Shown: piece by piece, positions 1 through 64,000 of the stretch
Layout: every line of letters starts with the position of its first letter
Numbering within the stretch: the stretch's first letter is position 1
Assembly: GCF_013377885.1 (NCBI RefSeq)
Contig: NZ_JABKAU010000026.1
Span: 1 to 64,000 of the forward strand
Length of the DNA: 64,000 nt
Direction: 5' to 3'
DNA from: Hymenobacter lapidiphilus
GTDB lineage: Bacteria; Bacteroidota; Bacteroidia; Cytophagales; Hymenobacteraceae
The notes under the pieces: model-generated
Told to the model about the DNA's origin: nothing
The model's input: only the letters and a program-made list of their open reading frames with translations
Database searches by the model: none
Program-made: the position numbers and the translations under genes

Positions 1-431
1 ATTGAGTAAACTGCTAGCAGCTGCCCAGCACCAGGTGCTCGTAGGCCCTTGCGGGGCTGGAGGAGTCTAAGAAACTCGTCTACGATTCAAAGTTTACGAA
101 ACGCGCCGAGGGGATGAGTTTCGTAAACTCGAAACAGACGCCTTTCCCGGGCGTGAGCAAACAGGATTTTGGGCGCATTAGGAAAGAGCGAATAGTCCCG
201 ACCTCATCTGGGTTGTGTCCTTTCACATAATTCATCTTATAATCCCGACCTTGGAAAAGTGATAGTTTTAAATTTGTTACTAGTCCCCTTTTAACATAGC
301 ATTTTATCGGAATATTTTTTTATAGGAGCAAACTTCTAACTACCAGCTCGGGAGACAAGCAACCTTATTACCTGCGACGAATCCTTATCATCAATTAATC
401 ACTCGACCTAGCTCTCAGTAGCCTTTTCCGC
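1..431. other. Intergenic stretch before the protease-like gene
   Basis: No convincing gene is visible. A short open frame ending near base 68 could be the tail of a gene lying outside the window, but it is too short to name. The stretch holds one clear inverted repeat (91-129), and the 150 bases before the ATG at 432 are AT-rich, as expected for a promoter. No convincing Bacteroidota -33/-7 pair was identified. Confidence 0.5.
91..129. repeat. 12 bp perfect inverted repeat
   Basis: AGTTTACGAAAC at 91-102 is mirrored by GTTTCGTAAACT at 118-129 with a 15-base spacer. No run of T follows, so it is not a typical intrinsic terminator. It could be an operator, a stem-loop after an upstream gene or a fragment of a mobile element end. 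Confidence 0.5.
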
Positions 432-1373
432 ATGAAGAAATTATTACTGCTGCTTGTTCTTCTGGTAAGTGGGACCGCTCAGGCCCAACAGCCGCTGGGG
501 GTGCCCGCTCTAGATCAGCTCGTGACGGCTCTCAACACTAAGTCTGTAGCGCCCCTTCAACCTTACCTGACGCCCGAAACCCGCATCGGTACTCTACCCG
601 CCGCTTATACGGGCCAGGTATTGGCTCAAGTGTTAGCACAGGGCGCACCGGTTGAGAGCAGCCGCCTAGTGAGCCAGACGCCGGAAGGGGGCAACATGCG
701 CTACGTGTGCGCCTTTACCCATAGAGGGAAATTGGTGCCAAAAGAAGTTGATATGCTGCTCTCGCCGGAGGGCAAATTTCTGGAACTTAACTTGGTAAAA
801 GCGGAAGCCAAGCGGATTGACACTCGCTTTGGTCCCCAGGACTTGACAACTCCGCCTAGTGTTGAGGCACCCATGCGGTTAGTCGGTGGGCTTATCGTTG
901 TGGAAGCTGAAGTAAATGGCCGGCGTGGGGCCTTTGTGTTGGATTCGGGGGCCCCGTCGCTACTGCTCAACCAACGGGAGTTCGCGGCGCCTGGTAGTCA
1001 GGCTACTCTCTCGGTGGGCGGCCCGCAGGGGGTTAATGGTACGGTAGGTGGGGCCTCATACTGCGCCGTTCAGCGCTTTGACTGGGCCGGCATCAGTTTC
1101 CAGAATAAGGAGACGTTAACGCTTGACTTGGCTAAGATCGAGCAGAAGCTAGGCGGCACCGTGCTATTGGGCATCATCGGCCAAAACCTACTCAGCCAGT
1201 ACGCCCTCACACTAGATTACCGCGCCGGCCGGGTGCAGTTGCGCAAGCCGGGCACTCCTGATACCACCGTCGCCCAGCCTCTCTTGCGCTTGCCGTTCAC
1301 GCTACGCGGGCATCTGCCAGTGATAGAAGCCATGGCGGGGTTCTCGTTACAACGGGGCGAAAAATTACGCTAA
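432..1373 (+). CDS. Retropepsin-like aspartyl protease family protein, 3' end cut by Tn3
   Basis: The product is 313 aa and starts with a clear signal peptide (MKKLLLLLVLLVSGTAQA), so it is exported. Residues about 25-125 form a small alpha+beta domain. A retropepsin-like domain follows, with the Asp-Ser-Gly active-site type motif in AFVLDSGAPSLLLN near residue 173. Periplasmic proteins of this family usually carry a second DTG-containing half. Here the frame enters what looks like the start of that second half (HLPVIEAM, about residue 300) and then runs into the terminal inverted repeat of the Tn3 element at 1337. The last dozen residues are encoded by the transposon end. The protein is therefore probably truncated. 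The family call rests on the DSG motif and the flanking hydrophobic pattern. Confidence 0.6.
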   Translation: MKKLLLLLVLLVSGTAQAQQPLGVPALDQLVTALNTKSVAPLQPYLTPETRIGTLPAAYTGQVLAQVLAQGAPVESSRLVSQTPEGGNMRYVCAFTHRGKLVPKEVDMLLSPEGKFLELNLVKAEAKRIDTRFGPQDLTTPPSVEAPMRLVGGLIVVEAEVNGRRGAFVLDSGAPSLLLNQREFAAPGSQATLSVGGPQGVNGTVGGASYCAVQRFDWAGISFQNKETLTLDLAKIEQKLGGTVLLGIIGQNLLSQYALTLDYRAGRVQLRKPGTPDTTVAQPLLRLPFTLRGHLPVIEAMAGFSLQRGEKLR

Positions 1374-1374
1374 G
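1337..1374. repeat. Tn3-type terminal inverted repeat (left end)
   Basis: The 38 bases start with GGGG and end with GCGAAAAATTACGCTAAG. That matches the general plan of Tn3 ends (GGGG...ACGAAAA..TCACGTTAAG). The tnpA stop codon at 1370-1372 lies inside this repeat, which is common in Tn3 elements. No partner repeat was seen near 5.3 kb. Confidence 0.75.
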
Positions 1375-3040
1375 CCATTGCAGCCGTCGGCGCGACCGCC
1401 TGTCCTGGTTGGCGCAAGGGGCGTAAGCCGTTGCGGAGCAAGGTTTCCTGCTCGGCGAAGGTGTATTTGCCCAGCCGGTTGATGTGCTCGAAGCGGGCGG
1501 GGGAAAGATGGACCAAGTCCTCGTCGTGCACGGGATAGCCTTCGGCCCGCAGCTGCGCAATCACTTCCTGCATGTACACGGTGTTCCAGACGACCACGGC
1601 GTTGGTGAGCAGATTCAGGCAGCCCACCACTTCTTGTTGGGCTTCTTCCTGTTTGCGGCGCAGTACCCCGTCGCCCCCGAACCAGAGCCAGCTGCGCAGC
1701 GCGTGCAACTGCTCGCCTTTGTTGAGCTGCGTGTTGATTTTGCGGCGCAGGGGCTGGTGCAAGAGGTAGCGCAGGATGAAAATGGTTTTCACCAGCCGGC
1801 CGTATTCCTGCAAGCCGTAGGTCAATTGATGCTGCCGGGGATAAGCTTGAAGCTTACGGATGAAGAGCGAAGCCGTCACGTAGCCCCGCTTCAGGGAGCC
1901 GGCGACGCGCACCAAGTCTTCCCAGTGGCGGGCCAGGTAGTCGGGATTTACCTGCCCGGTAAATTTAAGGGGTGGGTAGGCCACGTCCAGACCCTTGACT
2001 TTGCTCAGCTTCTGGTCGGCAATGTCGCGCAGGCGGGGCGTGAACTCCAGGCCCAGCAAGTCGAAGAGGGCAAACACCAGGTCGGTGTAGCCGGCCGTGT
2101 CGGTGGTGTGCTCCAGGATTTCGAGCTCCGTTTCGTTGCCCAGGATTTCGTCCAGCACATACGTGGCATCGCGCTCGGTAGCGGCGATGACCCGGCTGCC
2201 GAACTGGGCGTATTGGTCGGCCGTGTGGGTGTAAAATGTGACGCCGCGGCCGTAGCCGAAGTACTTGGGCAGGGCCCGGGCGTTGTGCACGGCCCCGGAG
2301 ACAGGAAAACGCTGGCCGTCGGACGAGGATAAGGTGCCGTTGCCCCAAAAGGCTGCCAGCCACTGCCGGTGCTGGTAATTGACCAGCTGGGTGGTCGCCG
2401 GCCGTAGCGTTTCCTCCCGCAGGCAGCTGCGGGCCGTCCACCACAGCGCCTGGTAGTCGAGGCCGGTGCTCTGGGCCATGTCGGTGAGTGGAATCGTGCA
2501 GCCCAGGGCCAGTAGGCTGGCGTAGCGCAACGTGGCGTGCTGCACCTGGCGCGGGGCTTGGCCCTCCAGCGGCCGCAACTGGGGCGCAAACTGGGTCCAG
2601 CCGTCCACTTCCACCAGCAGGTCGGTGAGCTCGACGCGGGGCAGGCGGCGCGTGATTTCCTCCTGCAAGGCCCTGACCGAAGCCGGTAACTCTTCGGCCT
2701 GCAGGCGGGGCACGACCAGGCGGCCGGCGGCCTCGTCAAGGTAACTCCCGTGGCCGCTGCCGAGCAGGGCCTCGACCTGGGGCAGGAGCTCTTGTAACTC
2801 GGCGATGCGCTGGGCAATCCGCTCCACGGGCTGGGCGGGTAAATTGAGTTGCTGGCAGGCATCGGCCCGCACGGCCGCCCATTCGTTGGCCGGGAGCAGG
2901 TAGCTTTCCAAGGGGGCGTACTGACGCGAGTCGGGTAAGTACACGTCCCCCGAGCGCAACCGCTCCCGGAGCGTTGTGAGCACGCCCAACTCGTATGCTT
3001 GGCGGTGGCCACCGGCCGTCGCCGTTTCGGCAGCCCACAC
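1370..3040 (-). pseudogene. tnpA: Tn3 family transposase TnpA, C-terminal part
   Basis: This 556 aa segment is the catalytic C-terminal half of a Tn3 transposase (DDE_Tnp_Tn3). Diagnostic stretches are RDIADQKLSKVKGLD, QLNKGEQLHALRSWLWF, CLNLLTNAVVVWNTVYM and the terminal HINRLGKYTF. The codon before its apparent GTG start continues upstream as ...K-F-V-W, so it has no start of its own and is the continuation of the frame at 3908-5275. It is separated from that part by the IS5 insertion at 3048-3926. As it stands the transposase is inactive, unless the IS excises precisely. Confidence 0.85.
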
Positions 3041-3047
3041 GAACTTA

Positions 3048-3926
3048 GAGCGTGTTTGGGAATTGGCTAGGGCAAAAAGAAACGAGCCAGTAAGTTGCGA
3101 CGGGAGTTCCTAGGCTCCGATTCGCATTATGGTTGACGGCTATCAACCCCTTACTGACTCGCAGTGGCAAGTTATTGCGCCGCTGCTACCGCTGCAACGT
3201 AAGCGGCACTTGTGTTTGCGCCAAGTCGTTGATGCCTTGCGCTACATATGTCGCACGGGCTGCCAATGGCGCAGCCTGCCGGCTTGTTTTCCGCCCTGGT
3301 CGGCGGTGTACTACTATTTTGCCCGTTGGCAAAGCACCGGCATGCTGCACCGATTGAATGAGGCCAGCAACCGCGCTGACCGGCTGGCGAGTAAGCGTTT
3401 GCCCACCCCGTCGCTAGCCCTGGTCGACGCGCAAAGCGTCAAGTTGGCCCCGCGCCTGGGCCAGCAGCGGGGCCTCGACGCCCACAAGCGTGTCAACGGG
3501 CGCAAACGGCAGGTGCTCTGCGACACGGGCGGGCGCATCTGGTGCGTGCATGTGCACGCGGCCAACGGCCACGACAGCCGGGCAGCGGTGCCCCTACTAC
3601 CCCGCCCCACGCAGCTGCGCCCCGCCTGGGCCAGCCGGTTACGCAGGGTGCTGACCGACAAAGCCTACGGTGGCCAATTCGCGCAGCACGTGCAGGAGCT
3701 GGGCTGGCAGCATCACGTGGCCAGTCGGCCGCCTAGTGCCACGCGTGGGTTTGTCCCAGTGGCCCAGCGCTGGGTCGTGGAGCGTACCTTCGCCTGGCTC
3801 AATTGCTTTCGCCGGCTCGCCATGGATTACGAGCGCACAACGGCCAGCCATGCTGCGTGGCTGCTGGTCGCCAACTTGACCATGACCTTGCGCCGAGCAA
3901 CAGCCAACTAATTCCCAAACACGCTC
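3048..3926 (+). mobile_element. IS5-family insertion sequence (879 bp) inside Tn3 tnpA
   Basis: Perfect 17 bp terminal repeats, GAGCGTGTTTGGGAATT, lie at 3048-3064 and inverted at 3910-3926. They are flanked by a 3 bp target duplication TTA (3045-3047 and 3927-3929). The element holds one transposase gene and appears complete. The perfect ends and duplication suggest a recent insertion. Confidence 0.9.
3129..3911 (+). CDS. IS5 family transposase
   Basis: The 260 aa protein has the usual length for short IS5-group transposases. The N-terminal DUF4096-like segment contains LTDSQWQVIAPLLP and CRTGCQWRSLP. The DDE catalytic fold follows: SLALVDAQSVK holds the first Asp, LTDKAYGG the second, and WVVERTFAWL the catalytic Glu. 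The stop codon overlaps the right terminal repeat. The start ATG lies 81 bases inside the left end. All catalytic motifs are intact, so it is probably functional. Confidence 0.9.
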   Translation: MVDGYQPLTDSQWQVIAPLLPLQRKRHLCLRQVVDALRYICRTGCQWRSLPACFPPWSAVYYYFARWQSTGMLHRLNEASNRADRLASKRLPTPSLALVDAQSVKLAPRLGQQRGLDAHKRVNGRKRQVLCDTGGRIWCVHVHAANGHDSRAAVPLLPRPTQLRPAWASRLRRVLTDKAYGGQFAQHVQELGWQHHVASRPPSATRGFVPVAQRWVVERTFAWLNCFRRLAMDYERTTASHAAWLLVANLTMTLRRATAN

Positions 3927-5275
3927 TTAGTCCAGGTAGGTGTTAGAAAGGCTTGCGGCACGTCTTCGGGCAGCTTGCGCCGCTTTCCGGCTTGCAAGTC
4001 GGCCACCAGCGCAAGCGCTTGGGCGAAATCGTCGCCCTGGTAGGCGTGGGCAAAGTGGAGCTGCGCGAGCAGCTGGCCGGAAAACTGCTTGACGCTGGTG
4101 TAGCGTTCGGCGAGGAAGGCCAGATGGGAATGGCGGCTGGGCTGCAACAGGGCCTGGCTCACTTCCAGGGCTGTGAGCAGGGCCTCGCGGGAGAGGGTTT
4201 TGTAAATCATGGCCCGTAGGTCCGGCCCCGGTACGTCCTCTTCGTCCACGACCAGGCGGGCCGCTTCGCCCAGGGTCAGCAGGGCCTGGTCTTTGGCGGC
4301 GGCCATGCGCTGCTGGTAGGCGTCGAGGTCGCGGCGCGCTTTGGCGGTGGCCCCTTCCCAGTACTGGTCAAATAACTCGACAACGGCGTCGGTCAGTGCC
4401 AGCAGGCTCTCGCGCAAAAAGGCCACCAAGGCGGGGTAGCGCTTTTCCGGGCTCAGGCGCTGTAAATAGCTGTTACGCCGCGCCCGTACCAAGCGGGCCA
4501 GGCGCTTTTGCCGGTTGATGTGCAGGCCGCTGGTGTCCCAGGCCGGCACCCCCAGCTGCTGGAGAAAGGCTAGTTTTGCCAGCGCCTGCGTCAGGGCGAG
4601 GGGGCTGGCCGTGGTTGCGGCCTGGCACAGCCAGCGGTGCCGGGTGCGGGCGGCGGGGGTGTCGTCGGGCACCAGCAGCGCGTCGAGCGTGGCCAACAGA
4701 CCGGGTTGGTCGAGCAGCGGGCGTAGGCGGCGGAACGATTCGCGGTGCGCCTGCTCGGCCAGGCTGCCCACCAGCCGTTCCAGCGTGCCGATGGCCGGGC
4801 GCAGCAACCGGTGCTGGCGCAGCTTTTGGCAGGCCAGGTCCAGCAAGAGCCGCTCGTTGTCGTGTTCGAGGGCCCGCTCCAACAGCCACGGTTCCAGCCA
4901 CCCTTGTTCCAGGGGCGTCCACTTGCTCCAGCCCAGGTGCTTGAGGGCCGCCTGCAGGTGGGCCGTGCGCGTGGCCTCCCGGCTGCCGTACCCGACCAGG
5001 TCCACGAACGCGCCGTCGGCGAGCTGCCCGGCCACGAAGGTCCGCAGCTCCGCGGGCACGTGCATCGCCCACTCATCGGGCAGGTAGCCCAGGTAGCGCA
5101 ACAGGCCCAGGTGCAGGGCCACCCCCAGCCGGCTCGTGGCCCCGCGAAAGGTGGCCACAAAGTCCCGGTCCGCTTCGCTCAGGTGAAAGTGCTGGCGCAG
5201 GTCGCGCTCGGCGATGGTGGCCGGCATGCGCTGGTAGCGTTGGCGCTCGGCTTGGGTAAGAAAATCAACAGGCAT
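3908..5275 (-). pseudogene. tnpA: Tn3 family transposase TnpA, N-terminal part
   Basis: This is the DUF4158-type N-terminal half of a Tn3 transposase, about 455 aa, starting MPVDFLTQAERQRYQ. A TTG four codons upstream (5287) is an alternative start. Typical features are FRGATSRLGVALHLGLLRYLGY and the Arg/Lys-rich DNA-binding stretch INRQKRLARLVRARR. The frame ends ...LTPTWTK followed by a few residues coded by the IS5 end. Joining TWT-K to F-V-W-A-A-E of the C-terminal part after removing the IS and one target copy gives an uninterrupted protein of about 1,010 aa, normal for the family. Confidence 0.85.
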
Positions 5276-5618
5276 GTGAGATGGCAACTCGTCGCGGTAC
5301 TACGGCGCATGCTCTTTTACTTCGGGGCACTTCCGTTCCGGACTTTCAATGAGGGTCCAATCGTGCCCATGCGTTGCCGAATTAGACTACGCGGGAGAAG
5401 TTTTTGTCGCTTTACCGCGCCGTCTATACAATTGTGGGGTCGTGAGCCAGTGTTTGAGCCGGGGCACCGCCCCAAAACCCATGCAGGGCACCAGCAGGCT
5501 GGTGACAATCAGGCCGGGCCGCCTAGCCGCTACCGCCGGTGGACCCAGCGATTAGCACTATTTTGTCCGCGAACGTAGGCAGGCGTATTCGCTCGAAAAG
5601 GGCGAAGGAAGCGGGCGG
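5276..5618. other. Junction region between Tn3 remnant and crotonase gene
   Basis: No intact gene is present. The stretch holds one copy of a 55 bp repeat (5371-5425) that recurs inverted at 50217-50271. A minus-strand open frame between about 5440 and 5530 reads like the hydrophobic tail of a membrane protein (SLLVPCMGFGAVPRLKHW), but it has no start and may be a gene remnant. No partner of the Tn3 terminal repeat was found here. Confidence 0.45.
5371..5425 (-). repeat. Dispersed 55 bp repeat, copy A
   Basis: Read on the minus strand it contains GGCGCGGTAAAGCGACAAAA, then TTCTCCCGC and CTAATTCGGCAACGC. The same blocks in the same order and spacing occur on the plus strand at 50217-50271, with a few mismatches confined mainly to a five-base spacer. 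It may be the end of an insertion sequence. No gene is associated with either copy. Confidence 0.7.
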
Positions 5619-6425
5619 CTACAATGCTTTTTGCACGAAGACGTCGTTGACGGTGATGCCTTCTAGGGCCATGCCGTGGCCGAGCTGCTCGGTGAACTTG
5701 CGGCGCAGCTCCCAGTTGAGGGCCTGCCGGGTGTAGCGCAGGGTAAGGGGCGGCAGCTGGCTAAGGTCCTGGGCGATGGCCCGGGCCCGGGCCAGGAGCG
5801 CCTCGTGGCTCGGCAGCACCTCGGCCACGATGCCCCACTCCAGCAGCTGCTGGGCCGTGAACTGCTGCTGGAGCCACAGGTAGTGCTTGATGCGCACGGG
5901 CCCCAGCAGCTCCTGCCAGATGACCTGCACGCCGTCGCCGGGCACGATGCGGCCGGGCAGGTGCCCGGCGTCGCGGAACAGCACGTTGTCGGTCGCCAGC
6001 AGCACGTCGCAGAGCAGGGCCAGCTCGTTGTGAAACAAGACGGGGCCGTTCAGGGCCGCGATGATGGGCACCTCGAGTTCGAGGTGACGCAGCCCCAACA
6101 GCTTGCACCGGGAGTAGTACTCATCGAATCCTTCGGGCGTGCCGCTCTCGGCCGGGTTGCCCAGGTCGGCCCCGCCGATGAACGCGTCGCCGGTTCCGGT
6201 CAGAATCAGCACCCGGTTCTCGCGGTCGGCCCCGATGTGGTAGAATAGGGACAACAAATCCTCGTACACCGACAGCGCAAAAATGAGCGGCCCGCCATCG
6301 GAATGAAGTTGCGCGGTGAGGATGCCGTTGTCCGTGCGCGAAAGGCGCACGTGGCGGTAGCGGTGCTGGTACTCGGCGAGCGTAACCCGGCTGCTGCGGG
6401 CGTGCGGGGAATCGGCAGACGACAT
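5619..6425 (-). CDS. Crotonase-superfamily protein resembling 6-oxocamphor hydrolase
   Basis: The 268 aa protein has the crotonase fold signature (RVLILTGTGDAFIGG, PIIAALNGPV). It aligns by eye better with 6-oxocamphor hydrolase than with enoyl-CoA hydratases. His132 (NGPVLFHNE), His155 and Asp164 (AGHLPGRIVPGDG) and Glu255 (MALEGI) fall where that beta-diketone hydrolase has His122, His145, Asp154 and Glu244. The CoA-hydratase glutamate pair is not apparent. A retro-Claisen cleavage of a cyclic 1,3-diketone is therefore a better guess than beta-oxidation. It is the last gene of the minus-strand cluster. The homology comparison is from memory and should be checked. Confidence 0.75.
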   Translation of the reverse strand: MSSADSPHARSSRVTLAEYQHRYRHVRLSRTDNGILTAQLHSDGGPLIFALSVYEDLLSLFYHIGADRENRVLILTGTGDAFIGGADLGNPAESGTPEGFDEYYSRCKLLGLRHLELEVPIIAALNGPVLFHNELALLCDVLLATDNVLFRDAGHLPGRIVPGDGVQVIWQELLGPVRIKHYLWLQQQFTAQQLLEWGIVAEVLPSHEALLARARAIAQDLSQLPPLTLRYTRQALNWELRRKFTEQLGHGMALEGITVNDVFVQKAL

Positions 6426-6501
6426 GGGGGACAGCGAAGAAGTGAAAAGAAAAAGGAGACGGGAGAACAGCTTCCGCCGGCCGCAACGGGACCCGGCCGG
6501 C

Positions 6502-6756
6502 CTAGGGGTAGTGGATTTCCAACGGCTTCACGGCCAGCTGCATGTGCGGAAAAAAGGGCAGGGTGGCGAGGACGGCCGCGGCGGCCTGCTCCGTGGGCGC
6601 CCGCACCACGAGCCAGCCGCGCGAGCGGTCCGTGGCCAGCAGGACCTGCTCCAGGTGCGGGCCCGCCAGCAGGTGTTGCGCCTGGGCGCGTTCCGCCGGC
6701 GCCTTTGCGGGGTCCGGGAGGGTTTTCCAGGTGAAGGCAAACAGGTAGCGTTCCAT
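6502..6756 (-). CDS. Small ferredoxin-fold protein (YCII/muconolactone-isomerase-like)
   Basis: The start MERYLFAFTWK is chosen because the longer frame upstream is low-complexity and unlike any known N-terminus. The resulting 84 aa protein has an alternating beta-alpha pattern with a central GWLVVRAPTEQAAAAVLATL and ends PLEIHYP. This fits the dimeric alpha-beta barrel superfamily (YCII, muconolactone isomerase). These proteins often assist or carry out small-molecule isomerisation. It sits between an MDR reductase and the crotonase in the same direction, 76 bases before the latter, and is likely cotranscribed. No specific reaction can be assigned. Confidence 0.6.
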   Translation of the reverse strand: MERYLFAFTWKTLPDPAKAPAERAQAQHLLAGPHLEQVLLATDRSRGWLVVRAPTEQAAAAVLATLPFFPHMQLAVKPLEIHYP

Positions 6757-6901
6757 GCGGGCGGGGAAGGGCGGAAAGGCGAAACGGACACGCGGGTGCG
6801 GGGCGCGGCCAGAAAGAGGCAGGGAGGTCGCCGTTTCCAGCGGGCCGAAAAAAAGGCTTTTCGCTCCGCCCAAGCGCCTGGTTGAGTTCAAGCCGAGAAG
6901 G

Positions 6902-7810
6902 CTACCCTGGCGTGGTGAGGACCAGTTTGCCCCGCACGTGCCCTTGCCGACTCAGGTCCAGCGCCTCCGCCGCGGCGCTCAGGGGAAAGGTTTGCTGCAC
7001 GTGTACCCGTAGCTGGCCGGCGTCCAGGAGCTGGCCTATTTGCTGCAGCTGGCTGGCATCGGGCACCACCAGGAAGTTGGCGGCCCGCACGCGGTGCTGC
7101 AGGGCCTGCTGCTCGTTGGCTGCGCCTACGGCGGACACGAAAAACCCGCCTTTTTTCAGCACCGCCCACGACTTGTCGGCCGTGGCCCCACCCACCGTAT
7201 CCACCACCACGTCCACCGCGGGCAGGGCGCGTTCAAACGCGGTGCGGCCGTAATCGATGAACTCGTCCACGCCTAACGCCCGCACGAAGGCTTCGTTGCG
7301 CCCGGAAGCGGTGCCGATGACGTAGGCCCCCTTCCATTTGGCCAGTTGGGCGGCAAACAGGCCCACCCCGCCCGCCGCCGCGTGCACCAGCACCCGCTGC
7401 CCGGCCTGCACGTTGGCGTAGTCAAACAGGGCCTGCCAAGCCGTGGTCGCGGCTACGGGGACCGCCGCCGCCTGCTCGTGCGACAGCGAGCGGGGCTTGC
7501 GGGCCATAAAATCGGCGGGCCCCGTGATGTATTCCGCAAACGTGCCGTCGGCCACCACGCCCAGGCTGCCGTACACCGCGTCCCCGAGCTGGAAGGCGTG
7601 GACGCCTGGCCCCAGGGCGGCCACCACCCCGGAAAAATCGCAGCCGGGGGTTCTCGGCCGGGTGGAGGAGGCGTGGCTGAGCATTTTCCAATCGACCGGA
7701 TTCACGCCGGCCGCCAGCACGTGCACCAGCACCTGCCCCCTGCCCACGGCAGGCATGGCCTTGTCGGCGTAGTGCACCGATTGCGGCCCGGTAGCGAGGA
7801 TGGCTTTCAT
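6902..7810 (-). CDS. Zinc-independent MDR-family NADP-dependent oxidoreductase
   Basis: The 302 aa protein is a medium-chain dehydrogenase/reductase of the quinone-oxidoreductase type. The N-terminal GroES-like domain (residues 1-120) lacks the zinc cysteines. The Rossmann domain contains VLVHAAAGGVGLFAAQLAKW (GxGxxG-type AAGGVG). The C-terminus returns to the substrate domain (GHVRGKLVLT). The ATG at 7808-7810 overlaps the stop of the upstream NmrA-like gene in an ATGA arrangement, which settles the start and implies translational coupling. The likely role is NAD(P)H-dependent reduction of an enone or quinone. Confidence 0.85.
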   Translation of the reverse strand: MKAILATGPQSVHYADKAMPAVGRGQVLVHVLAAGVNPVDWKMLSHASSTRPRTPGCDFSGVVAALGPGVHAFQLGDAVYGSLGVVADGTFAEYITGPADFMARKPRSLSHEQAAAVPVAATTAWQALFDYANVQAGQRVLVHAAAGGVGLFAAQLAKWKGAYVIGTASGRNEAFVRALGVDEFIDYGRTAFERALPAVDVVVDTVGGATADKSWAVLKKGGFFVSAVGAANEQQALQHRVRAANFLVVPDASQLQQIGQLLDAGQLRVHVQQTFPLSAAAEALDLSRQGHVRGKLVLTTPG

Positions 7811-8709
7811 GACCGGGTCAGCAAGGGGGTGGTGGCAAAGGGATTCACGGGTTGGAAGGCCTCGGCGTGTTCCAACAGAAAGGCCCCGAGCTCTTTCGGC
7901 GGGCGCCCCAGCAGGCGGCCCAGGTCGGGGCGCACGCGGTCCACGACGCCCCCGGTCCGAATTTCCTGGTTGAATCCCTGAATGGCTTCCTGCAGCCACC
8001 GGGGCACGCCCGCTTCCTGTAACTGCGCGGCCACCTGCTCGTCGCTGAGCGGTTGAAAGGCAACGCGGCAGCCCAGCAGCAGCGTGAGCAGGTTGGCTAC
8101 CTCGAACCAGGAATAGGCCCGGTTGCCGGTCAGGGCGTAGGTTTTGCCGGCGTGCCCTTCCGTGGTTAGCACCGTAGCCGCCGCATCGGCGACATCGGCG
8201 GCATCCACGAAGGCCTGCCGCCCGTTGCCGGTCGCGGCCCGCAGCAGCTGGTCGTGGCAAATGCTCTGCTGGTGGTCCCGGAACAGGTTTTGCATAAAAG
8301 AGGTGGGGCGCAGGATGGTATACGCCAGGCCCGACTCCGCCAGCTGCCGGTCCGCTTCGGCGTGCCAGCGCGAGAGCCGGATGCGCGGCTGGTCGGCCCC
8401 GCCTTCCGAATGCCGCACGATGTACGGCACCCCGGCGGCGCGGGCCTGCCGGAGCACGGCTTCGGCCACTTCTGCAAACTGCTCCACCACGGGCATGACC
8501 CAGAAGAAGCGGCTCACGCCCTGGAATACCGCCCGGGGAAGCTCACTCGTCGTCATATCGGCTTCGGCCTGCTCAATGCCGAGGGCGTCCCATTCCGGGT
8601 GGGGCGTGGCGGTGCGGGTAAGCACCCGCACCCGGTGGCCGGCGCGAGCGAGCTGCGGGGCAAGCAGGCGCCCGACCACGCCAGTGTTAAGCAACAGGAC
8701 GTTTTTCAT
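7807..8709 (-). CDS. NmrA-like NAD(P)-binding protein
   Basis: This 300 aa atypical short-chain dehydrogenase of the NmrA/SDR_a group begins MKNVLLLNTGVVGRLLAPQL. The usual TGATGxxG nucleotide loop is reduced to NTGVVG. The pattern YTILRPTSFMQNLF and DAADVADAAATVLT is characteristic of the family (NAD(P)H-quinone oxidoreductase 2-like and sugar-nucleotide epimerase-like members). No catalytic YxxxK is evident. It is translationally coupled to the MDR reductase at 6902-7810, so the two may act on the same redox substrate or one may sense the NADP+/NADPH state. Confidence 0.8.
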   Translation of the reverse strand: MKNVLLLNTGVVGRLLAPQLARAGHRVRVLTRTATPHPEWDALGIEQAEADMTTSELPRAVFQGVSRFFWVMPVVEQFAEVAEAVLRQARAAGVPYIVRHSEGGADQPRIRLSRWHAEADRQLAESGLAYTILRPTSFMQNLFRDHQQSICHDQLLRAATGNGRQAFVDAADVADAAATVLTTEGHAGKTYALTGNRAYSWFEVANLLTLLLGCRVAFQPLSDEQVAAQLQEAGVPRWLQEAIQGFNQEIRTGGVVDRVRPDLGRLLGRPPKELGAFLLEHAEAFQPVNPFATTPLLTRS

Positions 8710-8796
8710 GACACGCAGGAAAAAAGATGAGAAAGGAGTTGAGAAGCTTAGCGATGGGGCCGCCTAATTCGCCGGGCCGGGTGGTCCGGCCCGCAT

Positions 8797-9327
8797 TTAC
8801 CGATTGGCCAGCATTTGCTCGTAGCTGTGCGAAAACAGCTCCAGCACGTTGCCAAACGGGTCGTAGCAGTACACCAGCTTGAACTGGTCCTGGTCCTGAA
8901 TGGGGCTCCACACCTGGCTGATGGGCCGCCCCCCGGCCGCCAGAATGCGGGCCAACAAGCCTTCCACGTCCGGGTGGGTGAAGGCCAGGTGCCAGGGGCC
9001 CGGCTTGTAGTACAGCTCCTCAATGGGCGACGCCGCCGGGGTGGCCGGGTCCAGGAACTGGAACATCTCCAGGCCGATGCCATTGCCCATGGCGACCTGC
9101 GCGACGCGCGTTTTGCGCATGGTGGCCCCGGCAATGTCCACGTATATCTGGCCGGCCAGGCCCGCCTGGCCCTCTACTTCGTAAGGGCCCATCAGGACCG
9201 TGAAGCCGAACAGCTGCTGGTACCAGGCCAACGCCTGGTCCAGGTCCGGTACGTTCAGGCCCACGTGGTTGAAGGCGACGGGATACGCCGCCCGGGGCGC
9301 GTCGGGGGTATTGGATGGATTTTCCAT
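8797..9327 (-). CDS. VOC family protein (glyoxalase/dioxygenase fold)
   Basis: The 176 aa protein starts at MENPSNTPDAP. The longer frame upstream to 9450 overlaps the previous VOC gene and is not used. Two betaalphabetabetabeta modules carry the metal-site pattern: His in FNHVGLNVPDL, His in WHLAFTHPDV and Glu in NVLELFSH. This matches the vicinal-oxygen-chelate superfamily, which includes glyoxalases, extradiol dioxygenases and lactoylglutathione lyase-like proteins. The next gene upstream is a second VOC protein 49 bases away. The reaction is unknown. A metal-dependent isomerase or ring-opening role fits the cluster. Confidence 0.85.
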   Translation of the reverse strand: MENPSNTPDAPRAAYPVAFNHVGLNVPDLDQALAWYQQLFGFTVLMGPYEVEGQAGLAGQIYVDIAGATMRKTRVAQVAMGNGIGLEMFQFLDPATPAASPIEELYYKPGPWHLAFTHPDVEGLLARILAAGGRPISQVWSPIQDQDQFKLVYCYDPFGNVLELFSHSYEQMLANR

Positions 9328-9376
9328 GGGTATGGATAGGAGTAAAAAAAGGGTGAAGGCAGTGGATGAATCGGCC

Positions 9377-9814
9377 TTACAGGCCTTCGATGAGCTGGAC
9401 CACGGTGCCGTCGGGGTCGTGCAGGCAGACGGAGCGGACCCCTTGGCCAAAGGCGGCGATGTCGCTTAGAAATCCAATGCCCTGGGCCTGCAGCTGCTGC
9501 ACGGTCTCGTCCAAACCTTGCACCACCAGGCACAGGCGGGCCCAGCCCACGTGGTTGAGGGTGGAATAGGGCGCGCCCACCGGGGTGGGGTCCAGCCACT
9601 GGCACAGGTCGATTTTCATGTTGCCCGTGCGGCCGGGTGGGGCTAGGTGCACGACCCGCAGGTGCCCGGCCGGCAGCTGAAACGCCTGCGCAATGCCGGG
9701 GGCATTCAGCTCGCCGACGTCCCGTAATACTTCCAGGCCCAGGGTCTGATAAAAGGCGACGCTCCGCTCCAACTCGCGGCAGTTGAGCGTGATGTGGGAA
9801 AAGTCGGTAATCAT
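9377..9814 (-). CDS. VOC family protein (glyoxalase superfamily)
   Basis: This 145 aa VOC protein begins MITDFSHITLNCRELERSVAFYQTLG, a near-canonical superfamily start with a metal-binding-type His. The second module contains GWARLCLVVQGLDETVQQL and ends HDPDGTVVQLIE, where the final Glu is the usual ligand. It is shorter than the neighbouring VOC protein and only distantly similar, so the two are unlikely to be a recent duplication. It lies in the middle of the minus-strand oxidoreductase cluster. Confidence 0.85.
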   Translation of the reverse strand: MITDFSHITLNCRELERSVAFYQTLGLEVLRDVGELNAPGIAQAFQLPAGHLRVVHLAPPGRTGNMKIDLCQWLDPTPVGAPYSTLNHVGWARLCLVVQGLDETVQQLQAQGIGFLSDIAAFGQGVRSVCLHDPDGTVVQLIEGL

Positions 9815-9906
9815 GGCAGCGCGGGGTTAGGAGAATGAGTGAAGACAAATTCAGGGCAGCAGGCAGCAGCAGGAAGCGCTTCCCAGCGAGAAGTGCGCCG
9901 GTCCTA

Positions 9907-10596
9907 TTAGCGTGCTTGGGGCCAGGTGCCGAGTCGCTCGCCATTGTCCACGTCGACGACGGCGTTGGTGACGGCCGGATTGCTGAGCACGGCTAAAATC
10001 ATGGCGGCGACATCCTCCGGTTGACCGGCGTGCTCGGTTAACTGCCGGTCTGGTCGCATGCCAATTCCCCCCGGTGACACCACGTTCACCCGGATGGGGG
10101 CTAGTTCCAGCGCGGCAGCCCGGGCCAGGGCTTCGATGCTCCCGTGCAGCGTACTCCAAAACCCGAACCCGACCCCCGGCCGCCGGCCGCTGCTACCCGA
10201 AATCAAGGTAACCGAACCCGTTGGACGCACGGCCGTGGGGGCGTAATGCACGGCGTGGTACGCCATCCAGAACCGTTCGAATGGCTCTCTGGCGTCGGAG
10301 GGCTCGGTGTTCACCAAGCTTCCCGCCGAGCCGGAGCTGGAAGCCGTCAGCACGAGGTGGTCCAGCGGGGCCAAAGCGGTCAGCATGGCGGCCATTTGCC
10401 GCGCGTCGGCCGCATCGGCGACGTACGACTGCACCGCTGTAGGCAGCGTTTTACCTGCTTCGGCCAGCCGGGTGGCTGAGCGGCTTGCAATAATGACCTC
10501 TGCCCCAGCCTGCAGGGCCAAATGAGCCACGGCCAGCCCCATTCGGCTGCCGCCACCGACGACCAGCACGCGCTGGCCTTGCAATGCGTGGTTCAT
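9907..10596 (-). CDS. SDR-family protein with degenerate catalytic motif
   Basis: The 229 aa protein starts MNHALQGQRVLVVGGGSRMG; the extra 19 residues available upstream are not family-like. The dinucleotide loop GGGSRMG and the IRVNVVSPGG strand are typical of classical short-chain dehydrogenases. The catalytic YxxxK is absent: the corresponding stretch is SGSSGRRPGVGFGFWSTLHG, giving Trp and His in place of Tyr and Lys. A conserved Ser remains. It could be a non-catalytic NAD(P) protein or use a different mechanism. Two other SDRs in the window share this loss. Confidence 0.8.
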   Translation of the reverse strand: MNHALQGQRVLVVGGGSRMGLAVAHLALQAGAEVIIASRSATRLAEAGKTLPTAVQSYVADAADARQMAAMLTALAPLDHLVLTASSSGSAGSLVNTEPSDAREPFERFWMAYHAVHYAPTAVRPTGSVTLISGSSGRRPGVGFGFWSTLHGSIEALARAAALELAPIRVNVVSPGGIGMRPDRQLTEHAGQPEDVAAMILAVLSNPAVTNAVVDVDNGERLGTWPQAR

Positions 10597-10684
10597 GTGT
10601 TTAAGATTGGTGGATGTATGGAAGGATTTTACAGGTGCCGAAGCAGCGGGCATCTTTAGCGTGGTTTGGCTACTGCGGAGCCAG

Positions 10685-11569
10685 CTAAAGGTCTAGCACT
10701 GCTTTGCCATTGATGTGTCGTGCTAGCAGCAATTCGGCAGCGGTTGGGAACCGCTGCCAATCCCTACGCCAGACAATTTGCGTATCCAACTGTCCTTGGG
10801 CGACCAATACCAGTAGGCGCTCCAGGTCGGCTCGCAAGTGGGTGCCTAACCCAAAGCGCAGGTATTGGCTTGGCGCCAGCGTCGGGAGCTGCGCCTGACT
10901 GCCGGAAATGTGAACCAGTAGGCCCGTCGGTTTAAGCAGCCCCGCCGCCGCGTGCAGCAGGTCATCTCCGCCGCATTCGAGCACGGCATCCACCGGGGCC
11001 AGGTTGGCGGGCAGCGTTGTCACCACCTCCTGGGCCCCCAGCGTTTCTAATCCTGCCGTACGCGCTGAGGTGCTGGCCTGTGCTACCACGTGCGCCCCGG
11101 CGAGCCGGGCCAGCTGCACCGCGAACCGGCCTACGCCGCCCGCTGCCCCGGTGATGAGTACGCGCCGCCCGTGCACGTTGCCACAGGCTTGTAGCGCCCG
11201 CCACGCCGTGCCCGCCGCCACGGGCAGCGTACTGGCCACCCCCAACTCCACCTCGGCCGGCACGACGGCCAGGTCGTTCAGGTTTACGGCGCGGTACTGC
11301 GCCCAGCCGCCGCGCCAGCCGAAGGCTACAACCCGGGTTCCGGCCGGAAACTCGCCCGCGGGCTGCAGGAGTACGCCGGCCGTGTCCCAGCCGAGTATCG
11401 TCCCGGCTGGCTGCTGCCGCAGGTCGCGCACTTCGCCGCGGTTCAGCGAAATGGCCCGCACGGCAACCAACGCTTGCCCTCTACCGGGCACCGGAATGGG
11501 GACCTCCCGCAAGGCAATGCCCTGGGAAACCTGCGGGTCGGTGACCCACGCTTGCATGGTATTGTTCAT
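10685..11569 (-). CDS. Zinc-independent MDR-family reductase (quinone oxidoreductase-like)
   Basis: The 294 aa protein has the GroES-like substrate domain (VRAISLNRGEVRDLR, TILGWDTAGVLLQPAG) followed by a Rossmann domain with VLITGAAGGVGRFAVQLARL. No zinc-binding cysteine cluster is present. It is a distant paralogue of the MDR protein at 6902-7810 and of the one at 37760-38671. It lies 21 bases after the SDR at 11591, so cotranscription is almost certain. It probably reduces an alpha,beta-unsaturated carbonyl or quinone using NADPH. Confidence 0.85.
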   Translation of the reverse strand: MNNTMQAWVTDPQVSQGIALREVPIPVPGRGQALVAVRAISLNRGEVRDLRQQPAGTILGWDTAGVLLQPAGEFPAGTRVVAFGWRGGWAQYRAVNLNDLAVVPAEVELGVASTLPVAAGTAWRALQACGNVHGRRVLITGAAGGVGRFAVQLARLAGAHVVAQASTSARTAGLETLGAQEVVTTLPANLAPVDAVLECGGDDLLHAAAGLLKPTGLLVHISGSQAQLPTLAPSQYLRFGLGTHLRADLERLLVLVAQGQLDTQIVWRRDWQRFPTAAELLLARHINGKAVLDL

Positions 11570-11590
11570 AAAGAAGATGGTGTGGCATGG

Positions 11591-12325
11591 TTAAACCAAG
11601 GCCAATCCCCCGTCAACCGATAGAATGGTGCCCGTGGTGTAGGAATTGGTCATTAAAAACAGGATGGCGTGGGCCAGCTCGGCGGGCTCGCCGAGGTGAC
11701 GCACCGGCAGGCTTTCCCGCGCCCAGTGCGCCTGGCGCTTGCGTTGCTCCTCGCTCAGGTTCTGCCATACCCCGGTGTTCACAACACCAGGGGCTAGCAC
11801 GTTTACCCGGACCGGGGCCAGCTCGGCGGCCAGCGTGCGCCCAAAAGCTGCCACGGCAGCGCTGGCGGCCGACATCACTGAAATGCCGCTCTTCGAGGGA
11901 TTGAAGATGGACGCGCTGGCTACAAAGGTCATGGACCCGTCCGGTGCCATGTGGGCCGCCGCGGCCCGGGCCACGAAGAAGGTGCCCCAGAATTTTTCCA
12001 TGCCCCGCTGAGCATCGGCCGTGGTAAGCTGGGTGATGGGCGCGCTCAGCTTGGTTTCGTCGGCCACGGCGGTGACCACCAGGTGGTCCACAAGGCCAAT
12101 TTCCGCGAAAAGACGGACAACGGAGTTTTCGTCGAGCATGTTGACCGCGAAAGCCTCCACTGCGCCAGGCAGCTGCTGTTTGACCTCCAGCAGGCGTGCC
12201 AGGTTACGGCTGGCCAGCACCACGCGGGCACCGGCCACGGCGGCCGCTTCGGCTACGGCCCGGCCCATGCCGGAGCTGCCGCCAACCACGACCACCCGTT
12301 TATTCTTTAAAGCAGCATATTCCAT
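11591..12325 (-). CDS. SDR-family protein, YxxxK missing
   Basis: The 244 aa protein has VVVVGGSSGMGRAVAEAAA (cofactor loop), VNMLDENSV and VRVNVLAPGVVNTGVW, and ends TTGTILSVDGGLALV, all standard for classical SDRs. The segment that should hold Tyr and Lys reads SGISVMSAASAAVAAFGRTL, with Met and Ser instead. The same replacement pattern (small residues across the helix) is found in the SDR at 31505. The fold call is secure. Whether it still catalyses hydride transfer is doubtful. Confidence 0.85.
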   Translation of the reverse strand: MEYAALKNKRVVVVGGSSGMGRAVAEAAAVAGARVVLASRNLARLLEVKQQLPGAVEAFAVNMLDENSVVRLFAEIGLVDHLVVTAVADETKLSAPITQLTTADAQRGMEKFWGTFFVARAAAAHMAPDGSMTFVASASIFNPSKSGISVMSAASAAVAAFGRTLAAELAPVRVNVLAPGVVNTGVWQNLSEEQRKRQAHWARESLPVRHLGEPAELAHAILFLMTNSYTTGTILSVDGGLALV

Positions 12326-12376
12326 GGGACAATTGAAATAGGGTTGAGTCCTTCAAGGCAGAGCGTTATCGGGTGC

Positions 12377-13381
12377 CTACTCGCCGTTCACCTGAAATTC
12401 CTTAACCAGCCCATCCATACTCAGCTCCATCATGTCGGGCTGCCCGCCGGGGCGGCCTTTGCCCGGGTACTGCTGGTTGATTTGGGCCGTCAGTTGTTGC
12501 TTTTGCACCGGATTAAGCGCCTTTTTACCGTTTTTCAGGTACGCGTCGTGTACCGTTTTGCGCACGTATTGGAAGTAGTCCAGCTGGCGAGCAATAAGGG
12601 GCGCGGCCGGCCCAGAGGCTCCGTGGCCGGGGTGAATGATTTTGGCCTGCGGAAAGCGTGACGGCAGGTCCTTTAGCGTTTTGAGCAGCTGCGCCGAATG
12701 CAGTTCCAGGAAAAAAGGCTGCATCTCATTGAGCACGATGTCGCCTGTGAACAGCTCGCCGGTTGCGGGCAGGTAATAGGCCGTGGCACTGGTGGTTTCG
12801 CCGTTGCCCAGCTCCTTGGTTTGAATAGTGACGCCGGCAAGTGTGAGGGTCGCGTTATCGGCAAACACCTTGTTGGGCAAGGGGATGGTAGCGGGGTTAA
12901 ACGTTTCGTTGCCCGGGATGGACTTCATGAATTTCATGTAGCCATTTGGGTCGTTTTTGATGGTGGCCGTCGTAACCTGGGAGGCATAGATATCTACTTG
13001 CGGGTAGGCCCGGCGAAACAATTCCAGCCCGGCGAAATGGTCCGGGTGGCCGTGGGTGATGAGGATAGCCCGCACCGGTTTGCCCAGCGCCTGTACCTTC
13101 CGTAACGCTTCCCGGGCATGGGGCAAATCCCGTTGCACGTCGATTACCACCACTTCCTTGGGCGTTTCGATATACCAGGTGTTGACCGTGCCGGGCCCCG
13201 CGTAAGTATAGACGCCCACCTTGTAAGCACCCGCTGGCACGCGTGGTTTGGCGCTTGGTTGCCCCAATGCCAATTGAGCCAGCAACACCAAGCTCAGCAC
13301 CGGAATGACGGAACGGGAGGCTGCGACGCAAACGCACCGGATGCTATTCCACGCAGCAACTAAAAAAGACAAAGCTTCCAT
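12377..13381 (-). CDS. Exported MBL-fold metallo-hydrolase
   Basis: Starting at MEALSFLVAAWNS gives 334 aa with a hydrophobic N-terminal export signal ending near LALGQ. The metallo-beta-lactamase signature is HGHPDHFAG, with later metal ligands in GNGETTSATAYYL, ELFTGDIVLNEM and IIHPGHG. Family members hydrolyse beta-lactams, lactones or thioesters. The overall plan resembles periplasmic SoxH/QPE-type MBL proteins. It follows the porin by 97 bases. An outside-facing hydrolase next to an outer-membrane channel suggests that substrate is processed during import. Confidence 0.8.
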   Translation of the reverse strand: MEALSFLVAAWNSIRCVCVAASRSVIPVLSLVLLAQLALGQPSAKPRVPAGAYKVGVYTYAGPGTVNTWYIETPKEVVVIDVQRDLPHAREALRKVQALGKPVRAILITHGHPDHFAGLELFRRAYPQVDIYASQVTTATIKNDPNGYMKFMKSIPGNETFNPATIPLPNKVFADNATLTLAGVTIQTKELGNGETTSATAYYLPATGELFTGDIVLNEMQPFFLELHSAQLLKTLKDLPSRFPQAKIIHPGHGASGPAAPLIARQLDYFQYVRKTVHDAYLKNGKKALNPVQKQQLTAQINQQYPGKGRPGGQPDMMELSMDGLVKEFQVNGE

Positions 13382-13477
13382 GGTCAGGGAATTAAAATGA
13401 ATGAATGGAAAGGAGGTGCTACCCGCCACAAGAGACCAAGGTCCAGAAGTCAGGTCTGCCTTGCCACCAGTATTCTA

Positions 13478-14926
13478 TCAGAGGGAGTAGGTGACGAAGG
13501 CGCGGAAGAAGTACATGCCGTCCCGCACCCCGGGCAGCTCGGCGAGTAAGCCGTCGGTGCGAAATTTGGCGTACTTGGCATAGGCATTCCAGTGACGGGA
13601 GGCGTACCAGTGCACTTCCATATTCAGTTGGGTGCCGAGGTAGCGGGCGGAACGGTCGACCTCCACGGGCCGCAAAAACAAGTGGTAGGGCCCGTACAAA
13701 CCATCCCGGCGGCTCGCCCGCCACAGAAACTGGTAGTCGGCAAATATTTTCAGCCTCGGGGAGAAAGCCACGGAGGCTACGGGCTGCACGGTGACCATAT
13801 TGCCTCCGGCCGGAATGCCCGCGCCGACAAAAATCTTTTGAAATGGGGCCTGAAAGGTGTTTAAACGCCCGTCTCCTACCCGCGCATCACCGCTGAGATA
13901 AAGAAAGTTGATGCCCAAAGTGGGCATGGGATGCAGGGCAGTGAAATTGCGATACAGGATGGAGCCCGCCATCCAGGCCGATACCCGCTGGTTGCCAAAT
14001 TTTCCCCACTGGTAAGCCGATTCCAGGTCGAAGCCCCACGTGTCGCGCTGGCCCGTAAGCCGGGCCCCCACGGCGTGTCGGGCCTCATCCGCCGTGCCCG
14101 CCTGGTACATGGCCTGACGCCGCGTGTACCCCACATAGTAGGCATCCAGATGAGACGTGGGCAGAAGCTTGAGGGCATATTCGTTGTAAGTGCCCCACAG
14201 CCGCGTGGAGGAAGTGAACAAGCGGTTGTCGAAAACGCCGGGCTGGTTGAGCACCGGCCGCGAGAAAAACGCGTGCAGTTTGGCTCGTCCCCACGCCGTA
14301 TGCGCCGAGACGCCGTCGTGCACCTGGCGCAGGTTGGGACCGCCCTGCACCGACACCATCAAGCCAGTGCCGTAGTCGAGGACCTGGCGGCCAACCCGTA
14401 GGATAAGCCCGCTGTCGGGCAGCGCCCGTAGGTCAGCGAAGCCTTGGAAAATGTACAGCTTGTCTTGGTCGATAAATCGTGGGCCGCCTTGCCGCGCAGC
14501 CCAGGCGTTGCCAATTTCGGTGTACAGCCGCAGGCGTGGCGTGGCCTCCAGGTCGGCAAACAACTGGTTTAGGGACAAGACATACGGCCGGCCTACTTCG
14601 GCGCTCCATCCTTCGTAGCGGAACCGTTCCAGTATCTGACGGCTATCGCCACCCACTGAAAGATAGGCCCCCCGATGCACGCCAAGCGGACGGTATTTCA
14701 GCCGGTCGCTGTAGTCCAACTGCACGGTAGGGTCTTGCAGGTAGCCATAGGACTGTTCGTGACGCAGGTAGCTGTAGGCAGGTCCTTTGGTTGCCACGAG
14801 TGGATTCAGGCCCTGGGCGAAGGCTGGGCCAGTAGAGCTACTCAAGCCTGCTGCCCAGCAGAGCAGCACGCTTAATATTTTAGGCCAGTGCAAGCAAGGT
14901 GGTTGCAGTGTTGAAGCGGTGGGCAT
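13478..14926 (-). CDS. Alginate-export-family outer membrane porin
   Basis: The chosen start MPTASTLQPP yields a 482 aa precursor with a signal peptide ending near AFAQG; an upstream start at 15016 is less likely. The mature part shows RHEQSYGYLQDP, VGGDSRQILERFRYEGW and VGRQVLDYGTGLMVSVQGGPNLRQ, then repeating amphipathic strands ending with an aromatic C-terminus (FFRAFVTYSL). This is the Alginate_exp/porin type barrel. A clear paralogue lies at 35265-36764 in the second cluster (shared YLRDP, GLDPLKY/RLKYRPL, VGRQ and YGTG/YGAG blocks). It is the promoter-proximal gene of the minus-strand cluster and probably the import channel. Confidence 0.8.
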   Translation of the reverse strand: MPTASTLQPPCLHWPKILSVLLCWAAGLSSSTGPAFAQGLNPLVATKGPAYSYLRHEQSYGYLQDPTVQLDYSDRLKYRPLGVHRGAYLSVGGDSRQILERFRYEGWSAEVGRPYVLSLNQLFADLEATPRLRLYTEIGNAWAARQGGPRFIDQDKLYIFQGFADLRALPDSGLILRVGRQVLDYGTGLMVSVQGGPNLRQVHDGVSAHTAWGRAKLHAFFSRPVLNQPGVFDNRLFTSSTRLWGTYNEYALKLLPTSHLDAYYVGYTRRQAMYQAGTADEARHAVGARLTGQRDTWGFDLESAYQWGKFGNQRVSAWMAGSILYRNFTALHPMPTLGINFLYLSGDARVGDGRLNTFQAPFQKIFVGAGIPAGGNMVTVQPVASVAFSPRLKIFADYQFLWRASRRDGLYGPYHLFLRPVEVDRSARYLGTQLNMEVHWYASRHWNAYAKYAKFRTDGLLAELPGVRDGMYFFRAFVTYSL

Positions 14927-15276
14927 TTCCCCACACCAGTGAGGCGTCAGCCTGCTCTTCTGCTTGAATGAACAAGCCAGCAACCGTTGGAGGCAATGAG
15001 CTGGGGCGTAAAACATGGTTGATGGTGGACTAAATCCCTAAACGGCCCCGCCAACCGGAATCAACCTCAGTTTTGAGCTAGCCGTTGCGGCTTGCCAGGT
15101 GGCGGTGGGGTGAAAGTCCGAACAAGGGTTGGCCGTGCCTGTCACGACAGGCCAAAAGGTGTTCCGAATTTTGAGTGTAGCGTGCGTGGCGCGCAAAATC
15201 CGCTTCAGCGGTTAGTACGGCTACTAAATAAGCCGAGGCCCTTTCTGCTTGGGGCACCTGCGCTATTCACTTCTAG

Positions 15277-15290
15277 TCCGGCATGCCGGA
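15277..15290. promoter_or_regulatory. Candidate activator site 1 (perfect palindrome)
   Basis: TCCGGCATGCCGGA is a perfect 14 bp palindrome. A related site begins 28 bases downstream and a third lies beyond the IS at 16334. It is about 350 bases upstream of the porin start, a typical distance for a sigma-54 activator site. Confidence 0.5.
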
Positions 15291-15304
15291 GAAACGAGAA
15301 TAAA

Positions 15305-15318
15305 TACGGTATGCCGGA
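15305..15318. promoter_or_regulatory. Candidate activator site 2
   Basis: TACGGTATGCCGGA matches site 1 at 12 of 14 positions. The start-to-start distance of 28 bases is close to three helical turns, which would place two activator dimers on nearly the same face. Confidence 0.5.
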
Positions 15319-15380
15319 GCTTTTGCCGGCCTACTTATCCCGGGATGACTAGCGGAAAGGACAAAAACATTCTCCCAATT

Positions 15381-16255
15381 AGAGCTTATACCGACTAACG
15401 GAGTATTGCTGACCTTTGCAGAATGACCTATGACGCTGTTGTGGCCCGCAAAGGCCAGCTGCAAGCCGTAACGGGCCTGCCCGAAGCTGCGTTTGCGCAC
15501 CTGCACACCGTGTTTGCCGCCGTGGTAGAGCATGCCCGTCGCCACTACACGCTGCAAGGCACCGTGCGCCAGCGGGCCTTGCGGGCGCTGCCGCGCGACA
15601 GCGCTTTTGCCGCCACCGAGGACTTGCTACTGTTCGTACTCAGCTACCTGAAAAGTAACCCGCTGCAAGCCGTGCACGCGGCCAGTTTCGGCCTGAGTCA
15701 ACCGCAGGCCAACGCTTGGCTGCACCGGAGCCTGCCTTGGCTGCGCGAAGCGCTGGCCCGGCTGGGCGAGTTGCCCGCCCGTGCGGACCAGGCCCTGCCG
15801 GCCGTGCTGGCCCGCCACCCGCGCGTGCTGCTCGATGCCACCGAGCGACCCGTGCCGCGCAGCACCGACGCCGACACGCAACGGGCGCACTACTCGGGTA
15901 AAAAAAAGACACACGGTGAAGAATAACCTGTTCTGCTCACCGAACAAGCGCGTCCTGTTTCTGAGCGCCACCTATCCCGGCAGCGTGCACGACAAAGCCA
16001 TTTGCGACGAGGAGGCGTACGCCTTTCCCGAAGGCATCGTGCTGGACCAAGACGCCGGCTACCAAGGCCATCAGCCCGCCAACGCGTGGTGGTGGAGCAT
16101 GCCATTGGCCTGTGCAAGCGCTGGCGGGTGGTGCGGGACGTGTTTCGCGGCCGGGTCGACGAAATGCGCGATACCGTGATGCTGCTCTGCTGTGGCTTGC
16201 ACAATCTATTACTCACCCAAAAACAACTCCTAACCCCCTAATCGGTATAAGCTCT
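15381..16255 (+). mobile_element. Decayed IS5-type (DDE_Tnp_4) insertion sequence
   Basis: Near-perfect terminal repeats (AGAGCTTATACCGACTA against its inverse ending at 16255, one mismatch) bound the element. A 3 bp duplication ATT flanks it. It is 875 bp long. Its transposase is broken by two frame changes. The insertion separates candidate regulatory sites 1 and 2 from site 3. Confidence 0.8.
15423..16241 (+). pseudogene. IS5-type transposase, frameshifted
   Basis: The first frame (15423-15926, 167 aa) carries the helix-turn-helix_4 domain and the first Asp region (VLLDATERPVPRS). At a run of eight A (15900-15907) the sense moves to another frame, continuing KKRHTVKNNLFC...LFLSATYPGSVHDKAI...LDQDAGYQGHQP. 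A second change near 16090 moves to a third frame: RVVVEHAIGLCKRWRVVRD, with the catalytic Glu. The segment usually lying between QGHQP and VEHAIG (PKKKP...) is missing, so a small internal deletion caused the second shift. The A-run could be programmed slippage, but the deletion makes the gene non-functional. Confidence 0.75.
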
Positions 16256-16333
16256 ATTAAACTTTTGACAAAGCCATCGGGTGGAAACGGTGTCAATTCG
16301 GCTGTAATGCCCCAGAAAAATCACGGATTTATG

Positions 16334-16347
16334 TCCGGAATACCGTA
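16334..16347. promoter_or_regulatory. Candidate activator site 3
   Basis: TCCGGAATACCGTA is related to sites 1 and 2 (consensus TCCGGNATNCCGGA). It lies 187 bases upstream of the preferred start of the four-GAF activator gene. Without the IS insertion it would be about 150 bases from site 2. It could serve autoregulation. Confidence 0.45.
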
Positions 16348-16520
16348 TATTCAGTAGCATTTTATCAGCTTTGGTCGCCGACTTGCAGGCTGCTTCCTGC
16401 AGTTGTTATCCCTCCTCGCCCTACGTTACTTCACCGGCCACGTGCTGCAATGGCCATTTTGGTTCTGACATGGCTGTTACCCGCGAAAAAGCACCTAGCC
16501 TAAAAGCCAAAAAATACGGG

Positions 16521-19500
16521 ATGCACTCCAAAATGGAGGTGAACCCGGCGAATAAGCAATCGGCTGCTTCGCTTGAGCTGCTGCTTGATTTAAGCACGAC
16601 CATCGCGACGCTACGGGACCGCACGGCGTTACTGCGCAGCCTGTTTGAAAAGCTTCAACCCGTGTTTGGCTTTCACGACGTGGGGCTCTTTGTGCTCACG
16701 CCGGACGGGAGGTTTATAGCCGACTGGGCCGCCCGTGATGTAGCCATCAGCCCTTCTTTCGACAACGAAGAATACCACAAGCTCTCCTGGCAACGACTCG
16801 CCTACCCGGGCCCCGGGCTAGCGGTGCTCGTCGACCGGTTCAAGCAGGCCGGCCAGCCCGTTGTTGTGCCGTATGACGACGCATATGTTGCCCTGTTTGA
16901 GAATGAGCTAGTCCGGCAGGAGTGTGAGCGAGTCATCACGGCGAGCGGTTACCGCGAGCTGATGGGCACGCTCCTGCGAGCCGGCGGACAGGTTCTTGGC
17001 TACGTGTGCTTCAACTCGCTTACCGCCGGACACTTTCAGGCCGCCCAGTTCGACTTATTCCAAGGCGTGGCCGACCAACTGGCCGCTTCGGTCGCCAACA
17101 TCTTGGCCCATGAGGAACTGCAGCAACGCGAGCAGGAAAAGACGACGCTGCTTTCCATCAGCCAAGCCATTGCAACGGCCCGCAATTCGGTGGAGCTGTT
17201 GACCGTCATTCGCGAGAAGGCCCAGCGCCTGCTGCCTTTTTACGACACCGGCGTTTTGCTAGTGGATGCGCAGGGGCAGTTCCACTACGATTTGGCGGTC
17301 AATTTACCGGACTGGGACCCTTCCGCGAGCAACAACGCCCTGCACGCAGCGGGGCTGCACCGGGTGCCGCATGCCGGTTCTTACGTTGAGTACGTGATGG
17401 GACTGCTCGCGCAAGACGGTGGTCCGCTTATCGAGGATTATACCCGGCGGTACGACGAGTTTGACTACCCCTTTTTTCCCATCCTGCGGGAGTTGGGATT
17501 CAAGGAGGGCATCGTAACCGAGCTTCGTTCCGGGGGCAAGGTCTTGGGAACTTTGTGGTTGAATGCCCTGGCCCACGGCACGTTCAGCCCCGCTCAGTTC
17601 GGCGTTTTCCAGAACCTTGCCGACCAGGTAGCCAGCGCCGTGGCCAACATCCTCGCGCAGGAGGAGATTTTGGCGCGGGAGCAGGAAAAAGCCGCGTTGC
17701 TCAACATTACCGAGGCGCTGAGCCGCAGCAGCAACCGGCGGGAAGTGCTGCAAGTAGTCTACAACCACCTGCGCCAGCTGCTGCCCTTCGACGGTTCGGG
17801 CCTTTTCATCGTCCACGAAGACGAAGACTTTCACCAATTGCTCATCCACTCCGACGAGATGGCCGGTGACCCCACTTGGCCCATCGGCACAGCCGCTGCC
17901 CTATCCTACCGCGGCTCCGCCGCCGAGTGGATGGCGCAAGGGGTCGGCGTAAGCCCACTCCGCGACCTGATGGCGCGCTTTCCCAACCATCCCCATTACC
18001 CGGACCTGCAGGCCGCCGGCATCCAGGAAATGATGCACGGGCCGCTCAGTAGCAACGGCCACATTATCGGCCTGTTTTGCCTGAATGCCCGCCGGGTGGG
18101 CACGTATTCCTCCGAGCACCTGCGCTTGTTCCGGCACGTAGCCGACCAACTCGCGGTGGCAGTGGCCAACATCCTGGCCCACGAGGATATCGTGGCCCGC
18201 GAGCGGGAAAAAACCCTGCAGATAGAGGCCAACCACGCGCTGAGTGTCAACGCGGACTGGGCCACGCGCCTGGGCCGGTTGAGCCTCGTGCTGCAGGCGG
18301 CGGTCCCGCACGACTACCTCGTGTTTTGCATCGGCGACCCGCAGTTTCCGGCCGTCGAGCACATGTACCGGTTTGAGCGCATCGGCCACGAGGAGTACCG
18401 CTGCCTCGACGCGGCCGCTTTTTGCCGGATTAGCGGCTTGTCTCTGGCCGAGCACGAAGCCTTGTGTCAAGCCGCCCGCATGAGACAGGAAACCCCGGAG
18501 TTGTTGCAGGGAGCTGAATTCACGGCTTTTTGCCAACGCCACAAATTGGCGGCTGTGGCCGCCCGGGCCTTTGGCCTGCACAGCCAGTTGCGGCTGCCGG
18601 TGCCCCTGAGCCGCGGCGGGCAGTGCGTGATAGCCGCGTATAGCCGTCAGGCCGCTGCCTACCGCCCCGAGCACCTGTCCCTGCTGGTGCGCTTGGCGCC
18701 CACGCTCGGCCTGATGTTGGAAAAACTGCTGGCCTACGAAGAAATCCAGTCCCTGAACGAGCAGCTGCAGCAAGAGAAGGCTTACCTCAAGGAAGAGCTA
18801 CAAACCACCTACAATTTTGGTGAAATTATCGGTTCCGGCCCGGCGCTGCAGCAGGCCTTTCGCCGGATTCAGCGGGTAGCCCCCACCGACGCCACGGTGC
18901 TGCTGGAAGGCGAAACTGGTACGGGCAAGGAGCTGTTTGCCCGCGCCCTGCACGAAGCTTCGCCCCGCCGCGCCAAGGTGTTGGTCAAAGTCAACTGCGC
19001 GGCTCTGCCGGCCCAGCTCATCGAGAGCGAGCTGTTCGGGCACGAGCGCGGCGCCTTTACCGGGGCCCACGAGCGGCGGATTGGCAAGTTCGAGCTGGCC
19101 CAGGGCAGCACTATTTTTCTCGATGAGATTGGCGAGCTGCCGCTGGAGCTGCAGGCCAAGCTGCTGCGGGTGTTGCAGGAAAAGGAATTCGAGCGGTTGG
19201 GCGGCAGCAAGGTGTTCCGGGCCGACGTGCGGGTGGTGGCGGCCACCAATCGGGATTTGCAGCGCGAGGTGGCCGAGGGCCGCTTCCGGGCCGACCTGTT
19301 TTTTCGGCTGAACGTGGTGCCGGTGCGCCTGCCGTCCCTGCGCGAGCGGCCCGAGGACATTCCCTTGCTGGCCCAGCATTTCCTGCGGAAGTACGCCGCC
19401 CGCTTTGGCAAGGCCCTTCACGGCATTGCCCCCGCGGCCCTGCAGCAGATGCAGCACTACCACTGGCCGGGCAACGTGCGCGAACTGGAGCACCTGATTG

Positions 19501-19772
19501 AACAATCCCTCATTTTAAGCGAATCCCGGCTGTTGGAACTGGCCCAGCCGCTGGCGCCCCCAACGTCCAACTCGGTGGCTTTTCAGGGAGAATGGCCCGT
19601 GCGCACCTGGCAAGATGCGGAGCGGGACAACATCCTGGCCGCCCTGCGCCTCACCGAAGGTCGCATTCGCGGCCCGCGCGGGGCCGCCCGGCTCCTCGAC
19701 ATTCACCCCAACACGTTGGATACCCGCATGCAGAAGCTCGGCATCAGCAAGGCCTTTATTCAGCAGCGCTAA
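16521..19772 (+). CDS. Sigma-54-dependent transcriptional activator with four GAF modules
   Basis: The preferred start MHSKMEVNPANKQ (1083 aa) matches the paralogue at 23528-29464. ATGs at 16371 and 16470 are also open. Four GAF-type modules of about 185 aa occupy residues 15-750. Three share the starts LSTTIATLRDR, ISQAIATARNS and ITEALSRSSNR and the linker VANILAHEE-ARE-EK; the fourth is divergent. The AAA+ domain follows: Walker A GETGTGKE, the sigma-54 contact loop GAFTGA, Walker B TIFLDEIGELP and WPGNVRELEHL. The C-terminal Fis-type helix-turn-helix reads GRIRGPRGAARLLDIHPNTL. It should open sigma-54 promoters upon ligand binding to the GAF array. It lies divergent from the minus-strand cluster and is its likely regulator. 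Confidence 0.9.
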   Translation: MHSKMEVNPANKQSAASLELLLDLSTTIATLRDRTALLRSLFEKLQPVFGFHDVGLFVLTPDGRFIADWAARDVAISPSFDNEEYHKLSWQRLAYPGPGLAVLVDRFKQAGQPVVVPYDDAYVALFENELVRQECERVITASGYRELMGTLLRAGGQVLGYVCFNSLTAGHFQAAQFDLFQGVADQLAASVANILAHEELQQREQEKTTLLSISQAIATARNSVELLTVIREKAQRLLPFYDTGVLLVDAQGQFHYDLAVNLPDWDPSASNNALHAAGLHRVPHAGSYVEYVMGLLAQDGGPLIEDYTRRYDEFDYPFFPILRELGFKEGIVTELRSGGKVLGTLWLNALAHGTFSPAQFGVFQNLADQVASAVANILAQEEILAREQEKAALLNITEALSRSSNRREVLQVVYNHLRQLLPFDGSGLFIVHEDEDFHQLLIHSDEMAGDPTWPIGTAAALSYRGSAAEWMAQGVGVSPLRDLMARFPNHPHYPDLQAAGIQEMMHGPLSSNGHIIGLFCLNARRVGTYSSEHLRLFRHVADQLAVAVANILAHEDIVAREREKTLQIEANHALSVNADWATRLGRLSLVLQAAVPHDYLVFCIGDPQFPAVEHMYRFERIGHEEYRCLDAAAFCRISGLSLAEHEALCQAARMRQETPELLQGAEFTAFCQRHKLAAVAARAFGLHSQLRLPVPLSRGGQCVIAAYSRQAAAYRPEHLSLLVRLAPTLGLMLEKLLAYEEIQSLNEQLQQEKAYLKEELQTTYNFGEIIGSGPALQQAFRRIQRVAPTDATVLLEGETGTGKELFARALHEASPRRAKVLVKVNCAALPAQLIESELFGHERGAFTGAHERRIGKFELAQGSTIFLDEIGELPLELQAKLLRVLQEKEFERLGGSKVFRADVRVVAATNRDLQREVAEGRFRADLFFRLNVVPVRLPSLRERPEDIPLLAQHFLRKYAARFGKALHGIAPAALQQMQHYHWPGNVRELEHLIEQSLILSESRLLELAQPLAPPTSNSVAFQGEWPVRTWQDAERDNILAALRLTEGRIRGPRGAARLLDIHPNTLDTRMQKLGISKAFIQQR

Positions 19773-19800
19773 GGAGTCACCTCTTGTTTGTTGCTGCAGG

Positions 19801-19927
19801 TTACACGGGCCGCTTTTTCAGCACCGGGTCTATGTCTGCTTGCCTAGGCCAGTACTGCTTCATCTCGTAGAGTTGCTGGCAGATGGCAGTGGCGCCCGCC
19901 CCCGGTCCAAACAGCTTATCGAGTATG
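19801..19927 (-). pseudogene. C-terminal remnant of an unidentified gene cut by the ISKra4-type element
   Basis: A minus-strand frame ends at 19801 and can be read back to the element boundary at 19928. It encodes about 42 residues including KLFGPGAGATAICQQLYEMK. It looks like real protein sequence rather than noise (codon bias similar to neighbours) but is not recognised. The other side of the element holds an IS5 remnant, not its continuation, so the rest of the gene is lost. Confidence 0.35.
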
Positions 19928-20009
19928 GGAGAGCATCAAAAAGTGTGGGGCAGTTGGGGGAGGCCGCTTCTCCGGCTACCTTGGGAAGCCGTAGCTGTCG
20001 GCAAAGACC

Positions 20010-20693
20010 ATGACCCAACCACCTGCTGCTTCCACTCCTGACCGCCTAGCTGGGGGCTACCAACTAAAGATTCATCTGCTCGGCATCAGCCCGCAAATCA
20101 GCCGGCGCGTGTTGGTGCGGGGCGACACTACCCTGGCCGAGCTGCATCATATTTTCCAGGTAGCGATGGGCTGGGAGAACTGGCACCTGCACTGCTTTCA
20201 CTTGTGGGGCAAGGACTACGGCCTGAGCTACGCAGGCGGCACATGGTACGCCGATGACGCCCGGCGAGTCCACTTGGGCGATTTCCCGTGGCGGGTCAAT
20301 GATAAGTTCACCTATACCTATGACTTCGGTGACTACTGGCAGCACCAGGTACGGGTCGAGAAAGTGCTGCCTGCAACAGCAGTCCCCACCGGGCCGGTGT
20401 GTCTGAGTGGCCGCCGCGCCTGCCCGCCGGAAGAAGTGGGCGGCCCCCGCGGCTATGACCAGCGCACGCTCGACCAGTTCAGCTGGGCCTACGAAGCGCA
20501 TGACCGTTTACTGGCCGGCGAGGATATCCGAGAGGACGACGTACCGACCTGGTTCTGGACCTATCGGCCGGAACACTTCGACAAAGACCAGGTTAACCAG
20601 AAACTAGCCAAACTGTATCAACTAAAGGGTAATCCCGATTTTCTACTTTCGCAGGGCGGTTACGACTATTTCTTCGCGGATTTAATCTCCTGA
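20010..20693 (+). CDS. Plasmid pRiA4b ORF-3 family protein (element passenger)
   Basis: The 227 aa protein shows the family core: YQLKIHLLGISPQISRRVLV, LAELHHIFQVAMGWENWHLH, FTYTYDFGDYWQHQVRVEK and the Cys-containing ACPPEEVGGPRGY. The family is common on plasmids and mobile elements, and no biochemical role is established. Here it is the first gene inside the ISKra4-type element and is followed by a strong hairpin. It is transcribed with the recombinase and transposase downstream, or is separated from them by the hairpin. Confidence 0.85.
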   Translation: MTQPPAASTPDRLAGGYQLKIHLLGISPQISRRVLVRGDTTLAELHHIFQVAMGWENWHLHCFHLWGKDYGLSYAGGTWYADDARRVHLGDFPWRVNDKFTYTYDFGDYWQHQVRVEKVLPATAVPTGPVCLSGRRACPPEEVGGPRGYDQRTLDQFSWAYEAHDRLLAGEDIREDDVPTWFWTYRPEHFDKDQVNQKLAKLYQLKGNPDFLLSQGGYDYFFADLIS

Positions 20694-20698
20694 AATTT

Positions 20699-20730
20699 GT
20701 ATCAAGAAAACCAAGTGGTTTTCTTGATAC
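20699..20730. terminator. 14 bp-arm perfect hairpin between passenger and recombinase
   Basis: GTATCAAGAAAACC, a four-base loop and the exact inverse lie just after the stop of the ORF-3 gene and 20 bases before the recombinase start. It could act as a terminator, although no T tract follows. It could equally be a binding or crossover (res-type) site for the recombinase encoded next to it. Both readings are inference. Confidence 0.5.
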
Positions 20731-20750
20731 AGCCCAGGTAGCTTTGCGTC

Positions 20751-21368
20751 ATGCAACAGGCGGTCATTTTCGTGCGCGTCTCCAAGAAGGAGCAGGATTA
20801 CCAGCGGCAGGTGGAAGACCTGCGCGCCGTGGCCCAGAGTCAAGCCGTGCAGGTGGTGGCCGAGATTTCGGAGAAGATTAGTGGGGCGAAAAGGAATCAG
20901 GACCGGGAAGGCATTCAGCAGTTATTGGAGTTGAGCCGTCGGGGCTCCATCCAGAAAGTATTGGTCAGCGAAGTCTCCCGCCTGGGCCGCTCCACGGTCG
21001 AAGTCCTGCAAATCGTCGAGGAGCTGACGCAGCTGGGCGTCAGCATCTACGTCCAAAACTTCGGGATTGAAACGCTCAAAAACGGCAAGCGGAATCCGGT
21101 GGCGCAGTTCATGTTCACGCTACTGGCCGAATTTGCCCGCCTGGAACGCGAGACCCTACGCGAGCGCATCCTCTCGGGTATGGACGAGGCGCGGCGGCAA
21201 GGCGTCACGATTGGCCGCCCGGTAGGTGCGACGGAAGACAAAGCCGTCTTTCTGAAAAAGTATGCGTCCGTCGCCCGGCAGCTGCGTTCGGGCCTGAGCG
21301 TACGTAAAACTGCGAAGCTGTGCGACGTGGCTATCAACACGGTTCGTAAAGTGAAGGCCTTGCTGTAA
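20751..21368 (+). CDS. Serine recombinase / resolvase of ISKra4-type element
   Basis: The 205 aa protein is a small resolvase/invertase. FVRVSKKEQDYQRQ provides the catalytic Ser near residue 11. The Arg-rich SEVSRLGRSTVEVLQI block and the LLAEFARLERETLRERI long helix follow. The C-terminal helix-turn-helix is LSVRKTAKLCDVAINTVRKV. It lies 19 bases before the transposase. Passenger resolvases are known in some ISKra4 group members. It would resolve cointegrates or act on the adjacent hairpin. Confidence 0.9.
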   Translation: MQQAVIFVRVSKKEQDYQRQVEDLRAVAQSQAVQVVAEISEKISGAKRNQDREGIQQLLELSRRGSIQKVLVSEVSRLGRSTVEVLQIVEELTQLGVSIYVQNFGIETLKNGKRNPVAQFMFTLLAEFARLERETLRERILSGMDEARRQGVTIGRPVGATEDKAVFLKKYASVARQLRSGLSVRKTAKLCDVAINTVRKVKALL

Positions 21369-21387
21369 TCTTTAATCCTCTGTTGCC

Positions 21388-22779
21388 ATGAACTTCAAAC
21401 TACAACTGGTGGCGTGCCTGTCGGAAGGCGAAGAGCCCCTGCTCGAAGACGTGTTCACCTGGAGCCGGGAGGACCTGAGTTTAGCTAGCGTGGGCCTGAC
21501 GCTGGCCGAATCGAAGGAGCTGCTGCAGCGCATCCAGCAGCAAATGATTGCGCAGCAGGTGGCGACGCATTTGCAGCTGCAGCATCTGGTCGGCTTACGG
21601 AAGAAGGGCAGCTATCCGCTCCAACTGAAAACCTTGTTTGGGAACGTCACGGTCGACAGCCCGCGCTACTATCTGCCGCCCACCGAGGCGGGGCCTAAGA
21701 CCTTCAGTCCCCTGCAGCACCTGTTTCCGCAGCACGTGACGCCGGAGTTGCTGTATCTGCAAACCAAATGGGCCAGCCTGATTCCCTACCAGAAAACGGC
21801 CGATTTGCTCCACGACGTGCTGCCCGTGAGTGCGAAACTATCGGGCACGACCATCCGGCAGCACCTGCACGCCGTGGTCGAGGCGCAGGAACGGCAGCTG
21901 CCGCAGGAAGTGGCCCCTTTTCACGGCGTTTGCCAGCGCGACCGCGAGGCCTTGCCGTGCCCGCCCCGCCCGCTGGTGGTCGGCCTCGACGGTGGCTACG
22001 TCCGGCACTGGCATAAAAAAGGCTGTTTCGAGGTGATCGTGGGCAAAAGCATTCCCGCCGAAGGGGCGGCCAAATGCTTCGGCTTCGTGCAGGAAGTAGA
22101 TGCCAAGCCGCGCCGACGGGTATTCGAGGTACTGCGTTCGCAGGGGCTGCAGGCCAATCAGGCGGTGGAATTCTTTACCGACGGTGCCGCGGTGCTACGG
22201 TCGCTGACCAGTTATTTGAGTGCAGAGTCCACCCACATCCTGGACTGGTTTCACCTGACCATGCGCCTGACGGTGCTCCACCAGTACGCGCTGGGCTTTG
22301 CTCAGGTCGACGTGGCCGGGGCAAAAGCGCTGCAAGACGGCTTGACTAGCATCAAATGGCACCTCTGGCACGGCAACGCCGAGCGGGCCCTGGAAAAAAT
22401 AATGGACTTGGATGACTTGCTGGCTACGCACCAAGACGACCCGCTCGTAGCCCAGAAATACAGCAAGTGCAAGCCGTTGGCCCGGCTACTGGCTGATTTT
22501 CACACCTACGTGGAGCAAAACAGCGGCTTCATCGTGGACTACTCCGAGCGCCATCACTACGGCGAACGGGTTTCCACGGGCTTTGTGGAGTCGGCGGTGA
22601 ACCAAGTGCTGGCCAAGCGAATGGTGAAGCGGCAGCAGATGCAGTGGACCAAAAAGGGCGCGCACCTGCTTGTGCAGGCCCGCACGAAGGTGCTCAACGA
22701 GGAATGGGAAGACTGTTTCCGGCAGCTGTATCCCGGCTTCCGGTCAGTGCCAGCGGAACCGATGCAGATGGCCGCTTAG
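21388..22779 (+). CDS. ISKra4 family transposase
   Basis: The 463 aa protein has the arrangement of ISKra4 transposases. An N-terminal zinc-less domain with LGNVTVDSPRYY-type strands (LFGNVTVDSPRYYLPP) is followed by the catalytic core with Asp in VVGLDGGYVRHW, Asp in ILDWFHLTMRL and Glu in STGFVESAVNQVLAKRM. The QMQWTKKGAHLLVQART stretch is diagnostic. The gene is intact and the element has perfect ends, so transposition competence is likely. Confidence 0.85.
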   Translation: MNFKLQLVACLSEGEEPLLEDVFTWSREDLSLASVGLTLAESKELLQRIQQQMIAQQVATHLQLQHLVGLRKKGSYPLQLKTLFGNVTVDSPRYYLPPTEAGPKTFSPLQHLFPQHVTPELLYLQTKWASLIPYQKTADLLHDVLPVSAKLSGTTIRQHLHAVVEAQERQLPQEVAPFHGVCQRDREALPCPPRPLVVGLDGGYVRHWHKKGCFEVIVGKSIPAEGAAKCFGFVQEVDAKPRRRVFEVLRSQGLQANQAVEFFTDGAAVLRSLTSYLSAESTHILDWFHLTMRLTVLHQYALGFAQVDVAGAKALQDGLTSIKWHLWHGNAERALEKIMDLDDLLATHQDDPLVAQKYSKCKPLARLLADFHTYVEQNSGFIVDYSERHHYGERVSTGFVESAVNQVLAKRMVKRQQMQWTKKGAHLLVQARTKVLNEEWEDCFRQLYPGFRSVPAEPMQMAA

Positions 22780-22807
22780 CCCCATTACCCCATTACCCCA
22801 TTGCCCC
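22780..22807. repeat. 8 bp tandem repeat at the right end of the ISKra4-type element
   Basis: Three copies of an 8 bp unit (CCCCATTA, CCCCATTA, CCCCATTG) followed by CCCC lie between the transposase stop and the right terminal repeat. The last bases overlap that repeat. Such arrays can arise by slippage or serve as sub-terminal transposase sites. Confidence 0.6.
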
Positions 22808-22826
22808 ACACTTTTTGATGCTCTCC

Positions 22827-23470
22827 TGTTACGGGCAATGTTGGCCTCGATGCCGCCCGCCGCGCATGCCTGCCGCAACTCGTTTGTGTCAAAGGCTTTA
22901 TCAGCGTTCAAAAACACGCCGTCCAGGCTTAGGCCGGCTTGGGTCAATAGGAGAGCAGAGTTCGGCGAACACGCGCCCGAGGCCAAAGGTGTCGTGGTGA
23001 TTACCGGCCTGGGGCGTGGCCACGGCCAGTGGCTGGCCCGTGTTGTCGGCCAGGAACAGGGCGTTGGTGGTGCGGGCCGCTTTGCGGCCCTGATAGCCCA
23101 CGGCCGCCCCGCCGTTTTTGGCCGGCGTGTGGCTGCCGTCGAGTTGGACGCTGCAGAGGTCGAGGTGCCGCCGATGTTGGCGCAAGACGCACAGCCAGAC
23201 CCGTTTCCAAGCCCCTTGTTTGCGCCACTCGTTGAAGTGGTAGAACACGCCCTGCCAACTCAAAGGCCGATGGGCCAGCAACTGGCGCACGGGCAAAAAG
23301 CGCCATTGGCAGCCGGTTTTGAGCTTATAAAGAATTGCGGCGACGACTTCCGCCGGTTCAGCAGCCAAGCGTCGCCCGCCCGAGCGAAACGGCAAATGAG
23401 GCAAAATCCAAGTCACGATGATATCTTTGGAGAGGACTTCCATGGCGGAGCGAAAAGAGATGGGTTGCAC
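22827..23470 (-). pseudogene. IS5 family transposase remnant, frameshifted and cut
   Basis: The N-terminal part (23470 to about 22960) reads MEVLSKDIIVTWILPHLP, LKTGCQWRFLPV and GVFYHFNEWRKQGAWKRV, with Asp in DLCSVQLDGSHTPAKNGG. After the HHDTFGL-type motif the sense moves to another frame: LSLDGVFLNADKAFDTNELRQAC...GGIEANI. It is then cut by the ISKra4-type element, losing the catalytic Glu region. Two lesions (frameshift and truncation) make it dead. The matching 3' part is not found on the other side of the element. Confidence 0.8.
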
Positions 23471-23527
23471 CTCAAATTTCGCTCATACTTTGGGAGTCCT
23501 TTCTGTTTTAACCTGTTGCCACCCTTC

Positions 23528-29464
<5,937 letters not shown>

Positions 29465-29553
29465 GACCGTGAGAGACGCGGGGTGCCGCGCTGTTGGTTT
29501 TGGTTGTCCGAAAATACGAAATCAGAACAAGCCATTCCCCGCTTCGGCCCAGA

Positions 29554-29569
29554 CTCCAATATAATGGAG
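29554..29569. promoter_or_regulatory. Candidate enhancer site A for the giant activator
   Basis: CTCCAATATAATGGAG is palindromic except at its two central-flanking positions. It lies about 150 bases upstream of the -24/-12-like element and recurs 31 bases downstream. Confidence 0.55.
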
Positions 29570-29584
29570 ACTAGAAGTGGAGAA

Positions 29585-29600
29585 CCCCACTATAATGGAG
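29585..29600. promoter_or_regulatory. Candidate enhancer site B for the giant activator
   Basis: CCCCACTATAATGGAG matches site A at 14 of 16 positions. The 31-base spacing is three helical turns, so two dimers would lie on the same face of the DNA, as for known enhancer-binding proteins. Confidence 0.55.
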
Positions 29601-29710
29601 CAATAGCATCGGTGTCGCCAGGGGGCAGCACACAGAAATTCGGCGTCAAACAGGGCAACAGAGGCGATACGTGAGGAAAAACGGGGGATGCTGCACTGGT
29701 CCGGCGCGCC

Positions 29711-29726
29711 TTGGCATAGCTGTTGG
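29711..29726 (+). promoter_or_regulatory. Possible sigma-54 (-24/-12) promoter
   Basis: TTGGCATAGCTGTTGG resembles TTGGCAC-N5-TTGC with correct spacing between the GG and the second element. It departs at the last base of TTGC and at one base of the first block. It is 62 bases before the ATG of the first cluster gene. Confidence 0.4.
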
Positions 29727-29787
29727 CCTACCGGCAACTACGCGGTGTTTGCTGCGTCCCGCATCGCCAACCCTCATCCCTCACCTT

Positions 29788-30522
29788 ATGAAATCCCGTT
29801 TTCTGTTTTCCGCCCTGCTGCTGGCTGGTGCCGGCCTGCTCACCCCACCGGCCGCCCTGGCGGGTGACCCGCCAGTGAAAGCCGCTCCCCAAGCCGCGCT
29901 GCCGCCCAACTACCTCGAAAAGCTCACCCCGCAAAACTCCGTGCTGGTGATGGTCGACTTTCTCACCGGCTTCGACCCCGGCCTGAAAACCATCGACAAG
30001 AGCCTTTTCAACAACAACGTGACGGCCCTGGCCAAACTCGGCAAGCTCTTTAAATTGCCCACGCTGGTCATCGGCGACGAAGGCGGGTTTCGGGGCAAGT
30101 TTTACCCGTCGCTGGCGCAGTACCTGCCCGATGCCCCGCGCATTGAGCGGCACACCGTCAGCGCCTGGCAGGAGCCCAAGTTTGTAGAGGCCGTGAAGAA
30201 GACCGGCCGCAAAAAGCTGATTCTGGCCGGCATTTCCATCGACAACTGCACCACCCACCTGGCCCTCGATGCCCTGAAGGCCGGCTACGAAGTGTACGTG
30301 GTAGTGGACTGCTCGGGCTCGAACGAGAAGCTGGTGGAAGAAGCGGCCATGACGCGCCTTACCCAGGCCGGGGCCGTGCTCACCTCGTGGGTGTCGCTGG
30401 GCTCGGAGCTGCTCGGCGACTGGCAGAAGCCGGAGGGCGCGGCCCTGGGCCAGATTTACCAGGAGCACAGCGCCTGGGGCGGCTTCTACTCGGGCTATTC
30501 CGGCGAGGTGGGCAAGAAGTAA
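29788..30522 (+). CDS. Exported isochorismatase-like cysteine hydrolase
   Basis: Starting at MKSRFLFSALLLAGAG gives 244 aa with a signal peptide ending near ALAGD. The core is the isochorismatase/YcaC fold: catalytic-type Asp in VLVMVDFLTGFD, the IERHTVSAWQEPKFVEAVKKTG block and Cys in LAGISIDNCTTHLALDAL. The AW-[DQ]-EP/N-F and G-GY-V-VV-D-SG pattern is that of YcaC-like hydrolases, which cleave small amides or related bonds. An exported member is unusual. It is the first gene of the plus-strand cluster. Confidence 0.8.
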   Translation: MKSRFLFSALLLAGAGLLTPPAALAGDPPVKAAPQAALPPNYLEKLTPQNSVLVMVDFLTGFDPGLKTIDKSLFNNNVTALAKLGKLFKLPTLVIGDEGGFRGKFYPSLAQYLPDAPRIERHTVSAWQEPKFVEAVKKTGRKKLILAGISIDNCTTHLALDALKAGYEVYVVVDCSGSNEKLVEEAAMTRLTQAGAVLTSWVSLGSELLGDWQKPEGAALGQIYQEHSAWGGFYSGYSGEVGKK

Positions 30523-30575
30523 GGCGCGTGTTTGGCTGCCTTTCATTCTCAACGTTCATTCTTACCGCTTCCCTC

Positions 30576-31493
30576 ATGCTTGCTTACTCCAAATTTGACC
30601 ACGGCCGCGCCTACGTGAACGGCGGCGTGAAGCTGCACTACCGCACGGCCGGCGAAGGCGAAACGGTGCTGCTGCTGCACGGCTGGCTGGGCACGTCCTA
30701 CACCTGGCGGCACGTGGCCCCGCGGCTGGTGGCGGCCGGCTTCCGCGTGGTAGCCCCCGATATGCGCGGCTACGGCGACTCCGACAAGCCCGCCACCGGC
30801 TACGACGGCCTCACGCTGGTGGAGGACCTGCGCCAGATGCTGACGCAGGTCGGTGCTCAAGGCCCCGTGCACGTGGTGGGCTGGGACATGGGCGCGCTGC
30901 CTGCCTTCCTCTTCGCCGCCCACCACCCCACCGAAGTGGCCACGCTCACCTACCTCGACGAGCCGCTGCCGGCCGTGAACCTGGCCGAGATGACCACCTT
31001 CCGCAAGGAAACCTTCGGCGGCTACTGGCACTTCGGCTTCAACCACGCCGCCGACCTGCCCGAGATGCTGATAACCGGCCGCGAGCGGGAGTTCTGGCAG
31101 TACCTGCACGGGCTGATGCTGTTCAACCCGGCCAGCATCACCGACAAGGACCGCCGCGAATACCTGCGCACCTACGCCGCGCCGGGCGGCATTCGGGGCA
31201 GCGTGGGCTGGTACCGCGACGCGCTGACCACCACCGACCAGTTTGCCGACGTCATTGCGCGGGGCAAACTTACGCTGCCCGTGCTGGGCCTGGGCGGGCA
31301 GTACGGCACGTCCTACACGCACGAGCAGCTGAAGTCCGTGGCCGAGCACGTGGAGGGCGGCATCATTCCCAACTGCGGCCACATGGTGGCCGAGGAAGCG
31401 CCGGAGTTTCTGGCCCAGGCACTGGTGGCCTTTTTCCGGCGCGAAGCCCAACCAAGCGAACCCGTTCCGGCCCATGCTTCTCTCACCCTTTAA
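30576..31493 (+). CDS. Alpha/beta hydrolase with Asp nucleophile (epoxide-hydrolase-like)
   Basis: The 305 aa protein starts MLAYSKFDHGRAYVNGG. The oxyanion-hole motif LLLHGWLG is followed by the nucleophile elbow VGWDMGALPAF, where Asp replaces the usual Ser. The catalytic His is in IPNCGHMVAEEAPE. An Asp nucleophile points to epoxide hydrolases or haloalkane dehalogenases rather than esterases. A second Asp-type member lies at 36795-37736. The gene is 53 bases after the hydrolase gene and 11 bases before the SDR, so it is part of the operon. Confidence 0.85.
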   Translation: MLAYSKFDHGRAYVNGGVKLHYRTAGEGETVLLLHGWLGTSYTWRHVAPRLVAAGFRVVAPDMRGYGDSDKPATGYDGLTLVEDLRQMLTQVGAQGPVHVVGWDMGALPAFLFAAHHPTEVATLTYLDEPLPAVNLAEMTTFRKETFGGYWHFGFNHAADLPEMLITGREREFWQYLHGLMLFNPASITDKDRREYLRTYAAPGGIRGSVGWYRDALTTTDQFADVIARGKLTLPVLGLGGQYGTSYTHEQLKSVAEHVEGGIIPNCGHMVAEEAPEFLAQALVAFFRREAQPSEPVPAHASLTL

Positions 31494-31504
31494 GCTTTAC
31501 CCTA

Positions 31505-32215
31505 ATGTCCAGTGATTCCCTGCACAACCAAGTTATTCTCGTGGCCGGTGGCACCGGCGGAGTGGGCGAGGAAATTGTGCGCTACCTACTAGAGGCCGGG
31601 GCCATCGTGGCCGTGCCGTCGCGCTCGGAAGCCAATCTGCAGCGGCTGCGCGACTATTGCGCCGATGCCGGCCCCGGCCAACTGCACACGCTGGTGCAGG
31701 AAATGAGCACCCCCGACGGGGCCGATACCGTGCGCCACTGGCTGCTAGAGCGCACCGGCGGCCGGCTCGATGCCGTGGTAGCCGCCCTCAACGGCCGCTT
31801 CTACGGCAAAGCGTTCCACACCCTGAGCTGGGCCGAGTGGCAGGATTTCCTGGCCAATTACATCACGGCCCACTTCCTTACGGCCCGCACGTTTCTGCCG
31901 CTGCTGCTGGAACGCGGCGCGGGCCGCTACCTAATGATAAACGGCGGGGCCGCCACGCAGGTGTACCCCGGCGTGGTGGAATTGTCGGTAGCCGCCTCGG
32001 CCCAGCTGGCCATGACTAAGGGCCTGGCCTTGGAATCGGCCCATTCGGGCGTGCAGCTAGCCAGCCTGGTGCTCTATTCCCGCGTGGCCACCCGCCACGA
32101 GGCGGCCACTCAACCCCACCAGCTGACCTCGCGCCAGGTGGCCGAGCGGGCCGGCCAATTGCTCACCAGCACCGAATACGACCCCAACCACGTGGTCCAC
32201 GACCTGAAGCCATGA
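31505..32215 (+). CDS. SDR-family protein lacking YxxxK
   Basis: The 236 aa protein begins with VILVAGGTGGVGEEIVRYLL (cofactor loop). It also has LDAVVAALNGRFYGKAF and the Ser-like strand GRYLMINGGAATQ. The position of the catalytic Tyr/Lys reads GVVELSVAASAQLAMTKGLA, with no Tyr-x3-Lys. Its last base overlaps the start codon of the next gene (ATGA), implying coupled translation with the NTF2-like protein. It is the third SDR in the window with this loss. Confidence 0.8.
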   Translation: MSSDSLHNQVILVAGGTGGVGEEIVRYLLEAGAIVAVPSRSEANLQRLRDYCADAGPGQLHTLVQEMSTPDGADTVRHWLLERTGGRLDAVVAALNGRFYGKAFHTLSWAEWQDFLANYITAHFLTARTFLPLLLERGAGRYLMINGGAATQVYPGVVELSVAASAQLAMTKGLALESAHSGVQLASLVLYSRVATRHEAATQPHQLTSRQVAERAGQLLTSTEYDPNHVVHDLKP

Positions 32216-32628
32216 GTCAGAACCCTGCCATCGAAACCGCCCGCCGGGCGCTGCGCCTGCTGGCCGCCATCCACCAGGGCGGGCCGGTGGAACCCTACCT
32301 CGACCTGCTCGCCGACGACTTCGTGTTCTACATGCCCGTGGGGCCGTTCAAAGGCCGCAATGTGGGGCGGGAGCGGGCCGGCGAATGCTACCGGCAGATT
32401 GCCGCCTCCGAGCCGAACATCGCCTACGAAGAACCCTACCGCACCACCGCCAGCGGCGAGACTGTAGTATTCGAGTTTGAGGACGGCGGCACGCTCTTCG
32501 GCAGCGTGCCCTACCACAACCGCATTGCGGCCTCCTTCGACGTGCGCGGCGGGCAGATTGCCGCCTACCGCGAATACTTCGGCGAAATCGACGTGCCGCT
32601 CATGGCGAGCATGGCCCAATCGGGCTAG
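32212..32628 (+). CDS. NTF2-like / SnoaL-type protein
   Basis: The 138 aa protein shows the cone-shaped NTF2 fold pattern: an N-terminal helix pair (ALRLLAAIHQGG), YLDLLADDFVFYMPVGPFKGR, and a C-terminal sheet RIAASFDVRGGQIAAYREYF. SnoaL-like members act as small cyclases, isomerases or epoxide hydrolases, and many have no known role. It is translationally coupled to the SDR upstream. Two more NTF2/SnoaL proteins follow within 2 kb. Confidence 0.75.
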   Translation: MSQNPAIETARRALRLLAAIHQGGPVEPYLDLLADDFVFYMPVGPFKGRNVGRERAGECYRQIAASEPNIAYEEPYRTTASGETVVFEFEDGGTLFGSVPYHNRIAASFDVRGGQIAAYREYFGEIDVPLMASMAQSG

Positions 32629-32675
32629 CCCACCCAGGCGGCTATGCCCACCCAGCCACGTTACTCACCACTTTT

Positions 32676-33170
32676 ATGGACGACTATTTCTCCGTTGGCG
32701 GCCTGCTGAGCGCGGCCTTCCTTAGCTTTTCGATGGCGCTGGCCCCACCGGCCGCGCCGCCGGCCGCGCCGCCGGCCGCGCCGCCGGCCGCCCTGGCCCA
32801 GCGCATTTTCAGCGCCTGGCAGCAGGGGGAGAAAACCGGCGACTACGCCGCGTTCAAAGCCTTTCTGGGGCCGGAGCTGCGGCAGTTTTCGCACCCACTG
32901 GCCGGGCAGGCGGCCGATGCGGCGGCCCTGGCCAAGCTGCAGGAGCTGATTGCCGGGCGCGAAAAGGACCCCAACCACCTTACGTTTTCCCGCGTCGAGC
33001 TGACGAGTAGCGCCACGCTCTTCACCTTCCATTTCGACTCGCAGGGCACCGTGTCCGGCGCCTTCCCCTACGCGGGCTACAACGTCATCAGCCTGCGCCT
33101 GGAAAACGGCCGGCTGACCGGCTTCCGGGAGTATTTCGGCTACGTGAACCCGGCCTGGTTCCAGAAGTAA
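32676..33170 (+). CDS. NTF2-like protein with N-terminal Ala-Pro repeats
   Basis: The 164 aa protein has a hydrophobic start, then a tandem Ala/Pro-rich segment (residues about 24-40) coded by a 12 bp DNA repeat. An NTF2-like domain follows, with LTSSATLFTFHFDSQGT and VISLRLENGRLTGFREYFGY. The ending resembles that of the neighbour at 32212, suggesting an old duplication. A later start at 32733 is possible. The Pro-rich part may be a linker after an export signal or membrane anchor. Confidence 0.65.
   Translation: MDDYFSVGGLLSAAFLSFSMALAPPAAPPAAPPAAPPAALAQRIFSAWQQGEKTGDYAAFKAFLGPELRQFSHPLAGQAADAAALAKLQELIAGREKDPNHLTFSRVELTSSATLFTFHFDSQGTVSGAFPYAGYNVISLRLENGRLTGFREYFGYVNPAWFQK
32745..32792 (+). 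repeat. Four 12 bp tandem repeats within coding sequence
   Basis: The unit CCGCCGGCCGCG occurs four times with one change in the first and one in the last copy. It encodes a repeated Ala-Pro-Pro-Ala linker. The unit is a multiple of three, so copy-number change would alter linker length without shifting the frame. Confidence 0.85.
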
Positions 33171-33198
33171 CCCCCCTTCACTTTTTACCACTTACTAC

Positions 33199-33846
33199 AT
33201 GAACATCGGAGTAATCGGAGCCGGCAACATGGGCCTGGCCCTGGCCACCATCTGGAGCAAGGCCGGCCACGCCGTGTGCCTGAGCTTTGCCCGCGACCCG
33301 GCCGCGCTGCAACAGCAGGCCGCCGCCTTGCCCGGTGCCCACGCCGGCACCCCGGCCGAAGCCGCCCGCTTTGGCGAAGTCCTGCTGCTGGCCGTGCCGT
33401 ACCCGGCGCTGGCCGAGGCCCTGGCCGGCGTGGCCGAAGCCGTGGCCGGCAAGCCGGTGCTGAGCTGCGTGAGCGGGCTGCTGCCCGATTTTGCCGGCAA
33501 CACCATTGGCCTGCCTACGGCCCGCACCGAGTCGGTGGCCGAGGAGCTTGCCCGTCTGCTGCCCACGGCGCACGTGGTAGAGGCCTTCAACACCACGTTT
33601 GCCGAAGTGCTGCAAGCGCCCGACCGTCACTTCGGCGAGCTGAACCCCTCGCTGCTCTACTGCGGCGACGACGACGCGGCTAAAACCGTGGCCGGCCAGC
33701 TCATTGCCGAAGCCGGCTACCAGCCCCTGGATGTGGGCCCCCTACGCCAGGCCCGCAGCCTCGAAACCCTGGCCAGCGTGTGGGTGCAGCTCGCCGCCGC
33801 CACGGGCTTGTTTCCGCAAGCCGGCCTGCGCATCCTCACCCGCTAG
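33199..33846 (+). CDS. NADPH-dependent F420-reductase-like NAD(P)-binding protein
   Basis: The 215 aa protein starts MNIGVIGAGNMGLALATIWSKAGH with an intact GxGxxG loop. It contains EVLLLAVPYPALAEAL and VVEAFNTTFAEVL and ends with a helical domain, all as in the NpdG/YrpB-type F420_oxidored family. True F420:NADPH reductases depend on F420, which most Bacteroidota do not make. A role as NADPH-dependent reductase of another substrate is therefore more likely. It sits mid-cluster with 28- and 36-base gaps to its neighbours. Confidence 0.8.
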   Translation: MNIGVIGAGNMGLALATIWSKAGHAVCLSFARDPAALQQQAAALPGAHAGTPAEAARFGEVLLLAVPYPALAEALAGVAEAVAGKPVLSCVSGLLPDFAGNTIGLPTARTESVAEELARLLPTAHVVEAFNTTFAEVLQAPDRHFGELNPSLLYCGDDDAAKTVAGQLIAEAGYQPLDVGPLRQARSLETLASVWVQLAAATGLFPQAGLRILTR

Positions 33847-33882
33847 CCGCGGGCCACTTATCCACTTCATCCCCCCGTTCTC

Positions 33883-34332
33883 ATGGATATCCAGCAACTA
33901 CAGGACGAATTCGCCATCCGCAAGCTGGCCGAACAGTATTCCGACGCCGCCAACCGCGTGGACGCGGGCCTTTTCCGAGCCCTGTGGACGGCCGATGCGG
34001 AGTGGATAATTGGACCGCCTATCAGTCGGCAGTTCGTGGGGCTCGACAACATCGTGACGGCCTTCGACCACCTGCTCAACTCCTGGGACTTCTTCGTGCA
34101 GCTCTCCACCAGCGCCCACATTCAGGTGACGGGTGCCACGGCCACGGCTAATTTCTACGTCAACGAAATTGCCCGCAGCCAGCCCGACGGCACCAACAGC
34201 AACTACAACCTCGCCCGCTACACCGACGAGCTGGTGAAAGTGGACGGCGCTTGGCTGTTCCGCAAGCGCGACTACCGGGTGCTCTACCTCGACCAGACCC
34301 CGCTCACGGGTACGGCCTTCCACGTCCGGTAG
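33883..34332 (+). CDS. SnoaL-like (NTF2 superfamily) protein
   Basis: The 149 aa protein has the SnoaL_4 pattern: IRKLAEQYSDAANRVDAGLFRALWTADAEW, a central ITAFDH-like helix (IVTAFDHLLNSWDFFVQ) and TDELVKVDGAWLFRKRDYRVLYLD. Relatives include bile-acid and polyketide dehydratases and ring-hydroxylating dioxygenase beta-like folds. No alpha subunit is present, so a dioxygenase role is not supported. It may isomerise or dehydrate an intermediate of the pathway. Confidence 0.8.
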   Translation: MDIQQLQDEFAIRKLAEQYSDAANRVDAGLFRALWTADAEWIIGPPISRQFVGLDNIVTAFDHLLNSWDFFVQLSTSAHIQVTGATATANFYVNEIARSQPDGTNSNYNLARYTDELVKVDGAWLFRKRDYRVLYLDQTPLTGTAFHVR

Positions 34333-34371
34333 CGCCCTTACCCCACCTTACCGCCGCCTTATCCTTCCGCC

Positions 34372-34929
34372 ATGCCTCTGAGTTTGCCCACTCCCGGCCG
34401 CTACGTTTCCTTCGACCCGGCCGCCGAAATCAACGGCGACAGCGTACGGGCGGTGCTGGCCGGGCTGTTTTTGCCCCACCAGGGCCGCGACCTGCTGATT
34501 CGGCACGGGCTGCCCGCCCCGCCGGTGCCGGGCCAGTGGTACCCCATGCAGGCCTGGCTCAATATTTTGGCCGAGGCCGAAGACCGGTTCGGGGCCGGCA
34601 CCCTCTATCAGACCGGTCTGCTGATGGTGGATAATGGCGTATTCCCGACCGGTATGCCCACGCTGCTGGAGGCCCTGGCTGCGCTGGACGGGGTGTACAA
34701 CGCCAACGTGCGCGGCCGGCACATGGGCTACTACCGGGCCCACGCATCCGGCCCGCGGGAGGTGCGCATGGAGCGCTGCACGCCCCACCCGCAGGAGTTT
34801 GAACTGGGCGTGATAACGGGGCTGGCCCGCCGCTACAAGCCCGCCGAAGCCGTGCGTCTGGCCGTGGAAGTTGACCGTCGGGTGCCGCCCGAAGGCTTGT
34901 ACAAAACCACGTTCCACATCAGCTGGTAG
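34372..34929 (+). CDS. Conserved protein of unknown function
   Basis: I do not recognise this 185 aa protein. It has no signal peptide or membrane segment. Visible blocks are HQGRDLLIRHGLPAPPVPGQWYPM, LNILAEAEDRFGAGTLYQTG and GVYNANVRGRHMGYYRAH, then a mixed alpha/beta end. The Trp/Tyr-rich middle and single domain length are compatible with a small-molecule sensor such as a V4R- or heme-NO-like fold, but this is a guess. It is firmly embedded in the operon (39 and 55 bases to neighbours). Confidence 0.6.
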   Translation: MPLSLPTPGRYVSFDPAAEINGDSVRAVLAGLFLPHQGRDLLIRHGLPAPPVPGQWYPMQAWLNILAEAEDRFGAGTLYQTGLLMVDNGVFPTGMPTLLEALAALDGVYNANVRGRHMGYYRAHASGPREVRMERCTPHPQEFELGVITGLARRYKPAEAVRLAVEVDRRVPPEGLYKTTFHISW

Positions 34930-34984
34930 GCACAACCCCACCTGGACAGCCTGCTTTTCTTTTCGGTTTCCTCCATTGAATTCC

Positions 34985-35209
34985 ATGCGCCTCGATAAGA
35001 AATACGCCCCCTACCTCAACGGTTTGCTGATGGGGTTGTCGATGGGCTTCCTGATGTCCTTCGTGATGACGGCCCTGAACGTGGGGCTGGGGCCGGGCTT
35101 TGGGCGGGCGTGGCTGGCGGCTTTTGCGGTGGGCGGGGCCGTGGGCATTCCCACGGCGCTGCTGCTGGCCCCGCGCGTTGGGGCGCTGGTCCAACGCCTA
35201 ACGGCCTGA
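34985..35209 (+). CDS. DUF2798 family small membrane protein
   Basis: The 74 aa protein has two transmembrane helices, LLMGLSMGFLMSFVMTALNV and AAFAVGGAVGIPTALLLAP. These match the DUF2798 signature (GFLMSFVMT...N.G and P-ALLLAP-V). The start MRLDKKYAPYLNG is chosen because the upstream codons overlap the preceding gene. The role is unknown, though members often lie beside oxidoreductases or antibiotic-biosynthesis monooxygenases. Confidence 0.75.
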   Translation: MRLDKKYAPYLNGLLMGLSMGFLMSFVMTALNVGLGPGFGRAWLAAFAVGGAVGIPTALLLAPRVGALVQRLTA

Positions 35210-35264
35210 GACAATCACCCCGGAAGCGTCCTGAATCTTCTTTCTCCTTGTAATCACTACGCTG

Positions 35265-36764
35265 ATGCGCCTGTTGTTCAGCCCTTTCTCTGCTTGCCAT
35301 CCCGCCCGAAGGTGGCTGCTGAGGCTGGGCTTGGTAGCCGGCTTAAGGGTGGGCGCGGTGCCCGCTGTCGCCCAAACGCCCGCCGTCGCCCAAGCGCCAG
35401 CGACTGCCGCGACGACCGCGCCACCGAAAACCCTGCCCCTGCGCTACGACGAGGACTACCGCTACCTGCGCGACCCCGACCGCCGCACCAACGGGCTCGA
35501 CCCGCTCAAGTATCAGTCCCTGCGCGGGGCAGCCCACCCCGACTGGTTTCTGACGCTGGGTGGCGAGGGCCGGGTGTTTTTTGAGCGTTACCGGAACGAG
35601 CAGTGGGGCCGGGTGCCCACCGATGCCAACGGCTACTGGCTGTTTCGCACCATGCTGCACGCCAGCGTCCGACTTGGCCCGCACGTACGCCTGTTCGCAG
35701 AGTTGAAAAGCGGCCTGGCCGCCGGGCAGCGCAACGGCCCCCGCCCGCCCGACGTGGACGAGCTGGACCTGAACCAGGGTTTCGTGGACCTGAACATCGG
35801 CCCGGTGAGCGACGCGGACGGCACGACCCCGCTGGTACTGCGCCTGGGCCGGCAGGAACTGGAGTACGGCGCGGGCCGGCTGATTTCGGTGCGCGAGCTG
35901 CCCAACGTGCGCCAAACCTTCGACGGTGGCCGGCTGCTGCTGCGCGCCGGGGCGTGGCGGGCTGAGGCCTTTGGGCTGCGGCCGGCCGCTACCAAGCGGG
36001 GTGTCTTCGACGACAACACCGACCGCACCCAGGCCTTGTGGGGCGGGTACGCCACGCGCCCGTTGGGCACTGCCCCCGGTTCCGGCCTCCACCTCGACCT
36101 GTTTTACCTGGGCAACCAGCGCGATGTGGGCATTTTCGCCGAAGGCCGCGCCGCCGAAACCCGCCACTCCGGCGGCGGGCGGCTCTGGTACCGCACCCCG
36201 GCGCTGGCCTCCGACCTGGAAGCCACCTACCAGGCAGGCACCTTCGGCCCGGGCCGCATCCGGGCTTGGTCGGTGTCATCGAGCACCACGGTCAGCTGGC
36301 CGCAAGCCCCGCTGCACCCGGCCCTGGGCCTGAACCTGGGCGCCAACAGCGGCGACCGGGACCCGACCAACCCCGACAACCAGACGTTTTTCCCGCCCGC
36401 CCCCCGCGGGGCCTATTTCGGGGCGGTAGGGGCCAACGGACCGCCCAACATCCTGGGCTTCGCGCCCACCCTCCGGCTCACGCCCGCGCCGGGGCTCACG
36501 GTGCTGGGCTACTGCTATTTCTTCTGGCGGCAGAGCCTGCGCGACGGCGTGTACAACGTGCCAGGCTTCCCCATCCGGTCCCCCGGGCCGGGCCGGGCGC
36601 GCTACATCGGTACCCAACCCGAACTCGATGCCAGCTGGCAGTTTTCGCGCTACCTGTCGCTCACGGCCAGCTACGCCTACTTCGGCGCCGGACAATTCAT
36701 CCGGGACGCGCCCCCGGCCGCGGACATTCAGTACCTAGCCACCTGGCTCACCTTCAAGTTTTAA
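35265..36764 (+). CDS. Alginate-export-family outer membrane porin (paralogue)
   Basis: The 499 aa precursor has an N-terminal signal followed by an Ala/Pro-rich spacer. The barrel domain shows YDEDYRYLRDPDRRTNGLD, GGEGRVFFERYRNEQW, LRLGRQELEYGAGRLISV and RELPNVRQTFDGG, ending LATWLTFKF. These blocks parallel the porin at 13478-14926. It lies between DUF2798 and the second epoxide-hydrolase-like gene. A porin in each of the two regulated clusters suggests dedicated uptake of the inducing compound. Confidence 0.85.
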   Translation: MRLLFSPFSACHPARRWLLRLGLVAGLRVGAVPAVAQTPAVAQAPATAATTAPPKTLPLRYDEDYRYLRDPDRRTNGLDPLKYQSLRGAAHPDWFLTLGGEGRVFFERYRNEQWGRVPTDANGYWLFRTMLHASVRLGPHVRLFAELKSGLAAGQRNGPRPPDVDELDLNQGFVDLNIGPVSDADGTTPLVLRLGRQELEYGAGRLISVRELPNVRQTFDGGRLLLRAGAWRAEAFGLRPAATKRGVFDDNTDRTQALWGGYATRPLGTAPGSGLHLDLFYLGNQRDVGIFAEGRAAETRHSGGGRLWYRTPALASDLEATYQAGTFGPGRIRAWSVSSSTTVSWPQAPLHPALGLNLGANSGDRDPTNPDNQTFFPPAPRGAYFGAVGANGPPNILGFAPTLRLTPAPGLTVLGYCYFFWRQSLRDGVYNVPGFPIRSPGPGRARYIGTQPELDASWQFSRYLSLTASYAYFGAGQFIRDAPPAADIQYLATWLTFKF

Positions 36765-36794
36765 CCGTTTTTTTTCATCCTAACATAGCTCGCC

Positions 36795-37736
36795 ATGCCC
36801 GCTTCCAAAAACCCCATTACCCACCACCGCGCTCAGGTGGGCGACGTGAGCCTGCACTACCTGCAGGCGGGCCAGCCGCAGCCGGGCCGGGCACCGCTGG
36901 TGCTGCTACACGGCTTTCCACAGCATTCACATATGTGGCGGCGCATCATGCCCGCCCTGGCTGAGCACTACCTGGTTATCGCGCCCGATTTGCGTGGTGT
37001 GGGCGGCAGCAGCATTTTGCCCACCGGCTACGACAAGCGGACGCTCGCCGCCGATGTCTACGGGCTGATGACGCAGCTCGGCCACGCCGAAATCAACCTG
37101 GTGGGCTACGACCTGGGCGCGGGCGTGGCCTACGCCTTCGCCGCCGCCCACCCCGAGGCCGTGCGCCAGCTGGTGTTTATGGAATTTGCGCTGGCGGGCT
37201 TCGGGGTGTGGGAGCAGGGCATCACCCCCGGCCCCGACTGGCACAACGGCGTGAACTGGCACGCGGCCCTGTTCACGCTGCCCGACGTGGCCGAAAGCTT
37301 CATGGGCGGGCAGGAGCGCAAGTTTCTGAGCTGGATATTCTGGCACCTCTCCTGCAACCCCGACGCCATCAGCCAAAAGGATTTTGAGCTGTATGCCCGT
37401 CAGCTGAGCAAGCCGGGCGCGTTTCGGGCCGGCATCAACCTCTACGCCGCCGTGTGGACGGACGGGGCGCACAACCGCGAAAACGTGCAGCAGGGCAAGC
37501 TCTCGATGCCCGTGCTCGGCGTGGGCGGCGCGTGCAGCGGCGGCCCATACATCGCGCAGTTCCTGGCGACGGTGGCCGACGATGTGCGCCCCCTGGTGCT
37601 GGAAGGGGCCGGCCACTGGCTGGTGGAGGAGCAGCCCGCCGCCCTCACGCGTGAGCTGCTGGACTTCTTCGCAGAATCACACGCTGCCGCGCCGAAGACG
37701 GGTGAATACGCCCATTCGGCAACCGGCACCCTTTAA
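36795..37736 (+). CDS. Alpha/beta hydrolase, epoxide-hydrolase-like
   Basis: The 313 aa protein has the oxyanion motif LLHGFPQHSHMW, the nucleophile elbow LVGYDLGAGVAYAFA with Asp as nucleophile, and His in EGAGHWLVEEQP. The HGFPxxxxxWR and GYDxG patterns are those of soluble epoxide hydrolases and fluoroacetate dehalogenase-like enzymes. It is only distantly related to the hydrolase at 30576. It is 30 bases after the porin and 23 before the MDR reductase. Confidence 0.85.
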   Translation: MPASKNPITHHRAQVGDVSLHYLQAGQPQPGRAPLVLLHGFPQHSHMWRRIMPALAEHYLVIAPDLRGVGGSSILPTGYDKRTLAADVYGLMTQLGHAEINLVGYDLGAGVAYAFAAAHPEAVRQLVFMEFALAGFGVWEQGITPGPDWHNGVNWHAALFTLPDVAESFMGGQERKFLSWIFWHLSCNPDAISQKDFELYARQLSKPGAFRAGINLYAAVWTDGAHNRENVQQGKLSMPVLGVGGACSGGPYIAQFLATVADDVRPLVLEGAGHWLVEEQPAALTRELLDFFAESHAAAPKTGEYAHSATGTL

Positions 37737-37759
37737 CCGGCTTTCATCACCTCAAGCCA

Positions 37760-38671
37760 ATGCCCCACAGCATGCACGCCATCGTCGCCGAAAACGGGCG
37801 GTTGACCTACCGCCAGGTGAGCCGACCGGGCTGCGGCCCGGCCGAACTGCTGCTGCACGTTCGCGCGGCCGGGGTGCAGCCCCGGCACGAGTGGCCCGCC
37901 CATCCCCCGGCAGCCGGGCTGCCCGTGCCGGGGCTCGACGTGGCCGGCGTAGTAGTGGCCGTGGGCGCGGCAGTGAACCAGTTTCGCGTGGGCGATGCCG
38001 TGTGCGCCCTGACCGACCCCGTGCGCCGGGGCGGCTTTGCCGAATACGCCGTAGTGCCCGCGCGGGCTGCGGCTCTCATTCCAGCTGGCTTGTCCTTCCT
38101 GGAAGCGGCTGCCCTGCCCGTCGCGGGCCTCACGGCTTGGCGCGGCTTGTTTGACTGTGCCGGCCTGCAGGCCGGGCAGCGCATCCTGATTCACGGGGCG
38201 GCGGGCGGGGTGGGCTGCCTGGCAGTGCAGCTGGCGCTGTGGCAGGGGGCCGAAGTGTTTGGTACCACAACCACGCCCCACCTGTCCTACGTCGCCTCGC
38301 TGGGCACCCTCCTCACCATCGACAGCGCCCACCAGCGCTTCGAGGCCGTGGTGCCCGACGTGGACGTGGTGTTCGATGCCGCAGGCGGCGAGTGGCTGAA
38401 CCGCTCCTACGCCGTGCTTCGGCCCGGCGGAATGTTGGTTTCAGTGGTGGAAGAACCCGACCCCGCGCAGCTGCTCGGCCGCCAGCAGCGCGGGGTGTAC
38501 TGCCGGCCGCAAGCCGACGGAATTGCCCTGACCCGCCTACTCCAGCTGGCAGCGGCCGGCAGCATCTGCGTGAAAGTGGGCACCACGTTTCCCCTGGCGC
38601 AAGCCGCCGATGCGCTGCGGGAAGCCGCGAAGCCGCACGCGCTGGGCAAGGTCCTGCTGACCGTGTCCTGA
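37760..38671 (+). CDS. Zinc-independent MDR-family reductase
   Basis: The 303 aa protein contains VPGLDVAGVVVAVGAAVNQFRVGDAV (GroES-like domain) and ILIHGAAGGVGCLAVQLALW (cofactor loop), and ends HALGKVLLTV. It is closest within the window to the MDR protein at 6902-7810, so each cluster has one such reductase. It is probably the last gene of the plus-strand cluster. It likely reduces an enone or quinone with NADPH. Confidence 0.85.
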   Translation: MPHSMHAIVAENGRLTYRQVSRPGCGPAELLLHVRAAGVQPRHEWPAHPPAAGLPVPGLDVAGVVVAVGAAVNQFRVGDAVCALTDPVRRGGFAEYAVVPARAAALIPAGLSFLEAAALPVAGLTAWRGLFDCAGLQAGQRILIHGAAGGVGCLAVQLALWQGAEVFGTTTTPHLSYVASLGTLLTIDSAHQRFEAVVPDVDVVFDAAGGEWLNRSYAVLRPGGMLVSVVEEPDPAQLLGRQQRGVYCRPQADGIALTRLLQLAAAGSICVKVGTTFPLAQAADALREAAKPHALGKVLLTVS

Positions 38672-38728
38672 CCATCTCTACTTCAGTTATCCAGGTAGCC
38701 CCGGAAGTAAAGTCTACTGTTCCTCACC

Positions 38729-39361
38729 ATGAAAAAAGCCTTACTCATCGGTATGACACTGTTTTCAGTTGCCGTCGCTTATTGGCGATGGGGGATGACC
38801 CCTGCTCTGGTTGCGGCGGCCGGCGTTCCTACTTCTCCGATAACTGATTCGCTGCTGCTCACGAGCACGGGTCTGGTCAGCGCGGGCGGGGCAGAGCCGT
38901 TGCTGGCACGCACCCGCGGGCGCATCAAGCGGCTCTATTTCACCGGGGGCGAGTACGTGCACCGGGGCGACGTGCTGGTAAAGCTGACCAACTACAGCTT
39001 TGTCATTGCGCCGCGCGACGGATTTTTGGGGGCCAACCTGGTCACTACGGGCCAGTACCTGACGGCCAGCACGCCGGTCACGACCATCTCGCGGCGGCGT
39101 ACCCTGGCTGTCACCTTGCTGCCCCCGACCGGCTACCCATGCATTCTCCGGCCCGGCGACTCGGTGCGGGTGTGGGTGGCCGCCCGGCCGACCCGCGTGG
39201 TGGCTGGGGTAGTAGGGCCCGCTGCAGATTCAGCGCTGGAGATTCTTCTGGGGCCCGGCGCCCCGTTTCGCATCGGGGAGCGGGCGTGCGTGGGGCGTCA
39301 TTCGGTCCGGCAACTGGCGGCCATCGGTGCAGTAGCTGCCCGCCCAACCGGCCGTGAATGA
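38729..39361 (+). CDS. Membrane-fusion-like (HlyD/biotinyl-lipoyl) protein
   Basis: The 210 aa protein has a single N-terminal membrane anchor (MKKALLIGMTLFSVAVAYW). A beta-rich domain follows: GRIKRLYFTGGEYVHRGDVLVKL looks like the half-lipoyl hairpin of RND/ABC membrane fusion proteins, and VIAPRDGFLGANLVTTGQYL like the second half. It is shorter than normal MFPs and lacks the coiled-coil hairpin. No transporter gene adjoins it. It precedes the phosphoesterase-Omp85 gene, with which it may share transcription. Confidence 0.65.
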   Translation: MKKALLIGMTLFSVAVAYWRWGMTPALVAAAGVPTSPITDSLLLTSTGLVSAGGAEPLLARTRGRIKRLYFTGGEYVHRGDVLVKLTNYSFVIAPRDGFLGANLVTTGQYLTASTPVTTISRRRTLAVTLLPPTGYPCILRPGDSVRVWVAARPTRVVAGVVGPAADSALEILLGPGAPFRIGERACVGRHSVRQLAAIGAVAARPTGRE

Positions 39362-39503
39362 GATGCGGCCCCTTCAGAAAACAGGGCCCTGGGGCCTGGC
39401 TCATCATCTTAGCGCTGGTATCATGACTTGCTCGGCTGGCTATTCTATCACTGCCTACCTTGGTTTTTGTCCTGGCTCGGCTAGCTATCGGTGGCCGGGC
39501 AAA

Positions 39504-42500
39504 ATGACAGGTTGGCTGCTGACGCTGGCGCTGTGCGCCATGGCTTTAAAGACGCCGGCGCAGCCCACCCCCGCGCTTTCCGTGTTTCTGCTGGGCGGCA
39601 CGGGCCACGCCGAACCGGGGGCTCCGCTGGCCGTGTGGCCGGCCCTACTGGCCCAAGCGCGGGCCGCTGGACCCGGGAGCGTGCTGGTAGTACTTGGTGA
39701 CAACCTGCTTAAAAAAGGCCTGCCCGCCGAACATGAGCCCGGCCGGGCCGCCGCCGAACAAGCCCTGCAGCCGCTGCTGGCCGCTCTGCGTGCATTCCCC
39801 GGGCGCGTGGTGTGCCTGCCCGGCGAGGCGGAGTGGCAGGCCGGCGGCAGCCGCGGCTGGGAGCGGGTGCGCGCCCAGGCCGCCTACCTCGAAGCGCAGC
39901 TGGGGCGCGGCAACGTCTTTCTGACCACGGGCGGCTGCCCCGGCCCCGTCGAAATCAACCTCGATGCCACCCACACGCTGGTGATGCTCGACACTCAATG
40001 GTGGCTGCACGCCTGGGACAAGCCGGGCGACGAATCGGCCTGCGACGCCAAAGACCCTGCCGCTGTGGTGGTGCAGCTCGATGATATTCTCAGCCGCAAC
40101 CAGGGCCGGCACGTGCTGGTGGCCGGCCATCATCCGTTGTTCAGCTCCGGTTACGGCACCGCCCTGGCCGTGCTGCCCAATCCCCGCAACCGGCTGCTGC
40201 GCCAATCCTTGCTGAGCGTGCTCGACCGCTACCCCAACCTGACCTACGCCGGGGGCCATGAGTGCAGCCTGCAATACCTCGAACCGGGCAACCAAAATCA
40301 CTACCTCGTGAGCGGAGCCGGGGCGATGGGGGCCGGCCGTACCCCGCGCCGCAACGCCGTGTTCACGGCCCGCGTCCCCGGCTTTGCCCGCCTCGACTAC
40401 GGCCCGGCCGACAGCGTGACGCTAACGCTCCGCAGTGCGGCGGGGGATGCGTTGTTCCGGCGCGGCTGGGTGGAGCCTGTTACCACCGCATTAGTGCCCA
40501 CAACCACGCAAAGCCGCATCCGGCCCGACAGCGTGGCCGTGGTGCGGGCCGGCCCGCAGTACCGCGCCGGGGCGTTGCACACGTGGCTGCTGGGTGCGAA
40601 TTACCGCGCCGAGTGGACGCAGGCCGTGCCCGTGCCGGTGCTGAATCTGGAAACCGCGCACGGCGGCCTCACGCCCCTCAAGCGCGGCGGCGGGCTGCAA
40701 ACCAAGTCGCTGCGGCTGCGCGGGGCCGATGGCCGCGACTACGTACTGCGCTCCATTAGCAAAGACGTGGACCGGGCCGTGCCCACCTTTTTGCAGCACA
40801 CGCTGGCCGCCGGCGTGGTGCAGGACCAGATTTCGGCCGCGCACCCCTACGCTGCCCTTACAGTACCTGCGCTGGCCGAAGCTGCGGGCGTGCCCCACAC
40901 CACCCCGCAGGTAGTGCTCATCCCCGACGACCCACGCCTGGGCTCGTACCGGCGGGCCTTCGCCGGCACCCTGGCCCTATTAGAGGAGCGCGACCCGACC
41001 CCGCCCAAAGCCTTTGCCGGCCAGCTGCTGCCTAAGGCCTACAGCACGGAGGAAGTTCTCGACCAGCTCCAGGCCGACCCGCGCCACTGCGTGGACCAGC
41101 GCCAGGTGCTACGCGCCCGCCTGCTGGACATGGTACTGGCCGACTGGGACCGGCACGAGGACCAGTGGCGCTGGCTGGCCTACCGCCGCCCCGACGGCGG
41201 CCGCCTGTTCCGGGCGGCCCCCCGCGACCGGGACCAGGCGTATTTTGTGAACCAGGGGTTTCTGCCCCGCCGGGCCAGCACCGACTACACCCTGCCCAAG
41301 TTTCAGGGCTTCGACTACTCCTTCCGCAACGTCAACACCTTCAACTTCCAGGCCCGCTACTTCGACCGTAATTTCCTCACCAACCTGAGCGCCGCCGACT
41401 GGCGCGTCATAGCCGACTCGGTGCAGACCAGCCTGACCGATGCCGTGCTGGAACAGGCCCTGCGCCAACTGCCCGATTCCGTTTATCGCCTGTCCGGTTC
41501 CATCATTTTGGCCAAGCTGAAGGCCCACCGCGAGCAGTTGCCCCGGTGGGCTGAGCAGTACTATAAATTCCTGGCCCGCGACGTGGATGTGGTGGGTAGC
41601 AACGGGCGCGAGCTGTTTGAAGTGGAGCGCCAGCCGGACGGGCCGACCCGCGTGACGGTCGCCGCCCTGTCGGCCACGGGGCAGCGCGGACCGGTGCGCT
41701 ACGTGCGCACGTTTCAGCCCGCCGAAACCCGCGAAATCCGCCTCTACGGCCAGGGCGCCAACGACGTGTTTCGCCTACGGGGCCAGGCCGCGCGCGGCCC
41801 GCTGGTGCGCGTCATCGGCGGCGAAGGCGTGGACAGCGTGGCCGATGCCACCACCGTGCGGCACGGCCCGCGCCGCACCCGCGTGTACGACGAGCCGCCG
41901 GGCATGCGCCTGGCCGCCGGCCCCGAAACCCGCGACCTGCGCTCCAACGCGCCCGGCGTGAATGCCTACGACCGCCGGGCGTTTCAATATGACTACACCG
42001 GCCCGGTGTACCCGCTGGCGTACAGCCTCGATGACGGGGTTTTTCTGGGCATTGGCGTACTCTGGAAAAGGCCCGGCTTCCGCCAGACGCCCTGGAAAAG
42101 CACACAGCGCCTCACCGGCAGCGTGGCCCTGGCCACCGGCGCGTTTTCCTTCGCCTATGCCGGGCAGTTCAACCACGTGCTGGGCCCTTATAACGTCCGG
42201 CTCACGGCCGATGTGCAGGCGCCCAACTACGTGCGCAACTTCTTCGGCCTGGGCAACGAAACCCCCTACGACCAGGACCGGAACATCCGCTACTACCGGG
42301 TGCGCTTTCGTAACCTCGCCTTCGGCGCGCAGCTCCAGCGCCGCCTCGGCGACCATTGGCAATTCTTTGGCGGGCCGGTGTATCAAAACGTCGAAGTAGA
42401 GCGCACCCCCGGCCGCTTCCTGGCCGAAACCACCGACACGCGCCTGTCGCCGGGCAGCTTGTTCGCCAACAAACCGTACGCTGGCGGCACCGTGGGCTTG

Positions 42501-43040
42501 GCTTTTGACCGCCGCGCCGACAAGCTGCTACTGCCCGAGGGCGCCACCTGGCGCACCGAGCTAAGCGCCGTGCGCGGCCTCACTGTCGCCGCCCGCCCGC
42601 TCACGCAGCTCAGCACCGAGCTGGCGCTCTACCGCAGCCTGCGCGTGCCCGTGCGCCTCACGCTGGCCACCCGCTTAGGCGGCACGGCCGTGCTCAGCCG
42701 CGACTACGAGTTCTTCCAGGCTGCTACTCTCGACGGCCTTTCCAATCTGCGGGGCTATCGCCGTACCCGCTTCGCCGGCCGTCAGAGCGCCTACAACAAC
42801 ACCGAAGCGCGCCTGCAGGTAGGCCAGTTTCGCAGCTACCTCTTCCCGGCCTCGTTCGGCGTGCTCGCATTCCACGACATCGGCCGGGTATGGGTGCCCG
42901 GCGAAAGCTCCGAAACCTGGCACCGCGGCTATGGCGGCGGCCTGTGGCTGGCCCCGTTTCAGCAGCTGGTTCTAACGGCCATGTACGGCATCTCATCAGA
43001 AGACCGGCTGCCGCTCATCCGGCTCGGGTACTTTTTTTAA
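39504..43040 (+). CDS. Metallophosphoesterase-like / Omp85 (BamA-type) fusion protein
   Basis: The 1178 aa protein starts MTGWLLTLALCAMALKTPAQP, a signal peptide; further starts upstream (39354, 39423) would hide it. Residues 20-310 resemble a calcineurin-like phosphoesterase (VVLGDNLLKKGL, VAGHHPLFSSGYG). Two metal motifs are degenerate: the GNHD motif appears as GEAEW and GHxH as GHEC. A central domain (residues 350-770) is typical of Bacteroidota phosphoesterase-Omp85 proteins. The last 350 residues form an Omp85 barrel (FLGIGVLWKRPGF, FFGLGNET, SNLRGYRRTRFAGR, final Phe). Assembly or export across the outer membrane is the likely role. Confidence 0.8.
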   Translation: MTGWLLTLALCAMALKTPAQPTPALSVFLLGGTGHAEPGAPLAVWPALLAQARAAGPGSVLVVLGDNLLKKGLPAEHEPGRAAAEQALQPLLAALRAFPGRVVCLPGEAEWQAGGSRGWERVRAQAAYLEAQLGRGNVFLTTGGCPGPVEINLDATHTLVMLDTQWWLHAWDKPGDESACDAKDPAAVVVQLDDILSRNQGRHVLVAGHHPLFSSGYGTALAVLPNPRNRLLRQSLLSVLDRYPNLTYAGGHECSLQYLEPGNQNHYLVSGAGAMGAGRTPRRNAVFTARVPGFARLDYGPADSVTLTLRSAAGDALFRRGWVEPVTTALVPTTTQSRIRPDSVAVVRAGPQYRAGALHTWLLGANYRAEWTQAVPVPVLNLETAHGGLTPLKRGGGLQTKSLRLRGADGRDYVLRSISKDVDRAVPTFLQHTLAAGVVQDQISAAHPYAALTVPALAEAAGVPHTTPQVVLIPDDPRLGSYRRAFAGTLALLEERDPTPPKAFAGQLLPKAYSTEEVLDQLQADPRHCVDQRQVLRARLLDMVLADWDRHEDQWRWLAYRRPDGGRLFRAAPRDRDQAYFVNQGFLPRRASTDYTLPKFQGFDYSFRNVNTFNFQARYFDRNFLTNLSAADWRVIADSVQTSLTDAVLEQALRQLPDSVYRLSGSIILAKLKAHREQLPRWAEQYYKFLARDVDVVGSNGRELFEVERQPDGPTRVTVAALSATGQRGPVRYVRTFQPAETREIRLYGQGANDVFRLRGQAARGPLVRVIGGEGVDSVADATTVRHGPRRTRVYDEPPGMRLAAGPETRDLRSNAPGVNAYDRRAFQYDYTGPVYPLAYSLDDGVFLGIGVLWKRPGFRQTPWKSTQRLTGSVALATGAFSFAYAGQFNHVLGPYNVRLTADVQAPNYVRNFFGLGNETPYDQDRNIRYYRVRFRNLAFGAQLQRRLGDHWQFFGGPVYQNVEVERTPGRFLAETTDTRLSPGSLFANKPYAGGTVGLAFDRRADKLLLPEGATWRTELSAVRGLTVAARPLTQLSTELALYRSLRVPVRLTLATRLGGTAVLSRDYEFFQAATLDGLSNLRGYRRTRFAGRQSAYNNTEARLQVGQFRSYLFPASFGVLAFHDIGRVWVPGESSETWHRGYGGGLWLAPFQQLVLTAMYGISSEDRLPLIRLGYFF

Positions 43041-43077
43041 TGGGACAGGAAGTCTTACCTGCTTTTCTCTCAATTTA

Positions 43078-43363
43078 GGGTGTTGTCAAACGAATAGGGG
43101 GAAACCTCCGACTCGAGAGCGAAGCAGCCCGAATGCTGCTGATAAGGTGCAAATTGGCCGTAAGAATAGCGAGCGATGAAAGTCGAGCGATGAAAGTTTT
43201 ACACGCGTCTTAACGCAATCGAAAGGCGATGCTGAAAACGGACGTTAAAGCTATAAATCTTGCCCCATGCTAAGTAATCCATTGTAAGATAATATATTAA
43301 TCAATAAAGCAGGCAGGTGCGCAGCCGAGTCGGAGGTTTTGCCCTATTCGTTTGACAACACCC
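43078..43363. mobile_element. 286 bp MITE with 38 bp terminal repeats, IS1595-related ends
   Basis: The left repeat (43078-43115, GGGTGTTGTCAAACGAATAG onwards) is matched by its inverse at 43326-43363 with two mismatches near the middle. No open frame of any size lies between. The terminal sequence is nearly the same as that of the element at 63120-63963, which codes for an IS1595-type transposase. This is therefore a non-autonomous derivative. No target duplication is visible. Confidence 0.85.
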
Positions 43364-43398
43364 ATACTTGTCCGACCTCGGGCAATACCCTTTTGCTT

Positions 43399-44790
43399 AT
43401 GCTTGCCGAACTACCCGATATGCTGGCGGGATTTCCGCTTTTTGCCGCCGTGCCCCGGGCGCAGCTGGTCTGGTTCGTCGCCGCATCTTCGCTGCGGGAG
43501 CTGGCCGCCGGCCAGCGGCTGCTGGCGCCCGGTGATGCCATCGAGCATACCTACGTGCTGCTGCGGGGCACCGTGCACCTGTTTGAGCCGCTGCGACCGG
43601 CCGTGGATATTCTGCTGCTGCAACCGGGCGACGCGACGGGTTACCTGCCTTTTTCGCGCATCAAAACGGCGGGCGGCGTCATGCAGGCCTCCGAGTCGAG
43701 CACGGTGCTGGCCTTCCCCAAGATCCGCACCCAGGAGCTGGCCGCCCAGCACTTCGAGCTGACCCAGGCGCTGGTGAGCGTGATGACTTCGCGCGTGCGC
43801 GAAACCACCGCGCAGCAGCAGCAAAACGAGAAAATGATGGCCCTGGGCAAGCTCTCGGCCGGGCTGGCCCACGAGCTCAACAATCCCATCGCGGCCCTGG
43901 CCAGCACCACCGAGGCCCTGCGCCGGCAAGCCGCCGGGTTGCCCGCCGTGCTGGGCCAGCTGCTGGTGCTGGCGGCTACGCCGGCGCACGCCGAAGCGGC
44001 GGCCGGCTTGTTCGCTGGCGCCACCGCCGCGGTGCTCGCGCGTCTGGTCCGGGCGGAGCTCGAAGACGAGCTGGCCGACTGGCTCGCCGAACACCGCGTG
44101 CCGGAAGCGGGCCCGCTGAGCGAACTGCTGGCCGAGCGCGGCGTGGCCCTGGCCGCCCTCGACGCGCTGGCGGCGCGGGTGCCGGCCGCCGCCTTGGGGC
44201 CGCTGCTGCAGTGGGCCGGCGCCCACGAGCACACCCGGCGCCTGCTCGACGAGGCCCGCGAGGCAACCGGCCGCATGACGCAGCTCATCCGTTCGGTGAA
44301 AGTGTACACCCACATGGACCAGGCCCCGGATAAAGTACCGGTGGACCTGCACGAGGGCATCCGCAACACGCTGGCGCTGCTGGCCCACAAGTTCCGGCAA
44401 CTGGGCGTGCGCCTGGAAGAGGCCTACGAGCCGGCCCTGCCGCCCGTGCCGCTGCTGGTGGGCGAGATGAACCAGGTCTGGACCAATCTGCTCGACAACG
44501 CGCTCGACGCCGTGGAGGGCGTGGCCGGGGCCACCGTGCGGGTACACACGCGCCGGGACCGGGAGTTCGCGCACATCATCGTCAGCGACAACGGCGGGGG
44601 CATTCCGCCCGCCGTGCAGGCCCGCATCTTCGACCCCTTTTTCACGACCAAAGCGCCCGGCCGCGGTACCGGCCTGGGCCTCGACCTGGTGCAGCGCATC
44701 GTGCGCCAGCATGGCGGGGCCATCAAAGTGCGTTCGCAGCCCGGCCACACGGCGTTCGAAATTCATCTGCCCATTGCCGCGGCTCCCTGA
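43399..44790 (+). CDS. Sensor histidine kinase with cNMP-binding-like N-terminal domain
   Basis: Start MLAELPDMLAGFPLF gives 463 aa; the upstream codons to 43339 fall partly in the MITE. Residues 1-125 resemble a cyclic-nucleotide-binding beta-barrel (LAAGQRLLAPGDAIEHTYVLLRG-type pattern). The phospho-acceptor is His in GLAHELNNPIAAL. The catalytic domain has MNQVWTNLLDNALDAV, SDNGGGIPP and GTGLGLDLVQRIV. Between them lies an unusually long Ala-rich helical stretch of about 130 residues. It is followed 41 bases later by a response regulator fusion, so the two are a signalling pair. Confidence 0.85.
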   Translation: MLAELPDMLAGFPLFAAVPRAQLVWFVAASSLRELAAGQRLLAPGDAIEHTYVLLRGTVHLFEPLRPAVDILLLQPGDATGYLPFSRIKTAGGVMQASESSTVLAFPKIRTQELAAQHFELTQALVSVMTSRVRETTAQQQQNEKMMALGKLSAGLAHELNNPIAALASTTEALRRQAAGLPAVLGQLLVLAATPAHAEAAAGLFAGATAAVLARLVRAELEDELADWLAEHRVPEAGPLSELLAERGVALAALDALAARVPAAALGPLLQWAGAHEHTRRLLDEAREATGRMTQLIRSVKVYTHMDQAPDKVPVDLHEGIRNTLALLAHKFRQLGVRLEEAYEPALPPVPLLVGEMNQVWTNLLDNALDAVEGVAGATVRVHTRRDREFAHIIVSDNGGGIPPAVQARIFDPFFTTKAPGRGTGLGLDLVQRIVRQHGGAIKVRSQPGHTAFEIHLPIAAAP

Positions 44791-44831
44791 GGCAGCTTCC
44801 TGAAACGACACGTTAGAAAAGCTCTTTATCG

Positions 44832-46493
44832 ATGACCAAACCCGTTATTCTTTGTATTGACGACGACCCGCAGGTGCTGCGCGCCATTGCCCGCGACCTG
44901 AAGGAGCGCTACCGAACCACGTACCAAGTGCTCAGCGCGGCCACGGGGGCTGAAGCGCTGGAGCTGCTGGCCGAGCTCCGGAAAACGGGCCGTGCGGTGG
45001 CCCTGCTGCTCTCCGACCACCGCATGCCCGACCTGAACGGGGTGCAATTCCTCGACCAGGCGCGGCAGCTCTTCCCGGAGGCCCAACGCGTACTGCTGAC
45101 CGGCTACGCCGACACCGAGGCAGCCATCAAGGCCATTAACGAAGTCCAGCTACACTACTACCTGCTCAAGCCCTGGGACCCGCCTGAGGAAAAGCTCTAC
45201 CCCGTGCTCGACGATTTGCTCGAAGCCTGGCAGTTTACGCACACCGCCGAGCTGGTGGGCCTCAAGCTCATTGGCCACCCGTTTTCACCCAAGGCCCACG
45301 CGCTGAAGGACTTTCTCAGCGGCAACCTGGTGCCCTACCGCTGGCTGGAGTACCAGACGTCGGCGGCGGCCCAGGAGCTGGTGGCCCTCAACGGCCTCGA
45401 CCCGCTGCAGCTGCCGGTGCTGTTTTTTGAGGATGGCAGCTACTTGCTCAGCCCCGGCATTGGGGAGGTGGCCGCCAAAATCGGGTTGCACGCCACGGCC
45501 GGGGCCGATTTGTACGATGTCATCATCATCGGAGCCGGGCCGGCGGGGCTGGCCGCTGCCGTGTACGGCGCGTCGGAAGGCCTCAAAACGCTGCTCATCG
45601 ACAAGCGCGCGCCGGGCGGGCAGGCCGGCACCAGCTCGCGCATCGAAAACTACCTGGGCTTCCCGGCGGGCCTGAGCGGCGGCGAGCTGGCGCAGCGGGC
45701 CACCGTGCAGGCCACGCGCCTGGGGGCGGAATTTCTCATCCCGCAGGAGGTGGGCCACATTGCCCTGCAGAACGGCTACAAAATCCTGCACCTGCTCGAC
45801 GGCACCCAACTGACGACCAAAAGCGTGGTCGTGACCACTGGCGTAGACTACCGAAAACTGGATGTGCCGGGCGTGCACGACTTCACCGGGGCCGGGGTGT
45901 ACTACGGCGCCGCGACCACCGAGGCCAGCGCCTGCCGGGGGCAGGACGTGTACATCACGGGCGGGGGCAACTCGGCAGGGCAAGCCGCCATGTACCTCTC
46001 GCAAGTCGCCCGAAGTGTTATCATCCTGATTCGGGGCGAAAGCCTCGCAGCTACCATGTCGGCTTACCTAATTGAGCAAATCCGGACCACGCCCAACATC
46101 ACCATTCGGGGCTTTACCGAAGTGGTAGCGGGAGCAGGCACCGACCGCCTGACCCATTTGACCCTGCGCAACAGCCGCACGGGCCAGCAACAGACCGTGC
46201 CGGCCCCCACGTTGTTCGTTTTCATTGGCGCGAAGCCGTTCACGGACTGGCTGCCGGCGGAAGTGCTCAAGAACCCGCACGGCTTTGTGCTCACGGGTCG
46301 CGACGTGCAGCTGCAGCCCGATTTCCGCCAACGCTGGCGCTTGCCCCGCGAGCCGCACCTGCTCGAAACGTCGGTACCCGGCATCTTCGCCGCCGGCGAC
46401 GTGCGGGCCGGGGCCATGGCGCGGGTGGCGTCGGCTACGGGCGAGGGGGCTACGGCCATCAGCTTCGTGCACCGCTATCTGGCGGAGGTGTAA
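44832..46493 (+). CDS. Response regulator fused to thioredoxin-reductase-like flavoprotein
   Basis: The 553 aa protein has a receiver domain (residues 1-130) with acidic CIDDDPQ and phospho-Asp in LLLSDHRMPDLNG. A thioredoxin-like domain follows (GHPFSPKAHALKDFLSGN). From about residue 230 comes a low-molecular-weight thioredoxin-reductase fold: FAD loop VIIIGAGPAGLAAAVYG, NADPH loop VYITGGGNSAGQAAMYL and GIFAAGDVRAGAMARVA. The redox CxxC of true reductases is not present; only one Cys is near that point (EASACRGQDV). Output is therefore probably redox sensing or diaphorase activity controlled by phosphorylation. It pairs with the kinase upstream. Confidence 0.88.
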   Translation: MTKPVILCIDDDPQVLRAIARDLKERYRTTYQVLSAATGAEALELLAELRKTGRAVALLLSDHRMPDLNGVQFLDQARQLFPEAQRVLLTGYADTEAAIKAINEVQLHYYLLKPWDPPEEKLYPVLDDLLEAWQFTHTAELVGLKLIGHPFSPKAHALKDFLSGNLVPYRWLEYQTSAAAQELVALNGLDPLQLPVLFFEDGSYLLSPGIGEVAAKIGLHATAGADLYDVIIIGAGPAGLAAAVYGASEGLKTLLIDKRAPGGQAGTSSRIENYLGFPAGLSGGELAQRATVQATRLGAEFLIPQEVGHIALQNGYKILHLLDGTQLTTKSVVVTTGVDYRKLDVPGVHDFTGAGVYYGAATTEASACRGQDVYITGGGNSAGQAAMYLSQVARSVIILIRGESLAATMSAYLIEQIRTTPNITIRGFTEVVAGAGTDRLTHLTLRNSRTGQQQTVPAPTLFVFIGAKPFTDWLPAEVLKNPHGFVLTGRDVQLQPDFRQRWRLPREPHLLETSVPGIFAAGDVRAGAMARVASATGEGATAISFVHRYLAEV

Positions 46494-46858
46494 ACGGATT
46501 TCGTTTGCAACTAATCGCTTTGGTTTTCTCAAAACCATCCTGCCTGACGATGCGCGCATAGGCCAACGACCAAAATATCTTCTAAACGGTGCTTTTTGCG
46601 CCAACCTATTCGGCAATCGGGCACTCCCTGAACGAAATTTTGTCGGTCCATGCCCCAAAGGGCGAACCCGATTTAAAGGTATTTCGCTCAGTCGTTCAAC
46701 ATCGCGACGCGAAGAGCCGCGTTTCTACAAGGCCAATGAATCGGGAAACCGTCATAGATTGTACGACACAGCGCCTTCCAAGCTTCCACCGTTTAGAGGT
46801 CCTCCGGCCGGGAATCGCCTAACTTGCTTCAGCACTTTGCTTCCCTCGTCTCTTTTCT
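46494..46858. other. Intergenic stretch before the KefF-like gene
   Basis: No gene is supported. A small hairpin (TGGTTTT/AAAACCA, 46521-46537) lies 27 bases after the response-regulator fusion and could weaken read-through. It lacks a T tail. The sequence differs in composition from its neighbours (less GC) and may hold the promoter of the antiporter pair. Confidence 0.4.
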
Positions 46859-47446
46859 ATGGCTCGTATTCTGATTCAGTTCGCGCATCCGGCCTTAGAG
46901 AAGTCGCGGGTAAATCGGCGGCTAATTGCGGCGGTGGAATCGTTGGATTTTGTGACGGTAAATGATTTGTACGAGCAATATCCCGACTTTGACATCAATG
47001 TCCAGCGGGAGCAGGAGCTGCTGTTGGCCCACGAGGTTGTGGTATTGCACCACCCATTTTACTGGTATAGTTCGCCGGCGATGATTAAGCAGTGGGAAGA
47101 TTTGGTGCTGGAACACGGCTGGGCCTACGGGCGCACTGGTAATGCCTTGGCTGGCAAGCGCATGTTAAACGCTATTACCACCGGCGGCCGGCAGGATGCC
47201 TACCAGGAAACGGGCGCCAACCGCTTTACAATCCAGCAGCTGTTGGCCCCCTTCGAGCAGACGGCCCGGCTCTGCCAGATGCAGTACCTGCCGCCCTTCG
47301 TGGTGCACGGCTCCCTGCGCATTACGGATGCCGAGATTGATGCCGCGGCCATTCGGTACCGCGAGTTGCTTACGTTACTGTCCATGGGCCAAACCACCGA
47401 TTATGCCAGCTTACAAGCGCCATTTCTTAACGATTTGGCCAACTAA
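46859..47446 (+). CDS. NAD(P)H-dependent quinone reductase, KefF/KefG-type
   Basis: The 195 aa flavodoxin-fold protein begins ARILIQFAHPALEKSRVNRRLI. It contains VVVLHHPFYWYSSPAMIKQWEDLVLEHGWAYG and GKRMLNAITTGG, the hallmarks of the glutathione-regulated potassium-efflux ancillary family (Flavodoxin_2). In Escherichia coli KefF/KefG bind and activate the KefC/KefB antiporter. The antiporter gene follows after 11 bases, which supports that role here. Confidence 0.88.
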   Translation: MARILIQFAHPALEKSRVNRRLIAAVESLDFVTVNDLYEQYPDFDINVQREQELLLAHEVVVLHHPFYWYSSPAMIKQWEDLVLEHGWAYGRTGNALAGKRMLNAITTGGRQDAYQETGANRFTIQQLLAPFEQTARLCQMQYLPPFVVHGSLRITDAEIDAAAIRYRELLTLLSMGQTTDYASLQAPFLNDLAN

Positions 47447-47457
47447 ATCACAGCTTT

Positions 47458-49374
47458 ATGAGTCAGTCTGTTTTGCTCCAAGCGTTGGTGTACCTGGCGG
47501 CGGCGGTGCTGTTTGTGCCGCTGGCCAAGCGCTTCGGGTTGGGCTCGGTGCTGGGGTACTTAGTGGCCGGAATGGTCATTGGGCCGGCCGTACTGGGGCT
47601 GGTTGGGGCCGAGGGCCAGGACGTGATGCACGTGGCGGAGTTTGGCGTCGTGATGATGCTGTTTCTGGTGGGTTTGGAGCTGGAGCCGGCGTTGCTGTGG
47701 AAGCTCCGCACACCGATACTCGGCCTCGGCGGCCTGCAAGTGGTGATGACGTCGCTGGCCTTGGCAGGACTGGCGATGGTGGTGGGTATCGAGTGGAAAC
47801 CAGCCGTGGCGTTGGGCCTTATTTTGGCGATGTCATCAACGGCCATTGTGCTGCAGACTTATAAAGAGCAAAATCAGTTGGGCACACCGGCCGGGCAAGG
47901 CACGTTCTCCGTGCTCCTGTTCCAGGATATCGCCGTCATTCCGATACTGGCCATTTTGCCCCTGCTGGCTATTCAGCCCGCCGCGGCTGGCGAGGCGTCG
48001 GCTGCCAATCATAATTTATTAGCGTCAGCACCGGGCTGGCTGCGTGCCCTGGCGTTGGTGGCGGCGGTAGCTGGCGTGGTGGGGCTGGGCAAGTACGGCA
48101 TGCGGCCCATCTTCCGCTTGGTGGCGCGCAGCGGCCTGCGCGAAGTATTTATTGCCACGGCATTGCTGCTGGTGGGCGGCGTGGCTGTACTGATGGAGCT
48201 GGTGGGGTTGAGTCCGGCACTGGGGGCCTTTGTGGCGGGCGTGGTGCTGGCTACCAGCGAGTACAAGCACGAGATTGAGAGCGACATCGACCCGTTCAAA
48301 GGCCTGTTGCTGGGCTTGTTTTTCATGTCGGTGGGGGCGGCCATCGACTTTGGGCTAATCCGGGAAAATCCGTGGCTGATAGCCGGGGCCGTAGTAGCCG
48401 TTATGCTAGCCAAGACGGCCGTGCTGTTGGTATTGGGCCAACGCTTCACCGGCAACCGGGCCCAGAACGTAACGCTGGCACTGGGATTAAGTCAGATTGG
48501 AGAGTTTGCCTTCGTGCTGCTGTCCTTCACTACCCAGAATGGAATTTTAACTCAGCGCATTACCAGCATTGCCACGGCCGTGGTGGCTATTAGCATGGCC
48601 CTTACGCCGCTGGTTTTCTTGCTTAACGAGCGGGTGATTCAGCCCCGCCTGGGGCCAGCGGCGGCACCGGAGCGGGAGGCAGATGCTATCGAAGAGAAAA
48701 ATCCCGTCATTATTGCGGGATTTGGACGGTACGGCAACATTGTGGGGCGTTTTTTACGCGCCAACGACATTGGCACCACCGTCCTGGATTTTGACGCGGA
48801 CCGCGTAGAAACGTTGCGTCAGTTGGGCCTGCGGGTGTACTACGGCGACGCCTCCCGCTACGATTTGCTGCACTCGGCCGGCGCGAGTCAAGCCAAAGTC
48901 ATCATCATTGCCCTCGATTCGTCGGCGCGGGCGCTGGAATTAGTAGCGCTGGTGCGGCGCCACTTTCCCCACCTGCGCATCCTGGTGCGGGCCCACGACC
49001 GGCCCGACGCCTACGAATTCTTTGAGGCCGGCCTGACCGACGTGTACCGCGAAACCGTGGACAGCTCCCTGCGTCTGGGTGTGGATGCGTTGCGCCTGCT
49101 GGGAGTGCGCGCCTACCATGCCCAACGGGCCGCCCGCACCTTCCTGCGCCACGACGAGCTGGCCCTGCGCGAGCTGGCAGCCGTGCGCAAAGACCGGAAA
49201 ACCTACTTCAGCACCGCCCGCCAACGCATTCAGGAGTTGGAACAACTGCTCCATTTCGACGCCGCCAACGAAAATTTAGGGGAAGTGAACGAAGGCTGGG
49301 ACAACGAGTCCTTGCGCCAGGAGGTACCGCCCGGTTCCCCAGCCCCCACCGCGCCCCAAGCGCCCATCGAATAG
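47458..49374 (+). CDS. CPA2-family potassium/proton antiporter with RCK domain (KefB/KefC-like)
   Basis: The 638 aa protein has a membrane domain of about twelve helices (residues 1-390). It holds GSVLGYLVAGMVIGP, FGVVMMLFLVGLELEP, AMSSTAIVLQ and LGLSQIGEFAFVL, all typical of CPA2 exchangers. The cytosolic RCK_N domain begins PVIIAGFGRYGNIVGRFLRAND and binds NAD(H). A charged tail ends the protein. With the KefF-like protein encoded just upstream, it likely exports potassium in exchange for protons when electrophiles deplete thiols. That fits a strain carrying carbonyl-processing clusters. Confidence 0.9.
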   Translation: MSQSVLLQALVYLAAAVLFVPLAKRFGLGSVLGYLVAGMVIGPAVLGLVGAEGQDVMHVAEFGVVMMLFLVGLELEPALLWKLRTPILGLGGLQVVMTSLALAGLAMVVGIEWKPAVALGLILAMSSTAIVLQTYKEQNQLGTPAGQGTFSVLLFQDIAVIPILAILPLLAIQPAAAGEASAANHNLLASAPGWLRALALVAAVAGVVGLGKYGMRPIFRLVARSGLREVFIATALLLVGGVAVLMELVGLSPALGAFVAGVVLATSEYKHEIESDIDPFKGLLLGLFFMSVGAAIDFGLIRENPWLIAGAVVAVMLAKTAVLLVLGQRFTGNRAQNVTLALGLSQIGEFAFVLLSFTTQNGILTQRITSIATAVVAISMALTPLVFLLNERVIQPRLGPAAAPEREADAIEEKNPVIIAGFGRYGNIVGRFLRANDIGTTVLDFDADRVETLRQLGLRVYYGDASRYDLLHSAGASQAKVIIIALDSSARALELVALVRRHFPHLRILVRAHDRPDAYEFFEAGLTDVYRETVDSSLRLGVDALRLLGVRAYHAQRAARTFLRHDELALRELAAVRKDRKTYFSTARQRIQELEQLLHFDAANENLGEVNEGWDNESLRQEVPPGSPAPTAPQAPIE

Positions 49375-49398
49375 CGAGGCTCCTAATTTGACCGAACT

Positions 49399-50110
49399 CT
49401 AGGTGTATAGTCCCAGCGTAAAGTGGGTCGAATCTCGGGTCAAGATAGCCGGGTTCTTTTGCCACTGAGCACAGACGAATTCGTGCGGGGTTAGCCCGCG
49501 CAAGGTCCTCAGGCGCTTGGCATGATTGTAGGCCAGCAAAAAGGCTTGCAGGTGTTCGTTGGGCTCGTCGGTGCTCTGGTAGTGGAAACGCTTGACCGTG
49601 GCTTCTTTGCTGGTGCGGTTCATGCGCTCGATTTGGCCGTTGGTCCACGGGTGGGCGGGCTTGGTGAGGCGGTGTTCCACGCCATACTCGCGGCAAATGC
49701 GGTCAAAGCTGTGCCCGCCCGGCAGGAATTGGTGCGCTTGGGGCGTAAACTGCACCCCGTTGTCCGTCAGCACGGTATGGGCTTTATAAGGCAGCTTGTC
49801 GAGCACCCGCCGCAGAAAGTCCGCCGCGACCGTGCGCTTGGCTCGCGGGTGCAGCTCGGCAAACGCCACTTTGCTGGCTGAAGTCAATGACGACGAAAAG
49901 GTACTGGCGGCCTTCTTCGCTGCGCACTTCGGCGACGTCAACGTGCAGGTAGCCCGGGGTGGGGTAGTGCTTGAATCTCTTTTTCGGGGGGCACTGCCCG
50001 TCCTCGTTCAGGAGCAGGCGGCTGATGGCCACCGTTTTCGGGTTGATGCTGTAGCGCGTGGCTAAGCTTTGTAGACTTTGCTGGCGGTGTTGGATAGCAC
50101 GCCGTATCGC
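49399..50110 (-). pseudogene. IS481 family transposase, frameshifted
   Basis: The helix-turn-helix part (SLATRYSINPKTVAISRLLL) and start of the catalytic core (LHVDVAEVRSEEGRQYLFVVID) are in one frame, from about 50110 to 49900. The remainder (VLTDNGVQFTPQAHQF, GVEHRLTKPAHPWTNGQIERMNRT, the DDE core with Asp and Glu) is in another frame ending at 49399. The shift lies near 49890, inside the IDxASR-type region. The stop codon falls in the terminal repeat. Some bases at the extreme 5' part also lack a sensible start. Confidence 0.8.
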
Positions 50111-50211
50111 CGCCGCTCAAGCGGGCGCTGCCGTAAAGTACTTGTCGCATAGGTCTGTGCGAAATTCCAGCCCGAAAAATACACCAGCACTCTTTGGGAC
50201 TATACACCTAG
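49399..50211 (-). mobile_element. IS481-type insertion sequence, decayed
   Basis: Perfect 17 bp terminal repeats CTAGGTGTATAGTCCCA lie at 49399-49415 and inverted at 50195-50211. The 813 bp element contains one broken transposase gene. No target duplication was recognised. The right end abuts the 55 bp repeat copy B at 50217. Confidence 0.85.
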
Positions 50212-50216
50212 GGTAG

Positions 50217-50271
50217 AGATGGCGCGGTAAAGCGACAAAAAGTTCTCCCGCATGGCCTAATTCGGCAACGC
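50217..50271 (+). repeat. Dispersed 55 bp repeat, copy B
   Basis: This is the plus-strand partner of 5371-5425. It lies exactly between the IS481 right end and the 113 bp MITE. The second copy sits next to the Tn3 remnant, so both copies are at mobile-element junctions. Confidence 0.7.
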
Positions 50272-50383
50272 GAGAGAATCAAAAAGTGTGGGGCAGTCCT
50301 GTTTTTCGGTCGGCCCCAGATAGAAATGAAGCGACTAGCTGCTTCGCCTAGAACGGGATTGCCCAAACTTTTTGGTGCTCTCC
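50271..50383. mobile_element. 113 bp MITE related to the ISKra4-type element
   Basis: The left 25 bases (50271-50295) match the ISKra4-type terminal repeat at 19928 with two differences. The right end (50360-50383) is an imperfect inverse of it. The 60-base interior is non-coding. It is a candidate non-autonomous derivative mobilised by the transposase encoded at 21388. Confidence 0.75.
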
Positions 50384-50481
50384 AAAGTAGGGCAAACACC
50401 TGAAACTAGGAAGGGAAAACAACGCTAAAATCAATTAATCGCGTTTCGGCATCGGGCGGCGTATTCCAGGATATAGCGAAT

Positions 50482-51705
50482 TTACACGGGCTGGGGTGCC
50501 ACCGGGTGCCGCCGCCGTCCCACCACGGATGAGGCGGAAGCGGTGCGGGCTTTGTGGCGGCGGCCCCACCAAATCAGGAAGCCCGTGACGGGCAACGAGG
50601 CGCACACCAGCGTGGCCAAGCACACCAGCACCCGCGTGGGCCAGCCGAAAATGGTGCCGATGTGGATGGGGTAGTTAGAGTTGCGCCACTTCTCGCCCGT
50701 GGTTTTCTGCACGAATGGCTCGGCGTACGTGACGGTGCCAGTGGCGGTGTGGTAGAAGTAGGTGTCCGACTCGTTCCAGGCCGTGCCGCCGTCGTAGTCT
50801 ACGTAGCCTTCCAGCTCGTGCGGGTTTTTGCTAGCGGCTTCGGGCAGAGCGACGTAGATATTTGTCCAGGTAGGGCGTTGGGTTTGTAGGTGGCGCAGGG
50901 CCGCATCCAGCGGCGTGGCCGTGGTGCGGGGTCGGGCCGGGGCGGCGGCGTGGGCTCCGTAGCCGGGCTTGGTCGTTTGGCCCAGCAGGCGGTAAATGCC
51001 CATTTCCCACCAGTCAAACGACCAGACCAGGCCCGACGTGGCAAGCAGCAAAATGACGGCGTAGGCATAAAAGCCACCCACGTTGTGCAAATCGTAGTTG
51101 CGCCGCCGCCAGCGTACGTCGCTTTTGATAGTGAGGCGCTGCCGGAGCGCCGCCCGGTTGCGGGGCCACCACAGCACCAGCCCCGTGAGCACCGCGGCCA
51201 GCAGCGCCAGCGTGGCCGTGCCTATAATAAAGTGGCCTACGTCGTAGCGCAGCAGCAACTGCTGGTGCATCACGCGCAGGTTTTCAATCCAGTTGCGGGT
51301 CACGTCGACCATGCCCAGCACGCGACCGGTGTAGGGGTCCACGTAAATCTGCTCCCAGTACTGGTGCTGCGAAAAGTATGTCCAGCCCGGTTGCGGATTG
51401 TCCTTATAGGTCTGGAAGATGTAGGCGCGGGCGGCTCCCGGCGTCAGCTCCAGCGCGCTGACCACATGCCCGGCCGGCACGGCGGCCTTGGCAGCGGCCA
51501 GTAGCTCCGTGGCCGACCGGGGCCTCGTGCCCACTTCGGGCACAAACACCAGGTCGTGGTAGTACCAGTCGGTCAGCTCCGGCTCCCAGGCGTAGAGGGC
51601 TGCTGGCAGGTAGCTCAGCAGCGCCACCGCCCCTAGGGCCAGGCCCAGCCACAAGTGCAGCCGGCCGGCCCAGTACTTGAATCCATGTTTGGTGGCCTTG
51701 GGCAT
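50482..51705 (-). CDS. PepSY-associated transmembrane (PiuB-like) protein
   Basis: The 407 aa protein has four membrane helices. It shows KYWAGRLHLWLGLALGAVALLSYL, FHFIIGTATLALLAAVLTGLVLWWP-like (VGHFIIGTATLALL), DLHNVGGFYAYAVILLLATSGLVW and a last helix ending ITGFLIWWGRR-like (VTGFLIWWGRRH). These are hallmarks of the PepSY_TM family. Conserved His residues may bind heme. Members reduce or process ferric siderophores at the inner membrane. It lies 73 bases after the TonB receptor in the same direction, supporting an iron-uptake operon. Confidence 0.88.
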   Translation of the reverse strand: MPKATKHGFKYWAGRLHLWLGLALGAVALLSYLPAALYAWEPELTDWYYHDLVFVPEVGTRPRSATELLAAAKAAVPAGHVVSALELTPGAARAYIFQTYKDNPQPGWTYFSQHQYWEQIYVDPYTGRVLGMVDVTRNWIENLRVMHQQLLLRYDVGHFIIGTATLALLAAVLTGLVLWWPRNRAALRQRLTIKSDVRWRRRNYDLHNVGGFYAYAVILLLATSGLVWSFDWWEMGIYRLLGQTTKPGYGAHAAAPARPRTTATPLDAALRHLQTQRPTWTNIYVALPEAASKNPHELEGYVDYDGGTAWNESDTYFYHTATGTVTYAEPFVQKTTGEKWRNSNYPIHIGTIFGWPTRVLVCLATLVCASLPVTGFLIWWGRRHKARTASASSVVGRRRHPVAPQPV

Positions 51706-51720
51706 TATGAGTTATGAATC

Positions 51721-51772
51721 ATGAGTTGTGGGTTAAAAAATCTGACCGTCAAATTCATACCTTACAACTCAT
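51721..51772. repeat. Inverted repeat in the gap between iron-uptake genes
   Basis: ATGAGTTGT (51721-51729) and ACAACTCAT (51764-51772) can form a stem around a 34-base loop. The gap is AT-rich and contains further ATGAGTTATGAATC-like repeats. It may be an RNA-processing or regulatory element between the receptor and PepSY genes. Confidence 0.35.
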
Positions 51773-51778
51773 ACCTCT

Positions 51779-54181
51779 TTAAAGTACATAGCCTACCGTG
51801 AGGCGGAAGCTGCGCGGGTTGCCGGGCCACAGGTTGGCCGGGCCGTACACGCCGTGGTAATACCGGGTATCGGTCAGATTGTTGAGCGTGAGGTTGGTAC
51901 GAAGGCCGCCGCGTTGGTAGCCCAGGCTGGCGTCGAAGGTGGTGTAGCCGGGCACCACCAGCGCCGGGATGAAGCTGGTCCGCTCGCTGAGGTAGTTGAA
52001 GCCCGCGCCCAGGTGCAGGCCGCGCAGGACGCCGCCGGTCAGCTGGTACTTCGCCCAGGCGTTGGCATTGTGGTTGGGCGCGTTGGGGAAACGGCCGGCG
52101 GCGTTAAAGTCGAAGCCCGCGTCGCCGGGCGTGCGCGTGTCGTTGTAGGCGTAGTTGGCAATGATGTTCAGTTGCGGCGTGATGCTGCCTTGCAGCGTCG
52201 TTTCGATGCCCTTGCTCACCACGTTGTCAATCTGGCGCAGGCGCAGGCCGTCGGCGTCGGTGGGGTCGTTGGCCAGCACGTCGTACTTCTGAATGTAGTA
52301 GGCCGCCACCGAGCCGATGAGCCGGCCGCCCAGCCAGTCGGTTTTGGTGCCCACCTCGTACTGGCGGCTGCGCTCGGGCGCAAACGGCCCGCCCCCGCCC
52401 CGGTTGCTGCCGTACTGCGGCAGGAAGCCCTGCGTGTAGCTGGCGTAGAGCGATACTTGCTGGCTGGGCTGAAACACCAGGCCCGCCCGCGGCGAAAACA
52501 CGAAGGCCCGCAGCGTGTCGCGGCCCAGCAGCTCGCCAGTGCCGGGGTTGTTGCTGCGATTATGGAAAAAGTGCCGCTCCAGGCGGCCGCCCACCAGGGC
52601 TTTCCACTTGTGGCTGAACGTAATCTGGTCCTGCACGTAGCCGGCCAGCAGCGTGGTGCGCTCCCGCACCGAGGTGGCAAATTCGTCCTGGGCTAGGCCG
52701 ACGGGACTGCCGTCGTAAGTGGCCCACGAAAAATCCTGGTTCAGCAGGCTCACGCGCTGGCTGGCCACGGTGGCGTAGGTGTAGTCGCGGCCGTCGCTGG
52801 TGAGGTCGGCCCCGGCAACCAGCTGGTGGCGCACCGGCCCGGTGCTCGCGTCCCAGGTCAGGTACGTGGTGCTCTGGTAGGCCGCGTAGTCGGGGGTCCA
52901 GAGGCGGTTGTTCATGGTGATAGAGTCGTTCACGGCCCCGGTGCTGAAACCGCCCGGCGACACATCGAACTGCCGCTGGCGGGTATGCATGCTGCGGGCC
53001 AGCACGTTCAGCTTCAGCTTGTCGGTGAACGCGTGGCTGAGCATGAACTGGTTGGATACGGCGCGGCTGCGGCTGTAACCGCGCGGGTCAATCATCGAAA
53101 AATCGCGCGGGTAGCGGTCCAGCTGCCACTGGTCCTCGCCGATTTTTAGCGCCGGTACGCCTCGTTGAAACCCCATGGTGCGGTCGTCATACGAATAGTT
53201 GAGCTCGTAGTTGAGGGAGGTTTTCTCGGAGAAATTGTACTGCAGCTGCGGGGCCAGGAAGATATTTTCAATTTTCTGACGGCTATCCAGCTGGCCGGTG
53301 TTCTCATAGCCGACGATGGCGCGATAGAGCAGCTTGTTATCCTTCGACACTGCGCCTGTGGCATCGAGCATGGTGCGATACTGATTGAATGAGCCGACGG
53401 TAAACTCGGCCTCGTAGCGCGCCGCCGCCTGGGCCCGCTTGGTGACGTGGTTAATCACGCCGCCCGGGTTGCCGGCGCTGAACAGCACCGACGCCGGCCC
53501 CTTGATGGCCTCAATGCGCTCCAGATTATAGGTCAAAGCCGCCTGGTCGAACTGGTAGAAGTCGCCCCGGATGCCGTTGTAGGCAAAGTTGCCGGGCGAG
53601 GAGCGAAACCCGCGCAGCACGTAGTCGCTGTACTGGCTTGACGAAAACGCATTCACGCCCGCCATCAGCTTGGTGGCCTCGGCCACGGTCTGGATGCTGC
53701 GGTCCTGCAAGAGTTGTTTGTTGATGACCTGAATGCTCTGCGGCACGTCGCGTAGCGGCGTGGCCGTGCGCGTGGCCAACGAACTGACGGGCTCGGCATA
53801 GGGCCGGTTCTGGCCCACGCCCTGCACCACCACCTCGTTGAGTTGCTCATTCGACGCATCCAACTGCAATTCCAGTGTAGTTGTCTGGCCAGCCGTTACG
53901 GTAAGGGCCTGCTCCACGGCGCGGTAGCCCACCATGCTGGCCACCAGCGTGTAGCTGCCGGCAGGGGCCTTGAAGATGAAGCGCCCCTTGCCGTTGGTCA
54001 TCTGGCCCAGGCTGGTGCCTTTTAGGGCGATGCTCACAAACTCGGCGGGCGGGCCGTCCGGTGTGCGCACCGCGCCACTGATGATGCCTTTGTTCGGCGC
54101 TTCTGAGGCCCGTGCCATTACGGCAGACACCAGCAGGCAACTCAATAATACAAAACGTAGAAAAGCAGACAGGCGCATCAC
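51779..54181 (-). CDS. TonB-dependent siderophore receptor
   Basis: The 800 aa precursor has a signal peptide, then a carboxypeptidase-regulatory-like domain (ISGAVRTPDGPPAEFVSIALKG), a TonB-box-like NEVVVQG and a plug domain (TATPLRDVPQSIQVINKQLL, VLRGFRSSPGN, RIEAIKGPASVLFSAGNPGG). A 22-strand barrel follows, ending RSFRLTVGYVL. The plug pattern is that of FhuA/FecA-type siderophore receptors. The PepSY protein lies downstream. A Fur-box-like palindrome lies 65 bases upstream. Confidence 0.92.
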   Translation of the reverse strand: MMRLSAFLRFVLLSCLLVSAVMARASEAPNKGIISGAVRTPDGPPAEFVSIALKGTSLGQMTNGKGRFIFKAPAGSYTLVASMVGYRAVEQALTVTAGQTTTLELQLDASNEQLNEVVVQGVGQNRPYAEPVSSLATRTATPLRDVPQSIQVINKQLLQDRSIQTVAEATKLMAGVNAFSSSQYSDYVLRGFRSSPGNFAYNGIRGDFYQFDQAALTYNLERIEAIKGPASVLFSAGNPGGVINHVTKRAQAAARYEAEFTVGSFNQYRTMLDATGAVSKDNKLLYRAIVGYENTGQLDSRQKIENIFLAPQLQYNFSEKTSLNYELNYSYDDRTMGFQRGVPALKIGEDQWQLDRYPRDFSMIDPRGYSRSRAVSNQFMLSHAFTDKLKLNVLARSMHTRQRQFDVSPGGFSTGAVNDSITMNNRLWTPDYAAYQSTTYLTWDASTGPVRHQLVAGADLTSDGRDYTYATVASQRVSLLNQDFSWATYDGSPVGLAQDEFATSVRERTTLLAGYVQDQITFSHKWKALVGGRLERHFFHNRSNNPGTGELLGRDTLRAFVFSPRAGLVFQPSQQVSLYASYTQGFLPQYGSNRGGGGPFAPERSRQYEVGTKTDWLGGRLIGSVAAYYIQKYDVLANDPTDADGLRLRQIDNVVSKGIETTLQGSITPQLNIIANYAYNDTRTPGDAGFDFNAAGRFPNAPNHNANAWAKYQLTGGVLRGLHLGAGFNYLSERTSFIPALVVPGYTTFDASLGYQRGGLRTNLTLNNLTDTRYYHGVYGPANLWPGNPRSFRLTVGYVL

Positions 54182-54235
54182 TATTTAAAATGGTTTTAAA
54201 CAGTGCAAAGAAACGGCGATGAACAAACAATTCCA

Positions 54236-54276
54236 AGCCTTGTTCATAATCATTATAAATAAGGCTGTTTTTTTTC
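54236..54276. promoter_or_regulatory. Fur-box-like palindrome and hairpin upstream of TonB receptor
   Basis: ATAATCATTAT at 54246-54256 is a perfect 11 bp palindrome matching the core of the Fur 7-1-7 consensus. It sits inside a longer imperfect dyad AGCCTT...AAGGCT, followed on the plus strand by eight T. Iron-repressed control of the receptor is the natural reading. The hairpin plus T-run could instead end plus-strand transcription. Confidence 0.45.
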
Positions 54277-54439
54277 TCTTTCTTATTTTGTGCATCGGTT
54301 AAACAAACAGGGCAAATCCTCCAACTCATGGATGCTGCTCATACCCTCGTTTCGCTATTTGGACCCTTTCGCGGAACGATGAGTTAGCATTATGTTTCCC
54401 CGTGGAAAGCGGACGGGTTTGCTCCTTTACCTTAGTGGC

Positions 54440-54793
54440 ATGAAAACGACCCTCCTGGCCCTGGCCCTGTGCGGGGCCCCGGCCTTCGCCTTTGCCCAAT
54501 CGGCCCCCGTGGCGGCCTACGAGTTCCTGACGGTGGCGGAACTAAAACAGGACAGCGACGCCAAGCTGCTGTTCGCGCCGGCTTTTGACGGCAAGACCGA
54601 AGTCCAGCTGGCGCGGTTGCCCGGCGCGACCACGAACAACCGCGCCAAGTTCGTGGCCACCTACCGGCAAAACCTGGAGCTCGTCAACCAGCACCTGGCC
54701 GCGGTCACCGCCGCCGGCTGGGAACTGGTGCAGGCTTCCCCCGGCACCGCGGCCTCCGGGCACGAGTACTTGTTTCGCCGGCTTAAAAAGTGA
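54440..54793 (+). CDS. Small secreted protein of unknown function
   Basis: The start MKTTLLALALCGAPAFAFAQ gives a 117 aa precursor with a clear signal peptide; the upstream ATG at 54392 would bury it. The mature part is an alpha/beta domain with YEFLTVAELKQ and LAAVTAAGWELVQASPGT ending HEYLFRRLKK. This resembles small DUF4177-like domains. It is divergent from the TonB receptor and has no obvious partner. Confidence 0.7.
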   Translation: MKTTLLALALCGAPAFAFAQSAPVAAYEFLTVAELKQDSDAKLLFAPAFDGKTEVQLARLPGATTNNRAKFVATYRQNLELVNQHLAAVTAAGWELVQASPGTAASGHEYLFRRLKK

Positions 54794-54929
54794 GCGGGGG
54801 CTTCATGTGAGGGCGGCGGATTCGGGCAGCACCCGCGGGTAGCGCGCGGGTGGCGCCCGTCTACGAAAGGCGTGCCCACCACGGGGGTGTTTGGCTCCGG
54901 GCAGGACCGTTAAAATGAACTGTGCATGG

Positions 54930-55979
54930 CTAATGCTTCATGCCCTTCACGCCCCGCATTCCTTGCGCTTTGCCCTTGCCCAACTGGTCGAGGGCCGCAC
55001 GAAAGCCCTGGGCCAACTGCGCCGCGGCCCCCCGGCCGTAGTAGTGTAGGAACATCATCCGGGGCTGGTCGAACAGCATATGGTTGTGCACCGCCACCAC
55101 TTCCAGGTTATGGGCCCGCAATACCTTAATGACCGGGTTTACTTCGGCCTCCAACATGGCAATGTCGCCGGCAATGTGGCTGTCGGCCTGCGTGCCAGCA
55201 AAAGCGGCCCAGGAGTTCAGGCCGATGGCAGCCGTCATCTCGGTTCCCATCATAATGGATTGCAGGTCGGTTCGGCCCACGGTGTACTTGTAGGTGGGGC
55301 CGTTGACCACGCCTTGATAGCCCACCAGCTGGTCCAAGGCTGCAATATCGAACCGCTCCTTGCCAGTGGGCGGGCCTGCGGCGGGCGTGGCATTGTTGCC
55401 GGGCTGGGCAACAGTGGCCGCGCCGCCGGGTTTCGGCTGATTGGCGGGCAAGAGTTTGGAGTCTTTCAGCGCAGCGGCAAACTTCCTGGCCAGTTCAGCC
55501 GGGCTACCCATGCCGTGGATGTGCATGTAGAAGATACGCGGCTCCTCGTAAAAGAAGTGGTTGTGCACCGCCCCAATTTCGAGCCCCTGAGCCAACGCGG
55601 CCGACATAAGGGGATTGACTTCCTCCTGCAGCAGCACGGTGTCGCTCATCAGCATGGCCGACTTGCCATCCAGCGTGTGCTTGATGGCGACCCATCCCCC
55701 AAAGCCGAAGGGAATGGGCACCGATTCGCCTTTAATGGTGACTTTTAAATCGTTGCGCGGCAGCAGCGTGGAGTGGGTGGCTTGGGCTTCCACGTACGTG
55801 CCCTTCTTGCCCATCGCTGCTTCAACGGCTGCAATTTCCGCCGCCGTCAGGGCCGGGGTTTTGCCCGCAGCAGGAGCCGTGGTGCCAGCCCCGGCAGGCA
55901 ACGCACCGAGCAGTACGGGGGTGGTAGCTAGGGCGGCCGTCTTGAGCCAGTCGCGGCGGGAAAAGCGGGAATTAGTCAT
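54930..55979 (-). CDS. DUF1259 domain protein (two copies), Tat-exported
   Basis: The 349 aa protein has a twin-arginine signal (SRRDWLKTAALA). Two DUF1259 domains follow, each with the motif VHNHxxxxxPRxxFxHxxGxG: AVHNHFFYEEPRIFYMHIHG near residue 140 and AVHNHMLFDQPRMMFLHYYG near 305. The histidines look like metal ligands. The family (LppY/LpqO-like) has no established reaction. The second copy is followed by a basic tail. Confidence 0.85.
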   Translation of the reverse strand: MTNSRFSRRDWLKTAALATTPVLLGALPAGAGTTAPAAGKTPALTAAEIAAVEAAMGKKGTYVEAQATHSTLLPRNDLKVTIKGESVPIPFGFGGWVAIKHTLDGKSAMLMSDTVLLQEEVNPLMSAALAQGLEIGAVHNHFFYEEPRIFYMHIHGMGSPAELARKFAAALKDSKLLPANQPKPGGAATVAQPGNNATPAAGPPTGKERFDIAALDQLVGYQGVVNGPTYKYTVGRTDLQSIMMGTEMTAAIGLNSWAAFAGTQADSHIAGDIAMLEAEVNPVIKVLRAHNLEVVAVHNHMLFDQPRMMFLHYYGRGAAAQLAQGFRAALDQLGKGKAQGMRGVKGMKH

Positions 55980-56137
55980 TAGAGCGAATGAGGTAGGATT
56001 ATCGAACGTTGAAAATTACTCTCTTTACTTTGAACGAAGCCTGTTTACCTTCGGACCGTTTCGCTGAACGGTTTTACTCTTTGGGTCTAACGCCCAGCAA
56101 CTGGTACTGGGGTGGTCCAGTAAAAACGGACAGTACG

Positions 56138-56450
56138 CTAAGGTAGGGTTGTTTTCAGGTCCTGTTCAAATTGGTGGGGGGAGCAGTAGCCTAGCGCAGA
56201 ATGGCGGCGGTGTAGGTTAAAGTAGACGTCGAGGTAGTGGCCCACCTCCAGGCGGGCTTCTTCAAGGGAGGCAAACGCGGTGCTATGGGGCAGCAATTCA
56301 GTTTTGAGCGAGCTCCACCCGGCCTCTGCCTGGGCGTTGTCGTAGGGGTTACCGGGGCGGCTGAAGCTGGGCATGCCCCCTGCCTGGTCGATGCGGGCCC
56401 GGCAGGCAAAGTTGGTGTATTGGCGTCTGCGGTCGGCGTGGACTGCTGCG
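56138..56450 (-). pseudogene. IS3 family transposase, C-terminal fragment
   Basis: The frame reads ADRRRQYTNFACRARIDQAGG, then PSFSRPGNPYDNAQAEAGWSSLKTELL and YFNLHRRHSALGYCSPHQFE. This is the end of an IS3 OrfB (catalytic Asp region and Glu region). The first 200 or so residues are missing, and no ATG precedes the HxDRG-type motif. An end sequence with GGTCCAGTAAAAACGGACAG lies at 56114-56133, typical of IS3 ends. The other end is lost. Confidence 0.8.
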
Positions 56451-56486
56451 CCGCCGCCTGGGCCGGCAAGCGGCTGGCGAGCACAA

Positions 56487-56760
56487 GCCCCGCATTGCTG
56501 ATTGGCGGCTGGTTCCGGGCCTCTACACCTGCCTGCTGCTGGCCGGTCCCACGCAGCTAGCTACGCGCCTGGTGGTGCAGTAGCGCCGCGCAAGTCAATT
56601 CTCGTGCTGGTGAGGATGCCCGGTCGTGGCCGGAGCATAGGCGGGGCACGATGCTGGGCCGGTTGGAGAAGTGGGGTGAGTTGCAGCGGGCGGCTGAGAC
56701 GGGCGCGTTTGGTCTGGTTTGCCTTGATTGGCTACTTTTGAGTTGCGCTACTAATCCTCC
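56487..56760 (+). other. Gene-remnant stretch with a possible secretion-domain tail
   Basis: A short plus-strand frame ending at about 56583 reads LVPGLYTCLLLAGPTQLATR and then LVVQ. This resembles the last strands of a type IX secretion sorting domain. It has no start and probably is the end of a gene cut by the IS3 insertion. The remaining bases to 56760 show no supported gene. Confidence 0.3.
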
Positions 56761-57080
56761 GTGAGCCACCTGACCCGCTACATAAGCAAGTTGACCAAGC
56801 TCAGAGTTGATGCCCGCACAGCGGGGGGATATGACTGGAGGCTCCGAACAAGCCGGCGTTGCTGCTGGCCGTGTTGGAAGGCGTGGAAGACGGCAGCATT
56901 CGCGACAATCAGATCCGGATTACGTCCGAGCTGATTGCCACCTTCCGGGCGTACTGCCGACTGCTGAGTCCCGGACCGGAATATTCGGCCTGCCCGTTTT
57001 ACCTGCCTTTTTACCATCTGCAAAGCAGTGGCTGCTGGCATCTGCAGAGCCGGGCGGGGCAGGAGCTTGGACTAGGTTAA
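56761..57080 (+). pseudogene. N-terminal fragment of HNH-endonuclease-type protein, frameshifted
   Basis: A GTG at 56761 opens YISKLTKLRVDARTAG. After a frame change near 56838 the sense continues APNKPALLLAVLEGVEDGSI then RITSELIATFRAYC and FYLPFYHLQSSGCWHL. This order is that of the N-terminal domain of a common family of HNH restriction-type endonucleases (KLRVxR...APHKPxLLLAxLE). The frame stops at 57080, before any HNH motif. It is a remnant of a defence nuclease. Confidence 0.55.
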
Positions 57081-57121
57081 ACAACGCGAACCAAGCACGC
57101 AGCCCACGCGGCGAAGTAGCT

Positions 57122-58537
57122 TCAGACCATCTTGCGCAGGGCCCACAGGCTCCAGAGTATCACCATCATGCCCACGCCCAGGAACATCCAGCGGACGGGA
57201 ATGCGCCCGGCAAGCTTGGCCGCTATGGGCGCCGCGGCCACCCCGCCCACAATAAGGCCGGCGACAATCTGCCAGTGCGAGATGCCGATGAGCGTGAAAA
57301 AAGTGAAGGCGCTGGCGAAGGCGACAAAGAACTCCACCAGGCTCACCGTGCCGATGACGTACTGGGGAGTGCGGCCGTTGGCAATGAGCGTGCTGGTGAC
57401 CAGCGGCCCCCAGCCGCCGCCGCCAAAGGAATCGAGGAAGCCCCCGGCGCCCGCCAGCCAGCCGGCGTACTTTACCCGGCGCCGTTTTTCCCGCTGCCGG
57501 CGCAGGGCTTTGCTGAGAATGCGCCAGCCCAGAATCAACAGGTACACCGCCAGCAGTGGCTTTATCCAGTTCGCATAATGCTCGCCATAGTGGGCCAGCA
57601 GCAGGGCCCCCGCCACCGAGCCGGCAATGCCCGGCAGCAGCAACACCCGGAACAGGTGCTTGTTGACGTTGCCGTAACGGTAATGATGGTAGCCCGAGGC
57701 TCCTGAGGCAAACACCTCGGCTGTATGAATGCTGGCGCTTACGGACACCGGACTCATCCCCAGCGACATCAGGCTGATGGCCGAGACCACCCCGTAGCCC
57801 ATGCCCATCAGCCCGTCAATGAGCTGCGCCAGGAAGCCAACGGCCACGAATGTGCAAAAGGTGCCGGAGCTTTTAAACAGCGCCACGACCTGCCCGAGGC
57901 CGAAGTAGTAGACAAGAACAGTGACCAGTACGAAGACCGTCAACGCGCCAAGCGCGCCCATGGCAATGCGCCGCCAATAGGCGGTAGCCAGCGATTCGGA
58001 GCGCGGACCATCGGCCGGCTCGGCCGTTGTGGCGTTGGCAAACTCGGGTTTTTGTCCTAAATCTTCCTGCAGGTGCTGGCCAGTGATGGGTAGGTACTGC
58101 CCCGCGGAAGAGAGGTGGAAGTCGCCCTGTTCGGGGGCATCGGCGACGTTGGTGAGAAGGCGCCGGGCGGCGGCGGCAGTTCGGATGTACTGGTTGAGAA
58201 CCGGATTGTCGGTGGCGACGAACACGATGTCGGCGCCCGCCAGGTCGTCGTCGTCGTAGGGTCGAACCTGCAGCTGCACGCCCGGGTGCTGGTCGGCCAG
58301 CGTTTGTAGCTCGGGCACCATGCGCGGCGCCACCACCGTTACGGCGATAGCCGGGCTGTTGCGCAGAATGGCCGTGAGCGTCGTCAGGCCCGCGCTGCCG
58401 CCGCCCACCAGCAACACCCGAAACTGCTCCAGCTTCAGAAAAATCGGGAACAAGGCCTCAGGGGCGGGCGGTAAGCCGGGCAGCGGCCCGGAATCGACCG
58501 GGTCGGAATCGGAAAAGGCAATGGGGTCTACGGCCAT
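57122..58537 (-). CDS. Siroheme-synthase-like (CysG N) / TauE-SafE fusion protein
   Basis: The 471 aa protein joins two parts. Residues 28-150 form an NAD-binding domain like precorrin-2 dehydrogenase: LFPIFLKLEQFRVLLVGGGSAG, ADIVFVATDNPVLNQYI and LTNVADAPEQGDFHLSS. Residues 190-471 form a TauE/SafE sulfite-exporter-type membrane domain with eight helices (GLMGMGYGVVSAISLMSLGMSP, LDSFGGGGWGPLVTSTLI). It lies after cysN in the sulfate-assimilation operon. The membrane half may move sulfate or sulfite. The first half could supply siroheme for sulfite reductase, or sense NAD. Confidence 0.82.
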   Translation of the reverse strand: MAVDPIAFSDSDPVDSGPLPGLPPAPEALFPIFLKLEQFRVLLVGGGSAGLTTLTAILRNSPAIAVTVVAPRMVPELQTLADQHPGVQLQVRPYDDDDLAGADIVFVATDNPVLNQYIRTAAAARRLLTNVADAPEQGDFHLSSAGQYLPITGQHLQEDLGQKPEFANATTAEPADGPRSESLATAYWRRIAMGALGALTVFVLVTVLVYYFGLGQVVALFKSSGTFCTFVAVGFLAQLIDGLMGMGYGVVSAISLMSLGMSPVSVSASIHTAEVFASGASGYHHYRYGNVNKHLFRVLLLPGIAGSVAGALLLAHYGEHYANWIKPLLAVYLLILGWRILSKALRRQREKRRRVKYAGWLAGAGGFLDSFGGGGWGPLVTSTLIANGRTPQYVIGTVSLVEFFVAFASAFTFFTLIGISHWQIVAGLIVGGVAAAPIAAKLAGRIPVRWMFLGVGMMVILWSLWALRKMV

Positions 58538-58687
58538 GAAATTTCACAAATCAGGCGTGGAAGTTTTGACCGTGGGTGGCGGCGGCCACGCAGCGCTGGT
58601 GCACCCCCACCTTGCCGAAGCCTTCCTGCGGCTTGCGCTCAGCAGCGTGAGCGGAAAGCAGGACTTGGCGCTGGGAAATTTGCACTA

Positions 58688-59977
58688 TTAAATGAAAAAA
58701 ACGGCAACGGCAGGTGCGGGGCTGGCAAAAAATTCGGGGTCGGTTTCGGTAACCAGCCCGGCGGCCAGGGTTTCGCCGGTTTGCTCGTCGATGAGAATCA
58801 GGGCCCCGGTGACGCGGTTCTGCTGGTAGCAGTCCACTACCAGCGGCAGCGCCGTGCGCAGCTGCACCCGCACAATGTCGTTAAGCTGGGCAGCATCGGC
58901 GCCGTGGTGCTCGAAGGTGGCCACGTTGGTTTTGTACACGATGGCCGTCACGGAGGCCTTTACAACGGCGCTGTGGTGCTGCACTAGGAGCTTGCGGCCC
59001 GCTTTGAGGGGCCGTTCGTGCATCCAGCACAGGATGGCTTCCAGGGCGCGCGTCACGGCCGGATGGGCTGTTGTGGGCACGATGGTGTCGCCGCGGCTCA
59101 CGTCCACGTCGTCGCGCAGGCGCAGCACCACGGCCTGCGGGGCGGTGGCCGTCGCTACTTCCTGCTGGTTCACTTCAATGGCTTCAATCACCGTTTCAAG
59201 GCCTGAGGGCCAGATGCGCACCTGGTCGCCGGCGTGGTAGGTGCCACTCTGAATGCGGCCGGCGTAGCCCCGGTAGTCGGGCAGCTGCTCGGTCTGGGGC
59301 CGAATGACGTACTGCACCTGGAACCGGGGTTCGTTGGGGTTAGCATCGGCTGGTACGGGCACGCTTTCCAGGTGTTGCAGCAAGCTGGGCCCCTCGTACC
59401 ACGCCAACTGCCGCGAGTGCCGCACCACGTTGTCGCCGTTCAGGGCACTCATCGGAATGGCCACTACCTGGGCCAGCCGGAGCTGCTGGGCTACCCGCTG
59501 GTAGTCGCTCACAATCCGGTCGAACACGGCCTGATCGTAGTCTACCAGGTCCATCTTATTCACGGCCAGCACAAAGTGCCGAATGCCCAGCAGCGCGGCA
59601 ATGAGGGTGTGGCGGCGGGTCTGCTCGATCACGCCGTGGCGGGCATCGACCAGCACAATGGCCAGGTAGGCATTCGAGGCGCCCGTTACCATGTTGCGGG
59701 TGTACTGCACGTGGCCCGGCGCGTCGGTAATGATAAATTTGCGGCGGGGCGTGGTGAAGTACTTGTGGGCCACGTCGATGGTGATGCCCTGTTCCCGCTC
59801 GGCCTTCAGGCCATCGGTGAGCAGGGCCAGGTCTACGGCGCCGCTGGCGTGGCGGCGCTTTTCCAGCGTCGCCAGCACGTCCAGCGACACGGCGTCGCTG
59901 TCGTAGAGCAGGCGGCCAATGAGCGTGCTTTTGCCATCGTCGACGCTGCCGCAGGTGATGAATCGGAGAAGGTCCAT
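58688..59977 (-). CDS. cysN: Sulfate adenylyltransferase subunit 1 (GTPase)
   Basis: The 429 aa protein is an EF-Tu-like GTPase: P-loop CGSVDDGKSTLIGRLLYDSD, switch DAPGHVQYTRNM and base recognition NKMDLVD. It hydrolyses GTP to drive APS formation by CysD. No APS-kinase (CysC) extension is present, which fits the iron-sulfur APS reductase encoded upstream. It is 102 bases after cysD. Confidence 0.95.
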   Translation of the reverse strand: MDLLRFITCGSVDDGKSTLIGRLLYDSDAVSLDVLATLEKRRHASGAVDLALLTDGLKAEREQGITIDVAHKYFTTPRRKFIITDAPGHVQYTRNMVTGASNAYLAIVLVDARHGVIEQTRRHTLIAALLGIRHFVLAVNKMDLVDYDQAVFDRIVSDYQRVAQQLRLAQVVAIPMSALNGDNVVRHSRQLAWYEGPSLLQHLESVPVPADANPNEPRFQVQYVIRPQTEQLPDYRGYAGRIQSGTYHAGDQVRIWPSGLETVIEAIEVNQQEVATATAPQAVVLRLRDDVDVSRGDTIVPTTAHPAVTRALEAILCWMHERPLKAGRKLLVQHHSAVVKASVTAIVYKTNVATFEHHGADAAQLNDIVRVQLRTALPLVVDCYQQNRVTGALILIDEQTGETLAAGLVTETDPEFFASPAPAVAVFFI

Positions 59978-60079
59978 TTTTGTTCTTAGTTGTTAGTGCC
60001 TGGTGATTGGTTTGTTTGCATTAGAGGCTTTTGCTCGATGAAAACCAAGCACTAAGCCCCAATAGCCAAGCATCATTTT

Positions 60080-60991
60080 TTAGAAATAGCCGTTGCGTTT
60101 GCGGTCTTCCATCCCCGTTTCGGAGAGGTTGTCATCGAGGCGGGTGGCCCCCCGCTCGCTCACTTTGGCCTGTAGCAGGTCCTGAATGATGTCGTCGACG
60201 GAGGCGGCGTCGCTTTCCACGGCCGCTGTGCACGTGGAGTCGCCCACGGTGCGGAAACGCACGCGGCGGCGCACGATTTCGTCGGTTTCGTCGAGGTGCA
60301 GGTGCTCGCTCAGGCCCAGCAGCTGGCCGCTGGGCAGCACCACGCACTGGCGCTCGTGGGCGAAGTAGATATCGGGCAGCGCAATGTTCTCGCGCTGGAT
60401 GTAATTCCACACGTCCAGCTCGGTCCAGTTGGAAATGGGAAACACGCGCACGTTCTCGCCCTTCTGAATGCGGCCGTTGTAAATGTTCCACAGCTCGGGG
60501 CGTTGGCGGCGCGGGTCCCACTGGCCGAACTCGTTGCGCACCGAAAAAATCCGCTCCTTGGCGCGGGCCTTCTCCTCATCGCGCCGGGCCCCGCCGATGC
60601 AGGCATCGAACTCAAATTCCTCAATCACATCGAGCAGCGTGTAGGTTTGTAGGGGGTTGCGGCTAGGGTACTTGCCGCCCGGCTCGCGCAGGCCCCGCTC
60701 CCGGATGGTGTCTTCCACCTTTCGCACAATTAGCTTCTCGCCCAACGAAGCGGCCAGGGAGTCGCGAAAAGCAATGATTTCCTGGAAGTTGTGGCCCGTA
60801 TCGATGTGCACCAGCGGGAACGGAAACCGGCCGGGCCGGAAGGCCTTCTCGGCCAAGCGCGTGAGGGCAATGGAGTCCTTGCCGCCCGAAAACAGCAGCG
60901 CGGGCCGTTCGAACTGCCCGGCTACTTCCCGCAGAATGTGAATGGCCTCGGCTTCTAGCCGGTCGAGGTAGTCTAGTGCTTTTTTAGTCAT
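60080..60991 (-). CDS. cysD: Sulfate adenylyltransferase subunit 2
   Basis: The 303 aa protein has the PP-loop FSGGKDSIALTRLAEKAF, TGHNFQEIIAFRD and the family block RRDEEKARAKERIFS. It ends ...GMEDRKRNGYF as CysD proteins do. It forms APS from ATP and sulfate together with CysN. It lies 61 bases after cysH and is transcribed with cysH and cysN. Confidence 0.95.
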   Translation of the reverse strand: MTKKALDYLDRLEAEAIHILREVAGQFERPALLFSGGKDSIALTRLAEKAFRPGRFPFPLVHIDTGHNFQEIIAFRDSLAASLGEKLIVRKVEDTIRERGLREPGGKYPSRNPLQTYTLLDVIEEFEFDACIGGARRDEEKARAKERIFSVRNEFGQWDPRRQRPELWNIYNGRIQKGENVRVFPISNWTELDVWNYIQRENIALPDIYFAHERQCVVLPSGQLLGLSEHLHLDETDEIVRRRVRFRTVGDSTCTAAVESDAASVDDIIQDLLQAKVSERGATRLDDNLSETGMEDRKRNGYF

Positions 60992-61052
60992 TGCGATGTA
61001 CGTCTGCCGGGCTCTTAGAAGCCCGGCATATGGTGATAATTGCGGAAAGGGG

Positions 61053-61817
61053 CTAGTCTGAGCGTTTGCCGGCTCCTGCTACCGGGTCGAGGCCCTGGGA
61101 CGGGGCGGTGGCATGCAGGCCGCACTCCTTGGCGACCTGGTCTTCCCACCACCACCGGCCGGCCCGGAAGTCCTCGCCCGGCCGGATGGCGCGGGTGCAC
61201 GGCGCGCAGCCGATGCTCACGAAACCCTGTTGGTGCAGCGGATTGACCGGAATTCCGTGTTGCTGGGCGACGTCATGGCACTGCTCCCAGGTCCAGTCGA
61301 ACACCGGATGCACTTTGATGAGCTGGTGCGCGGCATCCCACTCGGCGGGGTACATGATTTGGCGGTTGGCCGACTGCTCGGCGCGGATGCCGGTGACCCA
61401 GATTTTCTGGCCCGCCAGCGCCCGTCCCAGCGGCTCCAGCTTCCGGATGTGACAGCACTGCTTGCGGTTTTCGATGCTCTCGTAAAAGCTATTGGGGCCC
61501 TTGGCCAGCAGCAGTTGCTCCACGCTGGCGGCCTGCGGCGCAAACACCTCGATGGGCTTGGCGTAGCGCAGCAGGGTCTTGTTCCAGGTTGCGTAGGTTT
61601 CCTGAAAATTGCGGCCCGTATCGAGCGTGAACACCCGGATAGGCAGGTCGTTCTCGAAAATGAAGTGGGTGATAATCTGGTCTTCGAGGCCAAAGGAGGT
61701 TGAAAACGAGGCCGTGCCGGGGAAGTGTTCGGCCAGCAAAGTCAGGGTCTCGGAAACGGATTGGCCCACCAAGTAGCGGCGTAGGTCATCGACCAGCGCC
61801 TCAGTTGCGAGGTGCAT
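61053..61817 (-). CDS. cysH: Assimilatory APS reductase (iron-sulfur type)
   Basis: The 254 aa protein carries SFSTSFGLEDQIITH and TLDTGRNFQETY (nucleotide binding) and ends with the catalytic ECGLH (Cys232). Cysteines Cys121-Cys122 (KQCCHIRK) and Cys204/Cys207 (GCAPCTRA) give the CC...CxxC pattern of a [4Fe-4S] cluster. The enzyme should therefore reduce APS directly and not PAPS. The lack of a CysC domain downstream agrees. It is the first gene of the operon and is preceded by a long structured leader. Confidence 0.93.
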   Translation of the reverse strand: MHLATEALVDDLRRYLVGQSVSETLTLLAEHFPGTASFSTSFGLEDQIITHFIFENDLPIRVFTLDTGRNFQETYATWNKTLLRYAKPIEVFAPQAASVEQLLLAKGPNSFYESIENRKQCCHIRKLEPLGRALAGQKIWVTGIRAEQSANRQIMYPAEWDAAHQLIKVHPVFDWTWEQCHDVAQQHGIPVNPLHQQGFVSIGCAPCTRAIRPGEDFRAGRWWWEDQVAKECGLHATAPSQGLDPVAGAGKRSD

Positions 61818-62008
61818 GCGTACAAGCTGAATGCGGCTTTCCCGGGTGGGAGTTGGCGAAAGCCCGGTTTGGAAAGGGGAGCCCCAGGCACGAAAACAAG
61901 GCGTGCTGGCTTAGGCAGACTACGCCGGGAGTAGTCAGAGTATAACCTAATCCAGCCGCTTGTTTATCAGCGCGTTTGGATTTTTAGACCGGCCAGGTGG
62001 AAATGAAA
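61818..62008 (-). promoter_or_regulatory. Structured leader between Cys-rich ORF and cysH
   Basis: On the minus strand this stretch can form three hairpins. They are AATCCA...TGGATT with inner CGCT/AGCG (about 61941-61976), GACTAC-N7-GTAGTC (61918-61936) and GGCTTTC...GAAAGCC (61835-61864). The last ends only 17 bases before the cysH start and could mask its translation start. No gene is supported within it. The arrangement fits attenuation-type control. Confidence 0.5.
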
Positions 62009-62128
62009 CTAGGCACAACAACCCACAGCCGCTGTCAGACAGACGGACGTGCACGCCATGCAACAACACATTTGCACTGAAGCAAAGGCGGCGGTGCTGT
62101 GCAGGCGAGAGTTGTTGAAAGTTTTCAC
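62009..62128 (-). CDS. Cysteine-rich leader peptide ORF (putative)
   Basis: A GTG at 62126-62128 opens a 39 aa frame beginning VKTFNNSRLHSTAAF and ending MCCCMACTSVCLTAAVGCCA. The last 20 residues, which could also start at the internal ATG (62071), contain seven cysteines and two methionines. Such density of codons for the end product just upstream of sulfur-assimilation genes is the hallmark of a leader peptide. Ribosome stalling on these codons would report Cys-tRNA supply. It lies between an S-box riboswitch and cysH. Translation is not proven. Confidence 0.55.
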   Translation of the reverse strand: MKTFNNSRLHSTAAFASVQMCCCMACTSVCLTAAVGCCA

Positions 62129-62134
62129 GGCAAC

Positions 62135-62232
62135 TTGTTTTTGTATGTCCAGGAGTTGGCCCCGTTCTGCCTTGGCAGGGGACTGCCGGCGTTTCATCGA
62201 GCCGGTCTCTCCGCACCTCTCTGTAAAACCAT
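62135..62232 (-). ncRNA. S-box (SAM) riboswitch upstream of cysHDN
   Basis: The minus strand shows the conserved order of the SAM riboswitch core: AGAGAGGTGCGGAGAGA, then CCGGCTCGATGAAACGCCGG (kink-turn type GATGAA), then a P3 hairpin CCCC-TGCC-AAGG-CAG-AACGGGG and the CCAACTCC junction. P2 pairs GGUG with CGCC, P3 pairs CCCC with GGGG, and GUUUU (62229 side) with AAAAC can close P1. The P4 stem of the Bacillus type is not evident, so it may be of a SAM-I/IV variant. It suggests repression of sulfate assimilation by high SAM. Confidence 0.75.
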
Positions 62233-62423
62233 TCTTCTACGGGGAGGAATTAAGCACGCAAGAAAGGTCCTTATTCCTGCAAAAGCAAAACCGCTGGTGT
62301 TCGAAGATGTCCAACCACCAGAAAAACGCTTAATACTTAATAGATGAACTATTAGCTGGCTGCTCATGAGCTAAACTGTCTTGTTTAATTGAATCATACC
62401 CCCATTGCTGTGTCAAAACGCAG
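62233..62423. other. Promoter-bearing gap before the riboswitch
   Basis: No gene is visible. The stretch should contain the promoter for the riboswitch-cysH transcript on the minus strand. A clear -33/-7 pair was not found. The right end merges with the tail of the IS5 transposase frame. Confidence 0.4.
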
Positions 62424-63116
62424 TCATGTGGAGCTTGCCAACATGGAAAAGCGCTTCTTCAAGCTTGCTAGAGCCTGTTGTGGACTAGATGGCTGAAAAA
62501 CGCCTTTGGCTAGTAACAAGCCGACGAAGACCAGGAAGTGGAATTGCTGCATGGTCAGCGCCAAGCGCTCGTAGTCGCGGGCCAGGCGGCGGAAGCGAGC
62601 AGCCCAGCCAAAGCTGCGCTCCACGACCCAGCGGCGTGGCAGCAGCACGAATCCGGTCTGGCCCGCTGGCTTGGCAATGGCTTGTAGATCAATGTCGTGC
62701 ACCGCTGCCGCGTACTCGGTGTCTTCGCCCGTGTAGCCCTGGTCGACATAGGCCACCTCGACTTTCTGCCCCGTGACCTGCTGGACCCGCTCGCAGAGGG
62801 CCGCCACCTGCCCGCGGTCCGGTTCGTTGGCCGGCGTGACGACGGCCGCCAGCAGATGGCCCAGTGTATCGACAGCGACATGGACCTTGCTGCCCTTGCG
62901 CCGTTTGGCCCCGTCGTAGCCCGCGCGGGCCCCGCTTTCGGGGGGGCTCTGCAGCGTGCGCGAGTCCAGAATCACGGCCGTGGGCTCAGCCTGGCGGCCG
63001 GCTAGCAGCCGCGCCAGTTCGCGCAAATCAGCCAGCAGGTGCTCGAAACATCGGTTATCGCGCCAGCGAGCCCACTGCTGGTACACGGCCGGCCAGGGCG
63101 GTAAATCGTGGGGCAA
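62424..63116 (-). pseudogene. IS5 family transposase, N-terminus missing
   Basis: The 230 aa frame starts inside the family pattern ([17 protein letters not shown]) and lacks the first 40 or so residues (DUF4096 part). It contains [16 protein letters not shown] (Asp), [14 protein letters not shown] (Asp) and [15 protein letters not shown] (Glu). An IR-like GAGCCTGTTGTGGACTAG begins at 62471, and the frame runs past it to stop at 62424, outside the element. Its 5' end is replaced by the IS1595-type element at 63120. Confidence 0.8.
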
Positions 63117-63119
63117 GTA

Positions 63120-63963
63120 GGGTGTTGCTAAACAAATAGGGAAAACCTCCGACTCGGGCGCCCAGCTGCCCGATTTTTATGATTAGCGCCCTATTTAACA
63201 AGGGGCTTAGGAAGCAAAGGCGTTCAAAACCTTTGTAACTTCCTTTCATGCAGCAAGTTAACCGCTACTGCAAATCTGCAAAAATATCGGAGGTCAAATT
63301 CCGCTATTTGTTGCGCCTGTTTGCCCTGGATTTGACGGCCTCTGACACGGCGCGGCTGACGGGGCTAAACACTCGCTCCGTCAACACGATTTACCTGCGG
63401 CTGCGCCGCCGCATGCAGGCCGAATGCCGCGTGCCGGTCGAACTGGCCGGCGCGGTCGAGTTGGATGAATGTTACTTCGGTCCGCGCCGGGTGCGGGGCA
63501 AGCGGGGCCGGGGAGCAGGGGGCAAAACGGTGGTCTTTGGCTTGTTCAAAAGGGGCGGGCAGGTGTACACAGAAATTGTCCCAAACTGTCAGAAAAAGAC
63601 CTTACAAGCCATTATCCGGGGCAAAGTGGACGTCTCGGCCATGGTCAATACCGATGGCTGGCGCGGCTATGACGGGCTAGTGGATGTGGGCTATGACCGC
63701 CACTTTCGAGTGCATCACGGCCAGGATGAGTTCGTTCAGGGTGCAGCCCACATCAACGGCATCGAGTCGTTTTGGGGCTTCGCGAAAGCCCGGCTCCAGC
63801 AGTTTCGTGGCCTGCGCCAAGAGTTGTTTTTGCTGCATCTGAAAGAGTGTGAATTTCGCTTTAATCACCGCCAGCAGGACCTCTACAAATCCTTGCTGAA
63901 ATTGCTCCGACAGCAACCCCTATAAGTCGGTTTGCTTCCTAAGCCCCTTGTTTAACAACACCC
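63120..63963 (+). mobile_element. IS1595-type insertion sequence with doubled left end
   Basis: The right end (inverse of GGGTGTTGTTAAACAAGGGG, ending 63963) is matched at the far left by GGGTGTTGCTAAACAAATAG (63120) and again internally at 63194-63218 (ACAAGGGGCTTAGGAAGC). The stretch between the two left copies resembles the start of the 43078 MITE (GAAAACCTCCGACTCG). The left end thus appears recombined with a MITE. The transposase is intact. Confidence 0.8.
63248..63925 (+). CDS. IS1595 family transposase
   Basis: The 225 aa protein begins with a homeodomain-like region (RYLLRLFALDLTASDTARLTGLNTRS). The DDE(N/H) core follows: AVELDECYFGPRRVRGKRGRG (Asp), MVNTDGWRGYDGL (Asp) and HINGIESFWGFAKARLQQFRG (Glu after Asn). 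The VELDE-YFG and NGIESFW motifs are diagnostic of the ISXO2-like domain. It lacks the zinc ribbon found in longer members. It could mobilise the MITE at 43078. Confidence 0.9.
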   Translation: MQQVNRYCKSAKISEVKFRYLLRLFALDLTASDTARLTGLNTRSVNTIYLRLRRRMQAECRVPVELAGAVELDECYFGPRRVRGKRGRGAGGKTVVFGLFKRGGQVYTEIVPNCQKKTLQAIIRGKVDVSAMVNTDGWRGYDGLVDVGYDRHFRVHHGQDEFVQGAAHINGIESFWGFAKARLQQFRGLRQELFLLHLKECEFRFNHRQQDLYKSLLKLLRQQPL

Positions 63964-64000
63964 CATTAACGACGGCCAGGCCAACAATTTCGACTTGTTC

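Follow-up and report, generated by a model that had tools for sequence, protein, structure and literature searches.

The cysH operon of Hymenobacter lapidiphilus is preceded by a short reading frame rich in cysteine codons, and this frame is very likely a leader with a regulatory role. Probably, it supplies the control codons of a cysteine-responsive attenuator, the translation of which would be gated by the SAM-I aptamer lying in front of it. The balance tips slightly towards a broader reading, namely that Hymenobacter possesses a class of SAM-I riboswitch that acts solely through the start codon of a leader sensing cysteine, forming a serial gate for SAM and then for cysteine. In this genus, the regulon would comprise at least three units (the cysH operon, metY and an ATP-grasp gene), the same arrangement would stand before cysH in two further genera, and the other SAM-I aptamers of the genus would mostly be equipped with ordinary terminators.

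In the window, that is, the whole stretch of 64,000 nucleotides that was analysed, the order on the minus strand is a SAM-I-like aptamer, the leader frame, approximately 190 nt with possible hairpins, and then cysH, cysD and cysN. The features concerned are as follows.

62138..62229, minus strand: degenerate SAM-I riboswitch aptamer (RF00162; the end at 62138 was set by homology to relatives)
62009..62128, minus strand: leader peptide frame with a GTG start, 39 codons plus TAG, ending MCCCMACTSVCLTAAVGCCA (from the list of open reading frames and the sequence)
62009..62071, minus strand: control-codon block with seven Cys codons (from the sequence)
61053..61817, minus strand: cysH, phosphoadenylyl-sulfate reductase (NF002537, score 244.1 bits, cut-off 154)
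60080..60991, minus strand: cysD, sulfate adenylyltransferase small subunit (TIGR02039, score 408.9 bits, cut-off 396.6)
58688..59977, minus strand: cysN, sulfate adenylyltransferase large subunit (TIGR02034, score 533.9 bits, cut-off 336.1)

The nearest named counterpart of the window's cysH is that of H. rubidus, with 89% identity. Behind the cys genes, the frame at 57122-58537 of the minus strand encodes a protein whose residues 30-144 resemble the N-terminal domain of siroheme synthase (61.2 bits, slightly below the cut-off of 62.3), and the second part of this protein (residues 224-443) weakly matches a hypothetical-protein family.

An earlier note on this DNA had described a seven-cysteine frame between a SAM riboswitch and cysH; such a frame exists, and the frame drawn there coincides exactly with the one that opens at the GTG. 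The translation of 62128-62009 is VKTFNNSRLHSTAAFASVQMCCCMACTSVCLTAAVGCCA, in which all seven Cys are found among the last 20 residues. With seven Cys in 39 codons, the frame has the form of an amino-acid leader, a short frame with clustered codons for the pathway product before the operon. An in-frame ATG at 62071, which would yield MCCCMACTSVCLTAAVGCCA, is kept as a possible alternative start. A 62-codon version of the frame would begin at the ATG at 62197; this start was ruled out, since it is located inside the aptamer and is therefore unlikely to be in use. The distance from the leader stop to the cysH start is 191 nt in the window and 127-233 nt across the genus, where the gene start was inferred by alignment with the window's CysH, and in the largest class of genus loci the likely cysH ATG is about 15-20 nt nearer to the leader than this alignment-inferred start. 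The closeness of leader stop and gene start that is typical of reinitiation was found neither in the window nor in the genus.

Conservation of the leader was assessed upstream of cysH in relatives, a leader being scored when an ATG or GTG frame of 8-60 codons with at least four Cys and one CC was present within 600 nt upstream. Matches to cysH were obtained in 81 of 120 genomes of the genus (the remaining 39 gave none), and all 81 upstream regions were examined. A leader was found at 78 of these 81 loci, compared with 14 of 81 for the antisense strand and a mean of 7.05 (maximum 13) for 20 dinucleotide shuffles. The proposal of the earlier note, which hinged on conservation of the cysteine codons in related genomes, withstands this comparison. 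The three loci without a scored leader are L104, where the stop is lost, and L111 and L134, which contain three Cys each. At L098 and L099, the GTG frame is broken after nine codons, and the Cys block is retained behind an ATG. A Cys-rich frame also occurs at all 12 named Hymenobacteraceae loci (L033-L044; 11 Hymenobacter and one family-level MAG), which are not independent of the genus set because several of them are the same genomes.

Outside the genus, the family sample consisted of 40 of 66 genomes with a cysH match, with g4, which gave weak matches only, left out. A leader precedes cysH at 37 of these 40 loci (g5, 7/7; g6, 13/13; g3, 17/20), and the family leaders outside the genus frequently end in C-terminal runs such as CCCCCC. 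In the wider phylum, six of the 40 best-scoring non-genus loci have a leader (shuffle mean 1.1, antisense 1), and the distribution is therefore patchy outside the family. At seven Bacteroidota cysH loci (L049-L054 and L056), a SAM aptamer is located on the opposite strand and presumably belongs to a divergent gene; at L049-L051, cysH is preceded by a solitary Cys leader.

The codon content of the leader was examined with identical leaders taken once, as in the counts of composition and folding, leaving 75 distinct leaders of the genus. In all 75, the last Cys lies at most five codons from the stop. The ratio of TGT to TGC is 333:113 in the leaders; the corresponding cysH genes, taken from the same genomes, give 28:386 (odds ratio 41). 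The enrichment of other T-ending codons is far smaller (NNT:NNC of 455:855 in the leaders versus 2108:7673 in cysH), and a general T-ending preference accounts for a small part of the TGT bias. Substitutions in the leader body number 764, 616 and 755 at the three codon positions, giving no codon-position signal, and the leader as a conserved protein was rejected for this reason; the flat pattern fits a leader whose body is unimportant. The strong conservation of the C-terminal Cys could suggest a small Cys-rich protein with a function of its own, such as a metal or redox peptide. However, length and body vary freely, and the frame occurs ahead of three different genes, of which two are sulfur genes, in most cases immediately after a SAM aptamer; these features make such a product most improbable.

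Alternatively, conservation could act on an RNA element in which Cys codons occur by coincidence. In all 33 sequences of A2, the first Cys pair reads TGTTGT, and a hairpin in g6 takes in Cys codons, both of which would suit an RNA element. The aligned Cys positions, on the other hand, show 346 pairwise exchanges between TGT and TGC, the poly-Cys runs of other genera are built from different DNA, and the start adjacent to the aptamer opens a Cys frame at nearly every genus locus, so that an incidental role of the codons is very unlikely.

The control-codon leader stands in a nearly fixed relation to the aptamer. Of the genus cysH loci, 80 (L081-L160) were scanned, and RF00162 exceeded the gathering score at 78, the misses being the window and L120. 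At each of these 78 loci, the first start codon (ATG or GTG) after the aptamer is a GTG at a distance of 4-13 nt. The frame opened by this GTG has at most 60 codons and at least three Cys at 75 of the 78 loci; L098 and L099 (early stop) and L104 (stop lost) differ. In g3 and g5, a Cys-bearing start is located 4-12 nt behind the aptamer at 24 of 24 loci with both aptamer and leader; at L173, the poly-Cys leader has a different start, 5 nt beyond this first Cys-bearing one.

SAM-I aptamers of the genus are of two kinds. The loci compared (the 30 best matches and L078 of the window's own genome) comprised three of the cysH kind and 28 of the met-type. A terminator-like site within 90 nt of the aptamer is present at 23 of the 28 met-type loci, a set made up of the best-scoring match per genome and not of a random draw, versus none of the 78 cys-type loci. 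Therefore, the leader start region is the sole visible platform of the cys-type aptamers. With a start codon 4-13 nt past the aptamer and no terminator-like site within 90 nt, the two layers look serially coupled. Dual control by a SAM riboswitch and a Cys leader stacked upon it had been proposed earlier as an unusual arrangement; the pairing has turned out to be the rule in the genus, and its layers look serial instead of merely stacked. Two of the 28 met-type loci, L008 and L013, contain a frame with at least four Cys that extends from a start 5 nt past the aptamer through the terminator, and these frames are taken as chance.

It is also conceivable, if improbable, that aptamer and leader are independent neighbours, the aptamer using another platform and the leader its own. 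In g6, the leader is present in 13 of 13 genomes and an aptamer near cysH in none of the 13 (coordinates compared by hand). At L240 (G236:C1), from another family, a SAM riboswitch is followed by its own terminator and then, 112 nt behind the aptamer, by the start of a Cys leader before cysH, a combination that is stacked and apparently uncoupled. Independence is at odds with the spacing of 4-13 nt and the lack of terminator-like sites at all 78 genus loci, and with the matching geometry found in two other genera as well as ahead of two other genes. In one genome of another family, a leader ending CCCCCCC starts 19 nt behind the aptamer (G364, L262).

The two further genes of the proposed regulon are metY and the ATP-grasp gene. 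The window's own genome has four RF00162 loci, three of them with a Cys leader, namely those of cysH, the ATP-grasp gene (L077) and metY (L079). Across 61 genus genomes searched, the leader frame was found before metY (TIGR01326) at 28 of 30 loci and before the ATP-grasp gene at 20 of 24 loci, with no leader match at these 54 loci in the antisense control. For the ATP-grasp gene, the bare criterion picks out 22 of the 24 loci, from which L291 and L294 were left out, their frames lying away from the expected leader position; L282 and L295 are counted among the 20, though the regular expression saw no aptamer core there. The two non-hits are L276, which runs off the contig so that the upstream region is not covered, and L289, which is without a leader. 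An aptamer scored above threshold at all 20 of the metY and ATP-grasp loci given to cmscan (20 of the 54), and the leader start lies 7-9 nt behind the aptamer, the ATG of L311 and of L321, where the first frame is a different one, having been read from the sequence.

The ATP-grasp gene at G000:C39:9582-10580 (L272), which lies under an aptamer and a Cys leader, matches the RimK family with 55.9 bits, below the cut-off of 143.4, and is possibly an unrecognised sulfur or thiol gene. Most of the g6 leaders (L180-L198) and metY leaders (L302-L331) contain an RMR/RMRM-like motif before the Cys block, encoded in g6 by a short inverted repeat, AAGCGAATGCGCTT. Given this common motif, the leaders before different genes may be related.

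Regarding the mechanism, the SAM aptamer quite probably gates translation of the leader. In cys-type aptamers, P1 has an A-rich 3′ strand (ATATAAAAAC in most relatives) that ends a few nucleotides before the start codon. In Bacteroidota, ribosomes land on A-rich stretches upstream of the start. Binding of SAM would form the P1 helix and hide the A-rich 3′ strand ATATAAAAAC, the likely landing zone before the GTG; with this zone hidden, the leader would remain untranslated and cysH would be off. When SAM is low, a ribosome would initiate at the leader GTG. If Cys-tRNA is ample at that point, the ribosome would read through the TGT-rich block, terminate and be released, leaving cysH off; if cysteine is short, it would stall on the Cys block beside the stop codon, and cysH would be on. 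Translation of the leader, stalling and gating by SAM are what we infer from comparison of the DNA sequences.

The least certain step is the output of the leader, for which a Rho-type occupancy gate is the preferred guess, held tentatively and at rather less than even chance. In the manner of TnaC, the stalled ribosome would cover the nucleotides after the stop, which are rich in C and poor in G, and thereby block Rho. The first 20 nt after the leader stop contain 40% C and 16% G in the genus; in g6, the figures are 28% C and 12% G, with much A and a Y of 0.53, so that C-richness is weak there. The C-rich stretch behind the stop lends the gate little weight.

According to the textbook scheme, a stall on the Cys codons would instead favour an antiterminator over a terminator before cysH. 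Potential hairpins between leader and cysH, to which the earlier note had pointed, are present as the following candidates.

61947..61987, minus strand: hairpin H2 (by eye; possible in L082, L085 and L155 with both arms changed)
61918..61936, minus strand: hairpin H3, GACTAC..GTAGTC (alignment columns 211-229)
61884..61909, minus strand: possible hairpin H4, CCAGCACG..CGTGCCTGG (from the sequence, by eye; relatives support it little)
61835..61864, minus strand: hairpin H5, GGCTTTC..GAAAGCC, 17 nt before cysH (from the sequence; alignment columns 301-313)

In H3, two pairs are G-C instead of A-U, in two of the 13 aligned window-class sequences each, and H5 has a counterpart in most of the 13 aligned sequences, with some paired changes (by eye). 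A search for intrinsic terminators at 61700-62500 of the window found none. Between leader and cysH, terminators were found at 11 of 75 loci of the genus (g1) versus a shuffle mean of 8.6, which is no enrichment, and they are likewise at chance level in g3 (1/16), g5 (0/7) and g6 (0/13). The terminator and antiterminator expected of a leader attenuator were thus not found in the window, and terminators are not enriched in the genus; a terminator is present in L048 and L261. Constrained folding gave a mean accessibility of the cysH start of 0.516 without a ribosome and of 0.517 and 0.518 with a stalled one. As the start became more open at only 36 and 34 of the 75 loci, the idea that a stalled ribosome opens up the cysH start was rejected. 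Long-range pairing between the Cys block and the cysH start, an idea that came from the consensus fold of the window class, was rejected as well (cognate −25.6 versus swapped −26.3 kcal/mol, 75 loci). With folding unchanged and terminators at the shuffle level, the suggestion that a stalled ribosome switches the hairpins before cysH is not supported by these two tests.

Some observations do favour hairpin switching. A broad pairing test (RNAduplex, long windows) was negative for both the 1:2 (p 0.60) and the 2:3 (p 0.37) combination. A narrower column test in class A (32 relatives) gave 15.75 for the cognate and 13.32 for the swapped 2:3 helix behind the stop (0/5000 permutations), pointing to coevolution, with a p-value that is optimistic because the test was chosen after the broad negative and its columns came from a predicted fold; neither the competing 1:2 helix (p 0.16) nor the 1:3 helix (p 0.93) was significant in this test. 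In g6, the hairpin that includes the last Cys codons is supported when double-changed cells are counted (four; 1/500 shuffles) and not when pairs are counted (two; 60/500). L048 (contig CANFLQ010000148.1) has the full set, with a Cys leader, a terminator with a T run before cysH and an antiterminator arm complementary (by eye) to the first arm of the terminator, and looks like a textbook attenuator. L261 (G260:C1:198780-200254) has the tandem Met/Cys leaders MMMCMCC and MMMMCCM before a cysH relative, with an intrinsic terminator after each, and is a possible double attenuator. These two textbook-like loci, from elsewhere in the phylum, suggest that Cys leaders of cysH are capable of hairpin attenuation. 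Taken with the chance-level terminators and the unchanged folding, hairpin switching is unlikely to be the general output.

The serial gate of SAM and then cysteine appears reduced in the strain of the window. There, cmscan placed the aptamer at 62122-62229 of the minus strand with 38.6 bits, below the Rfam gathering score of 44.4, and an Rfam scan of the whole window at the gathering threshold gave no match. The window aptamer departs from the alignment at eight columns that are at least 95% conserved, compared with at most three in any other of the 69 aligned aptamers, among which L120 is absent as it has no alignable core. The changes are located in P1, the GGCAACC stretch, the GGTGCC stretch and two further places. 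The SAM riboswitch noted earlier ahead of the leader is thus recognisable as a match to RF00162, at a score and with core departures that mark it as degenerate. Upstream of it lies a further altered feature.

62262..62269, minus strand: likely promoter remnant, GACCTTTC (from the upstream regions of L081, L082, L085 and L155, by eye)

The Bacteroidetes −7 promoter consensus is TAnnTTTG. In three close relatives, the promoter box is TACCTTTG, TACATTTG or TATCTTTG, and in the window it is GACCTTTC. The leader frame and the cys genes are still open in the window strain. Because its aptamer is degenerate, this strain has possibly lost the SAM layer, and functioning SAM control is distinctly improbable there. 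As judged from sequence, the strain has probably lost the SAM layer and undergone a change of promoter while retaining the Cys leader; with an aptamer that looks decayed, the Cys layer alone probably remains. Two transposase-like frames, recognised by eye, are located upstream of the aptamer (62424-63116 on the minus strand and 63248-63925 on the plus strand), and their insertion may explain the altered promoter.

The proposed system can be placed beside several known ones. In the trp, his and ilv attenuators, control codons for the pathway product are found within a short leader. Unlike these, the present system shows no enriched intrinsic terminator, and translation of its leader is probably SAM-gated. 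In Rho attenuation of the TnaC type, the ribosome is held at the leader stop by peptide-tryptophan arrest. The proposed hold at a leader stop beside a C-rich stretch is similar, whereas it would result from a shortage of Cys-tRNA and not from such an arrest. The ordinary SAM-I riboswitch (S-box, RF00162) has the aptamer fold in common with the cys-type set, which is without a terminator-like site within 90 nt; unlike that of terminator-bearing SAM-I riboswitches, the output of the cys-type aptamers appears to be the start of the leader peptide. Canestrari et al. 2020 reportedly described polycysteine leaderless short ORFs before mycobacterial cysteine genes as cysteine-responsive attenuators. 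Both those and the present frames are short, rich in Cys codons and located before cysteine genes. The mycobacterial ORFs are described as leaderless, in contrast to the Hymenobacter leader, which is mostly found just behind a SAM-I aptamer and before three genes; its position after an aptamer of about 92 nt would argue against a leaderless transcript.

Cys-codon leaders described in mycobacteria receive mention in PMC13236596. For ppe2 of Mycobacterium tuberculosis, the relevant passages of Kipkorir et al. 2024 (PMC11260477) describe a riboswitch that controls translation of a uORF and thereby expression of the downstream gene; its ligand is B12, and the gene is translated mainly by termination-reinitiation (PMC11260477). 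As far as those passages go, the two systems are alike in that the uORF start is adjacent to the aptamer, here at 4-13 nt in 78 of 78 loci, and differ in the ligand (SAM, not B12), in the Cys control codons found here and in the distance of the leader stop from cysH. Thus, within what these sources relate, Cys-codon leaders and riboswitch-controlled uORFs are already known, each separately. A text search of the open-licence literature, in which most matches were left unopened and beyond which other print is possible, found no aptamer with an amino-acid-sensing leader as its output; the same search found no Cys leaders in Bacteroidota.

If the proposed scheme is true, two linked metabolites would be read by a compact natural logic gate, in which a riboswitch that has no terminator of its own acts on a gene approximately 240-350 nt away. 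The natural variants, well over a hundred in number, would then be available for studying how a leader acts on its gene. For Hymenobacter and parts of its family, an aptamer combined with a Cys leader is probably a means to check both SAM and cysteine before the enzymes of sulfur metabolism are synthesised.
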